From Isosphaera sp. (lineage in GTDB: Bacteria; Planctomycetota; Planctomycetia; Gemmatales; Gemmataceae), in NCBI GenBank assembly GCA_013822345.1, contig PNKH01000076.1:1-40440 (forward strand): 40,440 bases of DNA. Direction: 5' to 3'. Both the position numbers and the translations under genes were made by a program. Below the pieces are notes generated by a model. The model made no database searches, was not told where the DNA came from, and saw only the letters and a list, made by a program, of their open reading frames with translations. Below are positions 1-40,440 of the stretch, piece by piece; within the stretch, counting starts at the first letter, position 1; the number at the start of each line of letters is the position of its first letter.

Positions 1-2
1 CC

Positions 3-1049
<1,047 letters not shown>

Positions 1050-1084
1050 CCCGGACCGGGCCGCGGGGTTCACGGAGGGCGGGA

Positions 1085-2176
1085 ATGGGCGGTCAGGCAG
1101 GCGCGAACACCGACCCCGGGGCGACCGCGCCGCGGCCGGTCGGGGTCCGCCGGGTGGTGCGCGGGGTTTGGCGGCAGGCCCGGCACCAGCTCATCCGGCT
1201 CTGGCACCGGGTCCTCCACGCCCGCGACCAGGTCCGGCACCAGTTCCTGATCTTCCCCGACCGGGTGACCCGGCTCCGGAACCGGCTCGTCGCCCGGGCC
1301 TACGGGGCGCGGCTGCAGACGTTCCACCACCACCCGCCGCGCCCCCTCCGCGTCCCGCCCGGCTACCACCGCCCGCGGCCGCTCGCCGACCCGCCGCCGA
1401 TCTCGATCGTCACCCCGTCGTACAACCAGGGCCGGTTCCTGGAGGCGACGATCCGGAGCGTCCTCGGCCAGGGCTACCCGCGGCTCGAGTACGTCGTCCA
1501 GGACGGCGGGTCGCGGGACGAGTCGGCCGCGGTGATCGAGCGGTACCGGGACCGGCTGGCCCACGCCGAGTCCCGCCGGGACAACGGGCAGGGGCACGCG
1601 ATCAACCTCGGGTTCGCCCGCGCCCCGCGGGGCGAGATCATGGCGTACCTGAACTCCGACGACCTGCTCCTGCCGGGGGCGCTGAACTACGTCGCCGCGT
1701 ACTTCGCCGCCCACCCGCGGGTGGACGTGGTGTACGGCCACCGGGTGATCGTCGACGAGGACGGGATGGAGGTCGGGCGGTGGGTGCTCCCCGGGCACTC
1801 CGACCGGATGCTGGCGTGGGCCGACTACGTCCCGCAGGAGACGATGTTCTGGCGGCGGCGGGTCTGGGACAAGGTCGGGGGGGCGATCGACGAGTCGTTC
1901 CGGTTCGCCCTCGACTGGGACCTGCTGCTGCGGTTCCGGGAGGCCGGGGCGCGGTTCGTCCGGCTGCCCCGGTTCCTCGGGGCGTTCCGGGTCCACGCGA
2001 CCCAGAAGACCTCGGCCGACCTGGCGTCGGCCGGGACACCGGAGATGGCCCGGCTCCGCCGGCGGGTCCACGGCCGGGAGGTCGCCGATGCCGAGATCGG
2101 CCCGAACGTCCTCGGGTACCTGCTCCGGCACCGGTGGCACGACCTGCTGCACCGCCTCGGCCTGGCCTCCCGCTGA
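1085..2176 (+). CDS. Family 2 glycosyltransferase
   Basis: Predicted GT-A fold sugar transferase that moves a sugar from a nucleotide donor onto a glycan; donor and acceptor cannot be read from sequence. Seen: about 100 basic, hydrophobic-poor residues at the N-terminus, then the GT2 signature ISIVTPSYNQGRFLEATI near residue 105, DGGSRDES, and a metal-binding YLNSDDLLLPG near residue 190. A later WDLLLRFREAG region fits the acceptor half of WcaA-like GT2 enzymes. The ATG is preferred to the much longer open frame behind it because GGAGG lies 6 bases upstream and the longer version would overlap fcl out of frame. The position 35 bases after GDP-fucose synthase suggests the two are co-transcribed and that this enzyme may act on the same fucose-containing polymer; that is inference. 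Length 363 aa. Confidence 0.88.
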   Translation: MGGQAGANTDPGATAPRPVGVRRVVRGVWRQARHQLIRLWHRVLHARDQVRHQFLIFPDRVTRLRNRLVARAYGARLQTFHHHPPRPLRVPPGYHRPRPLADPPPISIVTPSYNQGRFLEATIRSVLGQGYPRLEYVVQDGGSRDESAAVIERYRDRLAHAESRRDNGQGHAINLGFARAPRGEIMAYLNSDDLLLPGALNYVAAYFAAHPRVDVVYGHRVIVDEDGMEVGRWVLPGHSDRMLAWADYVPQETMFWRRRVWDKVGGAIDESFRFALDWDLLLRFREAGARFVRLPRFLGAFRVHATQKTSADLASAGTPEMARLRRRVHGREVADAEIGPNVLGYLLRHRWHDLLHRLGLASR

Positions 2177-2230
2177 CCCGCCGACCCGGGTGCGCCGAAC
2201 CACGCCGTTCGCCTCGGCCTGATTTTCCCG

Positions 2231-2258
2231 TTGTCACCGGGCCGTCGGCTGGTACATT
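2231..2258 (+). promoter_or_regulatory. Candidate sigma-70-type promoter in the 2177-2477 gap
   Basis: The 301-base gap between the glycosyltransferase and the LexA-like gene holds no recognisable gene. TTGTCA at 2231 and TACATT at 2253, separated by 16 bases, are the best match to -35/-10 boxes in it. Transcription from here would leave a leader of about 210 bases before the ATG at 2478. This is a visual match only; no other structure was seen in the gap. Confidence 0.3.
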
Positions 2259-2477
2259 CACGCACCGCACAGGTCGGTCCGATCGTAGTCCCGTTTGTAT
2301 CAGTCCCGGGCCGCCGTTCCGGGGGCCTCGTCGCGACACCACCCGATCGGTTCCACCCGCGAGATCGTGTCCGGTGAATCGGGTGACCGTGACGCGCGAT
2401 CCAAACTCGGTGTCGCCCGGTTCCCGGCCCCGGAGGCCGCCGCGCGACCCGACCGGCCGCGGGAACCAGGTACACCC

Positions 2478-3374
2478 ATGTCACCCACCCCCGCCAAAGA
2501 CACGTTGCACCGCGTCCGCAAACTGGCGCGCCTGCCCGACGAGATCCGCCGGGAGCGGTGGGCGGTGTCGATCACCCGCCTCACCGTCCTCAAGACCCTG
2601 TGCCGCCAACCCGACCTGGCGAACCGCTTCGTCGCCCACCTCGCCCGCAAGACGTTCGAGCGGGTCGACCGGCACAAGAAGGCCCCGGGCGCGACGGAGC
2701 CGAGCCACGCGCGGATGATGGCGGAGGCGCTCGAGGGGATGGAGGAGTGGCGGCGGGCGCCGACCGAGAAGTTGCGGCGATCGCTGTCCGAGCTGCGGGG
2801 GCGGATGCGGGCCGAGCAGGACGAATACCGGAACGTCCCGTTCGGGGCGGTGCGGCTCATCACCGACGCCGACCTCCTCCTGTTCGAGTACGCCCTGTCG
2901 TGCCTCCTCGCGCCGGCACAGGAGGTCGGCACCTGGGCGTACCAGGCGGCCCGGCAGTACGCCGAGCGGTACAACCCGAGTCACGGGACGGGGCTGGTCC
3001 CGGCCTCGGTCCCGCTGCTTCAGGACGTCATCGAGTTCTGGACGCGGGAGTACGCACTGACGCCGGAAACCCTCTCGGCCCCGGCGCCCCCCGGCACGAC
3101 GGGGAGGCGCAAGGAGAAGGTGACGTTCACGCCCCGCCAGGGGCAGTTCCTCGCGTTCATCCACCTGTACCGGAAACTGCACCGCCGGGGGCCGGCCGAG
3201 TCGGAACTCGTCGCCTTCTTCCGGGTCACCCCGCCGTCGGTCCACGGGATGGTGGTGAGGCTCGAGGAACTCGGGCTCGTCACCCGGGAACCGGGCGTGC
3301 CCCGCTCCCTGCGGGTGGTGGTCCCGGCGACCCGGCTGCCCGAACTCGACGGGGTCGCCGGCCCGCCCTGGTGA
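2478..3374 (+). CDS. Protein with C-terminal LexA-type winged-helix domain
   Basis: Function unknown; probably a DNA-binding protein. Seen: the last 80 or so residues closely follow the LexA N-terminal DNA-binding pattern, with FTPRQGQFLAFI, a middle helix GPAESELVAFF, the recognition-helix region VTPPSVHGMVVRLEELGLV and the wing REPGVPRSLRVVV. There is no LexA Ser-Lys autoproteolysis domain; the roughly 210 residues before it are mostly helical, charged and unrecognised. So it is not a classical SOS repressor but may use the same fold to bind DNA. The ATG at 2478 (298 aa) is chosen because sequence resembling real protein begins there, although its ribosome-binding site is poor; the frame is open upstream to a TTG at 2295. 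It converges on the next gene, with 22 bases between the stops. Confidence 0.65.
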   Translation: MSPTPAKDTLHRVRKLARLPDEIRRERWAVSITRLTVLKTLCRQPDLANRFVAHLARKTFERVDRHKKAPGATEPSHARMMAEALEGMEEWRRAPTEKLRRSLSELRGRMRAEQDEYRNVPFGAVRLITDADLLLFEYALSCLLAPAQEVGTWAYQAARQYAERYNPSHGTGLVPASVPLLQDVIEFWTREYALTPETLSAPAPPGTTGRRKEKVTFTPRQGQFLAFIHLYRKLHRRGPAESELVAFFRVTPPSVHGMVVRLEELGLVTREPGVPRSLRVVVPATRLPELDGVAGPPW

Positions 3375-3396
3375 GCCGGCGGCGCGGGGTCCGCGG

Positions 3397-5268
3397 TCAG
3401 TCCCCCGGCACCGGCCAGACGTAGCCGAGCTTGCGGGCCGCCTTCCGCACGGCGGCCAGGTCGGCGTCGCGGACGACCACGAACCGGTCCCCGGCCCGCA
3501 GGCACTTCCCCTCCAACTGCCGGTCGGCCGCCAGCTCCGCCGCCACGTGCCCGTCGGCGCACGCGATCAGCCGGGCCGGCCCCGCGTCCGCCAGCCGCCC
3601 GGCCTTCGCCCGCAGGTCGGCCAGGAACCGGACCACCGTGGCGGGCAGGTCCGCGGTCGTCCGCGACCACAGGAACTGCTCCAGTTCGTCGACGCTCCCC
3701 CCCTGCTCGACCACCCCGAGGACCTTCGCGGCCGACAGCCGCCAGGCGCCCTCCGAGGCCGGGTCCGCGAACCGCCCCAGGACCAGCCGGTCGGCGGGCG
3801 GCAGGTCCGGGGTCGCGACCACGTCCAGGTTGGCGAGCACCCGGAGCACGTCGGCCCGGGCCGGGGCCGCCGGGCGGTACCCGTCCGCGAGCCCGAGCAG
3901 CCACGCCCCGAGCGGGTTGACCCGCACGAACAGCAGCCCGTCGTACCGGGACAGGCAGGTGAAGTCGTCCGCCCCCCACCGGTCGCGGAAGTCGTGCCGC
4001 ACCCCCTGCGGCGGGAGGAACGCCACGTCCACCAGGCCGAGGGTCGCGGCGTACTCGAACAGGAACGCGAGGACGAACCGCCCCTGCAGCTGCTCCCACG
4101 CGCCGCGGTCCTCGTACCCCAGGCTCCCGTACTCGTGCTCGGCGATGTACAGCTCCCACACCTCGTGGGCGACCGCGAACGACCGCCCGGTCGCCCGGAG
4201 CAGGCGGAAGAAGTCGTCGACCGCGAACCACCGCCCGACGGGGCACGCCGACAGCCCGTCCACCACCACCGCCCGCCGGTTGGCGGCCGCGCTCATCCGG
4301 GCCCGCCCCTGCCCCTTGATCGCGTCCACCCGGGCGAACTCGTCGAACGCCCGCGTCCTCAGCCACGCCGCCCACAACTTGCGGAGCACGTCCGGCGGCG
4401 CGGCGGTGAGGGCCTTCTTCCCGGCCGCGGTGAGCCTCAGGGCGTCCCCGCTCTTCCCGGCCAGCCCGCCGGCCTGCAGCACCACCGGCCACGCGAACGA
4501 CCGGACGCCGAGGTCGAACGCCGGGTCGTACTTCGAGTCGTCGGCGTCGTCCGGGGTGTAGAAGTCGCCGCCGGCCAGGACCCCGGCGAGCGCCCGGCGG
4601 GTGGCCTCGGTCGGGACGAGCTTCTTGTCGGTCACCCGCACCTTCCCGGCCTCGACCAGCCGCAGCACCGCCCGCAGGTCGGCCTCCGCCGCGGCCGCCG
4701 TCTCCCGCACCCGGACCGGCTCCTCCCACTCCCGCCGCGCCCGCTGCCGGTCCGACCAGACGTGCTCGAACAGGGTGTGGGTCGGCGGCGGGGCGTCGAC
4801 GGTCGGGACCGAGAAGGCTTCGGGCGGCGGGACGAACCCGCGGAGGATCAGTCGGGTGTCGGTCGGCAGGTGGTCGAACCGCGGGAAGAAGAGGCGGAGC
4901 GGCGTCGGCCTGACCTGCCGCCGCTCCTCGTACCGGTACTCCCACGACTCCCGGTTCGGGTCGGCGGTGTCGAACCGCGGGTCCTCGCCGAACCACGCCC
5001 GGAACTTCTCCCGGTCGAGCCGTCCGGCCGGGTCGAACGCGGCGACGCGGACGGCCCGCTGGGCCGGCGCCCCGAGCCCGGCGTACAGGTCGCGGACCCG
5101 GGCCGGGTCGGTCATCACCTTGGCGAGGAGGGGGGCGAGTTCGCTCTTCCGCTTCGGCGGGTCGGCGGCGACCAGCCCGGCCAGCGGGCGGAGGTCGTCG
5201 AGGGTGAGCCTCCCGAACGCCTCCCGCGCGGTGAGCGCCTCCTCGGTCTGCGTCCGGCCCCAACCCAT
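3397..5268 (-). CDS. XPB/Ssl2-like helicase-associated domain protein lacking a motor
   Basis: Role unknown. Seen: residues about 474-575 match the helicase-associated C-terminal domain found with XPB/Ssl2-like proteins (Pfam Helicase_C_3 type), including VLANLDVVATPDLPPADRL, a WRLSAAKVLGVVEQG stretch and LPATVVRFLADL. The preceding 470 residues are helical, with several winged-helix-like segments (for example DALRLTAAGKKAL), but I find no Walker A, DExx or helicase motif VI. It therefore looks like the accessory region of a helicase standing alone, possibly acting in trans or as a DNA-binding factor; that is inference. The ATG at 5268 is preferred to a GTG 30 bases further upstream; neither has a strong ribosome-binding site. 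Length 623 aa. It is followed convergently by the LexA-like gene, also a putative DNA-binding protein. Confidence 0.6.
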   Translation of the reverse strand: MGWGRTQTEEALTAREAFGRLTLDDLRPLAGLVAADPPKRKSELAPLLAKVMTDPARVRDLYAGLGAPAQRAVRVAAFDPAGRLDREKFRAWFGEDPRFDTADPNRESWEYRYEERRQVRPTPLRLFFPRFDHLPTDTRLILRGFVPPPEAFSVPTVDAPPPTHTLFEHVWSDRQRARREWEEPVRVRETAAAAEADLRAVLRLVEAGKVRVTDKKLVPTEATRRALAGVLAGGDFYTPDDADDSKYDPAFDLGVRSFAWPVVLQAGGLAGKSGDALRLTAAGKKALTAAPPDVLRKLWAAWLRTRAFDEFARVDAIKGQGRARMSAAANRRAVVVDGLSACPVGRWFAVDDFFRLLRATGRSFAVAHEVWELYIAEHEYGSLGYEDRGAWEQLQGRFVLAFLFEYAATLGLVDVAFLPPQGVRHDFRDRWGADDFTCLSRYDGLLFVRVNPLGAWLLGLADGYRPAAPARADVLRVLANLDVVATPDLPPADRLVLGRFADPASEGAWRLSAAKVLGVVEQGGSVDELEQFLWSRTTADLPATVVRFLADLRAKAGRLADAGPARLIACADGHVAAELAADRQLEGKCLRAGDRFVVVRDADLAAVRKAARKLGYVWPVPGD

Positions 5269-5433
5269 GACGTCACCGTCGCCCGTTGCGGCCGGCACCG
5301 CGGCGGGTCGTCGAGGGCCGTGCCGGCCGGTTGCCGATCAGGATACGCGGAGGGGAGCGCGGGAGGTGGGCGATTCACGGACGGGTTCGTGCCCGCGCGG
5401 GTTCGCCGGGCCGCCACGGAACCCGAACCCGCT

Positions 5434-6165
5434 CTACCGGAGTGACTGCAGGTACGCGACCAGGTCGGCGAGCTGCTCGGGGGTGAGGTTCGCGGCGAGG
5501 CCCTCCGGCATCGCCGACGCCTTCTGCATCTGGCGCGTCGCCACCTCCGCCGCCTTCAACTCCCGCTGCACCCCGGTCGACTCGCGGGCGACCGTCGCGT
5601 CGGCCCGCTCGCCGCCCACGAACCCCTGGAACACGACGCCGGCCGACCTGAAGACGTTGAACGCGACGACCTCGCGGGCCTTCGCCGGGTCGAGCGGCAT
5701 GGGGTGGAGGTGGACGCCGGCCAGCCCGCCGAGCCGGCCGGCCCCGAACTTGTCGAACGCGATCGCGAGCGGCCGCTCGGCGCCGCGGGCGGGGACGAGG
5801 TAGGTCACGTCGGCGGCGTACCGGACGCCGACCTTCTTGAGCGCGGTCCCGTCCGCGGTGACATCGGCCTCGGCCCACGGGAACTCGGTGCCGAACAGGT
5901 TCCGCTCGCTCGGCCGCTTCCTCTCGTCCTTCTTCGGCGGCGGGCCGAACCCGGCGGCGGGCGGCGGCGGCATCGCCTCGAACTCCTTCGCCGGGATGTC
6001 GAGGTGAACGACCCACACCTTCGTGGTGCCGAACAGCTCCGTCGCCGGGTCGGCCGGCCGGGGCTTCGGCTCCTCGGCGGCCGCGCGGCGGGCCGGGGGC
6101 GTGCCGCCGGACAACGCGGCGAGCAGGACCAGGAGGGCCGCCCGCGGCAGGAGTCGTCCGCCCAT
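5434..6165 (-). CDS. Chimeric ORF: N-terminal CotH-like segment joined to heme-protein C-terminal tail
   Basis: Probably not a working version of either parent. Seen: a signal peptide (residues 1-30), then about 130 residues resembling the start of planctomycete CotH-type proteins (LFGTTKVWVVHLDIPAKEFE, RNLFGTEFPWAEADV, VGVRYAADVTYL, LDPAKAREVVAFNVFRSAGV). Near residue 177 the sequence switches without a frameshift to the end of a planctomycete cytochrome/heme-binding protein (RESTGVQRELKAAEV, SAMPEGLAANLTPEQL, DLVAYLQSL). The CotH kinase core is missing, and the tail has no CxxCH heme motif. The simplest reading is an in-frame deletion or recombination that fused two secreted-protein genes. 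The ATG has GGAGG 7 bases upstream, so it may still be translated and exported. Length 243 aa; full CotH proteins are much longer. Confidence 0.7.
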   Translation of the reverse strand: MGGRLLPRAALLVLLAALSGGTPPARRAAAEEPKPRPADPATELFGTTKVWVVHLDIPAKEFEAMPPPPAAGFGPPPKKDERKRPSERNLFGTEFPWAEADVTADGTALKKVGVRYAADVTYLVPARGAERPLAIAFDKFGAGRLGGLAGVHLHPMPLDPAKAREVVAFNVFRSAGVVFQGFVGGERADATVARESTGVQRELKAAEVATRQMQKASAMPEGLAANLTPEQLADLVAYLQSLR

Positions 6166-6262
6166 CGAAGAACCTCCCGGTGCTCGGGTGACGCGGCCCC
6201 TGTCGCGGGGCACGGCTTCCGATAGAACTGCGCCGCGCGTCCGACGCCGACCGGAGCTTCCC

Positions 6263-8089
6263 ATGCGACCGCTGACCGTTCTCGCCCTCGCCCTGGCCTG
6301 GCCCGCGGGAGCCGCCCGGTCGGCAGACCCGGAGACCTGCGACGTGCTGGTGTACGGGGCCACCCCGGGCGGCATCGCCGCCGCCCTGGCGGCCGCCGAC
6401 GACGGCGAGGCGGTGCTGCTGGTCGAGCCGACCGCCCGCGTCGGCGGGCTGGTCACCAACGGCCTGTCGCACACCGACTTCCGCACCTTCGAGGGGCTGA
6501 GCGGCACGTTCCTCGACTTAACCCGCCGGGTCGAGGCCCATTACGTCACGACCTACGGGAAGGACTCGCCGCAGGCCCGGGCGTGCTTCCGCGGCACGTT
6601 CGGCGAGCCGCACGTCAACCTCGCCGTGCTCCGGGCGATGCTCGCCGAGCGGAAGGGGGTCCGCGTGAAGACCGGGTCCCGGCTCGACGCCGTCGAGGTG
6701 CGGAAGGACCGGGTGGAGGCGGCCACGTTCGTCGGCCCGGACGGCGGGCGGTGGGCGGCGAAGGCCGCGGTGTTCGTCGACGGCACCTACGAGGGCGACC
6801 TGATGGCGAAGGCCGGGGTGCCGTGGAAGGTCGGGCGGGAGGGGAAGGCGGAGTACGGCGAGGGCCTGGCCCCGGAGAAGGCGGACGACCAGCTCCAGGC
6901 GTACAACTTCCGGTTCACGATGACCCGCGACCCGAAGAACCGGGTCGCCCCGACCGCCCCGCCGGGCTACCGCCGGGACGACTTCCTGCCGGTGGTCAAG
7001 GTCCTCGAGTCCGGGATGATCGCGGCCGTGTTCGGGAACCCGTCCGGGTGCATTTTCAAAGCCCAGCGGCCGGCGCTGCCGAACGGCAAGTACGACATCA
7101 ACGACGTGTCGAACGGGCTGGTCCGGCTGTCGCTGCCGGGGGCGAACCGGGGGTGGCCGGACGGCGACCCGGCCGCCCGGGCGAAGGTCTTCGCCGAGCA
7201 CCTCCGGGACCAGGCCGGGCTGCTGTACTTCCTGCAGACCGACGAGGCGGTGCCGGAGAAGTTCCGGAAGGAGGCGGCGGAGTGGGGGTGGTGCAAGGAC
7301 GAGTTCGCCGACACCGGGCACCTGCCGGGGCAGCTGTACGTCCGGGAGGCGCGGCGGATGGTCGGGGCGTACGTGTTCACCGAGAAGGACAGCGGGCACG
7401 CGGCCGGCGACGCCCGGGCCGTCCTCCGGGCCGACGCGGTCGCCGCCGGGGACTACGGGAACAACTGCCACGGCACCGCCCACGAGGGCGACCGGTTCGG
7501 CGGCCGGCACACCGGCGAGTTCTACAAGCCGGTCCCGCCGTACCAGGTGCCGTACGGGGTGATCGTCCCGAGGGCGGTCGACAACCTCCTCGTCCCGGTG
7601 GCCGTCAGCTCGTCCCACGTCGGGTTCTGCGCCTTGCGGCTGGAGCCGATCTGGGCGAGCCTCGGCCAGGCCGCCGGGCACGCGGCGCACCTCGCCCGCA
7701 AGGAGAAGGTCGCGGTGCAGAAGGTGCCGGTCGGGCGGCTCCAGGCCCGGCTCCACACGGCCGGGTCGGCGACGATCTACGTCTCCGACGTGCGGCCCGG
7801 CGACGCCGACTTCGCGGCCGTCCAGTGGTGGGGCACGGCCGGCGGGCTGCACGGGTTGGCCCCGACGCCGGAGAAGCCGGGCCAGCGCGGGAAGCAGATC
7901 GTCGGCCAGTACTTCGAGGCATTCCCCGGTCACGCGGCGGAGCTGGGGCGGGTGCTCGACCCCGGCCTCGCCGACCAGTGGCGGAAGTTGGCCGGGGCGC
8001 TCGGCCTGCCGGCCGACAAGCTCCCGGCGGCCGACGGCACCCGCACCCGCGGGGACTGGGTCCGAGCCGCGGCCGCGCTCCGGAAGTAG
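6263..8089 (+). CDS. Secreted FAD-dependent oxidoreductase (FAD_oxidored family)
   Basis: Predicted flavoprotein of the family often annotated 'FAD-dependent oxidoreductase' in Planctomycetes; substrate unknown, probably a sugar or carbohydrate-derived compound processed outside the cytoplasm. Seen: a signal peptide (residues 1-21, ending GAARSA), then the dinucleotide fold CDVLVYGATPGGIAAALAAA starting at residue 26, an acidic strand end LLVEPTARVGGLVTNGLSH, and conserved later segments YVREARRMVGAYVFTEKD and PYGVIVPRAVDNLLVPVAVS. No transmembrane segment follows the signal. The ATG has GGAG 7 bases upstream. Length 608 aa is normal for the family. Its TAG stop is inside the left arm of a palindromic repeat (8086-8198). 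The upstream chimeric gene is transcribed away from it, so the roughly 100 bases between them hold both promoters. Confidence 0.85.
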   Translation: MRPLTVLALALAWPAGAARSADPETCDVLVYGATPGGIAAALAAADDGEAVLLVEPTARVGGLVTNGLSHTDFRTFEGLSGTFLDLTRRVEAHYVTTYGKDSPQARACFRGTFGEPHVNLAVLRAMLAERKGVRVKTGSRLDAVEVRKDRVEAATFVGPDGGRWAAKAAVFVDGTYEGDLMAKAGVPWKVGREGKAEYGEGLAPEKADDQLQAYNFRFTMTRDPKNRVAPTAPPGYRRDDFLPVVKVLESGMIAAVFGNPSGCIFKAQRPALPNGKYDINDVSNGLVRLSLPGANRGWPDGDPAARAKVFAEHLRDQAGLLYFLQTDEAVPEKFRKEAAEWGWCKDEFADTGHLPGQLYVREARRMVGAYVFTEKDSGHAAGDARAVLRADAVAAGDYGNNCHGTAHEGDRFGGRHTGEFYKPVPPYQVPYGVIVPRAVDNLLVPVAVSSSHVGFCALRLEPIWASLGQAAGHAAHLARKEKVAVQKVPVGRLQARLHTAGSATIYVSDVRPGDADFAAVQWWGTAGGLHGLAPTPEKPGQRGKQIVGQYFEAFPGHAAELGRVLDPGLADQWRKLAGALGLPADKLPAADGTRTRGDWVRAAAALRK

Positions 8090-8198
8090 GGTGCCGTCGA
8101 GGGCCGCGCTTCGCGGCCCGACGACGCACCACCCGGTCCGTTCGCGTGGTGCCGGTGCGTCATCGCCGGGCGAAGCGCCCGGCTCGACGGCACCCTAC
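8086..8198. repeat. Inverted repeat of family A, overlapping a stop codon
   Basis: Perfect 16-base outer arms (8086-8101 and 8183-8198) enclose two GC-rich hairpins with GCTTCGC/GCGAAGC-type loops and a further internal pairing (GACGCACC with GGTGCGTC). The TAG stop of the oxidoreductase (8087-8089) lies in the left arm. The right end, with GCGAAGCGCCCGGCTCG and a CACCCTAC terminus, is very similar to the right ends of the repeats at 15070-15167 and 29691-29786. Confidence 0.85.
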
Positions 8199-8300
8199 GG
8201 CCCCCGGACACTCCAACTCGACCGACTCCTCCTTCCGTGTCGGGAATCCCCCCGCCGGCGCCTGGCGGCGCCCCCGGTTTCGGCCGCGCGGCACCCGAAT

Positions 8301-8309
8301 TGCTAAAAT
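8301..8309 (+). promoter_or_regulatory. Candidate extended -10 promoter for the GT4 gene
   Basis: TGCTAAAAT reads as an extended -10 (TG-N-TAAAAT) inside a short AT-rich island in otherwise GC-rich DNA, 50 bases before the ATG at 8359. No good -35 box is visible, which extended -10 promoters can tolerate. Confidence 0.35.
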
Positions 8310-8358
8310 ATTCCTGATTCTCGTGGTTGCGGCCCGATCCCCCCTCACGGGTCAGCTC

Positions 8359-10683
8359 ATGACGGCCTTCGCGGACGTTCGGAAACTCGCCCTCGTCGGC
8401 AACTACCTCCCCCGCAAGTGCGGGATCGCCACCTTCACCCACGACATGCACGCCTCGCTCGCCGCCGCCCTCCCGGCGGCCGAGTGCGCGGTCGTGGCCG
8501 TGACCGACGCCGCCGGAGGGTACGACTACCCGCCGGAGGTCCGGTTCGAGGTCCGCGAGCGGCACCCCGAGGACTACCGCCGGGCGGCCGAGTTCCTGAA
8601 CCTCGCGAACACCGACGTGGTCTGCCTCCAGCACGAGTACGGCATCTTCGGCGGCACCGCCGGGAGCCACGTCCTCGGCCTGCTCCGGCACCTCCGGGCC
8701 CCGGTCGTCACCACCCTGCACACCGTCCTGAAGGACCCGGACGCCGACCAGCGGCGGGTGATGGGCCAGGTGTGCGAGCTGTCCGCCCGGGTGGCGGTGA
8801 TGACCGACCGCGGCCGCCGCTTCCTCACCGAGGTCTACGGCGTCCCGGCGGGGAAGATCGACCTGATCGCCCACGGCATCCCGGACATGCCGTTCGTCGA
8901 CCCGAACTTCTACAAAGACCAGTTCGGGGTCGAGGGGAAGCGGGTCCTCCTCACCTTCGGCCTCCTGTCGCCGAACAAGGGGGTGGAGAACGTCATCCGG
9001 GCGCTGCCGGCGGTCACCGCCGAGTTCCCGGACGCGGTGTACGTCGTCCTCGGGGCGACGCACCCGAACCTGGTCCGGGAGCACGGCGAGACCTACCGCC
9101 GCGGTTTGGAGAAGCTGGCCGCCGACCTCGGGGTCGGGGAGCATGTCCGGTTCTTCGACCGGTTCGTCACCCTGCCGGAACTGACCGAGTTCCTCGGGGC
9201 GGCGGACGTGTACGTCACCCCGTACCTGAACCCGGCGCAGGTCGTGTCCGGCACCCTGGCGTACGCGTTCGGGTGCGGCAAGGCGGTCGTCTCGACCCCG
9301 TACTGGCACGCGGAGGAGTTGCTGGCCGACGGCCGCGGGGTGCTGGTCCCGTTCGGCGACGCCGGGGCGGTCGCCCGGGAGGTGACCGCCCTGCTCCGCG
9401 ACGACAACCGCCGGCACGCGATGCGGAAGAAGGCGTACCGGCTCGGCCGGGAGATGATCTGGGCCCGGTCGGCGGCGCGGTACCTGGAGTCGTTCGCCCG
9501 GGCGCGGAGCGGGGTCGAGCCGGCGCGGCGGGCGGGCGAGAAGGAGTGGGCCGGCGGGTTCCCGCCGCCGTTCCGCGTCTCCCCGACCCACCACCTCCCG
9601 GCCCTGCGGCTGGATCACCTGCGGCGGATGACCGACGGGACCGGGCTGCTGCAGCACGCCCGGCACGCCGTCCCGCACTACGCCGAGGGGTACTGCACCG
9701 ACGACAACGCCCGCGGGCTGCTCCTGACCGTCCTGCTGGAGGAGCTCGACCGGGAGGAGCCGGCGGCCGGCCTGGCGACGACCTACGCCGCCTTCCTCCA
9801 GGCCGCGTTCGACCCGGCCCGCGGGCGGTTCCGGAACTTCATGGGGTACGACCGGCGGTGGCTGGAGGAGGTCGGGTCGGAGGACAGCCACGGGCGGGCG
9901 GTGTGGGCCCTCGGGGCGTGCGTCGGCCGGTCGCGCCGGCCGGACTTCTCGGCCTGGGCCGCGGTCCTGTTCGAGGACGCGCTAGGGCCGGTCCTGGCGA
10001 CCACCTCGCCGCGGGCCTGGGCGTTCGCCCTCCTCGGCGTGGACGACTACCTCCGACGGTTCCCCGGCGACCGCCGGGCCGCCGGGGTGCGGCGGGAGCT
10101 GACCGCCCGGCTGCTCGACCGCCACGCGAAAACGGCCGGCCCGGGGTGGGAGTGGTTCGAGGACGTGCTGACCTACGACAACGCCCGGCTGCCGCAGGCC
10201 CTGATCGCCGCCGGCCACGGGGCCGGGAACCGGAAGGCGGTGGAGGTCGGGGCGTCCGCCCTGCGGTGGCTGGTCGGGGTGCAGACGGCCCCGGCCGGGC
10301 ACCACCGCCCCGTCGGAACGGAGGGCTGGTACCGGCGCGGCGGGGCGGCGGCCCGGTTCGACCAGCAGCCGGTCGACGCCGGGGCGACGGTGTCCGCCTG
10401 CCTGGCCGCCCACCGGGCGACCGGGGACCCGTTCTGGCGGCCGGCGGCGCGGGCCGCGTTCGACTGGTTCCTCGGGCGGAACGACCTGGGGTTGGAGGTG
10501 TACGACCCGGCGACCGGCGGGTGCCGGGACGGGCTGTTGCCGGACCGGGTGAACCGGAACCAGGGGGCGGAGTCGACGCTGGCGTTCCTGCTCGCCCGGG
10601 CGGAGCTGGAGCTGGCGGACGGCCCGCGCCGCCCCGGGGCCGCGGCGGACGCCGCCCTCCCGGCGGCGCTGGCGGCGCGCTGA
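8359..10683 (+). CDS. GT4 glycosyltransferase with C-terminal (alpha/alpha)-barrel-like domain
   Basis: Predicted cytoplasmic retaining glycosyltransferase (GT-B fold, family 4), possibly a mannosyltransferase. Seen: the N-terminal Rossmann half starts LVGNYLPRKCGIATFTHDM; the C-terminal half has LLTFGLLSPNKGVENVIRAL, then VVSGTLAYAFGCGKAVVST and the donor-binding WHAEELLADGRGVLV near residues 290-330. After about residue 400 comes a separate helical domain of about 370 residues (GYCTDDNARGLLLTVLLEE, EDSHGRAVWALGACV, NQGAESTLAFLLA) resembling an (alpha/alpha)6 toroid of glycoside hydrolase or epimerase type. The ATG at 8359 is used because the GT fold starts there, although its ribosome-binding site is weak. 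A GH130 gene follows 160 bases downstream, separated by a 36-base-arm palindrome. That pairing suggests synthesis and turnover of one glycan; the glycan itself is inference. Length 774 aa. Confidence 0.85.
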   Translation: MTAFADVRKLALVGNYLPRKCGIATFTHDMHASLAAALPAAECAVVAVTDAAGGYDYPPEVRFEVRERHPEDYRRAAEFLNLANTDVVCLQHEYGIFGGTAGSHVLGLLRHLRAPVVTTLHTVLKDPDADQRRVMGQVCELSARVAVMTDRGRRFLTEVYGVPAGKIDLIAHGIPDMPFVDPNFYKDQFGVEGKRVLLTFGLLSPNKGVENVIRALPAVTAEFPDAVYVVLGATHPNLVREHGETYRRGLEKLAADLGVGEHVRFFDRFVTLPELTEFLGAADVYVTPYLNPAQVVSGTLAYAFGCGKAVVSTPYWHAEELLADGRGVLVPFGDAGAVAREVTALLRDDNRRHAMRKKAYRLGREMIWARSAARYLESFARARSGVEPARRAGEKEWAGGFPPPFRVSPTHHLPALRLDHLRRMTDGTGLLQHARHAVPHYAEGYCTDDNARGLLLTVLLEELDREEPAAGLATTYAAFLQAAFDPARGRFRNFMGYDRRWLEEVGSEDSHGRAVWALGACVGRSRRPDFSAWAAVLFEDALGPVLATTSPRAWAFALLGVDDYLRRFPGDRRAAGVRRELTARLLDRHAKTAGPGWEWFEDVLTYDNARLPQALIAAGHGAGNRKAVEVGASALRWLVGVQTAPAGHHRPVGTEGWYRRGGAAARFDQQPVDAGATVSACLAAHRATGDPFWRPAARAAFDWFLGRNDLGLEVYDPATGGCRDGLLPDRVNRNQGAESTLAFLLARAELELADGPRRPGAAADAALPAALAAR

Positions 10684-10694
10684 GTTACCCCGTG

Positions 10695-10772
10695 TAGCCG
10701 CGACGCGGAGTCCCCGGAGCGGAGCGCGGCGGAGGCGCCGCGCTCCGCTCCGGGGACTCCGCGTCGCGGCTA
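10695..10772. repeat. Inverted repeat, 36-base perfect arms
   Basis: Arms 10695-10730 and 10737-10772 are exact reverse complements with a 6-base spacer (GGAGGC). It starts 11 bases after the GT4 stop and lies between the GT4 and GH130 genes, both on the plus strand. The sequence after the right arm (TAAACTGTTTCCC) is not a T-tract. It could lower read-through from the GT gene into GH130. Confidence 0.92.
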
Positions 10773-10842
10773 AACTGTTTCCCGATCCCCCGTATCCTAT
10801 CTCCCACCCCCGACATCCTTTTCCTCATCCCCGACCCGCCGC

Positions 10843-12294
10843 ATGGACGTCCGCCGGACCGACGTGGTCATCAAGCCGAACAACGCCCGGGTCCTGTTCC
10901 GCCCGTTCGACCCGACCTCCCAGGAGCGGTTCCTCAAGATCACCGCCCGGGTCATGACCCTGGGCGAGGACGAGGCCGAGCGGCTGCTGACCGAGGTGCT
11001 GCGGGAGTTCGGCGACCGGCACCACGAGCTGCAGCGGTTCTTCCTCCACCGGTTCGACCAGGTCCGCCACTTCCTCCTGACCGACGGCCCGCTGTCGCTC
11101 GCCCGCCGGCTGCTGATCGGGTCGTACTTCACCCAGGAGTACGCGCTGGAGTCGGCCGCCCTGTTCAACCCGTCGATGGTGTGGCACCCGGACCAGGGGA
11201 ACCTGCCGCCGGGGGCCCGGCGGTTCGTCCTCAGCCTGCGGGCGACCGGGGAGGGGCACATCTCGTCGATCGTGTTCCGGTCCGGGGTGGTGACCGAGGC
11301 CGGGGCGATCCGGCTGGACGACCGGGGGAAGTACGTCACCCCGCCGGACATCGTCCCGAACGCCCAGTACGAGAAGGCGCTGTTCGCCCGGAAGCTGTTC
11401 GAGCTGGGGGTGCAGGGGCGGTTCTGCGACCAGGTGCTCGGGGCGGTCGGGGAGGTGTTCACCGTCGAGGAGCTGGACCGGGCGGCCCAGCGGGCGCTGC
11501 GGCAGGAGCGGTCGAACCAGCAGGACCAGGGCGGGACCGCGAAGGCGATCGTGACCCTGGCCCGGTCGAACTACGAGATCCGGTACGACCCGGACCAGCC
11601 GCTGTCCGAGCGGGTCATCTTCCCGACCGGGCCGAGCGAGACGAACGGGGTCGAGGACGCCCGGTTCGTCCGGTTCGAGTACGAGGACGGGAAGGTCCGG
11701 TACTACGCCACCTACACCGCCTACGACGGCCGGGTGGTGCTGCCGCAGATGCTCGAGACGGACGACTTCCTGCACTTCAAGGTGAGCACCCTGAACGGCC
11801 CGGAGGTGCGGAACAAGGGGTTCGCCCTGTTCCCCCGGCCGGTGAACGGGCACTACGCGATGCTGAGCCGGCAGGACAACGAGAACATCTACCTGATGTA
11901 CTCGGACAACCTCCACTTCTGGTACACGAAGGAGCTGATCGCGAAGCCGGCCCGGCCGTGGGAGTTCGTCCAGCTCGGGAACTGCGGGTCGCCGGTGGAG
12001 ACGGAGGCGGGGTGGCTGGTGCTGACGCACGGGGTCGGGCCGATGCGGAAGTACGCGATGGGGGCGATGCTCTTGGACCGGGACAACCCGGCGAAGGTGC
12101 TCGGCCGGCTGGCGGAGCCGCTCCTGACCCCGGACGAGAGCGAGCGGAGCGGGTACGTGCCGAACGTGGTGTACAGCTGCGGGGCGGTGGTGCACGGCGG
12201 GCGGCTGGTGATCCCGTACGCGATGTCGGACTACGCCAGCACGTTCGCGACGGTGCCGGTCGCGGACGTGCTCGGGGCGATGACCCCGGGATGA
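10843..12294 (+). CDS. GH130 family mannoside phosphorylase/hydrolase
   Basis: Predicted five-bladed beta-propeller enzyme of GH130, a family of beta-mannoside phosphorylases and a few hydrolases. Seen: NPSMVWHPDQ near residue 108, the propeller core from about residue 250, and the family catalytic segment NGVEDARFV with Asp272 as candidate proton donor. NCGSPVETEAGWLVLTHGV and YVPNVVYSCGAVVHGGRLV follow as in other members. The N-terminal 120 residues of helical sequence make it longer (483 aa) than short GH130 enzymes of about 330 aa. No signal peptide, so it probably acts in the cytoplasm. There is no clear ribosome-binding site before the ATG. It follows a GT4 gene, so together they could build and phosphorolyse a mannoside reserve or linker. 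Phosphorylase versus hydrolase cannot be decided here. Confidence 0.85.
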   Translation: MDVRRTDVVIKPNNARVLFRPFDPTSQERFLKITARVMTLGEDEAERLLTEVLREFGDRHHELQRFFLHRFDQVRHFLLTDGPLSLARRLLIGSYFTQEYALESAALFNPSMVWHPDQGNLPPGARRFVLSLRATGEGHISSIVFRSGVVTEAGAIRLDDRGKYVTPPDIVPNAQYEKALFARKLFELGVQGRFCDQVLGAVGEVFTVEELDRAAQRALRQERSNQQDQGGTAKAIVTLARSNYEIRYDPDQPLSERVIFPTGPSETNGVEDARFVRFEYEDGKVRYYATYTAYDGRVVLPQMLETDDFLHFKVSTLNGPEVRNKGFALFPRPVNGHYAMLSRQDNENIYLMYSDNLHFWYTKELIAKPARPWEFVQLGNCGSPVETEAGWLVLTHGVGPMRKYAMGAMLLDRDNPAKVLGRLAEPLLTPDESERSGYVPNVVYSCGAVVHGGRLVIPYAMSDYASTFATVPVADVLGAMTPG

Positions 12295-12318
12295 CGGGTC
12301 GGATGCCCGCCGCCGAAC

Positions 12319-12420
12319 GACACAGCTCAGCAGCGGCGGCCGCGCTGTGAGCCGTAATGTCACGAGAGACCAGAATCGCGGCCGCCGTCTGCTGCAGCAG
12401 ATGGTTCGGCGTGGCCGATC
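12319..12420. repeat. Dispersed-repeat-like sequence
   Basis: This stretch, read on the minus strand, gives PNHLLQQTAAAILVSRD and then SAAAAAELCRSAAG. I recall near-identical spurious peptides scattered through Gemmata-type genomes, so the DNA is likely a dispersed non-coding repeat. It contains 11-base perfect inverted arms (12334-12344 and 12377-12387). It lies between the GH130 stop and the 3' end of a lower-GC small gene. Only one copy is in this window, so the repeat status rests on memory. Confidence 0.45.
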
Positions 12421-12428
12421 GCGAGCTT

Positions 12429-12836
12429 TTAGCGATCAAAACCGTGCTTCTTCCGAAACTGCTCATGCTCCCGTTGATGCTCCTGCCGAATCTTGTCCAT
12501 GTCTCGCTTGATCAAGAAGCCTATCAAGAAATATCCAAATATCAAAGCGATCACGAAGACGGTTACACACAGATAGGGAAGGATCTGCCAGGATTGGAGA
12601 TTTTTCTTGCCTTGAGCATGACACGTTGGGCACAGGAGAGCTGTTGACCAGTTCCTACCAGACAAGACATTCACGCTCTGGACGTGTACTGCGCAACTCA
12701 GAGCGTTACACCACATGCACCGTGTCGTCGCTTCGGCCGCACACGCGTAGCATTTCGGCCCCGCCGCAGCAGGTGTCGTGGGACCGACCGGGTGGCCATC
12801 GCGAATCGCATCGTCGCCCAGCTCGCGCGTTGCCAT
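12429..12836 (-). CDS. Small B-box-like zinc-finger membrane protein
   Basis: Function unknown. Seen: a cysteine/histidine cluster at residues 29-73 (CYACAAEATTRCMWC, SCAVH, CPTCH) with the spacing of a B-box-type or double zinc-ribbon site. One strong transmembrane helix follows at residues 86-109 (ILPYLCVTVFVIALIFGYFL), then a charged helical tail of 26 residues ending KKHGFDR. The zinc module would face one side of the inner membrane and the tail the other. The start is well supported: GGAGG lies 6 bases before the ATG. The gene is visibly richer in A and T than all its neighbours, with runs such as AAATATCCAAATATCAAAG, which points to horizontal acquisition or relaxed composition. It is flanked by a repeat-like sequence on one side and a gene remnant on the other. 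Length 135 aa. Confidence 0.7.
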   Translation of the reverse strand: MATRELGDDAIRDGHPVGPTTPAAAGPKCYACAAEATTRCMWCNALSCAVHVQSVNVLSGRNWSTALLCPTCHAQGKKNLQSWQILPYLCVTVFVIALIFGYFLIGFLIKRDMDKIRQEHQREHEQFRKKHGFDR

Positions 12837-13198
12837 CGAAACCTCCGAGACCTGAGTCGCCGAACCAGTGGTTAGCTTGATACGCGCTGCGCGTTAGGTG
12901 TGCACACCGGTCAAGGTAACGCGCCGGGCTGTTGCCGTTTAGCCGCGCCGTCCGCCGGCGGACGGCTAGGCTAACCGACGAACGCCCTCGTGTCAAACGT
13001 CGACCGGCCGTCCGCCCGGGGGCGAACTGGGGCCGGCGGCGCCGGCACCCGGACGACCGACGGGGGAGGAGGTCGGCCCGGCGGAACAAGGATGATGGCT
13101 TCCCCACTGGGATGGGCGGCATCAGCGAACTTCCGGCCGCCCACCCGGGGGCGGGGGAAGTTTGCTGTTACCCCCAACCCCAGGGGGGTATGCATCCA

Positions 13199-13434
13199 TC
13201 ATCCTTCCCCCGCCCCGTAACACCCGAACCGGTACACCGACCCGCCACCCCGGCCTTCCCGCTCCCCCTTCGCCCAGAGCGTCCCGCACCCGTCCTCCAG
13301 AAGCCCCCGGAACCGGTTCTCGCCCTTCCGCAGCTCGTCCGGCAGCCCGTCCAACAGCTGCTTCCGGGTCAGCCCCGGGCCGCCCCCGTCCCGGTCCGCC
13401 TGCAGCAGCGCCAGCACCTCCGCCCGCACCCGCA
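13199..13434 (-). pseudogene. C-terminal remnant of an unidentified gene
   Basis: About 78 residues in this frame look like genuine protein: RVRAEVLALLQADRDG, GLTRKQLLDGLPDELR, KGENRFRGLLEDGCGTLW and a glycine-rich end GGGSVYRFGCYGAGEG before a TGA. The pattern (helix, GLTRKQLLDGL, helix, glycine-rich wing) suggests a winged-helix tail such as those ending phage or plasmid-type primase/ATPase proteins in this group. The frame continues upstream, but that sequence is low-complexity Arg/Ala/Pro and is interrupted by a 21-base-arm palindrome, so the N-terminal part of the gene seems lost. It is either a decayed fragment or a very short gene with an unusual start. Confidence 0.45.
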
Positions 13435-13485
13435 CCCTGACGGCCGCGGTTCGCCTTGGCGGCCGGCGAACCGCGGCCGTCAGGG
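13435..13485. repeat. Inverted repeat, 21-base perfect arms, at the broken end of a gene remnant
   Basis: Arms 13435-13455 and 13465-13485 are exact reverse complements with a 9-base spacer (TTGGCGGCC). It abuts the point where recognisable coding sequence of the minus-strand remnant stops. No related copy was seen in this window. Confidence 0.88.
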
Positions 13486-13733
13486 AACGGGTCAGCCCCA
13501 CCCCCGCCGAGAACGAAACGACCCTGGGGCCGGCCCGCCAGCCGCTCACCAGTCCGCGCCGACGACCCCCCCTCTGCTCGGGGTCACGATCTCCTGAACA
13601 CCAGCCGGATGCCCCTGCAAACCAGTTTTCGCTCCCGCACGACAACCCCGAGCACGGGGCTTTCCGGACAGGCTGCGGTACGCGTGTTGCCGGGTGGGAG
13701 GGCGGTCCGCCCCCTTCCGACGCGAGTCACCCG

Positions 13734-14252
13734 ATGAAAACGATGGAGAGCCGGGCCAAGGTGCTCGGTCACGCCTCGCACCCGATGCTGATCGTCGTCC
13801 CGCTCGGGATGTTCGTCGGGGCACTGGTGTTCGACGGCCTGTTCTACCTCGGCGGTCGGGACCCGCAGTGGGCCGTCGTCTCGTACTGGATGGTCGTGAC
13901 CGGCCTGATCGGCGGGCTGGTCGCCGCCGTCCCCGGGTGGGTCGACTGGTTCGCCATCCCGTCCGGCACCCGGGCCAAGACGGTCGGGCTGGTCCACGGG
14001 CTGGGGAACGGGGTCGGGGTGCTCGGGCTGTACGGCGCGAGTTGGTACCTCCGCCGGCCGGACCCGGCCAACCCGCCGGACCTCGCCCTGCTGTTGTCGG
14101 CCGTCGGGTTCGTCCTCGGCGGGGCGACGGCCTGGCTCGGGGCCGAGCTGATCGAACGGCTCGGGGTCTCGGTCCACCCCGGGGCCCACCCGGACGCCCC
14201 GAACTCGCTCACCCACCCGGCCCCCGGCCGCTCCGGCCAGGAGGCGATTTGA
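13734..14252 (+). CDS. DUF2231 integral membrane protein
   Basis: Predicted four-helix inner-membrane protein of the DUF2231 family; its biochemical role is unknown, although family members often sit near stress or electron-transfer genes. Seen: GHASHPMLIVVPLGMFVGAL opening the first helix with the family's conserved His-Pro, then helices near residues 48-70 (VVSYWMVVTGLIGGLVAAVP), 83-102 and 118-140. The motif GWVDWFAIPSGTRAKTVGL between helices 2 and 3 is the typical family loop. The C-terminal 25 residues are polar. Start: the first ATG; a second ATG three codons later is equally possible, and neither has a good ribosome-binding site. Its TGA stop overlaps the TTG start of the following SDR gene, so translation is probably coupled. 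Length 172 aa. Confidence 0.8.
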   Translation: MKTMESRAKVLGHASHPMLIVVPLGMFVGALVFDGLFYLGGRDPQWAVVSYWMVVTGLIGGLVAAVPGWVDWFAIPSGTRAKTVGLVHGLGNGVGVLGLYGASWYLRRPDPANPPDLALLLSAVGFVLGGATAWLGAELIERLGVSVHPGAHPDAPNSLTHPAPGRSGQEAI

Positions 14253-15067
14253 CCCCCGACGCCGACCACCCGGTGGTGCTGGTGACCGGGGCGACGTCCG
14301 GGATCGGCCGGGCCACCGCCCGGCTCCTCGCGTCGAACGGGTATCGCGTCTTCGGGACGAGCCGCGACCCCACGTCCCGGCCGCCCGAACCGTTCCCGCT
14401 CCTGCCACTGGAGGTCGCGTCGGACGAGTCGGCGGCGGCGTGCGTCCGGCGGGTCGCGGACGCGACCGGCGGCCGGATCGACGTGCTGGTGAACAACGTC
14501 GGGACCGGCATCCTCGGGGCGGCGGAGGAGTCGACGGCGGCCGAGGTGCGGGCGCTGTTCGAGGTGAACGTCCTCGGGGCGGTGCGGATGACCAACGCCG
14601 TCCTGCCGCTGATGCGGGCCCGGCGGGCCGGTCGGATCCTGAACATGAGCTCGAGCGGCGGCACCGCCAGCATCCCGTTCGCCGCGTACTACTGCGCGAC
14701 GAAGTTCGCCCTGGAGGCGTACAGCGAGGGGCTGCGGAACGAACTGCTGCCGCTCGGCATCCACGTCTCGGTCGTCGCCCCGGGGCCGGTCAGCACCCCG
14801 GCCGGCGACACCGCCGCACGGGCCGCCCACCCGGTCGCCGACTACGAGCCGGCCCGGTCGAAGGCCGCGGACGAGTTCGTGAAGGCGATCCGCGCCGGGA
14901 TGGACCCCGCGACGGTGGCCGAAGCGATCCTCGACCTGGTGCGGTCGGACGCACCGGCCCCGCGGCGGCCGGTCGGGCTGCAGTCGCACGCCACCGGGTG
15001 GGCCCGGCGGCTTCTCCCGGTGCGGGCGTTCCAGGCGCTGGTCCGGTGGGCCGTCGGGCGATCGTAG
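14249..15067 (+). CDS. Short-chain dehydrogenase/reductase
   Basis: Classical SDR enzyme, NAD(P)-dependent; substrate not determinable. Seen: cofactor motif TGATSGIG at residues 13-20, NNVG near 82-85, catalytic serine region NMSSSGG (133-139) and Tyr148-xxx-Lys152 in YYCATK. PGPVSTP after the active site is the usual cofactor-closing loop. The start is TTG: its last two bases begin the TGA stop of the DUF2231 gene (TTGA overlap), and AGGAGG stands 5 bases before it, which is stronger evidence than any alternative. Length 272 aa. It ends 3 bases before a 43-base-arm palindrome, which separates it from a convergent second SDR. The two SDRs are clearly different (the second has a C-terminal membrane tail), so this is not a simple duplication. 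Confidence 0.88.
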   Translation: MTPDADHPVVLVTGATSGIGRATARLLASNGYRVFGTSRDPTSRPPEPFPLLPLEVASDESAAACVRRVADATGGRIDVLVNNVGTGILGAAEESTAAEVRALFEVNVLGAVRMTNAVLPLMRARRAGRILNMSSSGGTASIPFAAYYCATKFALEAYSEGLRNELLPLGIHVSVVAPGPVSTPAGDTAARAAHPVADYEPARSKAADEFVKAIRAGMDPATVAEAILDLVRSDAPAPRRPVGLQSHATGWARRLLPVRAFQALVRWAVGRS

Positions 15068-15069
15068 TC

Positions 15070-15167
15070 GTAGGGTGGGCCGAGCCCGGCGCTTCGCCGG
15101 GCGAGTCCCACCGCGCCTACGTCTGGTGGGACTCGCCCGGCGAAGCGCCGGGCTCGGCCCACCCTAC
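15070..15167. repeat. Family A inverted repeat, 43-base perfect arms, overlapping a stop codon
   Basis: Arms 15070-15112 and 15125-15167 are exact reverse complements with a 12-base spacer. It begins 3 bases after the plus-strand SDR stop, and its right end contains the TAG stop of the convergent SDR (15164-15166 on the minus strand). Termini read GTAGGGTGGGCCGAGC inward. Closely related to 29691-29786 and, at the ends, to 8086-8198. Confidence 0.93.
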
Positions 15168-16183
15168 CCGCGCCGCCCGCCGAGCAGCGCCACCGCCGTC
15201 ACCCCGGCCCCGACCGCCAGCAGCCCGGTCACCAGCGGGTGGAGCGACGCGGCCGTGTACAGGCTCGACCCACGGACCGGCCCACGGTAGTCGCCGCGCT
15301 CCTCCAGCTCCGGACCGGACGGGCCGTAGAACGTCCCCTCGGGCGTCCGGGCCGGCTCGTCCTTCCGCTGGAAGTACGGGATCACCGGCTCCATCATCCG
15401 GTCCGTCAGACGCGGGGCGAGCCGGCCGGCCAGCACGATCGCCTTCCCCCCGCCGCCGACCGTCACGTCCCGCTCCGGCGTCTCGGCGCAGTGCAGGATC
15501 GCCCGGGCGACCACGTCCGGGCGGTACAGCGGCGGCGGCAGCGACGGCTGCTCGGCCATGTAGTTCCGGGCGTGGCTCGTGAACGGGGTGTCGGTGCTGC
15601 TCGGCTTCACCAGGCTGACCGACACCGGCACCCCGGCGTGCTCCAGCTCCATCCTCAGGGCGTCGGTGAACCCCTTCATCGCGTGCTTGGTCGCGCAGTA
15701 CATCCCCTGCATCGGGATCGCCCGGTCGGACAGGATCGACCCGACGTTGACCAGCGCCCCCGCGTACCGCCCGCGGCGGTCGCGGAAGTGCCGGGCCGCC
15801 TCCAGCGACCCGTAGACGGTCCCCCAGAAGTTCGTCTCGAACAGCCGGCGGTGGTCCGCGGTGCTGACGTTCAGCATCTCGCCGATGACCGACGTGCCGG
15901 CGTTGTTCACCCAGGTGTCGAACCCTCCGTACCGCCCGATCGCGGCCCGGGCGGCGGCCGCCACCTGCCCCTCGTCGCCGACATCGGTCGGAACGGCGAG
16001 GGCGTCCCCGCCGGCGGCGCGGATCTCGTCCGCGAGCCGGTCGAGGGCCGGGCCGTTCCGGGAGACGAGGACGACCCGGGCCCCGTCCCGGGCCGCCAGC
16101 CGGGCCGTCGCCAGTCCGATCCCGGACGACGCCCCGGTGACGACCACCACTTGGTCCCGAAGCCGCTTCAGACGTGCGCCCAT
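15164..16183 (-). CDS. Short-chain dehydrogenase/reductase with C-terminal membrane anchor
   Basis: Classical SDR enzyme; substrate unknown. Seen: TGASSGIG at residues 16-23, NNAG at 93-96, Ser149 in VNVGSI and Tyr162-xxx-Lys166 in MYCATK. After the Rossmann domain come about 70 extra residues, including FQRKDEPARTPEGTFYGPSG, and a hydrophobic stretch near the C-terminus (LVTGLLAVGAGVTAVALLGG), likely a tail anchor that keeps the enzyme at the membrane with its active site in the cytoplasm. Length 339 aa, about 80 longer than a basic SDR. The ATG follows a purine-rich GGGGGGCGGG. Its stop codon is inside a palindromic repeat shared with the convergent SDR. Confidence 0.87.
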   Translation of the reverse strand: MGARLKRLRDQVVVVTGASSGIGLATARLAARDGARVVLVSRNGPALDRLADEIRAAGGDALAVPTDVGDEGQVAAAARAAIGRYGGFDTWVNNAGTSVIGEMLNVSTADHRRLFETNFWGTVYGSLEAARHFRDRRGRYAGALVNVGSILSDRAIPMQGMYCATKHAMKGFTDALRMELEHAGVPVSVSLVKPSSTDTPFTSHARNYMAEQPSLPPPLYRPDVVARAILHCAETPERDVTVGGGGKAIVLAGRLAPRLTDRMMEPVIPYFQRKDEPARTPEGTFYGPSGPELEERGDYRGPVRGSSLYTAASLHPLVTGLLAVGAGVTAVALLGGRRG

Positions 16184-16329
16184 GTCCCGCCCCCCCGGGT
16201 TAGTGTCCGGGGGTGGGGGTGCAACTCACGCGCCCGTCGGCCGTCACTCGGTGGTGATGTCGCCGGCCTTGGCGGTGCACAGGGCGGCGAACGCGGCCGG
16301 GGACACGCCCTCCCGCAGGAAACGGGTGC

Positions 16330-16358
16330 TTGCAGGGCCGGTCCCGGACTGTTACCAT
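16330..16358 (+). promoter_or_regulatory. Candidate promoter for the WD40 lipoprotein gene
   Basis: TTGCAG at 16330 and TACCAT at 16353 are 17 bases apart, with a TG two bases before the -10 (extended -10). The GTG start follows about 40 bases downstream at 16397. Visual match only. Confidence 0.4.
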
Positions 16359-16396
16359 CCCGCGAAGTCACCTTACTCACCCGCGAGGACCTCCCG

Positions 16397-17386
16397 GTGC
16401 GGACCCCTCTCCTTATGGCGGCGTGGGCGCTCGGCCTCGCCGCCGGCTGCTCGTCCCCGTCGGCCGCCGACAACGTCCCGACGGCCACGCTCAAGGAGCG
16501 GGTGGTCCTGTCGAAGCACCAGTACGACGTCTCCTCGGTCTGCTTCAGCCCGGACGGGAAGACGGTCGCGACCGGGAGCAGCGAGGACCGGGCCGTGAAG
16601 CTGTGGGACGCGGAGACCGGCAAGGAGAAGGCCACCCTGAAGGAGGACGTCGGGCAGGTCTGGTCCGTGGCCTTCAGCCCCGACGGGACGCTGCTCGCGA
16701 GCGCCCGGCTGGACCGCACGGTGACCCTGTGGGACGTGGGAACGCTGAAGGTGAAGCGGGCCATCACGGGCCACGCCGAGCAACTTGGCCGCCTGGCCTT
16801 CAGCCCCGACGGGAAGACCCTGGCCACGACCAGCTGGGACAAGACGGTCAAGCTCTGGGAGGTCGCCACCGGGAAGGAGTTGAAGACCCTGACCGGCCAC
16901 GACGAGTACGTCGGGTCGGTCGCGTTCTCGCCGGACGGGAAGACGTTGGTGTCGGGCGGCGGCGACCGGACGGTCAAGGTGTGGGACGCCGCGACCGGCA
17001 AGGAGCGGGTGACGCTGAAGGGTCACACCGACGACGTCTGCTCCGTCGCCGTCAGCCCGGACGGGAAGGTCGTCGCGTCCGGCGGCGGCCGCGGCGGGGA
17101 AATCAAGTTGTGGGACGCCGCGACCGGCAAGGAGGTCCGCTCCCTGAAGGGGCACACGGACAAGGTGTGGTCGCTGGCGTTCCACCCCGACGGGAGGACG
17201 CTCGCCTCGAGCGGGCTCGACCGGACGGTGAAGCTATGGGACGTGGGGAGCGGCAAGGAGCTGGCGTCGGACCGGCCGCACCAGGACCGGATCCTCGGGG
17301 TCGCGTTCAGCCCGGACGGTAAGACGCTCGCGACCGGGAGCGGGGACGGCACCGTCAAGCTGTGGGACTTCGGTCGCGGGAAGTGA
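16397..17386 (+). CDS. WD40-repeat lipoprotein, single seven-bladed propeller
   Basis: Predicted exported lipoprotein carrying only a beta-propeller, probably a protein-binding platform. Seen: a signal peptide with lipobox LAAGC (lipidation at Cys18), then seven WD40 repeats, each with FSPDGKT-like turns and LWDxxTGK ends. The repeats begin near residues 49, 91, 133, 175, 217, 261 and 303 and fill the protein, so it is a complete propeller with nothing else attached. In this group WD40 arrays are often fused to kinases or cytochromes, so a free-standing lipid-anchored one is less usual. The GTG at 16397 is preferred over the ATG six codons later because it gives a proper basic n-region and has GAGGA about 8 bases upstream. 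Length 329 aa. Confidence 0.86.
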   Translation: MRTPLLMAAWALGLAAGCSSPSAADNVPTATLKERVVLSKHQYDVSSVCFSPDGKTVATGSSEDRAVKLWDAETGKEKATLKEDVGQVWSVAFSPDGTLLASARLDRTVTLWDVGTLKVKRAITGHAEQLGRLAFSPDGKTLATTSWDKTVKLWEVATGKELKTLTGHDEYVGSVAFSPDGKTLVSGGGDRTVKVWDAATGKERVTLKGHTDDVCSVAVSPDGKVVASGGGRGGEIKLWDAATGKEVRSLKGHTDKVWSLAFHPDGRTLASSGLDRTVKLWDVGSGKELASDRPHQDRILGVAFSPDGKTLATGSGDGTVKLWDFGRGK

Positions 17387-17403
17387 CCGGCCGGCCGGCG
17401 GCC

Positions 17404-18363
17404 TCACCAGTACAACTTGTCGAGGCCGACGTTCCCGCCGGACAGCACCACCCCGACGCTCCGCACCCCGGCCAGCGCCCGGAACTCGGCCCCGAGCACC
17501 ACCGCCACCCCGACCGCGGCGCTCGGCTCGATCACCTGCTTCATCCGCTCCCACACCAGCCGCATCGCCGACCGGATCTGCTCCTCGGTCACGGTGAACA
17601 CCGCCTCCACCCGGTCGCGGATGACCGGCCACGTCAGCTGCCCTAGGCTGGTCAGCAGCCCGTCGGCGATGGTGTCCGGGCCGGTCTGCGGGAGCCAGGT
17701 GCCGGCCGCCTTCGACCGGGCCGCGTCGTCCGCCCCGAGCGGCTCGGCCCCGAACACCCGCACCGTCGGGCTCACCCCGCGGGCCGCCACGCAGCACCCG
17801 GCGAGCAGCCCGCCGCCGCCGACCGGGGCGACGACCGCGTCCAGGTCCGGCACGTCCTCCAGCAGCTCCAGGGCGGCCGTCCCCTGCCCGGCGATCACGT
17901 CCGGGTGCTCGAACGGCGGGATCAGCACCGCCCCGGTCTCGGCGACCAGCTTCGCCGCCGCCGCCTCGCGGGCGGCCAGCACCGGCTCGCACTCGGTGAC
18001 GCGGCCGCCGTACCCCTCGACCGCCGCCTTCTTCACCGCCGGCGCCGTCCGCGGCATGACGACGTAGGCGGGGATGCCGCGCTCGCGGGCGGCCAGCGCG
18101 AGGGCCTGGGCGTGGTTGCCGCTGGAGTGGGTGACGACGCCGCGGGCGGCCTCCGCGTCGGACAGCTTGCGGACCGCGTTCGTCGCCCCGCGGTACTTGA
18201 ACGCCCCTGTCGTCTGCAGGTGCTCGCACTTGAAGTGGACGCGCCGGCCGGCGAGCCGGTCGAGGGTGTGGGAGGTCAGGACCGGGGTGCGGCGGACCGC
18301 CCCGGCGATCCGGGCGGCGGCCGCCCGGACGGCGGTCAGGTCACAGGAGTAGGCGGTATCCAT
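17404..18363 (-). CDS. PLP-dependent threonine dehydratase / serine racemase family enzyme
   Basis: Fold-type II pyridoxal-phosphate enzyme that deaminates L-threonine or L-serine to 2-oxobutanoate or pyruvate, or racemises serine; sequence alone does not decide. Seen: Lys56 for the Schiff base in TTGAFKYRGA, substrate loop SSGNHAQ (80-86), the phosphate-binding glycine loop VGGGGLLAG (181-189) and the C-terminal LSGGNVG. There is no ACT regulatory domain, so it is not the isoleucine-regulated biosynthetic IlvA; at 319 aa it matches TdcB, serine racemase and hydroxyaspartate ammonia-lyase. The ATG is placed at MDTAYSC because the earlier in-frame sequence is Pro/Gly-rich; its ribosome-binding site is weak. 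Convergent with the WD40 gene (17 bases between stops) and divergent from the EF-hand gene, sharing a 144-base promoter gap. Confidence 0.87.
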   Translation of the reverse strand: MDTAYSCDLTAVRAAAARIAGAVRRTPVLTSHTLDRLAGRRVHFKCEHLQTTGAFKYRGATNAVRKLSDAEAARGVVTHSSGNHAQALALAARERGIPAYVVMPRTAPAVKKAAVEGYGGRVTECEPVLAAREAAAAKLVAETGAVLIPPFEHPDVIAGQGTAALELLEDVPDLDAVVAPVGGGGLLAGCCVAARGVSPTVRVFGAEPLGADDAARSKAAGTWLPQTGPDTIADGLLTSLGQLTWPVIRDRVEAVFTVTEEQIRSAMRLVWERMKQVIEPSAAVGVAVVLGAEFRALAGVRSVGVVLSGGNVGLDKLYW

Positions 18364-18507
18364 GCCGGTGGTGTACCCGCCCGGCACGGTTCGACACCCC
18401 CGCGGCGGCGGGCCCGGGCTTTTTCGCGGACCCGCCGACACCGCCGGCTCTCACCCGGGTTTCATCTCTAGCCCTCCCGCCATTGCTCCTCAAGCCGACC
18501 CCCGCCT

Positions 18508-19221
18508 ATGCACTTACAGTCTTGCGCCCTCGCGTGCCTGCTGGCCCTCGCGGCCGGCGGGCTGTTCGCCCCGAACCTCGCCCTCGGCCAGGACGGCAAG
18601 AAGGACAAGGGGCCGCCCGAGAAGGACCCGACCGCGCTCGAGGCGCGGACGATCCAGAAGACGGCCGAGAAGGTGGCCAAGGGCGAAGACGGGATCGACC
18701 CGCGGCTCGCGGACAAGCTGTTCCGCGAGTTCGACCGCGACCGGAACGGCCACCTGGAGCCGGCCGAGTGGCCGGGCGGCCTCGCGGCCCGCGCCCGCTG
18801 GGCCGACGCCGACCAGGACGGCCGCGTCTCGCCCGACGAGTACCGCCGGTACTTCGACGGCGAGGTGGCGTTCGCGGTCGCGGGCGCCCCGCCACCGAAG
18901 CCGGACAAGCGGGACAAGCCCGCCGCGCCGCCCGCGGCCCCGAAGGCGGAGGAGCCGGCCGAGGAGCCGAAGCCGGTCGCGGTCCGGCCCGGGAAGCTGC
19001 CGGCCGGGCTCCCCAAGTGGTTCGAGGAGTTGGACGCCGACCGGGACGCCCAGGTGGGGCTGTACGAGTGGCGGAAGGCCGGGAAGGACCTGGCCGAGTT
19101 CCTGGCGATGGACCTGAACGGGGACGGGCTGCTCCCGCCGGACGAGTACCTGCGGCACGTCCGCGAGCGGCGGCGGGACGGCGCGACCGACCCGGACGCC
19201 CCGGTGGCCGGCAAGAGGTGA
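18508..19221 (+). CDS. Secreted EF-hand protein with four calcium-binding loops
   Basis: Probable exported calcium-binding protein; role unknown. Seen: signal peptide (residues 1-28, ending ALGQ), a charged spacer, then EF-hand loops at Asp76 (DRDRNGHLEPAE) and Asp100 (DADQDGRVSPDE). A Pro/Ala/Lys linker of about 45 residues follows, then loops at Asp176 (DADRDAQVGLYE) and Asp202 (DLNGDGLLPPDE). The third loop has Ala in place of the usual Gly at loop position 6 and may bind poorly; the other three look complete. Length 237 aa. There is no clear ribosome-binding site before the ATG. It is convergent with phoR across a 24-base-arm palindrome. EF-hand proteins of this type are common in planctomycetes, and nothing here ties it to the phosphate genes. 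Confidence 0.85.
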   Translation: MHLQSCALACLLALAAGGLFAPNLALGQDGKKDKGPPEKDPTALEARTIQKTAEKVAKGEDGIDPRLADKLFREFDRDRNGHLEPAEWPGGLAARARWADADQDGRVSPDEYRRYFDGEVAFAVAGAPPPKPDKRDKPAAPPAAPKAEEPAEEPKPVAVRPGKLPAGLPKWFEELDADRDAQVGLYEWRKAGKDLAEFLAMDLNGDGLLPPDEYLRHVRERRRDGATDPDAPVAGKR

Positions 19222-19238
19222 TGCCCTTCCCGGGTGGG

Positions 19239-19298
19239 GAGGGCGAGGCTCCGGCCGAGCCGTGCGTGCGCGTCCGGCTCGGCCGGAGCCTCGCCCTC
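19239..19298. repeat. Family B inverted repeat, 24-base perfect arms
   Basis: Arms 19239-19262 and 19275-19298 are exact reverse complements with a 12-base spacer. It lies between the convergent stops of the EF-hand gene (19221) and phoR (19326). The arm sequence GAGGGCGAGGCTCC is shared with the palindrome at 33721-33788. Confidence 0.9.
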
Positions 19299-19325
19299 AC
19301 GGAATCTGCCGCGGCCCGGCCGGTG

Positions 19326-20717
19326 TCACCCGTGCCCGGCCCGCGGCAGCGTCACCCGGAACGTGGTCCCCTTCCCGACCGTGCTCGACGCCCGCACCTG
19401 CCCACGCATCGCCTGCACCAGGTGCTTGACGATCGCCAGCCCCAGCCCGGTCCCGCCGACCGCCCGGCTCCGGGCCTTGTCCGCCCGGTAGAACCGCTCG
19501 AACACCCGCGGCAGGTCGTCGGCCGGGATCCCGACCCCGGTGTCCTCCACCTCGAAGCTGACCGCGTCCCCGGCGGCCGTCCACCGGACCGTCACCCGCC
19601 CGCCGTTGGGGGTGTACTTGATGGCGTTGTCGACGAGGTTGTCCATCACCTGCCGCAGGGCGTCCGGGTCGGCCCAGGCGAGCACCTCCCCGGGGGCGTC
19701 CCCCGGCGGCCGCTCCACCACCGTCAGCGTCTTCGCCTCGGCCCGGGCCTGGTGCCGCTCGACGCAGTCGGTGATCGCCGCCCCGAGCGGGACCGGGTGG
19801 GGCTCCAGACCGAGGTGCCCGGACTCGATCCGGGCGAGGCTCAGGAGGTCCTGGATCAGGGCCTCCAGCCGGTCCGCCTCCCGGGCCACCTGGGCCAGGA
19901 ACCCGGCCCGGGCCTCCGGGTCCTCGGCCGCCCCGTCGACCAGCGTCTCGACCGTCGACTTGATGACCGCCAGCGGGGTCTTCAGCTCGTGGGACACGTT
20001 CGCCACGAAGTCCTGGCGGAGCCGCTCCGCCTGCCGCAGCTCGGACGTGTCGTGGACGACCACCACCGCCTCGGGCGTGCCGGGCCCGGGGAACCGGGAC
20101 ACGTACACCGCCAGGGTGCGGGCCGGCGGCCCCTTCCACTCCAACTCCTCCCGGTACGGCTCGGCCCGGGCCAGCCCCTTGTCGATGAACTCCCGGAACG
20201 CCCGCCACCCGACCACGTCGCACAGCGACGCCTTGGCCGCGGCCGCGGCCGCCGGGTCGAACCCGAGGAGCTGCCCGGCCCGGTCGTTGGCGAACAGCAC
20301 CCGCCGGTCCGCGTCGATCGCCACCACCCCCTCGACCATCCCGGACAGGATCGCCCGCAGCTGCTCCTTGTCGTGCTCCAGCAGGTCGATCGTGGACGCC
20401 AGCCGGGCGCTCATGGCGTTGAGCGACCCGGCCAGGACCGCGTGCTCCCGGCCCCCGACCACCGCGATCCGGTGCCCCAGGTCCCCGGCCGCCAGCCGCC
20501 GGGCCCCGTCGTTCAGCTCCGCCAGCGGCCGGGCCACCCGCCCGGCCAGGAGCATCGCCGCCGCCGCCGCCACCAGGATCACCAGCCCGACCGCCGCCGC
20601 CACCTCCCGGGACAGCTCCCAGAACACGTCCTCGCGCTCCGCGTAGATGACCGCCCCGACCAGCCCGACGGCGGCCACCACCAGCAGCAGGTACGTCAGG
20701 AACAGGCGGCGGAACAT
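19326..20717 (-). CDS. phoR: Phosphate-regulon type sensor histidine kinase
   Basis: Membrane sensor kinase, likely controlling the phosphate-starvation response through a PhoB-like regulator. Seen: two transmembrane helices (about residues 7-26 and 40-58), a HAMP linker (RVARPLAELNDGARRLAAGD), a PAS domain (about 118-225, with GMVEGVVAIDADRRVLFAN), HisKA with phospho-acceptor His243 in NVSHELKTPLAVIKSTVE, and an ATPase domain with DNLVDNAIKYTPNGG, DTGVGIP and GGTGLGLAIVKHL. The order TM-TM-HAMP-PAS-HisKA-HATPase matches PhoR, and only a short loop separates the helices, as expected for a sensor reading the Pst transporter. It starts 37 bases after the pstC-pstA stop on the same strand. No response-regulator gene is in the window. 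No Shine-Dalgarno is visible at the ATG. Length 463 aa. Confidence 0.88.
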   Translation of the reverse strand: MFRRLFLTYLLLVVAAVGLVGAVIYAEREDVFWELSREVAAAVGLVILVAAAAAMLLAGRVARPLAELNDGARRLAAGDLGHRIAVVGGREHAVLAGSLNAMSARLASTIDLLEHDKEQLRAILSGMVEGVVAIDADRRVLFANDRAGQLLGFDPAAAAAAKASLCDVVGWRAFREFIDKGLARAEPYREELEWKGPPARTLAVYVSRFPGPGTPEAVVVVHDTSELRQAERLRQDFVANVSHELKTPLAVIKSTVETLVDGAAEDPEARAGFLAQVAREADRLEALIQDLLSLARIESGHLGLEPHPVPLGAAITDCVERHQARAEAKTLTVVERPPGDAPGEVLAWADPDALRQVMDNLVDNAIKYTPNGGRVTVRWTAAGDAVSFEVEDTGVGIPADDLPRVFERFYRADKARSRAVGGTGLGLAIVKHLVQAMRGQVRASSTVGKGTTFRVTLPRAGHG

Positions 20718-20754
20718 GGGGGATGGTCAGTGGTCAGTGGGACCCGACACCGCG

Positions 20755-22704
20755 TTAATCCGCCCGCGCCGCCGCCACCACCCGCTTCCCGGACACCAGG
20801 CGGATGCCGACGTTCAGCAACATCACCACCGATAGCAGCACCACCGCCGCGCCCCACCCCTGGTCCCGCAGGTCGTCGAAGTTGCTCGTCGAGTACTTGT
20901 AGATGTACAGCGGCAGGGTGCCGACCTCCCCGGACAGGTCGAACCGCCAGTCGTTGTACAGCCCTGCGGTGACCAAGAGCGGGGCCGTCTCCCCGGCCGC
21001 CCGGCCGACCGCCAGGAACACCCCGGTGACGATCGCCGGCAGGGCCGACGGGATCACCACCCGCAAGGTGGTCTGCATCCGCGTCGCCCCCAGCGCGTAG
21101 CTCGCCTGCCGGAGCGAGTCCGGGACCAGCCGCATCGCCTCCTCGGCGCTGCGGACCACCACCGGGACCATCAGGACCGCCAGGGCGAACGCCCCGGCCC
21201 ACCCGCTGTACCCCCACGGCACCCCGCCGAGCCAGAACGGGTAGACGAGGCAGGCGTACGCGAACAGCCCGACCACGATCGACGGCACCCCGCCCATCAC
21301 CTCGGTCACGAACCGGACGGCGGACGCGGTCCGGGAGTTCCGGGCCTCCGCCAGGTACACCGCGGCCAGGACCCCGAACGGCACCGCCATCGCCGCCGCG
21401 GCCAGCACCACCAAGACGCTCCCGACCATCGCGTGCCCGAGCCCGCCCCGTAGCGCCGGCTGCCCGCCGACCCGCGGGTAGTCCTCGTCCCGCCCGGTCT
21501 CCTGCCACCGCTTGTACTGCCCGTACTGGTCGGGCGTCAGCTCCGTCCGCTTCCGCTCGGTGAACAGCGTCCCCTCGACCTCCCGCACCCCGTTGACCAG
21601 GATGTACCCGAGGATCAGAAAGAGCGGGACCAGGCTGAGGAACACGCACCCGCGCAGCACCCACGTCATCGCCCGGTCCCGCCGCACCGCCGCCCCGCCG
21701 TCGGACGGCAGCGGCGCGACCTCGGCGGCCGGCGCAAAGTCTTCGGCGGCCGGACGCGCGTCCGCGGTCGCCGCGGGGGCGGGCTGTGGGCTGCGGGTGA
21801 GCCGGCGGAGCAGCACCCGGGCGAAGACGTTGAACCCGGCGGTGACGGCGAACAGGACCACCGCCATCGCCATCAGCGCCGACCGGTACGCGTTCGAGTC
21901 CGCCTCCGGGACCCCGAGCGCGATCCCGCTCGCCAGCGAGTCGCCGAGCCCGAACGGCGACCAACTGTCCCCCGGCCGGCTGCCGACCAGCATGGTCACC
22001 GCCATCGTCTCCCCGAGCGCCCGGCCGAGCGCCAGGAAGCACGCCGCGATGATCCCGGGGCGGGCGTACGGCAGGACGACCCGCCAGACCGTCTGCCACC
22101 GGGTCGCCCCGAGCGACAGCGACCCCTCCCGCTGCGACCGCGGCACCGCCTGGCAGACGTCGAAGCTCAGGGCGGTGACGTACGGCAGGACCATCACCGC
22201 CAGCACCAGCCCGGCCGGGAACAGCCCGAGCCCGGCGGTGTCCGGCAGGCCGACCGCCTCGTAGAAGTCGCGGACCCGCGGGGACAGGAACCGCAGCCCC
22301 CAGAAGCCGTACACGACGCTCGGGATGGCGGCGAGCAACTCGACCAGGAAGGTGGCGGCGCGGCGGACCCGCGGGCCGGCGATCTCGGACAGGTACGCGG
22401 CGGTGCCGACCCCGAGCGGGACGGCGATCAGCATCGCGATGGCGGCGGTGACCACGGTGCCGAACACGAACCCGAGGAGCCCGAACATCGGCGGCCGGCC
22501 GGTCGGGGCCGGGTCCCAGGTGCTGCCGAGCAGGTGGTACTCGCCCGGCCGGGACAGGACCGGCCAGGCGTCCCACAGCAGCACCCCGACGAGGAGGGCG
22601 GCGAGGGCGGGGATGAGCAGCCCGGCGCCGCGGGTCAGGGCGGCGAACAGCACCTCCGGCAGGCGGGCCGGCGGGCGGGGCTCGGCGGGCGGGGCGGTGG
22701 ACAT
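20755..22704 (-). CDS. pstCA: Fused phosphate ABC transporter permease PstC-PstA
   Basis: Inner-membrane pore of the high-affinity phosphate importer, with both permease subunits in one chain. Seen: residues about 1-305 are PstC-like (FGTVVTAAIAMLIAVPLGVG, IPSVVYGFWGL, EAA loop near 190-212 with LGATRWQTVWRVVLP, GRALGETMAV). Then a hydrophilic Ala/Pro linker (about 306-340) and residues 345-649 PstA-like (VPFGVLAAVYLAEA, GGVPSIVVGLFAY, EAA loop near 530-552 with LGATRMQTTLRVVIP, GRAAGETAPLLV). The PstA half has an enlarged external loop (about 380-420, rich in Arg/Glu/Tyr). Normally these are two genes; here there is neither stop nor restart across 649 aa. The ATPase PstB must be encoded elsewhere. 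Downstream of pstS across a 28-base-arm palindrome; no Shine-Dalgarno is visible. Confidence 0.92.
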   Translation of the reverse strand: MSTAPPAEPRPPARLPEVLFAALTRGAGLLIPALAALLVGVLLWDAWPVLSRPGEYHLLGSTWDPAPTGRPPMFGLLGFVFGTVVTAAIAMLIAVPLGVGTAAYLSEIAGPRVRRAATFLVELLAAIPSVVYGFWGLRFLSPRVRDFYEAVGLPDTAGLGLFPAGLVLAVMVLPYVTALSFDVCQAVPRSQREGSLSLGATRWQTVWRVVLPYARPGIIAACFLALGRALGETMAVTMLVGSRPGDSWSPFGLGDSLASGIALGVPEADSNAYRSALMAMAVVLFAVTAGFNVFARVLLRRLTRSPQPAPAATADARPAAEDFAPAAEVAPLPSDGGAAVRRDRAMTWVLRGCVFLSLVPLFLILGYILVNGVREVEGTLFTERKRTELTPDQYGQYKRWQETGRDEDYPRVGGQPALRGGLGHAMVGSVLVVLAAAAMAVPFGVLAAVYLAEARNSRTASAVRFVTEVMGGVPSIVVGLFAYACLVYPFWLGGVPWGYSGWAGAFALAVLMVPVVVRSAEEAMRLVPDSLRQASYALGATRMQTTLRVVIPSALPAIVTGVFLAVGRAAGETAPLLVTAGLYNDWRFDLSGEVGTLPLYIYKYSTSNFDDLRDQGWGAAVVLLSVVMLLNVGIRLVSGKRVVAAARAD

Positions 22705-22734
22705 GGCGGGGCGGGGGGAATGCGGGCGGGCGGT

Positions 22735-22801
22735 CCGTCCGAACCGGACGCGTGAGCGACGGCCGACCTCGACCCGTCGCTCACGCGTCCGGCTCGGACG
22801 G
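22735..22801. repeat. Inverted repeat between pstS and pstC-pstA, 28-base arms
   Basis: Arms 22735-22762 and 22774-22801 pair with one mismatch (19 bases perfect at the core) and an 11-base spacer. On the minus strand it begins 3 bases after the pstS stop. It could stabilise the pstS message or partly stop transcription, giving more binding protein than permease; that is inference. Confidence 0.88.
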
Positions 22802-22804
22802 GAG

Positions 22805-23932
22805 TCACTTCACCTCGACCGCCGCCAGCTTGTCGGCGACCTTCTTCTGCAGCTCCTCGGGGAGGGTGGCGTAGTTCCGGGCCTTCGCCAGCTCCTGCCC
22901 CTCGGCCGACGTCGCCCACTTCAGGAACGCGACCACCGCCCGCCCCTTCGCCCCGCCGGCCTGGTCGCCGTCGAGCGACCTGTACACGATGGCGAAGCTC
23001 ATCCCGGCGATCGGGTAGGCGTCGGCCGCGGCCGCGTCGGTCAGGTTGTACGTCAGCTCGTGCAACTTGTACGGTTCGGCGTCCTGCGGCACCTTCATCG
23101 CCGCCGCGGCGGCCGCGGTGATCCCGGCCGCGTCCGCCCTCATCACCTTCCCGGCCCGGTTCTTGACCGCCCCGAACGTCATCTTCCCGTCCAGCGCGTC
23201 GGTCAGGTCGACGTACCCGATGGTGCCGGCGTTCTCGGCCACGAACCCGGCCACCCCCTTGCTCTTCGGCTGGGCCGTCACCGCCCCCCTCGGCCAGTTC
23301 GGCTTGGTGCTCGCCGTCACCTCGGAGCGGAACGCCTGGCTCGACTTCGACAGGTAGTCGGTGAAGATGAACGAGGTGCCGCTCCCGTCCGCCCGGACGA
23401 CCGGCTTGACCGCCGCGTCGACGGCCGCCAGCCCCGGGTTCAGGGCCACCAGCCGGGGGTCGTTCCACCGCGACACCTTCCCCATGAAGATGTCGGCCAA
23501 GAGCTCCCCGGTGAACACCAGGTCGGCGCCGGCGCCCGGCACGTTGTAGATCGGCACCACCGCCCCGACGACGAGCGGGACGTGGACCACCTCCCCGCCG
23601 CCGGCCCGGGCCGCGGCCAACTGGTCCCTGGTCAGCGGCACGTCCGAGCAGCCGAACGCGGCCAGCTTCTTGGTCATCGCCTCGATCCCGGCCGACGACC
23701 CGATCCCGTCGTAGCTGATCCTCACCTTCTCCCCGGTCCGGGTGCGGAACGTCTCCGTCCAGTACGTCATGATCGGCTCGACGAACGTCGCCCCCTTGCC
23801 GCTGACCTCGGCCGCCTCGGCCTCGATCCGCGGCCTGTCCTTGGCGTCGTCGGCCGGCGGCTTCTTCCCGCACCCGGCGGCGGCGACCAGGGCGGCGAGG
23901 GCGAGGAGGACGGGAAGGGCCAGGCGGGGCAT
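22805..23932 (-). CDS. pstS: Phosphate-binding lipoprotein PstS
   Basis: Periplasmic substrate-binding protein that delivers inorganic phosphate to the Pst permease. Seen: lipoprotein signal with lipobox VAAAGC (lipidation at Cys21), then GKGATFVEPIMTYW (phosphate-loop start), ISYDGIGSSAGIEAM, FGCSDVPLT, the hinge MGKVSRWNDPRL, the phosphate-binding RADGSGTSFIFTDYLS, and GTIGYVDLTDAL. All expected loops for a working PstS are present. Length 375 aa, a little above E. coli PstS. It is first in a minus-strand block pstS, pstC-pstA, phoR. A direct repeat of TTCA-containing 11-mers lies about 70 bases before the ATG and is a candidate Pho box. Confidence 0.93.
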   Translation of the reverse strand: MPRLALPVLLALAALVAAAGCGKKPPADDAKDRPRIEAEAAEVSGKGATFVEPIMTYWTETFRTRTGEKVRISYDGIGSSAGIEAMTKKLAAFGCSDVPLTRDQLAAARAGGGEVVHVPLVVGAVVPIYNVPGAGADLVFTGELLADIFMGKVSRWNDPRLVALNPGLAAVDAAVKPVVRADGSGTSFIFTDYLSKSSQAFRSEVTASTKPNWPRGAVTAQPKSKGVAGFVAENAGTIGYVDLTDALDGKMTFGAVKNRAGKVMRADAAGITAAAAAAMKVPQDAEPYKLHELTYNLTDAAAADAYPIAGMSFAIVYRSLDGDQAGGAKGRAVVAFLKWATSAEGQELAKARNYATLPEELQKKVADKLAAVEVK

Positions 23933-24000
23933 GCGGCGGCTCCGGGGCGGGAGGGGTGAGCCAGTCCGGTCAGCTTACGGACCGCCCCGCCGCGGCGGCG

Positions 24001-24017
24001 TGAAGGTTGGATGAAGG
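24001..24017 (-). promoter_or_regulatory. Candidate Pho box upstream of pstS
   Basis: On the minus strand CCTTCA occurs twice with an exact 11-base period (plus-strand TGAAGG at 24001 and 24012), centred about 75 bases before the pstS ATG. Known PhoB and PhoP operators are direct repeats of TGTCA- or GTTCACC-like units at 11-base spacing, so the placement and period fit. The match is to the general architecture; the motif for this phylum is not known to me. Confidence 0.4.
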
Positions 24018-24059
24018 GCGACGGGAGGGCGGAGGCGGTTGACCGACCGGCAGGTGGTG

Positions 24060-24221
24060 CCCCTCACCCGCCGCTCGCGCGGCGACCTCTCCCCGGCGGG
24101 GAGAGGTGGGGCGGTGCGGCCGCTTGAAACGTCACCGGCCCGGGAAGCAAAAGAGGGGCCGGTGGTCCCCACCTCTCCCCGCCGGGGAGAGGTCGCCGGC
24201 GCTTCGCCGGCGGGTGAGGGG
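24060..24221. repeat. Nested palindromic element of 162 bases in the pstS-GH5 gap
   Basis: Outer 13-base arms CCCCTCACCCGCC (24060-24072) and its complement (24209-24221) enclose 31-base perfect arms (24081-24111 and 24167-24197). Those arms are themselves nearly palindromic (CTCTCCCCGGCGGGGAGAG). The centre carries a further hairpin, ACCGGCCC with GGGCCGGT. It lies 51 bases after the GH5 stop and upstream of pstS on the minus strand. The rest of the 340-base gap 23933-24272 holds the candidate Pho box and no gene. Confidence 0.88.
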
Positions 24222-24272
24222 AAACCACCCGCCGTGTAACCCGGCGACGTTCTCGCCGCACCGGGCCCGTGC

Positions 24273-25268
24273 CTACTTCGCCGCCGGGATCAGTGCCTTC
24301 AGTAGCGGGTCGCGCCACTTCTTCGCGGACCGGTCGTACGCCCCGAACCCGGCCCCGAACTCCCAGTACGCCCAACTGAACCCGCGGGCCTCCGCCTCCC
24401 GCGCCACCGCCGCCGTCCACCGCGCCCGCGAGTCCAGGTCCGCCGTCTGGTACGCCCCGAACTCGCCGAGGAACACCGGCCGGTTGTGCTTCTTCGCCCA
24501 GTCCGCGACCTGGTCGAACGCCTTCCGCAGCGCCGCCACCTCCGCGTCCGTCCCCTCCCACTTCACCCCGCTCAACTTCTTCACGTCCTCCGGGGCCCAC
24601 GACGCCCCCTGGTGGGTGAACTTGAACGGCTCGTAGTGGTGAACCGTCACGATCAGGTTCGGGTCGTCCGGGAGGGTCAGCTTCGGCAGCGCCCAGACCG
24701 CGTTCCAGAACGGCGGGCCGACCACCACCGCCCGCGTCGGGTTCGTCTTCCGCACCGCCTTGAGCAGCGGCGGGACCGCGTCGTTCCACTTCGCGTCGAC
24801 GAGCTTCCCGTGCGGCTCGTTCAAGAGCTCGAACACGACCGACGGCGGCCGGTCCTTGTACCGGGCGGCGATCTGCTCCCACAGCCCGACGAGCCGCGGC
24901 AGGTGCTTGTCCGGGTCGGCGTCCGCCTCCGAGTAGTGGTGGACGTCCAGCACCACGTTCAGCTTGTTCGCGTCCGCCTGGTCGAGCACCCAGTCGACGC
25001 GCTTGAAGAACTCGGCGTCGATCGTGTAGGGGGCGTCGGCGGCGGCGTGGGCGGACCACTTCACCGGCACCCGGACGGTGGCGAACCCGGCCTTCTTGAT
25101 GGGCGGGAAGAACTCGGCCTCGAGCTTCATCCCCCAGTCGCCCTCCTTCGGGGCCTCCAGGGCGTTGCCGAGGTTCACCCCGCGGCCGAGCGACTTGTTG
25201 ACGGCGAACACGTCGGGCTTGGGGTCCGGCGGGGCGGCGAGCGCGAGGGCGACCAGGCAGGTCATCAT
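24273..25268 (-). CDS. GH5 family endoglucanase
   Basis: Secreted glycoside hydrolase predicted to cut beta-1,4-glucans or related beta-glycans. Seen: a short signal peptide (residues 1-12, MMTCLVALALAA), then a TIM barrel with RGVNLGNALEAP (29-40), FATVRVPVKW, LDVHHYSE, the acid/base Glu151 in FELLNEPHG, VTVHHYEPFKFTHQG, and the nucleophile Glu269 in VFLGEFGAY; SWAYWEFG closes the barrel. All family residues are present and the length (331 aa) is that of a bare catalytic domain with no carbohydrate-binding module. There are two adjacent ATGs; the first is used, with GAGGGA about 9 bases upstream. It lies downstream of the DUF1549/DUF1553 gene across a 56-base-arm palindrome, so it is probably transcribed separately. 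Confidence 0.9.
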   Translation of the reverse strand: MMTCLVALALAAPPDPKPDVFAVNKSLGRGVNLGNALEAPKEGDWGMKLEAEFFPPIKKAGFATVRVPVKWSAHAAADAPYTIDAEFFKRVDWVLDQADANKLNVVLDVHHYSEADADPDKHLPRLVGLWEQIAARYKDRPPSVVFELLNEPHGKLVDAKWNDAVPPLLKAVRKTNPTRAVVVGPPFWNAVWALPKLTLPDDPNLIVTVHHYEPFKFTHQGASWAPEDVKKLSGVKWEGTDAEVAALRKAFDQVADWAKKHNRPVFLGEFGAYQTADLDSRARWTAAVAREAEARGFSWAYWEFGAGFGAYDRSAKKWRDPLLKALIPAAK

Positions 25269-25295
25269 CGGTAGCCGTCCCTCGCGGTCAGGTGG

Positions 25296-25413
25296 GAAGC
25301 GGTCGCACGCGGACGACGAGGATGAAAGACGGGATGCAGAGGATCAGAAGACTGGGTTCTTCTGATCCTCTGCATCCCGTCTTTCATCCTCGTCGTCCGC
25401 GTGCGACCGCTTC
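25296..25413. repeat. Inverted repeat with 56-base perfect arms
   Basis: Arms 25296-25351 and 25358-25413 are exact reverse complements over all 56 bases with a 6-base spacer (CTGGGT). The inner part (GATGAAAGACGGGATGCAG) is clearly less GC-rich than its surroundings. On the minus strand it starts 11 bases after the DUF1553 stop and ends 27 bases before the GH5 start. No T-tract follows. No internal gene is possible at this size. Confidence 0.95.
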
Positions 25414-25424
25414 GCCCTCCGGCG

Positions 25425-27947
25425 TCAGTGGCGGAAGAGGAACTCGCGGGTGTTGATCAGCGCCCAGACCACGTCCTCCCACGCCTTCCGCTTGTCGGCG
25501 CCCTTCGCCACGTGACCGAGGGCGATCTTCTTCTCGTCCTCGAACGGGGCGCGGGCCAGCGCGGCGTGGAACAGCTCGTCCAGGATCGACTCGTCACTCG
25601 CCTTCGCGGCGAGCAGCTTGCCGAGCCGGTTGTTCGCGTTCCGCACCTTCTCGTTCACCGTCGGGCCGTTGATCAGCTGCAGCGCCTGGGCCAGGTTCCC
25701 GTCGCTCTCCCGCTCGCACTCGCACGCCAGCTCCCGGGCCGGCTGGCCGAACGCCTTCAGGAACGGGTGGTTCACCTCCCCGTCCGGCAGGGCCGTCGCC
25801 CGCGTCCCGAGCGGCAGCCCGGCGAACTTCTCCGGGACCGCCGTGAAGTCGCAGATCGCGTCCAGCAGCTGCTCCGCGGTCAAGAGCTTGGTCACGGCGT
25901 GCGAGAAGTACTTCGTGTCGTCCTTGTTCGACTCCGTCGGCTGGGCCGACAGCCCGTAGGTCCGCGACTTCATCACCGTCTTGACGAGGCGCTTCATGTC
26001 GAAGCCGCTCTTGGCGAAGTCGGCCGCGAGGGCGTCGAGCAGCTCGTCGTTGCACGCCGGGTTCGAGTCGCGGAAGTCGTCCACCGGGTCGACGATCCCC
26101 TTCCCCATCAGGTGGAACCAGACGCGGTTCGCCACCGACTTCGCGAAGAACGGGTTCTTCGCCGAGGTCAGCCAGTCGGCGAGCGCCGTCCGCCGGTCCT
26201 CGCCCGCCGCGACCTCCGCGTCCCCGGTCCCGAGCTGCCGCGGCTTCATCGTCTTGCCGGTCCGCGGCTGCGTCACCTCGCCGTCGCGCGATGCGTACAC
26301 CACCTCGGCGAGCTGCGCCGCGGCCGGGCCGGCCGGCCGGGTCCCGAGGACCGTCTCGGGCCGCGTCTTCACCCGTGCGAACCACGCGGCCATGCCGTAG
26401 TAGTCGTCCTGGCTCCACCGCTCGAACGGGTGGTTGTGGCACTTCGCGCACTGCATCCGGACGCCGAGGAACAGCTGGGCCGTCGTCTCGGCCAGGCTCG
26501 TCGGGTCCTTGGCGATCCGGTAGTAGTTGGCCGGCGGGTTCGCGTGGGTGTTCCCGTTCGCGGTGACCAGCTCGCGGACCACCCGGTCCCACGGGGTGTT
26601 CTTCATCAGGTGCCCGCGGAGCCACGCCTGGAACCCGTAGCTCCCCTTCACCTGCAGCGTCTTCCGGCTGTTCCGCAGCACGTCCGCCCACTTCAGCGCC
26701 CAGAAGTCGGCGAACTCCGGCGTCTCGACCAGCGCGTCAACGAGCTTGTCCCGCTTCTTCGGGTCGGTGTCCGCGAGGAACGCCTTCGCCTCGTCGGTCG
26801 TCGGCATCCGGCCGGTGCAGTCGAGGTACGCCCGGCGGACGAACTCGTAGTCGGTGCAGAGGTCGGACGGGGCGATGGTCAGTTGCTTCAGCTTGGCGAA
26901 GGTGTGGGTGTCGACGTAGTTCGCCTCCGGCGGGTTCGGCCAGGCGAACCCCTCGCGCGGCTCCAGGTACATGAGCCGGACCGACACCAGCTCCTCCAGG
27001 TAGCGGACGAGGATCGCCACCTCGCCGGACCGCTTGAACTCGACCAGCCCGTTCGCGTTCACGTCGGCGACCGACGGGTCGGAGCTGCTGAAGTTCGACA
27101 GCCGGGTCACGTCGCGGGCCGCGTCGTCGGCGAAGGTGGCGGTGACCCCGAGCTGCTGCCACTTCGCCGGGGCCTTGAGGATCCGCGCCCCGGGCGACAC
27201 CTCCACCTTCTTCACCGCCGGCAGGGTCGGGGCGTCGTTCTGCAGCCCCTCGGCGAGCCACGCGGTCATCATCTCGGCCGGCAGGCTGGTGCCGCCGAAC
27301 CGCTGCCCGCCCTCGTGCGGCACCCGGCCGACGCCCTTCAGGAGGATCAGGCTCTGGTCGGCGGTGTGCTTGCCGGTCCGCCGGCCGAACTGGTCGCGGG
27401 TGAGCTGGAGGAAGTCGGCGGGCGGGTCGAACCCGCGGAGCGACAGCTTGAACCCGTTCTTGCCGCTCGGGGTGCCGTGGCAGGCGCCCATGTTGCACCC
27501 GCCGACGTTCAGGACGGCGACCACGTCGCGGCGGAAGCTGACCGGGGCGGGGGCGTCGAGCCCGGCGACCGTCACCGGCACGCGGATTTCCTTCCCGCCG
27601 GCCCTCACGACGACCGCGGCCGTGCCGTTCTTCTTGGGCCGGAGGAACAACCCCTCCTGCACCTCGACCGCGCCGGCCGGCTCGACCGCGGCGTCGACGA
27701 CGGCGGTCAAATCCCGGACGGTGCCGTCCGAATACTTGCCGGTGACGACCAGCTGGCGGGCGTCGCGGGCCCCGGTGAGGGTGACCGCGGACGGCGACAC
27801 CTCGAGCGCCGCGGGCTGCCCGACGACGGCCTTGCGCTCGTCGCCGACCGGCGGTGCGGCGGCGGCCGGGGCCGTGAAGACGGCAAGAAGAATCAATGCG
27901 GGGGCGCAAGACGGGCGCGGGGCCGGCGTTCGGGAGGGGCACGGCAT
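25425..27947 (-). CDS. Big_2-like / DUF1549 / DUF1553 planctomycete secreted protein
   Basis: Large exported protein of a family hugely expanded in Planctomycetes; exact role unknown, with links to polysaccharide breakdown proposed. Seen: signal peptide (residues 1-31), a bacterial Ig-like segment (about 45-130, VVTGKYSDGTVRDLTAVV), a CNMGACHG motif at 151-158 of cytochrome-like look, a second Ig-like segment (245-325), then DUF1549 (about 345-560) with a CAKCH motif at 500-504, and DUF1553 (about 590-835) ending ALARAPFEDEKK and WALINTREFLFRH. CAKCH fits a c-type heme site and CNMGACH a less regular one. The ATG has GAGGA about 8 bases upstream. Length 840 aa. These proteins are usually paired with a DUF1501 protein; none is next to it here. 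Its C-terminal 45 residues resemble the small protein at 31951-32334. Confidence 0.92.
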   Translation of the reverse strand: MPCPSRTPAPRPSCAPALILLAVFTAPAAAAPPVGDERKAVVGQPAALEVSPSAVTLTGARDARQLVVTGKYSDGTVRDLTAVVDAAVEPAGAVEVQEGLFLRPKKNGTAAVVVRAGGKEIRVPVTVAGLDAPAPVSFRRDVVAVLNVGGCNMGACHGTPSGKNGFKLSLRGFDPPADFLQLTRDQFGRRTGKHTADQSLILLKGVGRVPHEGGQRFGGTSLPAEMMTAWLAEGLQNDAPTLPAVKKVEVSPGARILKAPAKWQQLGVTATFADDAARDVTRLSNFSSSDPSVADVNANGLVEFKRSGEVAILVRYLEELVSVRLMYLEPREGFAWPNPPEANYVDTHTFAKLKQLTIAPSDLCTDYEFVRRAYLDCTGRMPTTDEAKAFLADTDPKKRDKLVDALVETPEFADFWALKWADVLRNSRKTLQVKGSYGFQAWLRGHLMKNTPWDRVVRELVTANGNTHANPPANYYRIAKDPTSLAETTAQLFLGVRMQCAKCHNHPFERWSQDDYYGMAAWFARVKTRPETVLGTRPAGPAAAQLAEVVYASRDGEVTQPRTGKTMKPRQLGTGDAEVAAGEDRRTALADWLTSAKNPFFAKSVANRVWFHLMGKGIVDPVDDFRDSNPACNDELLDALAADFAKSGFDMKRLVKTVMKSRTYGLSAQPTESNKDDTKYFSHAVTKLLTAEQLLDAICDFTAVPEKFAGLPLGTRATALPDGEVNHPFLKAFGQPARELACECERESDGNLAQALQLINGPTVNEKVRNANNRLGKLLAAKASDESILDELFHAALARAPFEDEKKIALGHVAKGADKRKAWEDVVWALINTREFLFRH

Positions 27948-28273
27948 GGGGTCGGTCCTCGCGGAGGGGTGGCGACCGGCGGGCGCGGCGGCCCGGGTGG
28001 GTGGTGTGGCAGGCGGGTCACTGACTGGGTATCAGGTTACCCGGTCCGCGGGAAGTCCGCGAGGGAAAACCGGCGGTGTTGGCGAGCCGGGGGCGTCAGC
28101 GATCGGAGCAACCTCCTCCGGTCGCTCACGCCCCCGGCTCGTCAGGACGCCCGGTGTCGAGGGCTGTTACCCCACGGTTACAGCGCTAGCGGCCGGTCGT
28201 CGTCTTCCTGGTAAGAGTCGTCCGCGGGCGCCGCGGCGGGGATTCGTCTCCTAGAGTTCGGAAGGGATCCGCG
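27948..28273. repeat. Divergent intergenic region with imperfect inverted repeat
   Basis: This 326-base gap separates the DUF1549/DUF1553 gene (minus) from the kinase gene (plus), so both promoters must be here. It holds an inverted repeat with 27-base arms and three mismatches (28081-28107 and 28117-28143) built on CGAGCCGGGGGCGT. Unlike most palindromes in the window it is not next to a stop codon. A small GGGTA/TACCC symmetry lies at 28027-28042. No gene or clear promoter boxes seen. Confidence 0.7.
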
Positions 28274-29689
28274 ATGCCCCGCCCCGCCCCGGCCGGTCTC
28301 GGGCTGCTCCCGCCGGCCGATCCAAGCGCCCCCCGCCCCGGGTCCGCCCCCATGACCCCGCCCACGACCGCGGCCGACCGTGACGCGCTCCTGGCGGCGG
28401 TCCGCGCGGCCGGGCTGTTCGCCGGCCCGCACCTGGCCCGGGCCGAGGCCGCCGCCCGCGGCGCCGGCACCGCCGTCGAGGCCGCACGGGCGCTGATCGC
28501 CGCCGGCCACCTCACCAAGTTCCAGGCCGAGCGGCTCCTGGCCGGGCGGACCGACGGGTTCCACCTCGGCCCGTACGTCATCCTCCAGCAGATCGGCCGC
28601 GGGCCGTCGGCCCGGGTGTACAAGGCCCGGCACCGGACGATGAACCGGCCGGTCGCGGTCAAGGTGCTGAACGCCGAGCTGACCCGGACGGCGGCGGACC
28701 GCGACTGGTACCGCGGGCGGGTGCGGGCGGCGGCCCAGCTGAACCACCCGAACGTGGTCACCGCGTACGACGCGGACGAGCTGGCCGGGTGGTACTACCT
28801 GGTGCTGGAGTACGTCGACGGGCCGAACCTGGAGACGCTGGTCCGGGAGCGCGGCCCGCTGCCGGCGGCGGAGGCGTGCGAGCTGGCCCGGCAGGCGGCC
28901 GAGGGGCTGGAACACGCCCACGCCCTCGGCATGGCACACCGGGACCTGAAGCCGACCAACATCCTGGTCGCCCGGCCGTCCCGCACGACCCCCGAGCCGC
29001 TGGTCAAGGTCACCGACTTCGGGCTCGCCCGTCCCGCCTCGGGCGGTCCGCCGGGGGCGGCCGACTACGCCGCCCCGGAGCAGGCCCACCACCCGGCCGC
29101 CGACCACCGGGCGGACGTGTACGCCCTCGGGGCGGTGCTGTACTTCCTGCTCGCCGGCCGGCCGCCGTTCCCCGGCGGGACGGCGGAGGAGAAGTCGCGG
29201 CGGCACCGGCGGGAGGAGCCGGCCCGGCTCGACCTGGTCCGGTCGGACGTGGCCCCCGAGCTGGACGCCCTGGTCCGGCGGATGCTGGCGAAGGACCCGG
29301 CCCGCCGGCCGACCGCGGCCGAGGTCGGGGCGGCGCTGGAGGCGATCGCCGGGGCGGACGCGGTCTGCTTCGAGCTGCCGGCCGGGAACGCCGGGCCGTA
29401 CTCGTTCATCGGCGGAATGCTGAGCGACGGGTACCCGGTGCCGATGGCCGAGCCGGTGCCGGACGCCGGGTACGGGCCGGCGCGCGAGACCGGCCGGCAC
29501 CCGGCCGCGGCCGCCGACACGTCCCCGTGGGAGGAACTGGCCGGCGGGGTGGCGACGCTGGAGGAGGAGGTGCGGCCTGCGGTGCGTGGCCGGGTGGGGG
29601 TGTCGCCGTGGGTGTTCGCGGGCGTGGCCGCCGGCATGCTGGCGGCGTCCGCCGCGGCGGTGCTGATGCTGATGCGGGTGATGAAGTAG
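28274..29689 (+). CDS. Membrane-anchored Hanks-type Ser/Thr protein kinase
   Basis: Predicted signalling kinase of the PknB-like type. Seen: an N-terminal lead-in typical of planctomycete kinases (AAGHLTKFQAERLLAGRTDGF), then the kinase fold: glycine loop IGRGPSARVYKA, Lys130 in VAVKVLN, catalytic HRDLKPTN with His222/Asp224, DFG at 248-250, an APEQ segment and ADVYALGAVLYFLLAGRPPF. The activation loop is short and Gly/Pro-rich (RPASGGPPGAADY). After the kinase comes an unrecognised region of about 100 residues and one C-terminal transmembrane helix (about 443-466, WVFAGVAAGMLAASAAAVL), leaving only a few residues outside, so there is no external sensor domain. ATG at 28274 with AAGGGA 6 bases upstream. 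Length 471 aa. Convergent with the CoA-transferase gene across a family A palindrome. Confidence 0.92.
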   Translation: MPRPAPAGLGLLPPADPSAPRPGSAPMTPPTTAADRDALLAAVRAAGLFAGPHLARAEAAARGAGTAVEAARALIAAGHLTKFQAERLLAGRTDGFHLGPYVILQQIGRGPSARVYKARHRTMNRPVAVKVLNAELTRTAADRDWYRGRVRAAAQLNHPNVVTAYDADELAGWYYLVLEYVDGPNLETLVRERGPLPAAEACELARQAAEGLEHAHALGMAHRDLKPTNILVARPSRTTPEPLVKVTDFGLARPASGGPPGAADYAAPEQAHHPAADHRADVYALGAVLYFLLAGRPPFPGGTAEEKSRRHRREEPARLDLVRSDVAPELDALVRRMLAKDPARRPTAAEVGAALEAIAGADAVCFELPAGNAGPYSFIGGMLSDGYPVPMAEPVPDAGYGPARETGRHPAAAADTSPWEELAGGVATLEEEVRPAVRGRVGVSPWVFAGVAAGMLAASAAAVLMLMRVMK

Positions 29690-29690
29690 A

Positions 29691-29786
29691 AGTCGGGTGG
29701 GCCGAGCCCGGCTTTGCGGGCGAGTCCCACCACCGCCTCCGCCCGGTGGGACTGGCGGGCGAAGCGCCCGCTTCGGCCCACCCTAC
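29691..29786. repeat. Family A inverted repeat, degenerate copy
   Basis: Starts 1 base after the kinase stop. Outer (GGGTGGGCCGA) and inner (AGTCCCACC) parts of the arms still pair, while the middle has diverged with unpaired differences. Sequence is clearly the same family as the perfect copy at 15070-15167. An 11-base-period tandem duplication (CTACTACACC at 29783 and 29794) overlaps its right edge and the stop codon of the convergent CoA-transferase (29797). Confidence 0.85.
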
Positions 29787-29796
29787 TACACCGCTA

Positions 29797-31008
29797 CTAC
29801 ACCACCCCCTTCGCCCGCAGGCCGGCGACCTCGTCCGCCCCCAGCCCCAATTCCCGCAGCACCTCGTCGGTGTGCGCACCGAGGCGCGGCGGCATCGCCG
29901 GCGCGGCCGCCGGCGCCCCGGCCAGGCGGAGCGGGTTGCCGACCAGGTCGACCGGGTTCCCGTCCGGGTCGCGGACCGTCACCCTCATCCCCCGGGCCAG
30001 CACCTGCTCGTGGGCGAACACCCCGGCGTGGTCCTGCACCACCGCGTGCGGCACCCCGGCCGCCGTCAGCCGCCGCACCCACTCCCCGGTCGGCAGCGTC
30101 CTCACCAGCGCGGCGACCTTCGGCACCACCTCCGCCCGGTGCCTCACCCGCAGCGGGTTCGTCGCGTACCGCGGCTCCGCCCCCAGCTCGTCCGCCCCGC
30201 CGGCCCGGCAGAACGCCCGCCACTGCCCGTCGTTCCCGACGTTCAGCACGAGGTACCCGTCGGCGGTCGGGAACGACTCGTACGGGACGATCTGGAGGTG
30301 GGCGTTGCCGACCCGCGGCGGCACCGCCCCGCCGGTCAGGTACGCCTGGGCGACGTTCACCTGCGCGGCGACGGCGCAGTCGAGCAGGCCCACGTCGATC
30401 GCGTACCCGTGCCCGGTCCGGTCGCGGGCCCGCAGGCACGCCAGGACCGCGGTCGCGGCGTACAGCCCGGTGAGGACGTCGGCGAGGGCCACCCCGACCT
30501 TGTACGGCGGCCCGTCCTCCGGGCCGGTGATCCCCATCAGCCCGCTCATCGCCTGGACCGCGAAGTCGTACCCCGGGGCGTCCTTCAGCGGCCCGGTCCG
30601 GCCGAACCCGCTGATCGAGCAGGCGACCAGGCGGGGGTGCCGGGCCAGCAGCGCGTCCGGCGCCAGCCCGAGCTTCTCGGCGCTGTCGGTGCGGAAGTTC
30701 TCGATCAACACGTCGGACGACGCGAGGAGCCGGTGGAAGACGGCCGCCCCGTCGGGGTCGGCGATGTCGAGGGTGACGGAGCGCTTGCCGCGGTTGCACG
30801 ACAGGAAGTACGCGGACAGGCCGTCGGGGGTGAACGGCGGGCCCCAGGCGCGGGTGTCGTCGCCGGAGCCGGGGCGTTCGAGCTTGACGACCTCGGCCCC
30901 GAGGTCGGCGAGGAGCTGGCCGCAGAATGGGCCTGCGAGGACGCGGGCGGCGTCGAGGACGCGGACCCCGGCCAGCGGCGGGACGGGGTCGACCGGGAAC
31001 GGCAGCAT
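29797..31008 (-). CDS. Family III CoA-transferase (CaiB/BaiF type)
   Basis: Predicted cytoplasmic enzyme moving coenzyme A between organic acids; substrate not identifiable. Seen: [20 protein letters not shown] near the start, [17 protein letters not shown], the linker [19 protein letters not shown], and the catalytic aspartate region [10 protein letters not shown] with Asp148 as the residue expected to form the acyl anhydride. [12 protein letters not shown] and [20 protein letters not shown] match the second half of the interlocked-ring fold. Length 403 aa, normal. Its ATG lies only one base after the stop of the DUF1559 gene upstream, so the two are surely co-translated, although they make no obvious functional pair. 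Confidence 0.9.
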
Positions 31009-31009
31009 C

Positions 31010-31924
31010 TCAGTAGTCCCCGACCGTCGCGCCGTCGGCCCGCGACCCGAGGTTCCGGTACGTCACCGGGTCGACCGCGTCGCGGACGAACCGCACCGAC
31101 CCGTCGGCCAAGGCTGCGTTCACCCCACCCGTGTGCCGGCTGCGGGCGTGTAGCACGATGTCCGTCGTCCCAGCCACGCACGGCACCCCCGGCAGTGGCT
31201 GGCAGTACTGCAGCCGGTCCGGCGACGGGGTGTTCGGCGGCAGGGCGGTCGAGAACCACGTCCCGCCCTGCCGGGCCGGGTTCCAGATGCGGCCGCGGAC
31301 ATCGTGGTTCGGGGCGTCCGGCGACACCAGCAACTCGCTCACCATCAGCACCTGCGTCGTGCCGTCGGACAGGTCGGTAAGCCGCAGCCGGCTCTTGGTG
31401 AAGAACACCCCGTCGAGCTTGTCCCCGAACGACCCGCCGGGGTTGAACGGACCGCTCCCGGCGTTCCCAACGTAGTTGCTGTGGAACCCCTGGTTTGCCT
31501 CGGCGGCCCGGGTCCTGGTCTTCGGCCCGTGCGGGTCCGACGGGCACAGGTACGACCGGATCACCACCTCCCGGTCCGGCGCCCCGCTCCACATGTTCCC
31601 CACCCCGGCCGCCACCCACGCCTCCATCCGGTCGAAGATCGGCCCCTGCTCCATGTACGGCAGGACGATCAGGATCCAGTTCCGGCGGTCCCGGAAGACG
31701 ACATCCGGGCCGACCTGGTCGACCGTCCCGGTCGGCAGCCGGCCGTGCGCGTCGTGGTGGCCGTGGCAGGCGAGGGCGAGCTGCTTGACGTGGTTCTGGC
31801 ACTTGCTCCGGGCGGCCGACTCCCGCGTCTTCTGCACCGCAGGCAGGAGAAGCCCGACCAGCACCGCGACGATGGCGATGACAACGAGCAGCTCGACGAG
31901 GGTGAAGGCACGGCGGGCGGACAT
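31010..31924 (-). CDS. DUF1559 prepilin-like protein
   Basis: Type IV pilin-like or pseudopilin protein of the DUF1559 family, highly multiplied in Planctomycetes. Seen: class III prepilin signal [20 protein letters not shown] at the N-terminus, where the methylation/cleavage site is expected, and [24 protein letters not shown] as in all family members. A long globular part with [10 protein letters not shown] and the C-terminal G/H-x-G hallmark [17 protein letters not shown] follows. The ATG at 31924 is chosen over an earlier in-frame one because GGAGG lies 7 bases before it and the leader is then properly short. Length 304 aa. Middle gene of a tight minus-strand trio with the small PSD1-tail protein upstream (26-base gap) and the CoA-transferase downstream (1-base gap). 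Confidence 0.9.
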
Positions 31925-31950
31925 GGGTCGCCTCCGGGAGCGGGCCGGCG

Positions 31951-32334
31951 TCACTTCTTCTCGTCATCCTTGCCCCACTTCTCGACCAGCTTGTTCAACA
32001 CCCGGAGCGCCCCGGCCGGGTCCGCGTCCATCCCCTGGAGCTTCAGGAACTCTTTGGTGTTCACCAGCGCCCAGGCGAAGTCGCGGGCCCGCCCTTCGCG
32101 GTCCCCGGGGCCGGCCAGGAACTTCACCCCGGTCGCCTTCTCCGCGTCGGTCGGGAGCCGGCCGAGGGCGGCCAGAACCAGCCCCTCGACCACGTCCGCG
32201 TCCGCCTTCTTGGCCCTCACCAGCTCGCCCGGGAGCTTGCCGAGCCGGGCCACCAGTGGGGCCAGGTCCCGCGGCGGCGGGGCGACATCCTGGCCAGCGG
32301 CGAGGCACACGGCGGCGAGGGCGGCGGGTGTCAC
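31951..32334 (-). CDS. Small exported protein resembling the DUF1553 C-terminus
   Basis: Function unknown. Seen: a short hydrophobic N-terminus (PAALAAVCLAAGQ) that may be a signal peptide, a helical segment LVARLGKLPGELVRAKKADA, then LGRLPTDAEKATGVKFL and ARDFAWALVNTKEFLKLQG. The latter closely parallels the end of the DUF1553 protein in this window (ALARAPFEDEKK, WALINTREFL), so this is a free-standing copy of that C-terminal module. A 26-residue charged tail (ALRVLNKLVEKWGKDDEKK) ends it. The GTG at 32334 is strongly supported by GGAGG 7 bases upstream; the ORF is open further upstream, but that part is Arg/Gly-rich and lacks a signal. Length 127 aa. First gene of a likely operon with DUF1559 and CoA-transferase. 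Confidence 0.75.
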   Translation of the reverse strand: MTPAALAAVCLAAGQDVAPPPRDLAPLVARLGKLPGELVRAKKADADVVEGLVLAALGRLPTDAEKATGVKFLAGPGDREGRARDFAWALVNTKEFLKLQGMDADPAGALRVLNKLVEKWGKDDEKK

Positions 32335-32465
32335 GGGCGGGCCTCCGGCGGCGGGCGAACCCTTTCCCAACGACCTACACCGGCGGCGCCGGGTCGTCCA
32401 CCCCCTGGCGGCCGCACCCCGCACCGGCGATACTCACCTCACCCGCCCTCCCCACGGAGTCCCCC

Positions 32466-33713
32466 ATGTCACTCCCCCGCCTCTTGACTTCCCTCGCACT
32501 CACACTCGCACTCACACTCCCGACGGCCGCCGAGGACTGGCCGGCCTGGCGCGGCCCGACCGGCCAGGGCCACTCGGCCGAGAAGGACCCGCCGGTCAAG
32601 TGGTCCGCGACCGAGAACGTCCGGTGGAAGGTCGCCCTCCCCGACGCCGGCAACTCCACCCCGGTCGTCTGGGGCGACAAGATCTTCCTCACCCAGGCGA
32701 CCGAGAAGGGGAAGAAGCGGTCGCTCTGGTGCCTGGCCCGCAAGGACGGGGCGAAGTTGTGGGAGAAGACCGTCACCTTCGACGGCAAGGAGACGATCCA
32801 TCAGACCAACACCTACTGCGCCGCTTCCCCGGCGACCGACGGCGAGCGCGTCGTGGTCTCCCACGGCTCGGCCGGGCTGTACTGCTACGACTTCGCCGGG
32901 AAGGAGCTGTGGAAGAAGGAGTACGGGCCGTGCGACCACATCTGGGGCAGCGCTTCCTCCCCGGTCATCCACAAGGACCTCGTGATCCACCACCACGGGC
33001 CGCACGAGACGACGTTCCTGGTCGGGCTGCGGAAGACCGACGGCACGGAGGTGTGGCGGCACGACGAGGTCGGGAAGAAGCCGGAGGTCTACTACGGGGC
33101 GTGGGGCACCCCGGTGGTCGCCCCGGTCGGTGGGGCGGAGCGGGTGTTGATGACCTGGCCCGGGGCGGTGAAGGCCCACGACCCGGCGACCGGGAAGGTG
33201 GTGTGGAGCTGCCGCGGGCTGGAGAAGGACAAGGCGGCCGACCGGCTGTCCTACGCCTCCCCGCTGGTCAGCCCGGACGCGGTCGTCGCCTCCGCCGGGT
33301 TCGGCGGGCCGTCGGTCGGGGTCACCCCGGCCGGGGCCGGGGACGTGACCGACACCCACCGGCTGTGGCGGACGCCGAACAACCCGCAGCGGATCGGGAC
33401 GGGGGTGATCGTCGGCGACCACGTCTACGTGGTGAACGAGCCGGGGGTCGCCTGCCTGGCCCTGAAGACCGGCAAGGAGGTGTGGTCGCAGGCGGTCCCG
33501 GGCGGGTGCTGGAGCAGCATCGTCCACGCCGCCGGCCGGCTGTACATCGTCGGGCAGAAGGGGGAGACGCTGGTGCTGGCGGCGAAGCCGGAGCTGGAGG
33601 TGGTCGCCCGGAACGCCCTCGACGGGGCGACCACCCGGGCGTCGCTGGTCCCGACCGGCGGCGGGTTCCTGATCCGTACCTACACCCACCTGTGGTACGT
33701 CGGCCCGAAGTGA
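32466..33713 (+). CDS. Secreted PQQ-binding-like beta-propeller protein
   Basis: Predicted periplasmic eight-bladed propeller of the PQQ-like/outer-membrane-assembly (BamB-like) class; no enzyme activity can be assigned. Seen: signal peptide (residues 1-22) followed at once by the planctomycete motif EDWPAWRGPTGQGHS, then blades with W-motif ends (VRWKVALPDAGNSTPVVWGD, LWCLARKDGAKLWEKTV, VVWSCRGL, TGKEVWSQAVPGG). PQQ-ligating residues were not identified, so it may be a scaffold. The signal peptide is encoded by a 12-base perfect tandem repeat (32493-32504 and 32505-32516), giving LALTLALTL. CGGAG lies about 6 bases before the ATG. Length 415 aa. Divergent from the PSD1-tail operon, sharing a 131-base gap. 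Confidence 0.88.
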   Translation: MSLPRLLTSLALTLALTLPTAAEDWPAWRGPTGQGHSAEKDPPVKWSATENVRWKVALPDAGNSTPVVWGDKIFLTQATEKGKKRSLWCLARKDGAKLWEKTVTFDGKETIHQTNTYCAASPATDGERVVVSHGSAGLYCYDFAGKELWKKEYGPCDHIWGSASSPVIHKDLVIHHHGPHETTFLVGLRKTDGTEVWRHDEVGKKPEVYYGAWGTPVVAPVGGAERVLMTWPGAVKAHDPATGKVVWSCRGLEKDKAADRLSYASPLVSPDAVVASAGFGGPSVGVTPAGAGDVTDTHRLWRTPNNPQRIGTGVIVGDHVYVVNEPGVACLALKTGKEVWSQAVPGGCWSSIVHAAGRLYIVGQKGETLVLAAKPELEVVARNALDGATTRASLVPTGGGFLIRTYTHLWYVGPK

Positions 33714-33720
33714 CGCGGGC

Positions 33721-33788
33721 CGGCCGGGAGGGCGAGGCTCCCGCCGAGCCGGAGCTCCGGCTCGGCGGGAGCCTCGCCCTCCCGGCCG
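33721..33788. repeat. 68-base perfect palindrome without spacer (family B)
   Basis: Positions 33721-33754 and 33755-33788 are exact reverse complements, centred on AGCT with no loop. It starts 7 bases after the PQQ-like gene stop and ends 14 bases before the stop of the convergent DUF3467 gene. Arm sequence GGGAGGGCGAGGCTCC is shared with 19239-19298. Confidence 0.94.
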
Positions 33789-33802
33789 ACGGGGCCGGGG
33801 GT

Positions 33803-34162
33803 TCACCCCTGCGGCGGCCGCGGCGGCTGGGGGGTGATCCGGAGCCGGCGGTTCGGGTCGACCTCGATCACGCCGTAGGTCTGCTCGTGCCGGGCGACGA
33901 CCATCCGCAGCACCTCGGCCAGCTTCTTGGCGGTGACGAAGTTCATCACCACCCGGTGCTTGATCCGGACCGGCTCCGGCCCGCCGGGGGTGAACACCTG
34001 GGAGTACATCCCGAGGTCGAGCAGCACCTCGTCCGGGTTCCCGCTCACCCGGTAGAAGTTGACGTACACGTTCTCCATCGCCGCGTCGTCGATCGGCACC
34101 TGGATCTGCTGCGGCTGCGGCGGGGCCGGCTGCTGGGCCGGGATCGGCGGTTGGTCGGACAC
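33803..34162 (-). CDS. DUF3467 protein
   Basis: Small cytoplasmic protein of the DUF3467 family, function unknown. Seen: a Pro/Gln-rich leader (PPIPAQQPAPPQPQQ), then IDDAAMENVYVNFYRVSGNP, VLLDLGMYSQVFTPGGPEPV and IKHRVVMNFVTAKKLAEVLR, which are the family's conserved blocks (related proteins begin with 'YANFV...FTPEEFVLDF' and end with a Leu-rich helix). The C-terminus returns to proline (PQPPRPPQG). The start is a GTG with GAGGAG 7 bases upstream; a longer in-frame reading on this strand overlaps the esterase gene and is a shadow. Length 119 aa. It is separated from the upstream esterase by a 43-base-arm palindrome. Confidence 0.85.
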   Translation of the reverse strand: MSDQPPIPAQQPAPPQPQQIQVPIDDAAMENVYVNFYRVSGNPDEVLLDLGMYSQVFTPGGPEPVRIKHRVVMNFVTAKKLAEVLRMVVARHEQTYGVIEVDPNRRLRITPQPPRPPQG

Positions 34163-34230
34163 CGGTGGCTCCTCGGGGGGTGGTAGGCGGGCAGTATATC
34201 GCCCGGCCCCGCGATCGGCCCACCGCCGCG

Positions 34231-34322
34231 TCGGGGAGTGACGGGGGTCCGAGCCCGAGCGCCAGCGAGGGGCGCACCAGCCCCTCGCTGGCGCTCGGGC
34301 TCGGACCCCCGTCACTCCCCGA
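34231..34322. repeat. Inverted repeat, 43-base perfect arms, overlapping a stop codon
   Basis: Arms 34231-34273 and 34280-34322 are exact reverse complements with a 6-base spacer (GCACCA). The TGA stop of the esterase gene (34312-34314, minus strand) lies in the right arm, so its last residues (KAVGE) are partly encoded by the repeat. It ends 68 bases before the DUF3467 start. Confidence 0.94.
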
Positions 34323-36423
34323 CCGCCTTCACGGTCAGCCCGTCGCCCCCGGTCTGCCCCTGCAGCGCCAGCGGCCAGGCCCACGCCTCCCGGTCCGCCT
34401 CGCGGCGGACGTGCAGCGTCACCTTGCGCGGCGCCGCGAGAGCGACCGCCTGCGGGGCGTCCAGCACCCGGAGCACGTTCAGGAACGTCGGCCCGTCGCG
34501 GTGCGTCGGCGGGAGGTGCCACAGGTCGAGGGCGGCGACCGCCGGCTCGAACACCCCGGCGTAAAGGGCGATCCCGGCCGCCTCGCGCTCGCCGTGCAGC
34601 GTCAGCCGCGCCGCCTTCAGGTCCGGCTGCGCCGCGACCGCCGCCACCGCCCGCCGCACGTCCCACACCCGCTGCCCGTCGACCGTCTGCCCGAGCAGCG
34701 CGAACCGCCGGCGGGTCATCCGGTCCTCGAAGCTGCCGGGCTCCGCCCACCGCGTCACCCCGATGCCCCGCGGGGCGACCGCCGCGAACGCCACCTTCCC
34801 GCCGCGCATCACCGCCAGGTTCTGGGCGAACTGGGCGTCGTCGCGCTTCGCCTTCCGTTGCAGGGCGTCGGCGAAATCCGGCCCGAGCCCGCTGCACCAC
34901 CGGTCCCAGCCGGCGTCGTCGAGCACGCTCAGGATCACCTCCGCCGGCTTGTCGACCTTCTCCGCGGTCAGCACGAACAGCCGCAGCGGAACCGCCGCCT
35001 CGGAGGTGAAGTCGATCGCCCGGAGGCGGACGCCGTCGCGGGTCACGTCGGCCGCGACGGTCGGCCCGAGCGGCGGCGGGTCCGTCGGCCACCCGCCGAA
35101 CACCTTCTCCTTCAGTCCGGCGAGTAGCCCGGCCTTCTGGGCCGGCCACCCCTTCGCGTCCGGTGGGCCGAGCTTCGCCGGCGGCACGAACGTCTCGTGG
35201 ACCTTCTCGTTGATCCGCCCGGCCGGCAGCTCCGCGAGCACCTTCAGTTGTTCCGGCTTGAGCCGCGGCGGGAGGTCGTCCACGACCGCCGTCTTGGCGT
35301 CGTCCTTGAGCCACCGGTTCAGCCACCGGTTGATCCCGACGCGGAGTTCCGGCGTGTCCTTGTGCGGCCCCTTCGTCTCCAGGAGCTGGAACTTCTCCCC
35401 GGCCCCGTACAGGTCGTACACCGGGCGGACCTTGTCCGCCAGGCGGCGGTACCCGGCGACGGGGAAGATGTCGTCGGCGTCGGAGTTGCCGAGGAGCAGC
35501 GGCCGCGGGGCGATCAGGGCGGCGACGTCGGCGAAGTCCCAGCGGTAGGTGTTGACCGGGAACATGCAGTCGCAGTGGCCGGGCAGCACCCCGCGGGCGA
35601 ACCGCGGGACCGCCCCCTCGCACAGCTGCGCCCGCAGGTCGGCGATCCCCGCGACCGGGACGACCGCCTTCACCCGGTCGTCGGCGGCCGCCACCCACCA
35701 ACTCGTCGCCCCGCCGCCGCTGCGGCCGGTGAGCCCGATCCGGTCCGGGTCGACCTCGGGCCGGGACTGGAGGTAGTCGATCGCCCGGACGCCGTTCCAC
35801 AGCTCGACCCCGCCGGGGGTGTACCCGCGGGCCTGCCACCACCACAGGTTCTCGCGGTACGTGCCGTGGTGCAGCCCCTGGATCTCGCCGAGCTGGAGGG
35901 TGTCGAGGATGAGGCAGACGTACCCGTGGGCGGCGAGCCACGCCGGGTGGTACTGGTAGCTCACCTTGCTCCCGAACGAGACGCCGTTCTCGACCACGTT
36001 CCCGTGCCCGCAGACGTACAGCACCGCCGGGTGCCGCTTCCCGGCGGCCCCCTTCGGCAGGTAGAGGTTCGCGGTGACGTACAGCCCGGGCCGCGACTGG
36101 AAGTGGAGCCGCTCGACGGTGTACCCCTCGCCCTCGACGGTGCCGGTGACCGTCGCCCTCAGGTCGGTCTTCTCCGGCAGAGGCCAGAGGCCCATCATCT
36201 CGAGGAACTGCCGGCGGCGCTCGGGCCGCCCCTTCTCCCAGTCGGCCCTGGTGGGCAGCTTCGTGAGGCACCCGGCTTCGATGCGCCCGACCTGGTCACG
36301 GAGGTAGGCGTCGAGGGCCTTCTCGCCGGCGGCGTGGGGGTTGGCCGGCCGCGGGGCGGGGGCGGGCGGCTGGGCGAAGGTGGTTGAGAGCGTCAGGAGC
36401 AGGGCGGCGAAGGTGAGGCGCAC
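34312..36423 (-). CDS. Secreted alpha/beta-hydrolase, acetyl-xylan-esterase-like
   Basis: Predicted exported esterase, probably deacylating plant or algal polysaccharides. Seen: signal peptide (residues 1-17), then an alpha/beta-hydrolase fold with LYVTANLYLPKG, PAVLYVCGHG (oxyanion region, about 133-141), the nucleophile Ser235 in GRSGGGATSWW, a probable acid Asp in GNSDADDIFP and a His in ETKGPHKDTPEL. The catalytic domain ends near residue 380; the remaining 320 residues include a second, acetyl-esterase-like part (WAEPGSFEDRMTRRRFALLG, VAAVAAQPDLKAARLTLHG). This gives 703 aa, about twice a single-domain esterase, as in other planctomycete members. Start is GTG with GGAGGA about 8 bases upstream. 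Its stop codon is inside a 43-base-arm palindrome. Confidence 0.85.
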   Translation of the reverse strand: MRLTFAALLLTLSTTFAQPPAPAPRPANPHAAGEKALDAYLRDQVGRIEAGCLTKLPTRADWEKGRPERRRQFLEMMGLWPLPEKTDLRATVTGTVEGEGYTVERLHFQSRPGLYVTANLYLPKGAAGKRHPAVLYVCGHGNVVENGVSFGSKVSYQYHPAWLAAHGYVCLILDTLQLGEIQGLHHGTYRENLWWWQARGYTPGGVELWNGVRAIDYLQSRPEVDPDRIGLTGRSGGGATSWWVAAADDRVKAVVPVAGIADLRAQLCEGAVPRFARGVLPGHCDCMFPVNTYRWDFADVAALIAPRPLLLGNSDADDIFPVAGYRRLADKVRPVYDLYGAGEKFQLLETKGPHKDTPELRVGINRWLNRWLKDDAKTAVVDDLPPRLKPEQLKVLAELPAGRINEKVHETFVPPAKLGPPDAKGWPAQKAGLLAGLKEKVFGGWPTDPPPLGPTVAADVTRDGVRLRAIDFTSEAAVPLRLFVLTAEKVDKPAEVILSVLDDAGWDRWCSGLGPDFADALQRKAKRDDAQFAQNLAVMRGGKVAFAAVAPRGIGVTRWAEPGSFEDRMTRRRFALLGQTVDGQRVWDVRRAVAAVAAQPDLKAARLTLHGEREAAGIALYAGVFEPAVAALDLWHLPPTHRDGPTFLNVLRVLDAPQAVALAAPRKVTLHVRREADREAWAWPLALQGQTGGDGLTVKAVGE

Positions 36424-36841
36424 GGCGGGTTCCTCCGGCGGGTACGGGGGTCGATGTTACCTCACCGGAGTCGTGAGCGGAAGCCGGTGGCGGGCGAACC
36501 CAAGCGGTTCAACGGATTCCGAACGTCGGAGGAGGGGGACGAGTTCACGCACCCGGTAACCGGGCGGGTGCCGGACCCGAGCCGTGAGGGGCAACGGAGG
36601 ACGACCTCCGGCGGGCCGTGTACGACTTCGAAGTGGGGGGCCCGGGCCCTCGACCGGGAGCACGTCCCCGGTCCGCCGACCGGCGGGGGTGGCGGTTGGA
36701 CCGGGACCGGGCCGCGGCCGAGCGGCGGCTCGGGAACGCCGGTTCGTCTCCTCCACCGCCGCCAGCAGGGGGAACGTCCGCAACCGGTCGAACGGCCTGG
36801 GCGCGACGCCCGCGGCGCGGGCCCGGATGTGTCGGTCTGTT
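36424..36841. other. 418-base gap, no gene recognised
   Basis: Lies between the esterase start and the M1 peptidase stop, both on the minus strand. Very GC-rich, with short symmetries only (for example CCCGGTAACCGGG near 36550). A minus-strand open frame (MRTFPLLAAVEETNRRS at its start) is present but turns into low-complexity Arg/Pro, and no family is recognised. The esterase promoter must be here. Confidence 0.5.
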
Positions 36842-39800
36842 TTAGAACGCGTGCTGGAGGCCGAACCAGACCTGGAACGGGCTGGGGGCGTTCACCGTCT
36901 TGCCGACGTCGAGCCGGAGCGTCGCCCGCTCGATGAAGCTGAACACCGCCACGTCCACCCGCAGCCCCAGCCCGAGGGCGTGCGCCACCCCGTTCACGAC
37001 CCGCCCGTTCGCGTACACCCCGCCGACGTCGTAGAACCCGGCGAGCCACACGTTCCGCGCCCCGATCACCTTGTCCAGCGCGTTCCAACTCACGTTCCGC
37101 GCCAGCGGCACCCGCAACTCAACGTTCCCCACCCACAGCGCCGACCCCTGCCGCTCGGCCAGGTCGAACCCGCGGAACAGCGTCCCCCCGCCGAGCGCGA
37201 AGAACTGCCCGAAGTCCGGGTACGCCGCCTGCCCGACCACCCGCCCGGCCACCTTCCAGTCCTTCAGGAAGCACCAGCACTCCGGGGCCGGCAGCGGCCG
37301 CACCGCCGCCAGCTCCGCACGCCCCTGTGCCATCCCGCGATACCCGGCGAAGTCGACGACGCCGCCGCCCGCCACCAGGTCGACCCACACCCCGTGGTCC
37401 GGGTCCCAGTACGGCGTGTACAGGTTCAGCCGGTAGTGGTACCCGGCCATCGCCAGCCGGTCGTACCGCGCCCCGTGGCGGTCGAACGGGCTGCGGCCGC
37501 GGACGAACGGCAGGAAGTTGTCCTGGTAGGTGACGTATCCGTCCTGGTACATCACCGGCGGGAGGTACAGGCTCGACCCCGGCTTCAGGGTGTGCCGGAG
37601 GTAGGCCGACGCCCGCTCCGGCCCGCTCGCCCCGTCCAGCCCGCCGAACGGTCCGGCCACCCGCCGCTCGTAGTTCAGCCCGAACTCCAGGTGGTCGCCG
37701 AGCCACGTCGCGTCCGCCCCGACGACGATGTCCCGGAAGTCGCTGCGGATCGCGGTGTAGATGCCGGCGCGGAAGTGCTGCGGCTTGTTCACCCCGGCCC
37801 GCAGCCCGGCCATCGTCGACCGCGTGTACCACGGGTCCTGGTACGACGCCCCCCACACCCACGGCCCGGCGGTCAGGTTCCACCGGTCGTAGTCGCTGGT
37901 CAGGTCGGTCTCTTCCAGGCTGGTGTACAGCGGGACGACCCGGACCCGGGCGGTCGGCTTCCAGACGTTGTCGATCGGGTTCGCGTCGAGCAGGACGCGG
38001 TCCGGGTCGACCTCGATCTGCTCCGGCTCCGCCGCCGTGGTGAAGCTGACCGTCACCGTCCCGTTCGGGCCTGGTTCGAGGGCGTAGTCAAGTTCACCCC
38101 CGGCCCGCGCGGCCGCGGCGGGGTCGACCGGTAGCCGGAGCGTGTACCCCTTCTCGCCGGCGAACCGGACGCCGAGCGTCGTCGGCTCGGTGTACTCGCC
38201 GGACTGCCGCAGGGTGACCGTGACCCGCCTTCCGCCGTCCGGCGGCGCGGCGCGGCCGGCGGCCCGGGTCACCGCCGCGACCGCCACGTCCTCCACCTTC
38301 CAGTCGGTGACGCCCTTGCCGAAGATCCACCGGTCGAAGAACTCGCCCCAGTCCCGGCCGGTGTACGCCTCCAGCTCGCGCCGGTAGTCGGCGATCTGCA
38401 GCACCCGCCAGCCGTACTTCGTCGCGACGGTCCGGGTGAAGTCGAGGAAGGCCGCCTCGCCGAGGCGGTTCTCGATCATCCCCAGCGCCTTCGACCCGCG
38501 GTCGTACGCCCCGGTGAACAGGTGGAACAGGTGCCCGTACCGCGGCAGGTCCTGGGCGGCCGGCATCATGTCGCCGTTGCGGACCGCGTACTGCATCCCG
38601 CCCCAGTGGTAATTCTCCCGGTGGATGTTCGGCAGCCAGTCCAACCCCTTCGGCCAGAGCATGAACGGGTTGTTCTTCCCGTGCTTGGTGTCGAGCAGCC
38701 GGTGGGTGAAGTACGCCGCCGACGCCTCGTCCATGAACGGCTCGGTGTACCCGTTGGTGCCGACCAGGTTGTACCACCACTGGTGGCAGGTCTCGTGCGA
38801 GACGAGGTACTCGACGTACCCGCGGGCCAGCTTCGGCGAGTCGAAGACGCGCTCGTCGATCATGACCAGGCCGGCGCACTCGTTGCCGTTCCACCCGAAG
38901 AAGGACTCGACGATGGTGAACGACGGGTACGGGAACGGGCCGAACCACGCGGAGTAGACCGGGAGCGCCTCGCCGACGATCCGCAGCATCTCCTTCGCGT
39001 ACCACTCGTGCTCCGGGAACGCGACGCACCGCAGGGCGACCGTCTGGCCGCCCGGCAACTTCGTCTCGGCGGTGTACTCGCGGTACCGCGGCGAGCAGAG
39101 CACGGCGAAGTCCCGGCCGACGAACGGCTCGGTGTCGACCCGCTTCCGCCCGTCGGGCAGCCGGGTCTCGGACTTGAACGCCGCCGGGCAGACGAGCGTC
39201 TGGCCCTCGGGCAGGGTGATCGACGCCCGGTAGACGCCGGCCTCGTTGAAGAACGGCTGGTGCCACGGGACGAACGGCATCGGCCGCCACCCGGTGTCGT
39301 CGCGGAACGCCAGCACCGGGAACGAGTTCGTCAGGAACGTGACATCGTTCCAGTGGCCGAGCCGCCCCTGCTTGTTCGGCAGGTGGAAGTCGCAGACGAG
39401 TTCCACCGAGACGGACTCGCCGGGGGCGAGCGGCCGCGGCAGCGGGAACCGCAGGGCGGTCGGGTTGTGCTCGTCGTACTCGTAGCCGAGGAAGTCGTCG
39501 CACGGCTTCCCGGCGAGCGCCAGGAGCCGGGCCTCCTTGACGACGCCGGCCCGGCCGCCGCGGTCGATGCCGAGGTGCGGCCGCAGCCGGAGCATCTCGA
39601 GCGTCTTGGCGAGGTGGAGGTAGTCGCCGCGCGGGACGCGGTAGTTCGGGTAGAAGTTGAAGGCGAGGTGGTCGGCGGGGGTCGCGGTGTGGTTCGCCCA
39701 GGTGACCCGCTGGCGGAGCCGGGCGGTGTGGCCGGCGGTGTCGATCGTGAGGTCCAGGTCGTAGCGCGGCAGGTGGGCCGGAACGTCGGCCGCGGCCGCC

Positions 39801-39883
39801 GGGGCGGGCGGGCAGAACGCGACGGCGAAGGCCCACCCGAGCAGGGCACGGGAGGGGCGGAACGGGCCCGGCACGCGGAGCAC
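36842..39883 (-). CDS. M1-type zinc metallopeptidase fused to an Omp85-like outer-membrane beta-barrel
   Basis: Predicted protease whose own C-terminus embeds it in the outer membrane. Seen: signal peptide (residues 1-32), an M1 N-terminal beta domain (about 36-250), then the gluzincin site HETCHQWWYN with His363/Glu364/His367 and the third ligand Glu386 in PFMDEASAAYF (HExxH-x18-E, intact). The classical GAMEN exopeptidase motif reads NECAGLV, so aminopeptidase specificity is uncertain. From about residue 680 the sequence becomes alternating and aromatic. It ends with Omp85/BamA-type signatures: LGGGTLFRGFDLAERQGS, WVGNVELRVPLAR, YDVGGVYANG, LGLGLRVDVAV, and a terminal strand closing in Phe (FQVWFGLQHAF). 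Start is GTG; a second GTG three codons on is possible. Length 1013 aa. No close operon partner. Confidence 0.82.
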   Translation of the reverse strand: MLRVPGPFRPSRALLGWAFAVAFCPPAPAAAADVPAHLPRYDLDLTIDTAGHTARLRQRVTWANHTATPADHLAFNFYPNYRVPRGDYLHLAKTLEMLRLRPHLGIDRGGRAGVVKEARLLALAGKPCDDFLGYEYDEHNPTALRFPLPRPLAPGESVSVELVCDFHLPNKQGRLGHWNDVTFLTNSFPVLAFRDDTGWRPMPFVPWHQPFFNEAGVYRASITLPEGQTLVCPAAFKSETRLPDGRKRVDTEPFVGRDFAVLCSPRYREYTAETKLPGGQTVALRCVAFPEHEWYAKEMLRIVGEALPVYSAWFGPFPYPSFTIVESFFGWNGNECAGLVMIDERVFDSPKLARGYVEYLVSHETCHQWWYNLVGTNGYTEPFMDEASAAYFTHRLLDTKHGKNNPFMLWPKGLDWLPNIHRENYHWGGMQYAVRNGDMMPAAQDLPRYGHLFHLFTGAYDRGSKALGMIENRLGEAAFLDFTRTVATKYGWRVLQIADYRRELEAYTGRDWGEFFDRWIFGKGVTDWKVEDVAVAAVTRAAGRAAPPDGGRRVTVTLRQSGEYTEPTTLGVRFAGEKGYTLRLPVDPAAAARAGGELDYALEPGPNGTVTVSFTTAAEPEQIEVDPDRVLLDANPIDNVWKPTARVRVVPLYTSLEETDLTSDYDRWNLTAGPWVWGASYQDPWYTRSTMAGLRAGVNKPQHFRAGIYTAIRSDFRDIVVGADATWLGDHLEFGLNYERRVAGPFGGLDGASGPERASAYLRHTLKPGSSLYLPPVMYQDGYVTYQDNFLPFVRGRSPFDRHGARYDRLAMAGYHYRLNLYTPYWDPDHGVWVDLVAGGGVVDFAGYRGMAQGRAELAAVRPLPAPECWCFLKDWKVAGRVVGQAAYPDFGQFFALGGGTLFRGFDLAERQGSALWVGNVELRVPLARNVSWNALDKVIGARNVWLAGFYDVGGVYANGRVVNGVAHALGLGLRVDVAVFSFIERATLRLDVGKTVNAPSPFQVWFGLQHAF

Positions 39884-39934
39884 CCCGGAGTATGGGATGC
39901 CCGCCCATAGCGTGTGTGTGACAGGGACGCCAGA

Positions 39935-40165
39935 CTACTTCCGGTTCTTCTGGCGGTTCAGGGCCCGCTGACAGGGGAGCTGGCTGACCTCGCGGGTGCC
40001 TGGCGGGAGCTCGGCCTCGGTCGGGACGAGGACGGCGAGGCCCTGCTTGACCGGGAAGGTGACGCGGCAGCGGGAGCAGACGAGAAGTTGCTCGTCGCGG
40101 CTGAGGGTGGCCTCGCGCTGCGGGTCGACGGGACAGCGGAGCTGTGCGAGGAAGGCGTCGTCCAC
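39935..40165 (-). CDS. Trm112-family small zinc-ribbon-like protein
   Basis: Trm112/UPF0434-type protein; in other organisms Trm112 activates methyltransferases acting on tRNA, rRNA and release factors, while bacterial members are mostly uncharacterised. Seen: DDAFLAQLRCPVDPQREATL, EQLLVCSRCRVTFPVKQGLA and VLVPTEAELPP, the family's usual order. Of the four expected zinc cysteines, Cys11, Cys30 and Cys33 are present, but the second (usually CPxC) is Asp14, so metal binding may be altered. An extra 15-residue basic tail (CQRALNRQKNRK) is unusual. The GTG at 40165 is chosen because homologues start just there; the frame is open upstream through the 16S terminator, which cannot be coding. Length 76 aa. 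It lies right after the 16S rRNA terminator on the same strand. Confidence 0.75.
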   Translation of the reverse strand: MDDAFLAQLRCPVDPQREATLSRDEQLLVCSRCRVTFPVKQGLAVLVPTEAELPPGTREVSQLPCQRALNRQKNRK

Positions 40166-40192
40166 GGTGTTGTTTCCCGGGAGGTGCGAGGG

Positions 40193-40230
40193 AAACAAAA
40201 GACCCCCGACGGTTTGTGCCGCCGGGGGTC
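40193..40230 (-). terminator. Intrinsic terminator after 16S rRNA
   Basis: On the minus strand GACCCCCGGCGG pairs with CCGTCGGGGGTC (12 pairs with one G-U) around a CACAAA loop, followed at once by TTTTGTTT. This is a textbook rho-independent terminator about 104 bases after the 16S 3' end. It is the only palindrome in the window with a T-tract. Confidence 0.9.
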
Positions 40231-40333
40231 CTGTATCTCTGCAAGTTGGCAGCAGTTGGTAAGCCTTAGCGGGCATGGGGGACATGATGGACTCTCGTGT
40301 GATGAGCACGGAGTCTGGAGTCATCATCCTTAG

Positions 40334-40440
40334 AAAGGAGGTGATCCAACCGCAGGTTCCCCTACGGTTACCTTGTTACGACTTAGTCCCAATCAGGAAG
40401 TCCGGCGTCGGCATCGGTGAAGATGACTTCGGCCGTCCCT
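40334..40440 (-). rRNA. rrs: 16S ribosomal RNA, 3' end (partial)
   Basis: The plus strand reads AAAGGAGGTGATCCAACCGC at 40334-40353, the complement of the conserved 16S 3' end with the anti-Shine-Dalgarno. GGTTCCCCTACGGTTACCTT and GTTACGACTTAGTCCCAATC follow, the universal 1492R-type primer region. The rest of the gene runs off the window edge. Downstream there is no tRNA and no 23S before a terminator and a protein gene. Confidence 0.97.

Follow-up and report, generated by a model that had tools for sequence, protein, structure and literature searches.

The gene examined here raises the question of why a zinc peptidase of the M1 family should share a polypeptide with a barrel of the outer-membrane Omp85 type, and on which side of the membrane such an enzyme would work. 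The window, that is, the whole stretch of 40,440 nucleotides analyzed, is an entire contig of a 7.47-Mb genome and ends within a 16S rRNA gene. An earlier note had placed the gene at 36842-39883, and translation confirmed these coordinates, the reverse strand, and the frame: the open reading frame begins with GTG and encodes 1013 residues, the last of them Phe, with 0 internal stops. At third codon positions its G+C content is 98%, and the first-second-third pattern is that of coding sequence from a genome rich in G+C. The same genome encodes one M1 protein (PF01433) and one barrel of this kind (barrel-profile search), as well as a separate BamA of 796 residues that adjoins recA and comprises an Omp85 domain and four POTRA stretches. 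The gene neighbours of the fusion led to no functional hint. An S9/S15-like hydrolase gene lies downstream (34312-36423) and is not among the neighbour clusters listed (at most the 25 largest, each in at least four loci).

Table 1. Features of the fusion gene, in window coordinates with the evidence for each.
Feature	Position	Strand	Evidence
M1 peptidase–Omp85-type barrel fusion, whole gene, 1013 aa	36842..39883	(-)	translation; relatives
Probable type I signal peptide, residues ~1-33	39785..39883	(-)	sequence by eye; model pLDDT <50 for residues 1-30
M1 peptidase domains I-III, residues ~37-639, domain IV absent	37967..39775	(-)	PF01433 at 305-519; VIA-align
NGNEC, residues 332-336, GAMEN counterpart, E335 invariant	38876..38890	(-)	phmmer and hmmsearch alignments; 31/31
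Zinc and catalytic residues H363, E364, H367 ... E386	38726..38797	(-)	invariant, 31/31
Y460, equivalent to the catalytic Tyr of M1 enzymes	38504..38506	(-)	aligned to the Y-x-K-G tyrosine in M1 enzymes; 31/31
Predicted 16-stranded Omp85-type beta-barrel, residues 669-1010	36854..37879	(-)	two structure models; structure searches
FRGF, residues 903-906, loop L6, counterpart of (V/I)RG(Y/F)	37166..37177	(-)	model strands 11/12; conservation
FYDVG, residues 950-954, strand 13, counterpart of FxDxG	37022..37036	(-)	model; F950, D952, and G954 each 31/31
C-terminal strand WFGLQHAF ending in Phe, like an outer-membrane sorting signal	36845..36868	(-)	F1013 and W1006, 31/31

A scan of genome contigs over the range of close relatives returned 45 loci, comprising 38 relatives of the fused protein and 7 matches to the M1 part only (L040-L046). 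Thirty full-length relatives together with this protein form alignment A1 (31 sequences), which omits the eight partial or interrupted loci L015, L018, L027, L034, L035, L037, L038, and L039; alignment A2 further omits L021, which is near-identical to L014. Most relatives have the fusion as a single open reading frame, among them Limnoglobus roseus (L010), whose chromosome is complete; in L034 and L035 the gene is disrupted. A frameshifted or mis-assembled fusion was rejected, as the same chain recurs in dozens of genomes.

The N-terminal part was assigned to the M1 family from its sequence and its predicted structure. PF01433 (Peptidase_M1) matched residues 305-519 with 43.9 bits, above the cut-off of 27.7, and it matched 31/31 family members at E ≤ 0.01. 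In comparisons with VIA-align, the M1 part of the model superimposed on 1z1w (Z 33.4, rmsd 3.3, 464 residues aligned), and residues 37-645 superimposed on 3qnf_A (Z 31.1, rmsd 3.6, 481 residues aligned). These matches to M1 structures indicate that residues ~540-640 fit the beta-sandwich domain III of M1 enzymes and that no POTRA domain precedes the barrel. Residues 541-668 were modelled as strands with two helices of 4 residues each, and no POTRA profile matched the fusion protein at E ≤ 1, whereas the BamA of the same genome gave its four POTRA stretches. The fold of domains I-III, the zinc site, and the tyrosine are shared with tricorn factor F3, ERAP1, and E. coli PepN; a two-domain M1 enzyme of Deinococcus, known from PDB titles, shares the fold of the two domains, the zinc site, and the tyrosine, and among the matches listed in the open-licence literature no relevant paper on it was found. 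The larger M1 enzymes have a helical domain IV, whereas the fusion protein has a membrane barrel instead, and their GAMEN corresponds to NGNEC here, with 12-19% identity among the matches listed.

The zinc site described in the earlier note, H363-E364-x-x-H367 and, after 18 residues, E386, is intact and unchanged in 31/31 aligned sequences. Literal GAMEN is absent, and NGNEC at residues 332-336 retains the Glu alone, a change from which the earlier note had suspected something other than a simple aminopeptidase. The M1 domain could accordingly be an endopeptidase, another hydrolase, or a binding domain, and the lack of any Pfam match to its M1 N-terminal domain in the 1013-residue protein at E ≤ 1 also points that way. 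However, the zinc ligands, the catalytic Glu, the Tyr, and the Glu at the GAMEN position are all invariant (31/31), and profile alignment to solved M1 enzymes placed E335 on the GAMEN glutamate, the residue that binds the free amine of the substrate, and Y460 on the Y-x-K-G tyrosine, which acts in catalysis. Literal GAMEN was not treated as defining for M1 membership, since P0002, a planctomycete M1 protein without the fusion that exceeds the PF01433 cut-off, has GGMEY in its place. With E335 and Y460 both invariant, the suspicion drawn from the altered motif is weak, and a loss of catalysis read from the same change was rejected in view of the invariant active-site residues. An M1 domain that is no longer an aminopeptidase is, in our judgment, very unlikely.

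The C-terminal part was predicted to form a complete barrel. The full-chain AlphaFold2 model (mean pLDDT 85.2, pTM 0.85) comprised M1 domains I-III followed by exactly 16 strands, at residues 669-677, 691-700, 704-713, 718-728, 732-743, 756-767, 778-788, 809-820, 830-844, 848-863, 877-888, 915-928, 940-958, 967-980, 985-996, and 1004-1010, a count that excludes a 3-residue piece at 933-935. When the barrel region was folded alone, 16 strands were again obtained (pLDDT 81.8, pTM 0.82). Structure prediction had been proposed in the earlier note as a check, with a C-terminus of soluble beta-sandwich domains only as the outcome that would speak against a barrel; this fold appeared in neither model and was rejected, since both models gave the 16-strand barrel and structural matches pointed to TamA, BamA, and Sam50. 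The barrel alone aligned with TamA (8us2_A; Z 20.1, rmsd 3.8, 286 residues), BamA (9cs2_A; Z 20.0, rmsd 3.8, 286 residues), and SAM (7btw_A; Z 19.4, rmsd 3.7, 275 residues). Among the 50 structure matches listed for it, 49 were titled BamA/BAM, TamA, or SAM-complex, and the other, 5ayw_A, was titled membrane complex only; Foldseek with the barrel alone also listed FhaC and CdiB. Summed over the 16 strands, hydrophobic alternation was 36.0 versus 19.6 +/- 3.6 for shuffled sequences (0/2000 shuffles reached the value) on the Kyte-Doolittle scale, in which we raised Trp and Tyr to count as hydrophobic; strand 13 lacked such alternation (0.01).

At the level of sequence, the resemblance of this one protein to Omp85 proteins is faint, and it is stronger in the family. 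PF01103 matched residues 891-979 of the 1013-residue protein with 17.8 bits, below the cut-off of 24, and the NCBIfam Omp85 family NF047779 matched residues 892-1013 (E 4.1e-7), far below its cut-off. PF01103 matched 19/31 family members at E ≤ 0.01 and did not match the other 12/31; the relatives L053 and L054 exceeded its cut-off, with 36.8 and 25.2 bits. A profile of the barrel found the BamA of Fusobacterium (9ccg) at E 4.6e-6 and, weakly, TamA at E 0.078, with unrelated chains beginning at E 0.69-0.89, and no second place in the genome matched it at E ≤ 1. Aligned by hhalign with the BamA of its own genome, the barrel profile gave a probability of 1.5% (E 0.033, 85 columns), so without the structural evidence the tie to Omp85 would not be proven; an origin of the barrel as a recent copy of that BamA barrel was not supported by this value or by the search for a second place in the genome. 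On its predicted 16-stranded fold, the fusion protein fits the barrel-based definition of Omp85; it falls outside the definition, given in the abstract of PMC11116518, that requires at least one POTRA domain ahead of the barrel.

The barrel carries counterparts of the residues that form the 'lid lock'. Omp85 proteins have (V/I)RG(Y/F) at the tip of L6, and an Arg-Asp salt bridge links it to the strand 13 motif (F/G)xDxG, whose FxDxG form marks BamA/TamA and whose GxDxG form marks FhaC (PMC4490367). In the model, the loop joining strands 11 and 12 (residues 889-914) carries F903-R904-G905-F906 and strand 13 carries F950-x-D952-x-G954, and the motif places agreed with the strand numbers without manual input. 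R904 is invariant (31/31) and G905 nearly so (27/31); the first position is F in 22 sequences, L in 6, and Y in 3, never V or I, and the last is F in 18, Y in 9, and L in 4. The glycines G971 and G973 of strand 14 are each invariant (31/31). RGFDLAERQG (904-913), ELRVPL (922-927), DVGGVY (952-957), and the terminal F1013, the signatures on which the earlier note had built its case for a barrel, are all present, and WFGLQHAF with its terminal Phe resembles an outer-membrane sorting signal. Compared with TamA, BamA, and Sam50, the protein shares the predicted barrel fold and strand count and the lid-lock residues and differs in having no POTRA found and in the first residue of the L6 motif (F, L, or Y, not V/I).

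Such motifs would also suit an active Omp85 machine, in which the barrel would insert outer-membrane proteins or control their quality, with the M1 domain handling substrates in place of POTRA and trimming or degrading precursors. The motif is of the BamA/TamA type FxDxG rather than the FhaC type GxDxG, and it is invariant together with both strand 14 glycines (31/31); Heinz and Lithgow weigh periplasmic quality control for the 'Metallo' Omp85 proteins, which carry an enzyme (PMC4104836). However, a BamA complete with four POTRA stretches and the whole Omp85 domain is encoded elsewhere in the genome, an exopeptidase requires a free N-terminus, and for PlpD, also an enzyme on an Omp85 barrel, a role in lipid homeostasis and the absence of a lateral gate have been proposed (PMC11116518). 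We consider an active machine rather unlikely.

The fusion recurs throughout the order Gemmatales, in Gemmata-like bacteria. The earlier note had asked for a family-wide search for the domain pair; with the A1 profile at E ≤ 0.001, we obtained matches in 85/95 genomes of the family, and among its quality genomes (≥90% complete, ≤5% contaminated) 63/66 matched and 3/66 gave no match. In the order, 78/83 genomes matched, with 7/7 in the second family; fragments are counted in the family and order tallies, as are one or more matches confined to the M1 part (G067). A single match spanning the zinc site and the barrel (from profile position ≤167 to ≥913 of 981) was found in 71/83 genomes of the order. 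Among 198 genomes sampled from the class Planctomycetia, 74 matched at E ≤ 1e-20, 21 of these beyond the order, where the matches include the Isosphaeraceae loci L028 and L031. In a phylum sample of 292 genomes, scored with two candidates per genome only, 194 matched at E ≤ 0.001, and among the matches listed (best first) a whole-profile match was seen only in G000, G328, and G351; whole-genome sampling covered this phylum and two genomes reached elsewhere. Sixteen plasmid records matched the query, none covering 80% of it, and the 12 of 16 listed reached residues 38-639 at most, i.e., the M1 part. Judged from these searches, the fusion gene is conserved, usually occurs once per genome, and comes near to belonging to the core gene set of the order.

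Distances between M1 halves correlate with those between barrel halves (r 0.81; 0/999 permutations reached this value), and in the M1 tree the 31 fused proteins formed one clade (support 0.96) against 11 unfused M1 proteins. The trees were built without L053 and L054, and their unfused M1 proteins were drawn from the same set of searches as the fused ones; a single origin was therefore tested among the sampled sequences. At least one planctomycete M1 protein (L055) matches the profile from 7 to 620, i.e., domains I-III, and ends without a barrel.

Even-stranded outer-membrane barrels have both termini in the periplasm. The closest known arrangement is PlpD/FplA (patatin-like Omp85, sometimes type Vd secretion), in which an N-terminal enzyme and a C-terminal 16-strand Omp85 barrel likewise form one chain; for PlpD, the enzyme has been demonstrated to lie in the periplasm (PMC11116518). 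PlpD/FplA differ in that their enzyme is a patatin phospholipase, whereas the fusion protein has an M1 peptidase and no patatin domain (PF01433 and PF01103 are its sole Pfam families at E ≤ 1), and in that PlpD has a POTRA domain. PlpD itself is a homodimer. Because of the barrel topology and the PlpD precedent, a periplasmic enzyme is favoured. The earlier note had proposed a self-anchored surface or periplasmic peptidase, or else one coupled to export through its own barrel; probable self-anchoring in the outer membrane is supported by the barrel in the same chain, whereas a surface position and coupling to export are less supported. The chain begins with a probable signal peptide, continues with the enzyme as a passenger, and ends in the barrel, which would suit an autotransporter-like passenger moved through or with its own barrel to the surface. 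Yet ~600 residues of folded M1 domain would then have to pass through a barrel of 16 strands whose lid-lock Arg and Asp are invariant, and surface export of the PlpD enzyme was likewise proposed, put to the test, and rejected (PMC11116518); surface export is distinctly improbable.

A further comparison concerns barrels fused to PF00149, a phosphoesterase rather than a peptidase family. Heinz and Lithgow (2014) distinguished 10 Omp85 subfamilies, including patatin, PF00149, and barrel-only types, and their 'Metallo' and 'noNterm' subfamilies are, like the fusion protein, Omp85 barrels without POTRA (PMC4104836). The 'Metallo' subfamily also carries an enzyme domain, named a metalloprotease in that paper, but this domain is PF00149 and not M1 (PF01433); no word beginning 'peptidase' stands in its main text, and M1 was not found in the passages and word counts covered (PMC4104836). 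Among the matches listed in the open-licence literature, titles and abstract openings do not describe an M1-Omp85 fusion. The pairing of M1 with an Omp85-type barrel is a real, conserved, and apparently undescribed domain combination.

Taken together, the M1 peptidase is probably self-anchored in the outer membrane by its own Omp85-like barrel without POTRA, and we regard as reasonably likely the joint reading of an outer-membrane-anchored, periplasm-facing aminopeptidase that is organized like PlpD, with the barrel as its anchor. The fusion protein would be exported to the periplasm, where its C-terminal barrel would be inserted into the outer membrane, and the folded M1 peptidase would remain in the periplasm, hanging from the barrel. 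In this large planctomycete compartment, the M1 domain would most likely act on peptides or unfolded proteins and strip residues from their N-termini. Most likely, the barrel would be an anchor shut by the L6 lid lock, standing in for domain IV, the helical cap found in other M1 enzymes. An outer membrane is supported by BamA and LptD, which occur in all planctomycete genomes published by the time of the study (PMC3422733). In Tuwongella immobilis, BamA was found in detergent fractions, and the available text on the fraction data does not mention the fusion protein (PMC8567305).

With regard to physiology, protein uptake was reported by Lonhienne et al. in 2010. In planctomycetes including Gemmata, extracellular macromolecules such as dextran gather in an enlargeable periplasm by mechanisms described as unclear (PMC5394234). 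Digestion of such material would be a plausible role for an anchored aminopeptidase. A peptidase-gated Omp85 pore, in which peptides or unfolded proteins would pass or be caught at the periplasmic mouth and be trimmed at once by the M1 domain, is quite unlikely; if true, it would be a take-up-and-digest or insert-and-proofread machine for Gemmata-like macromolecule feeding. Omp85 barrels have been thought of as protein-insertion or secretion machines, and PlpD showed that the scaffold can bear an enzyme. The family described here adds an unrelated catalytic domain on Omp85, without POTRA and in a near-core gene of one order, which argues that the joining of enzymes to Omp85 barrels is a recurring design. 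For Gemmata and its kin, the anchored aminopeptidase that we favour would provide a concrete, usually single-copy candidate for the breakdown of material held in the periplasm.

Among M1 proteins of other planctomycetes, the M1 part is preceded by about 410-500 residues in five loci found in the scans with the fusion protein or its profile (L056, L057, L058, L059, and L060). In the two that were scanned against Pfam at E≤0.01, L056 and L058, PF01433 was detected and no other domain.

The fusion gene is interrupted in L034 and in L035 of Gemmata sp. IIL30, and a single TAA was found within it in the searched genome G009, which coincides with L035. The interruption in L034 and L035 may reflect either sequencing error or real decay.

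Coordinates of the Trm112-like gene and of the interrupted fusion genes
Feature	Locus	Coordinates	Strand	Description
Trm112-like gene, upstream of fusion gene	Window	39935-40440	(-)	PF03966
Interrupted fusion gene	L035 (Gemmata sp. IIL30)	811-3909		Two open stretches
Interrupted fusion gene	L034	639-3850		Two open stretches

The L011 contig, filed under Bacteroidales, bears a Gemmataceae-type fusion gene (57% identity), and the searched genome G035, in which the gene place is the same, groups inside the window's own family; the L011 record is therefore likely mislabelled.

In eukaryotes, rRNA and tRNA are methylated by Trm112 partners. The gene order in the window is the 16S rRNA end, the Trm112-like gene, and the fusion gene. 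The longest ORF of this Trm112-like gene starts 6 bases past the Rfam 16S match, and its actual start may lie further inside. Counting the window, 33 loci have 400 or more bases of sequence upstream of the fusion gene, and in 13 of them a related Trm112-like ORF adjoins that gene on the upstream side. The Rfam search of 11 loci placed a 16S gene upstream of the fusion gene in seven. Besides the window, the observation upstream of the fusion gene concerns L002, L007, L008, L012, L014, and L036. Since in L011 the Trm112-like ORF still sits with the end of the 16S gene, at a place apart from the fusion gene, the association between rRNA and Trm112 may be tighter than that with the fusion gene.
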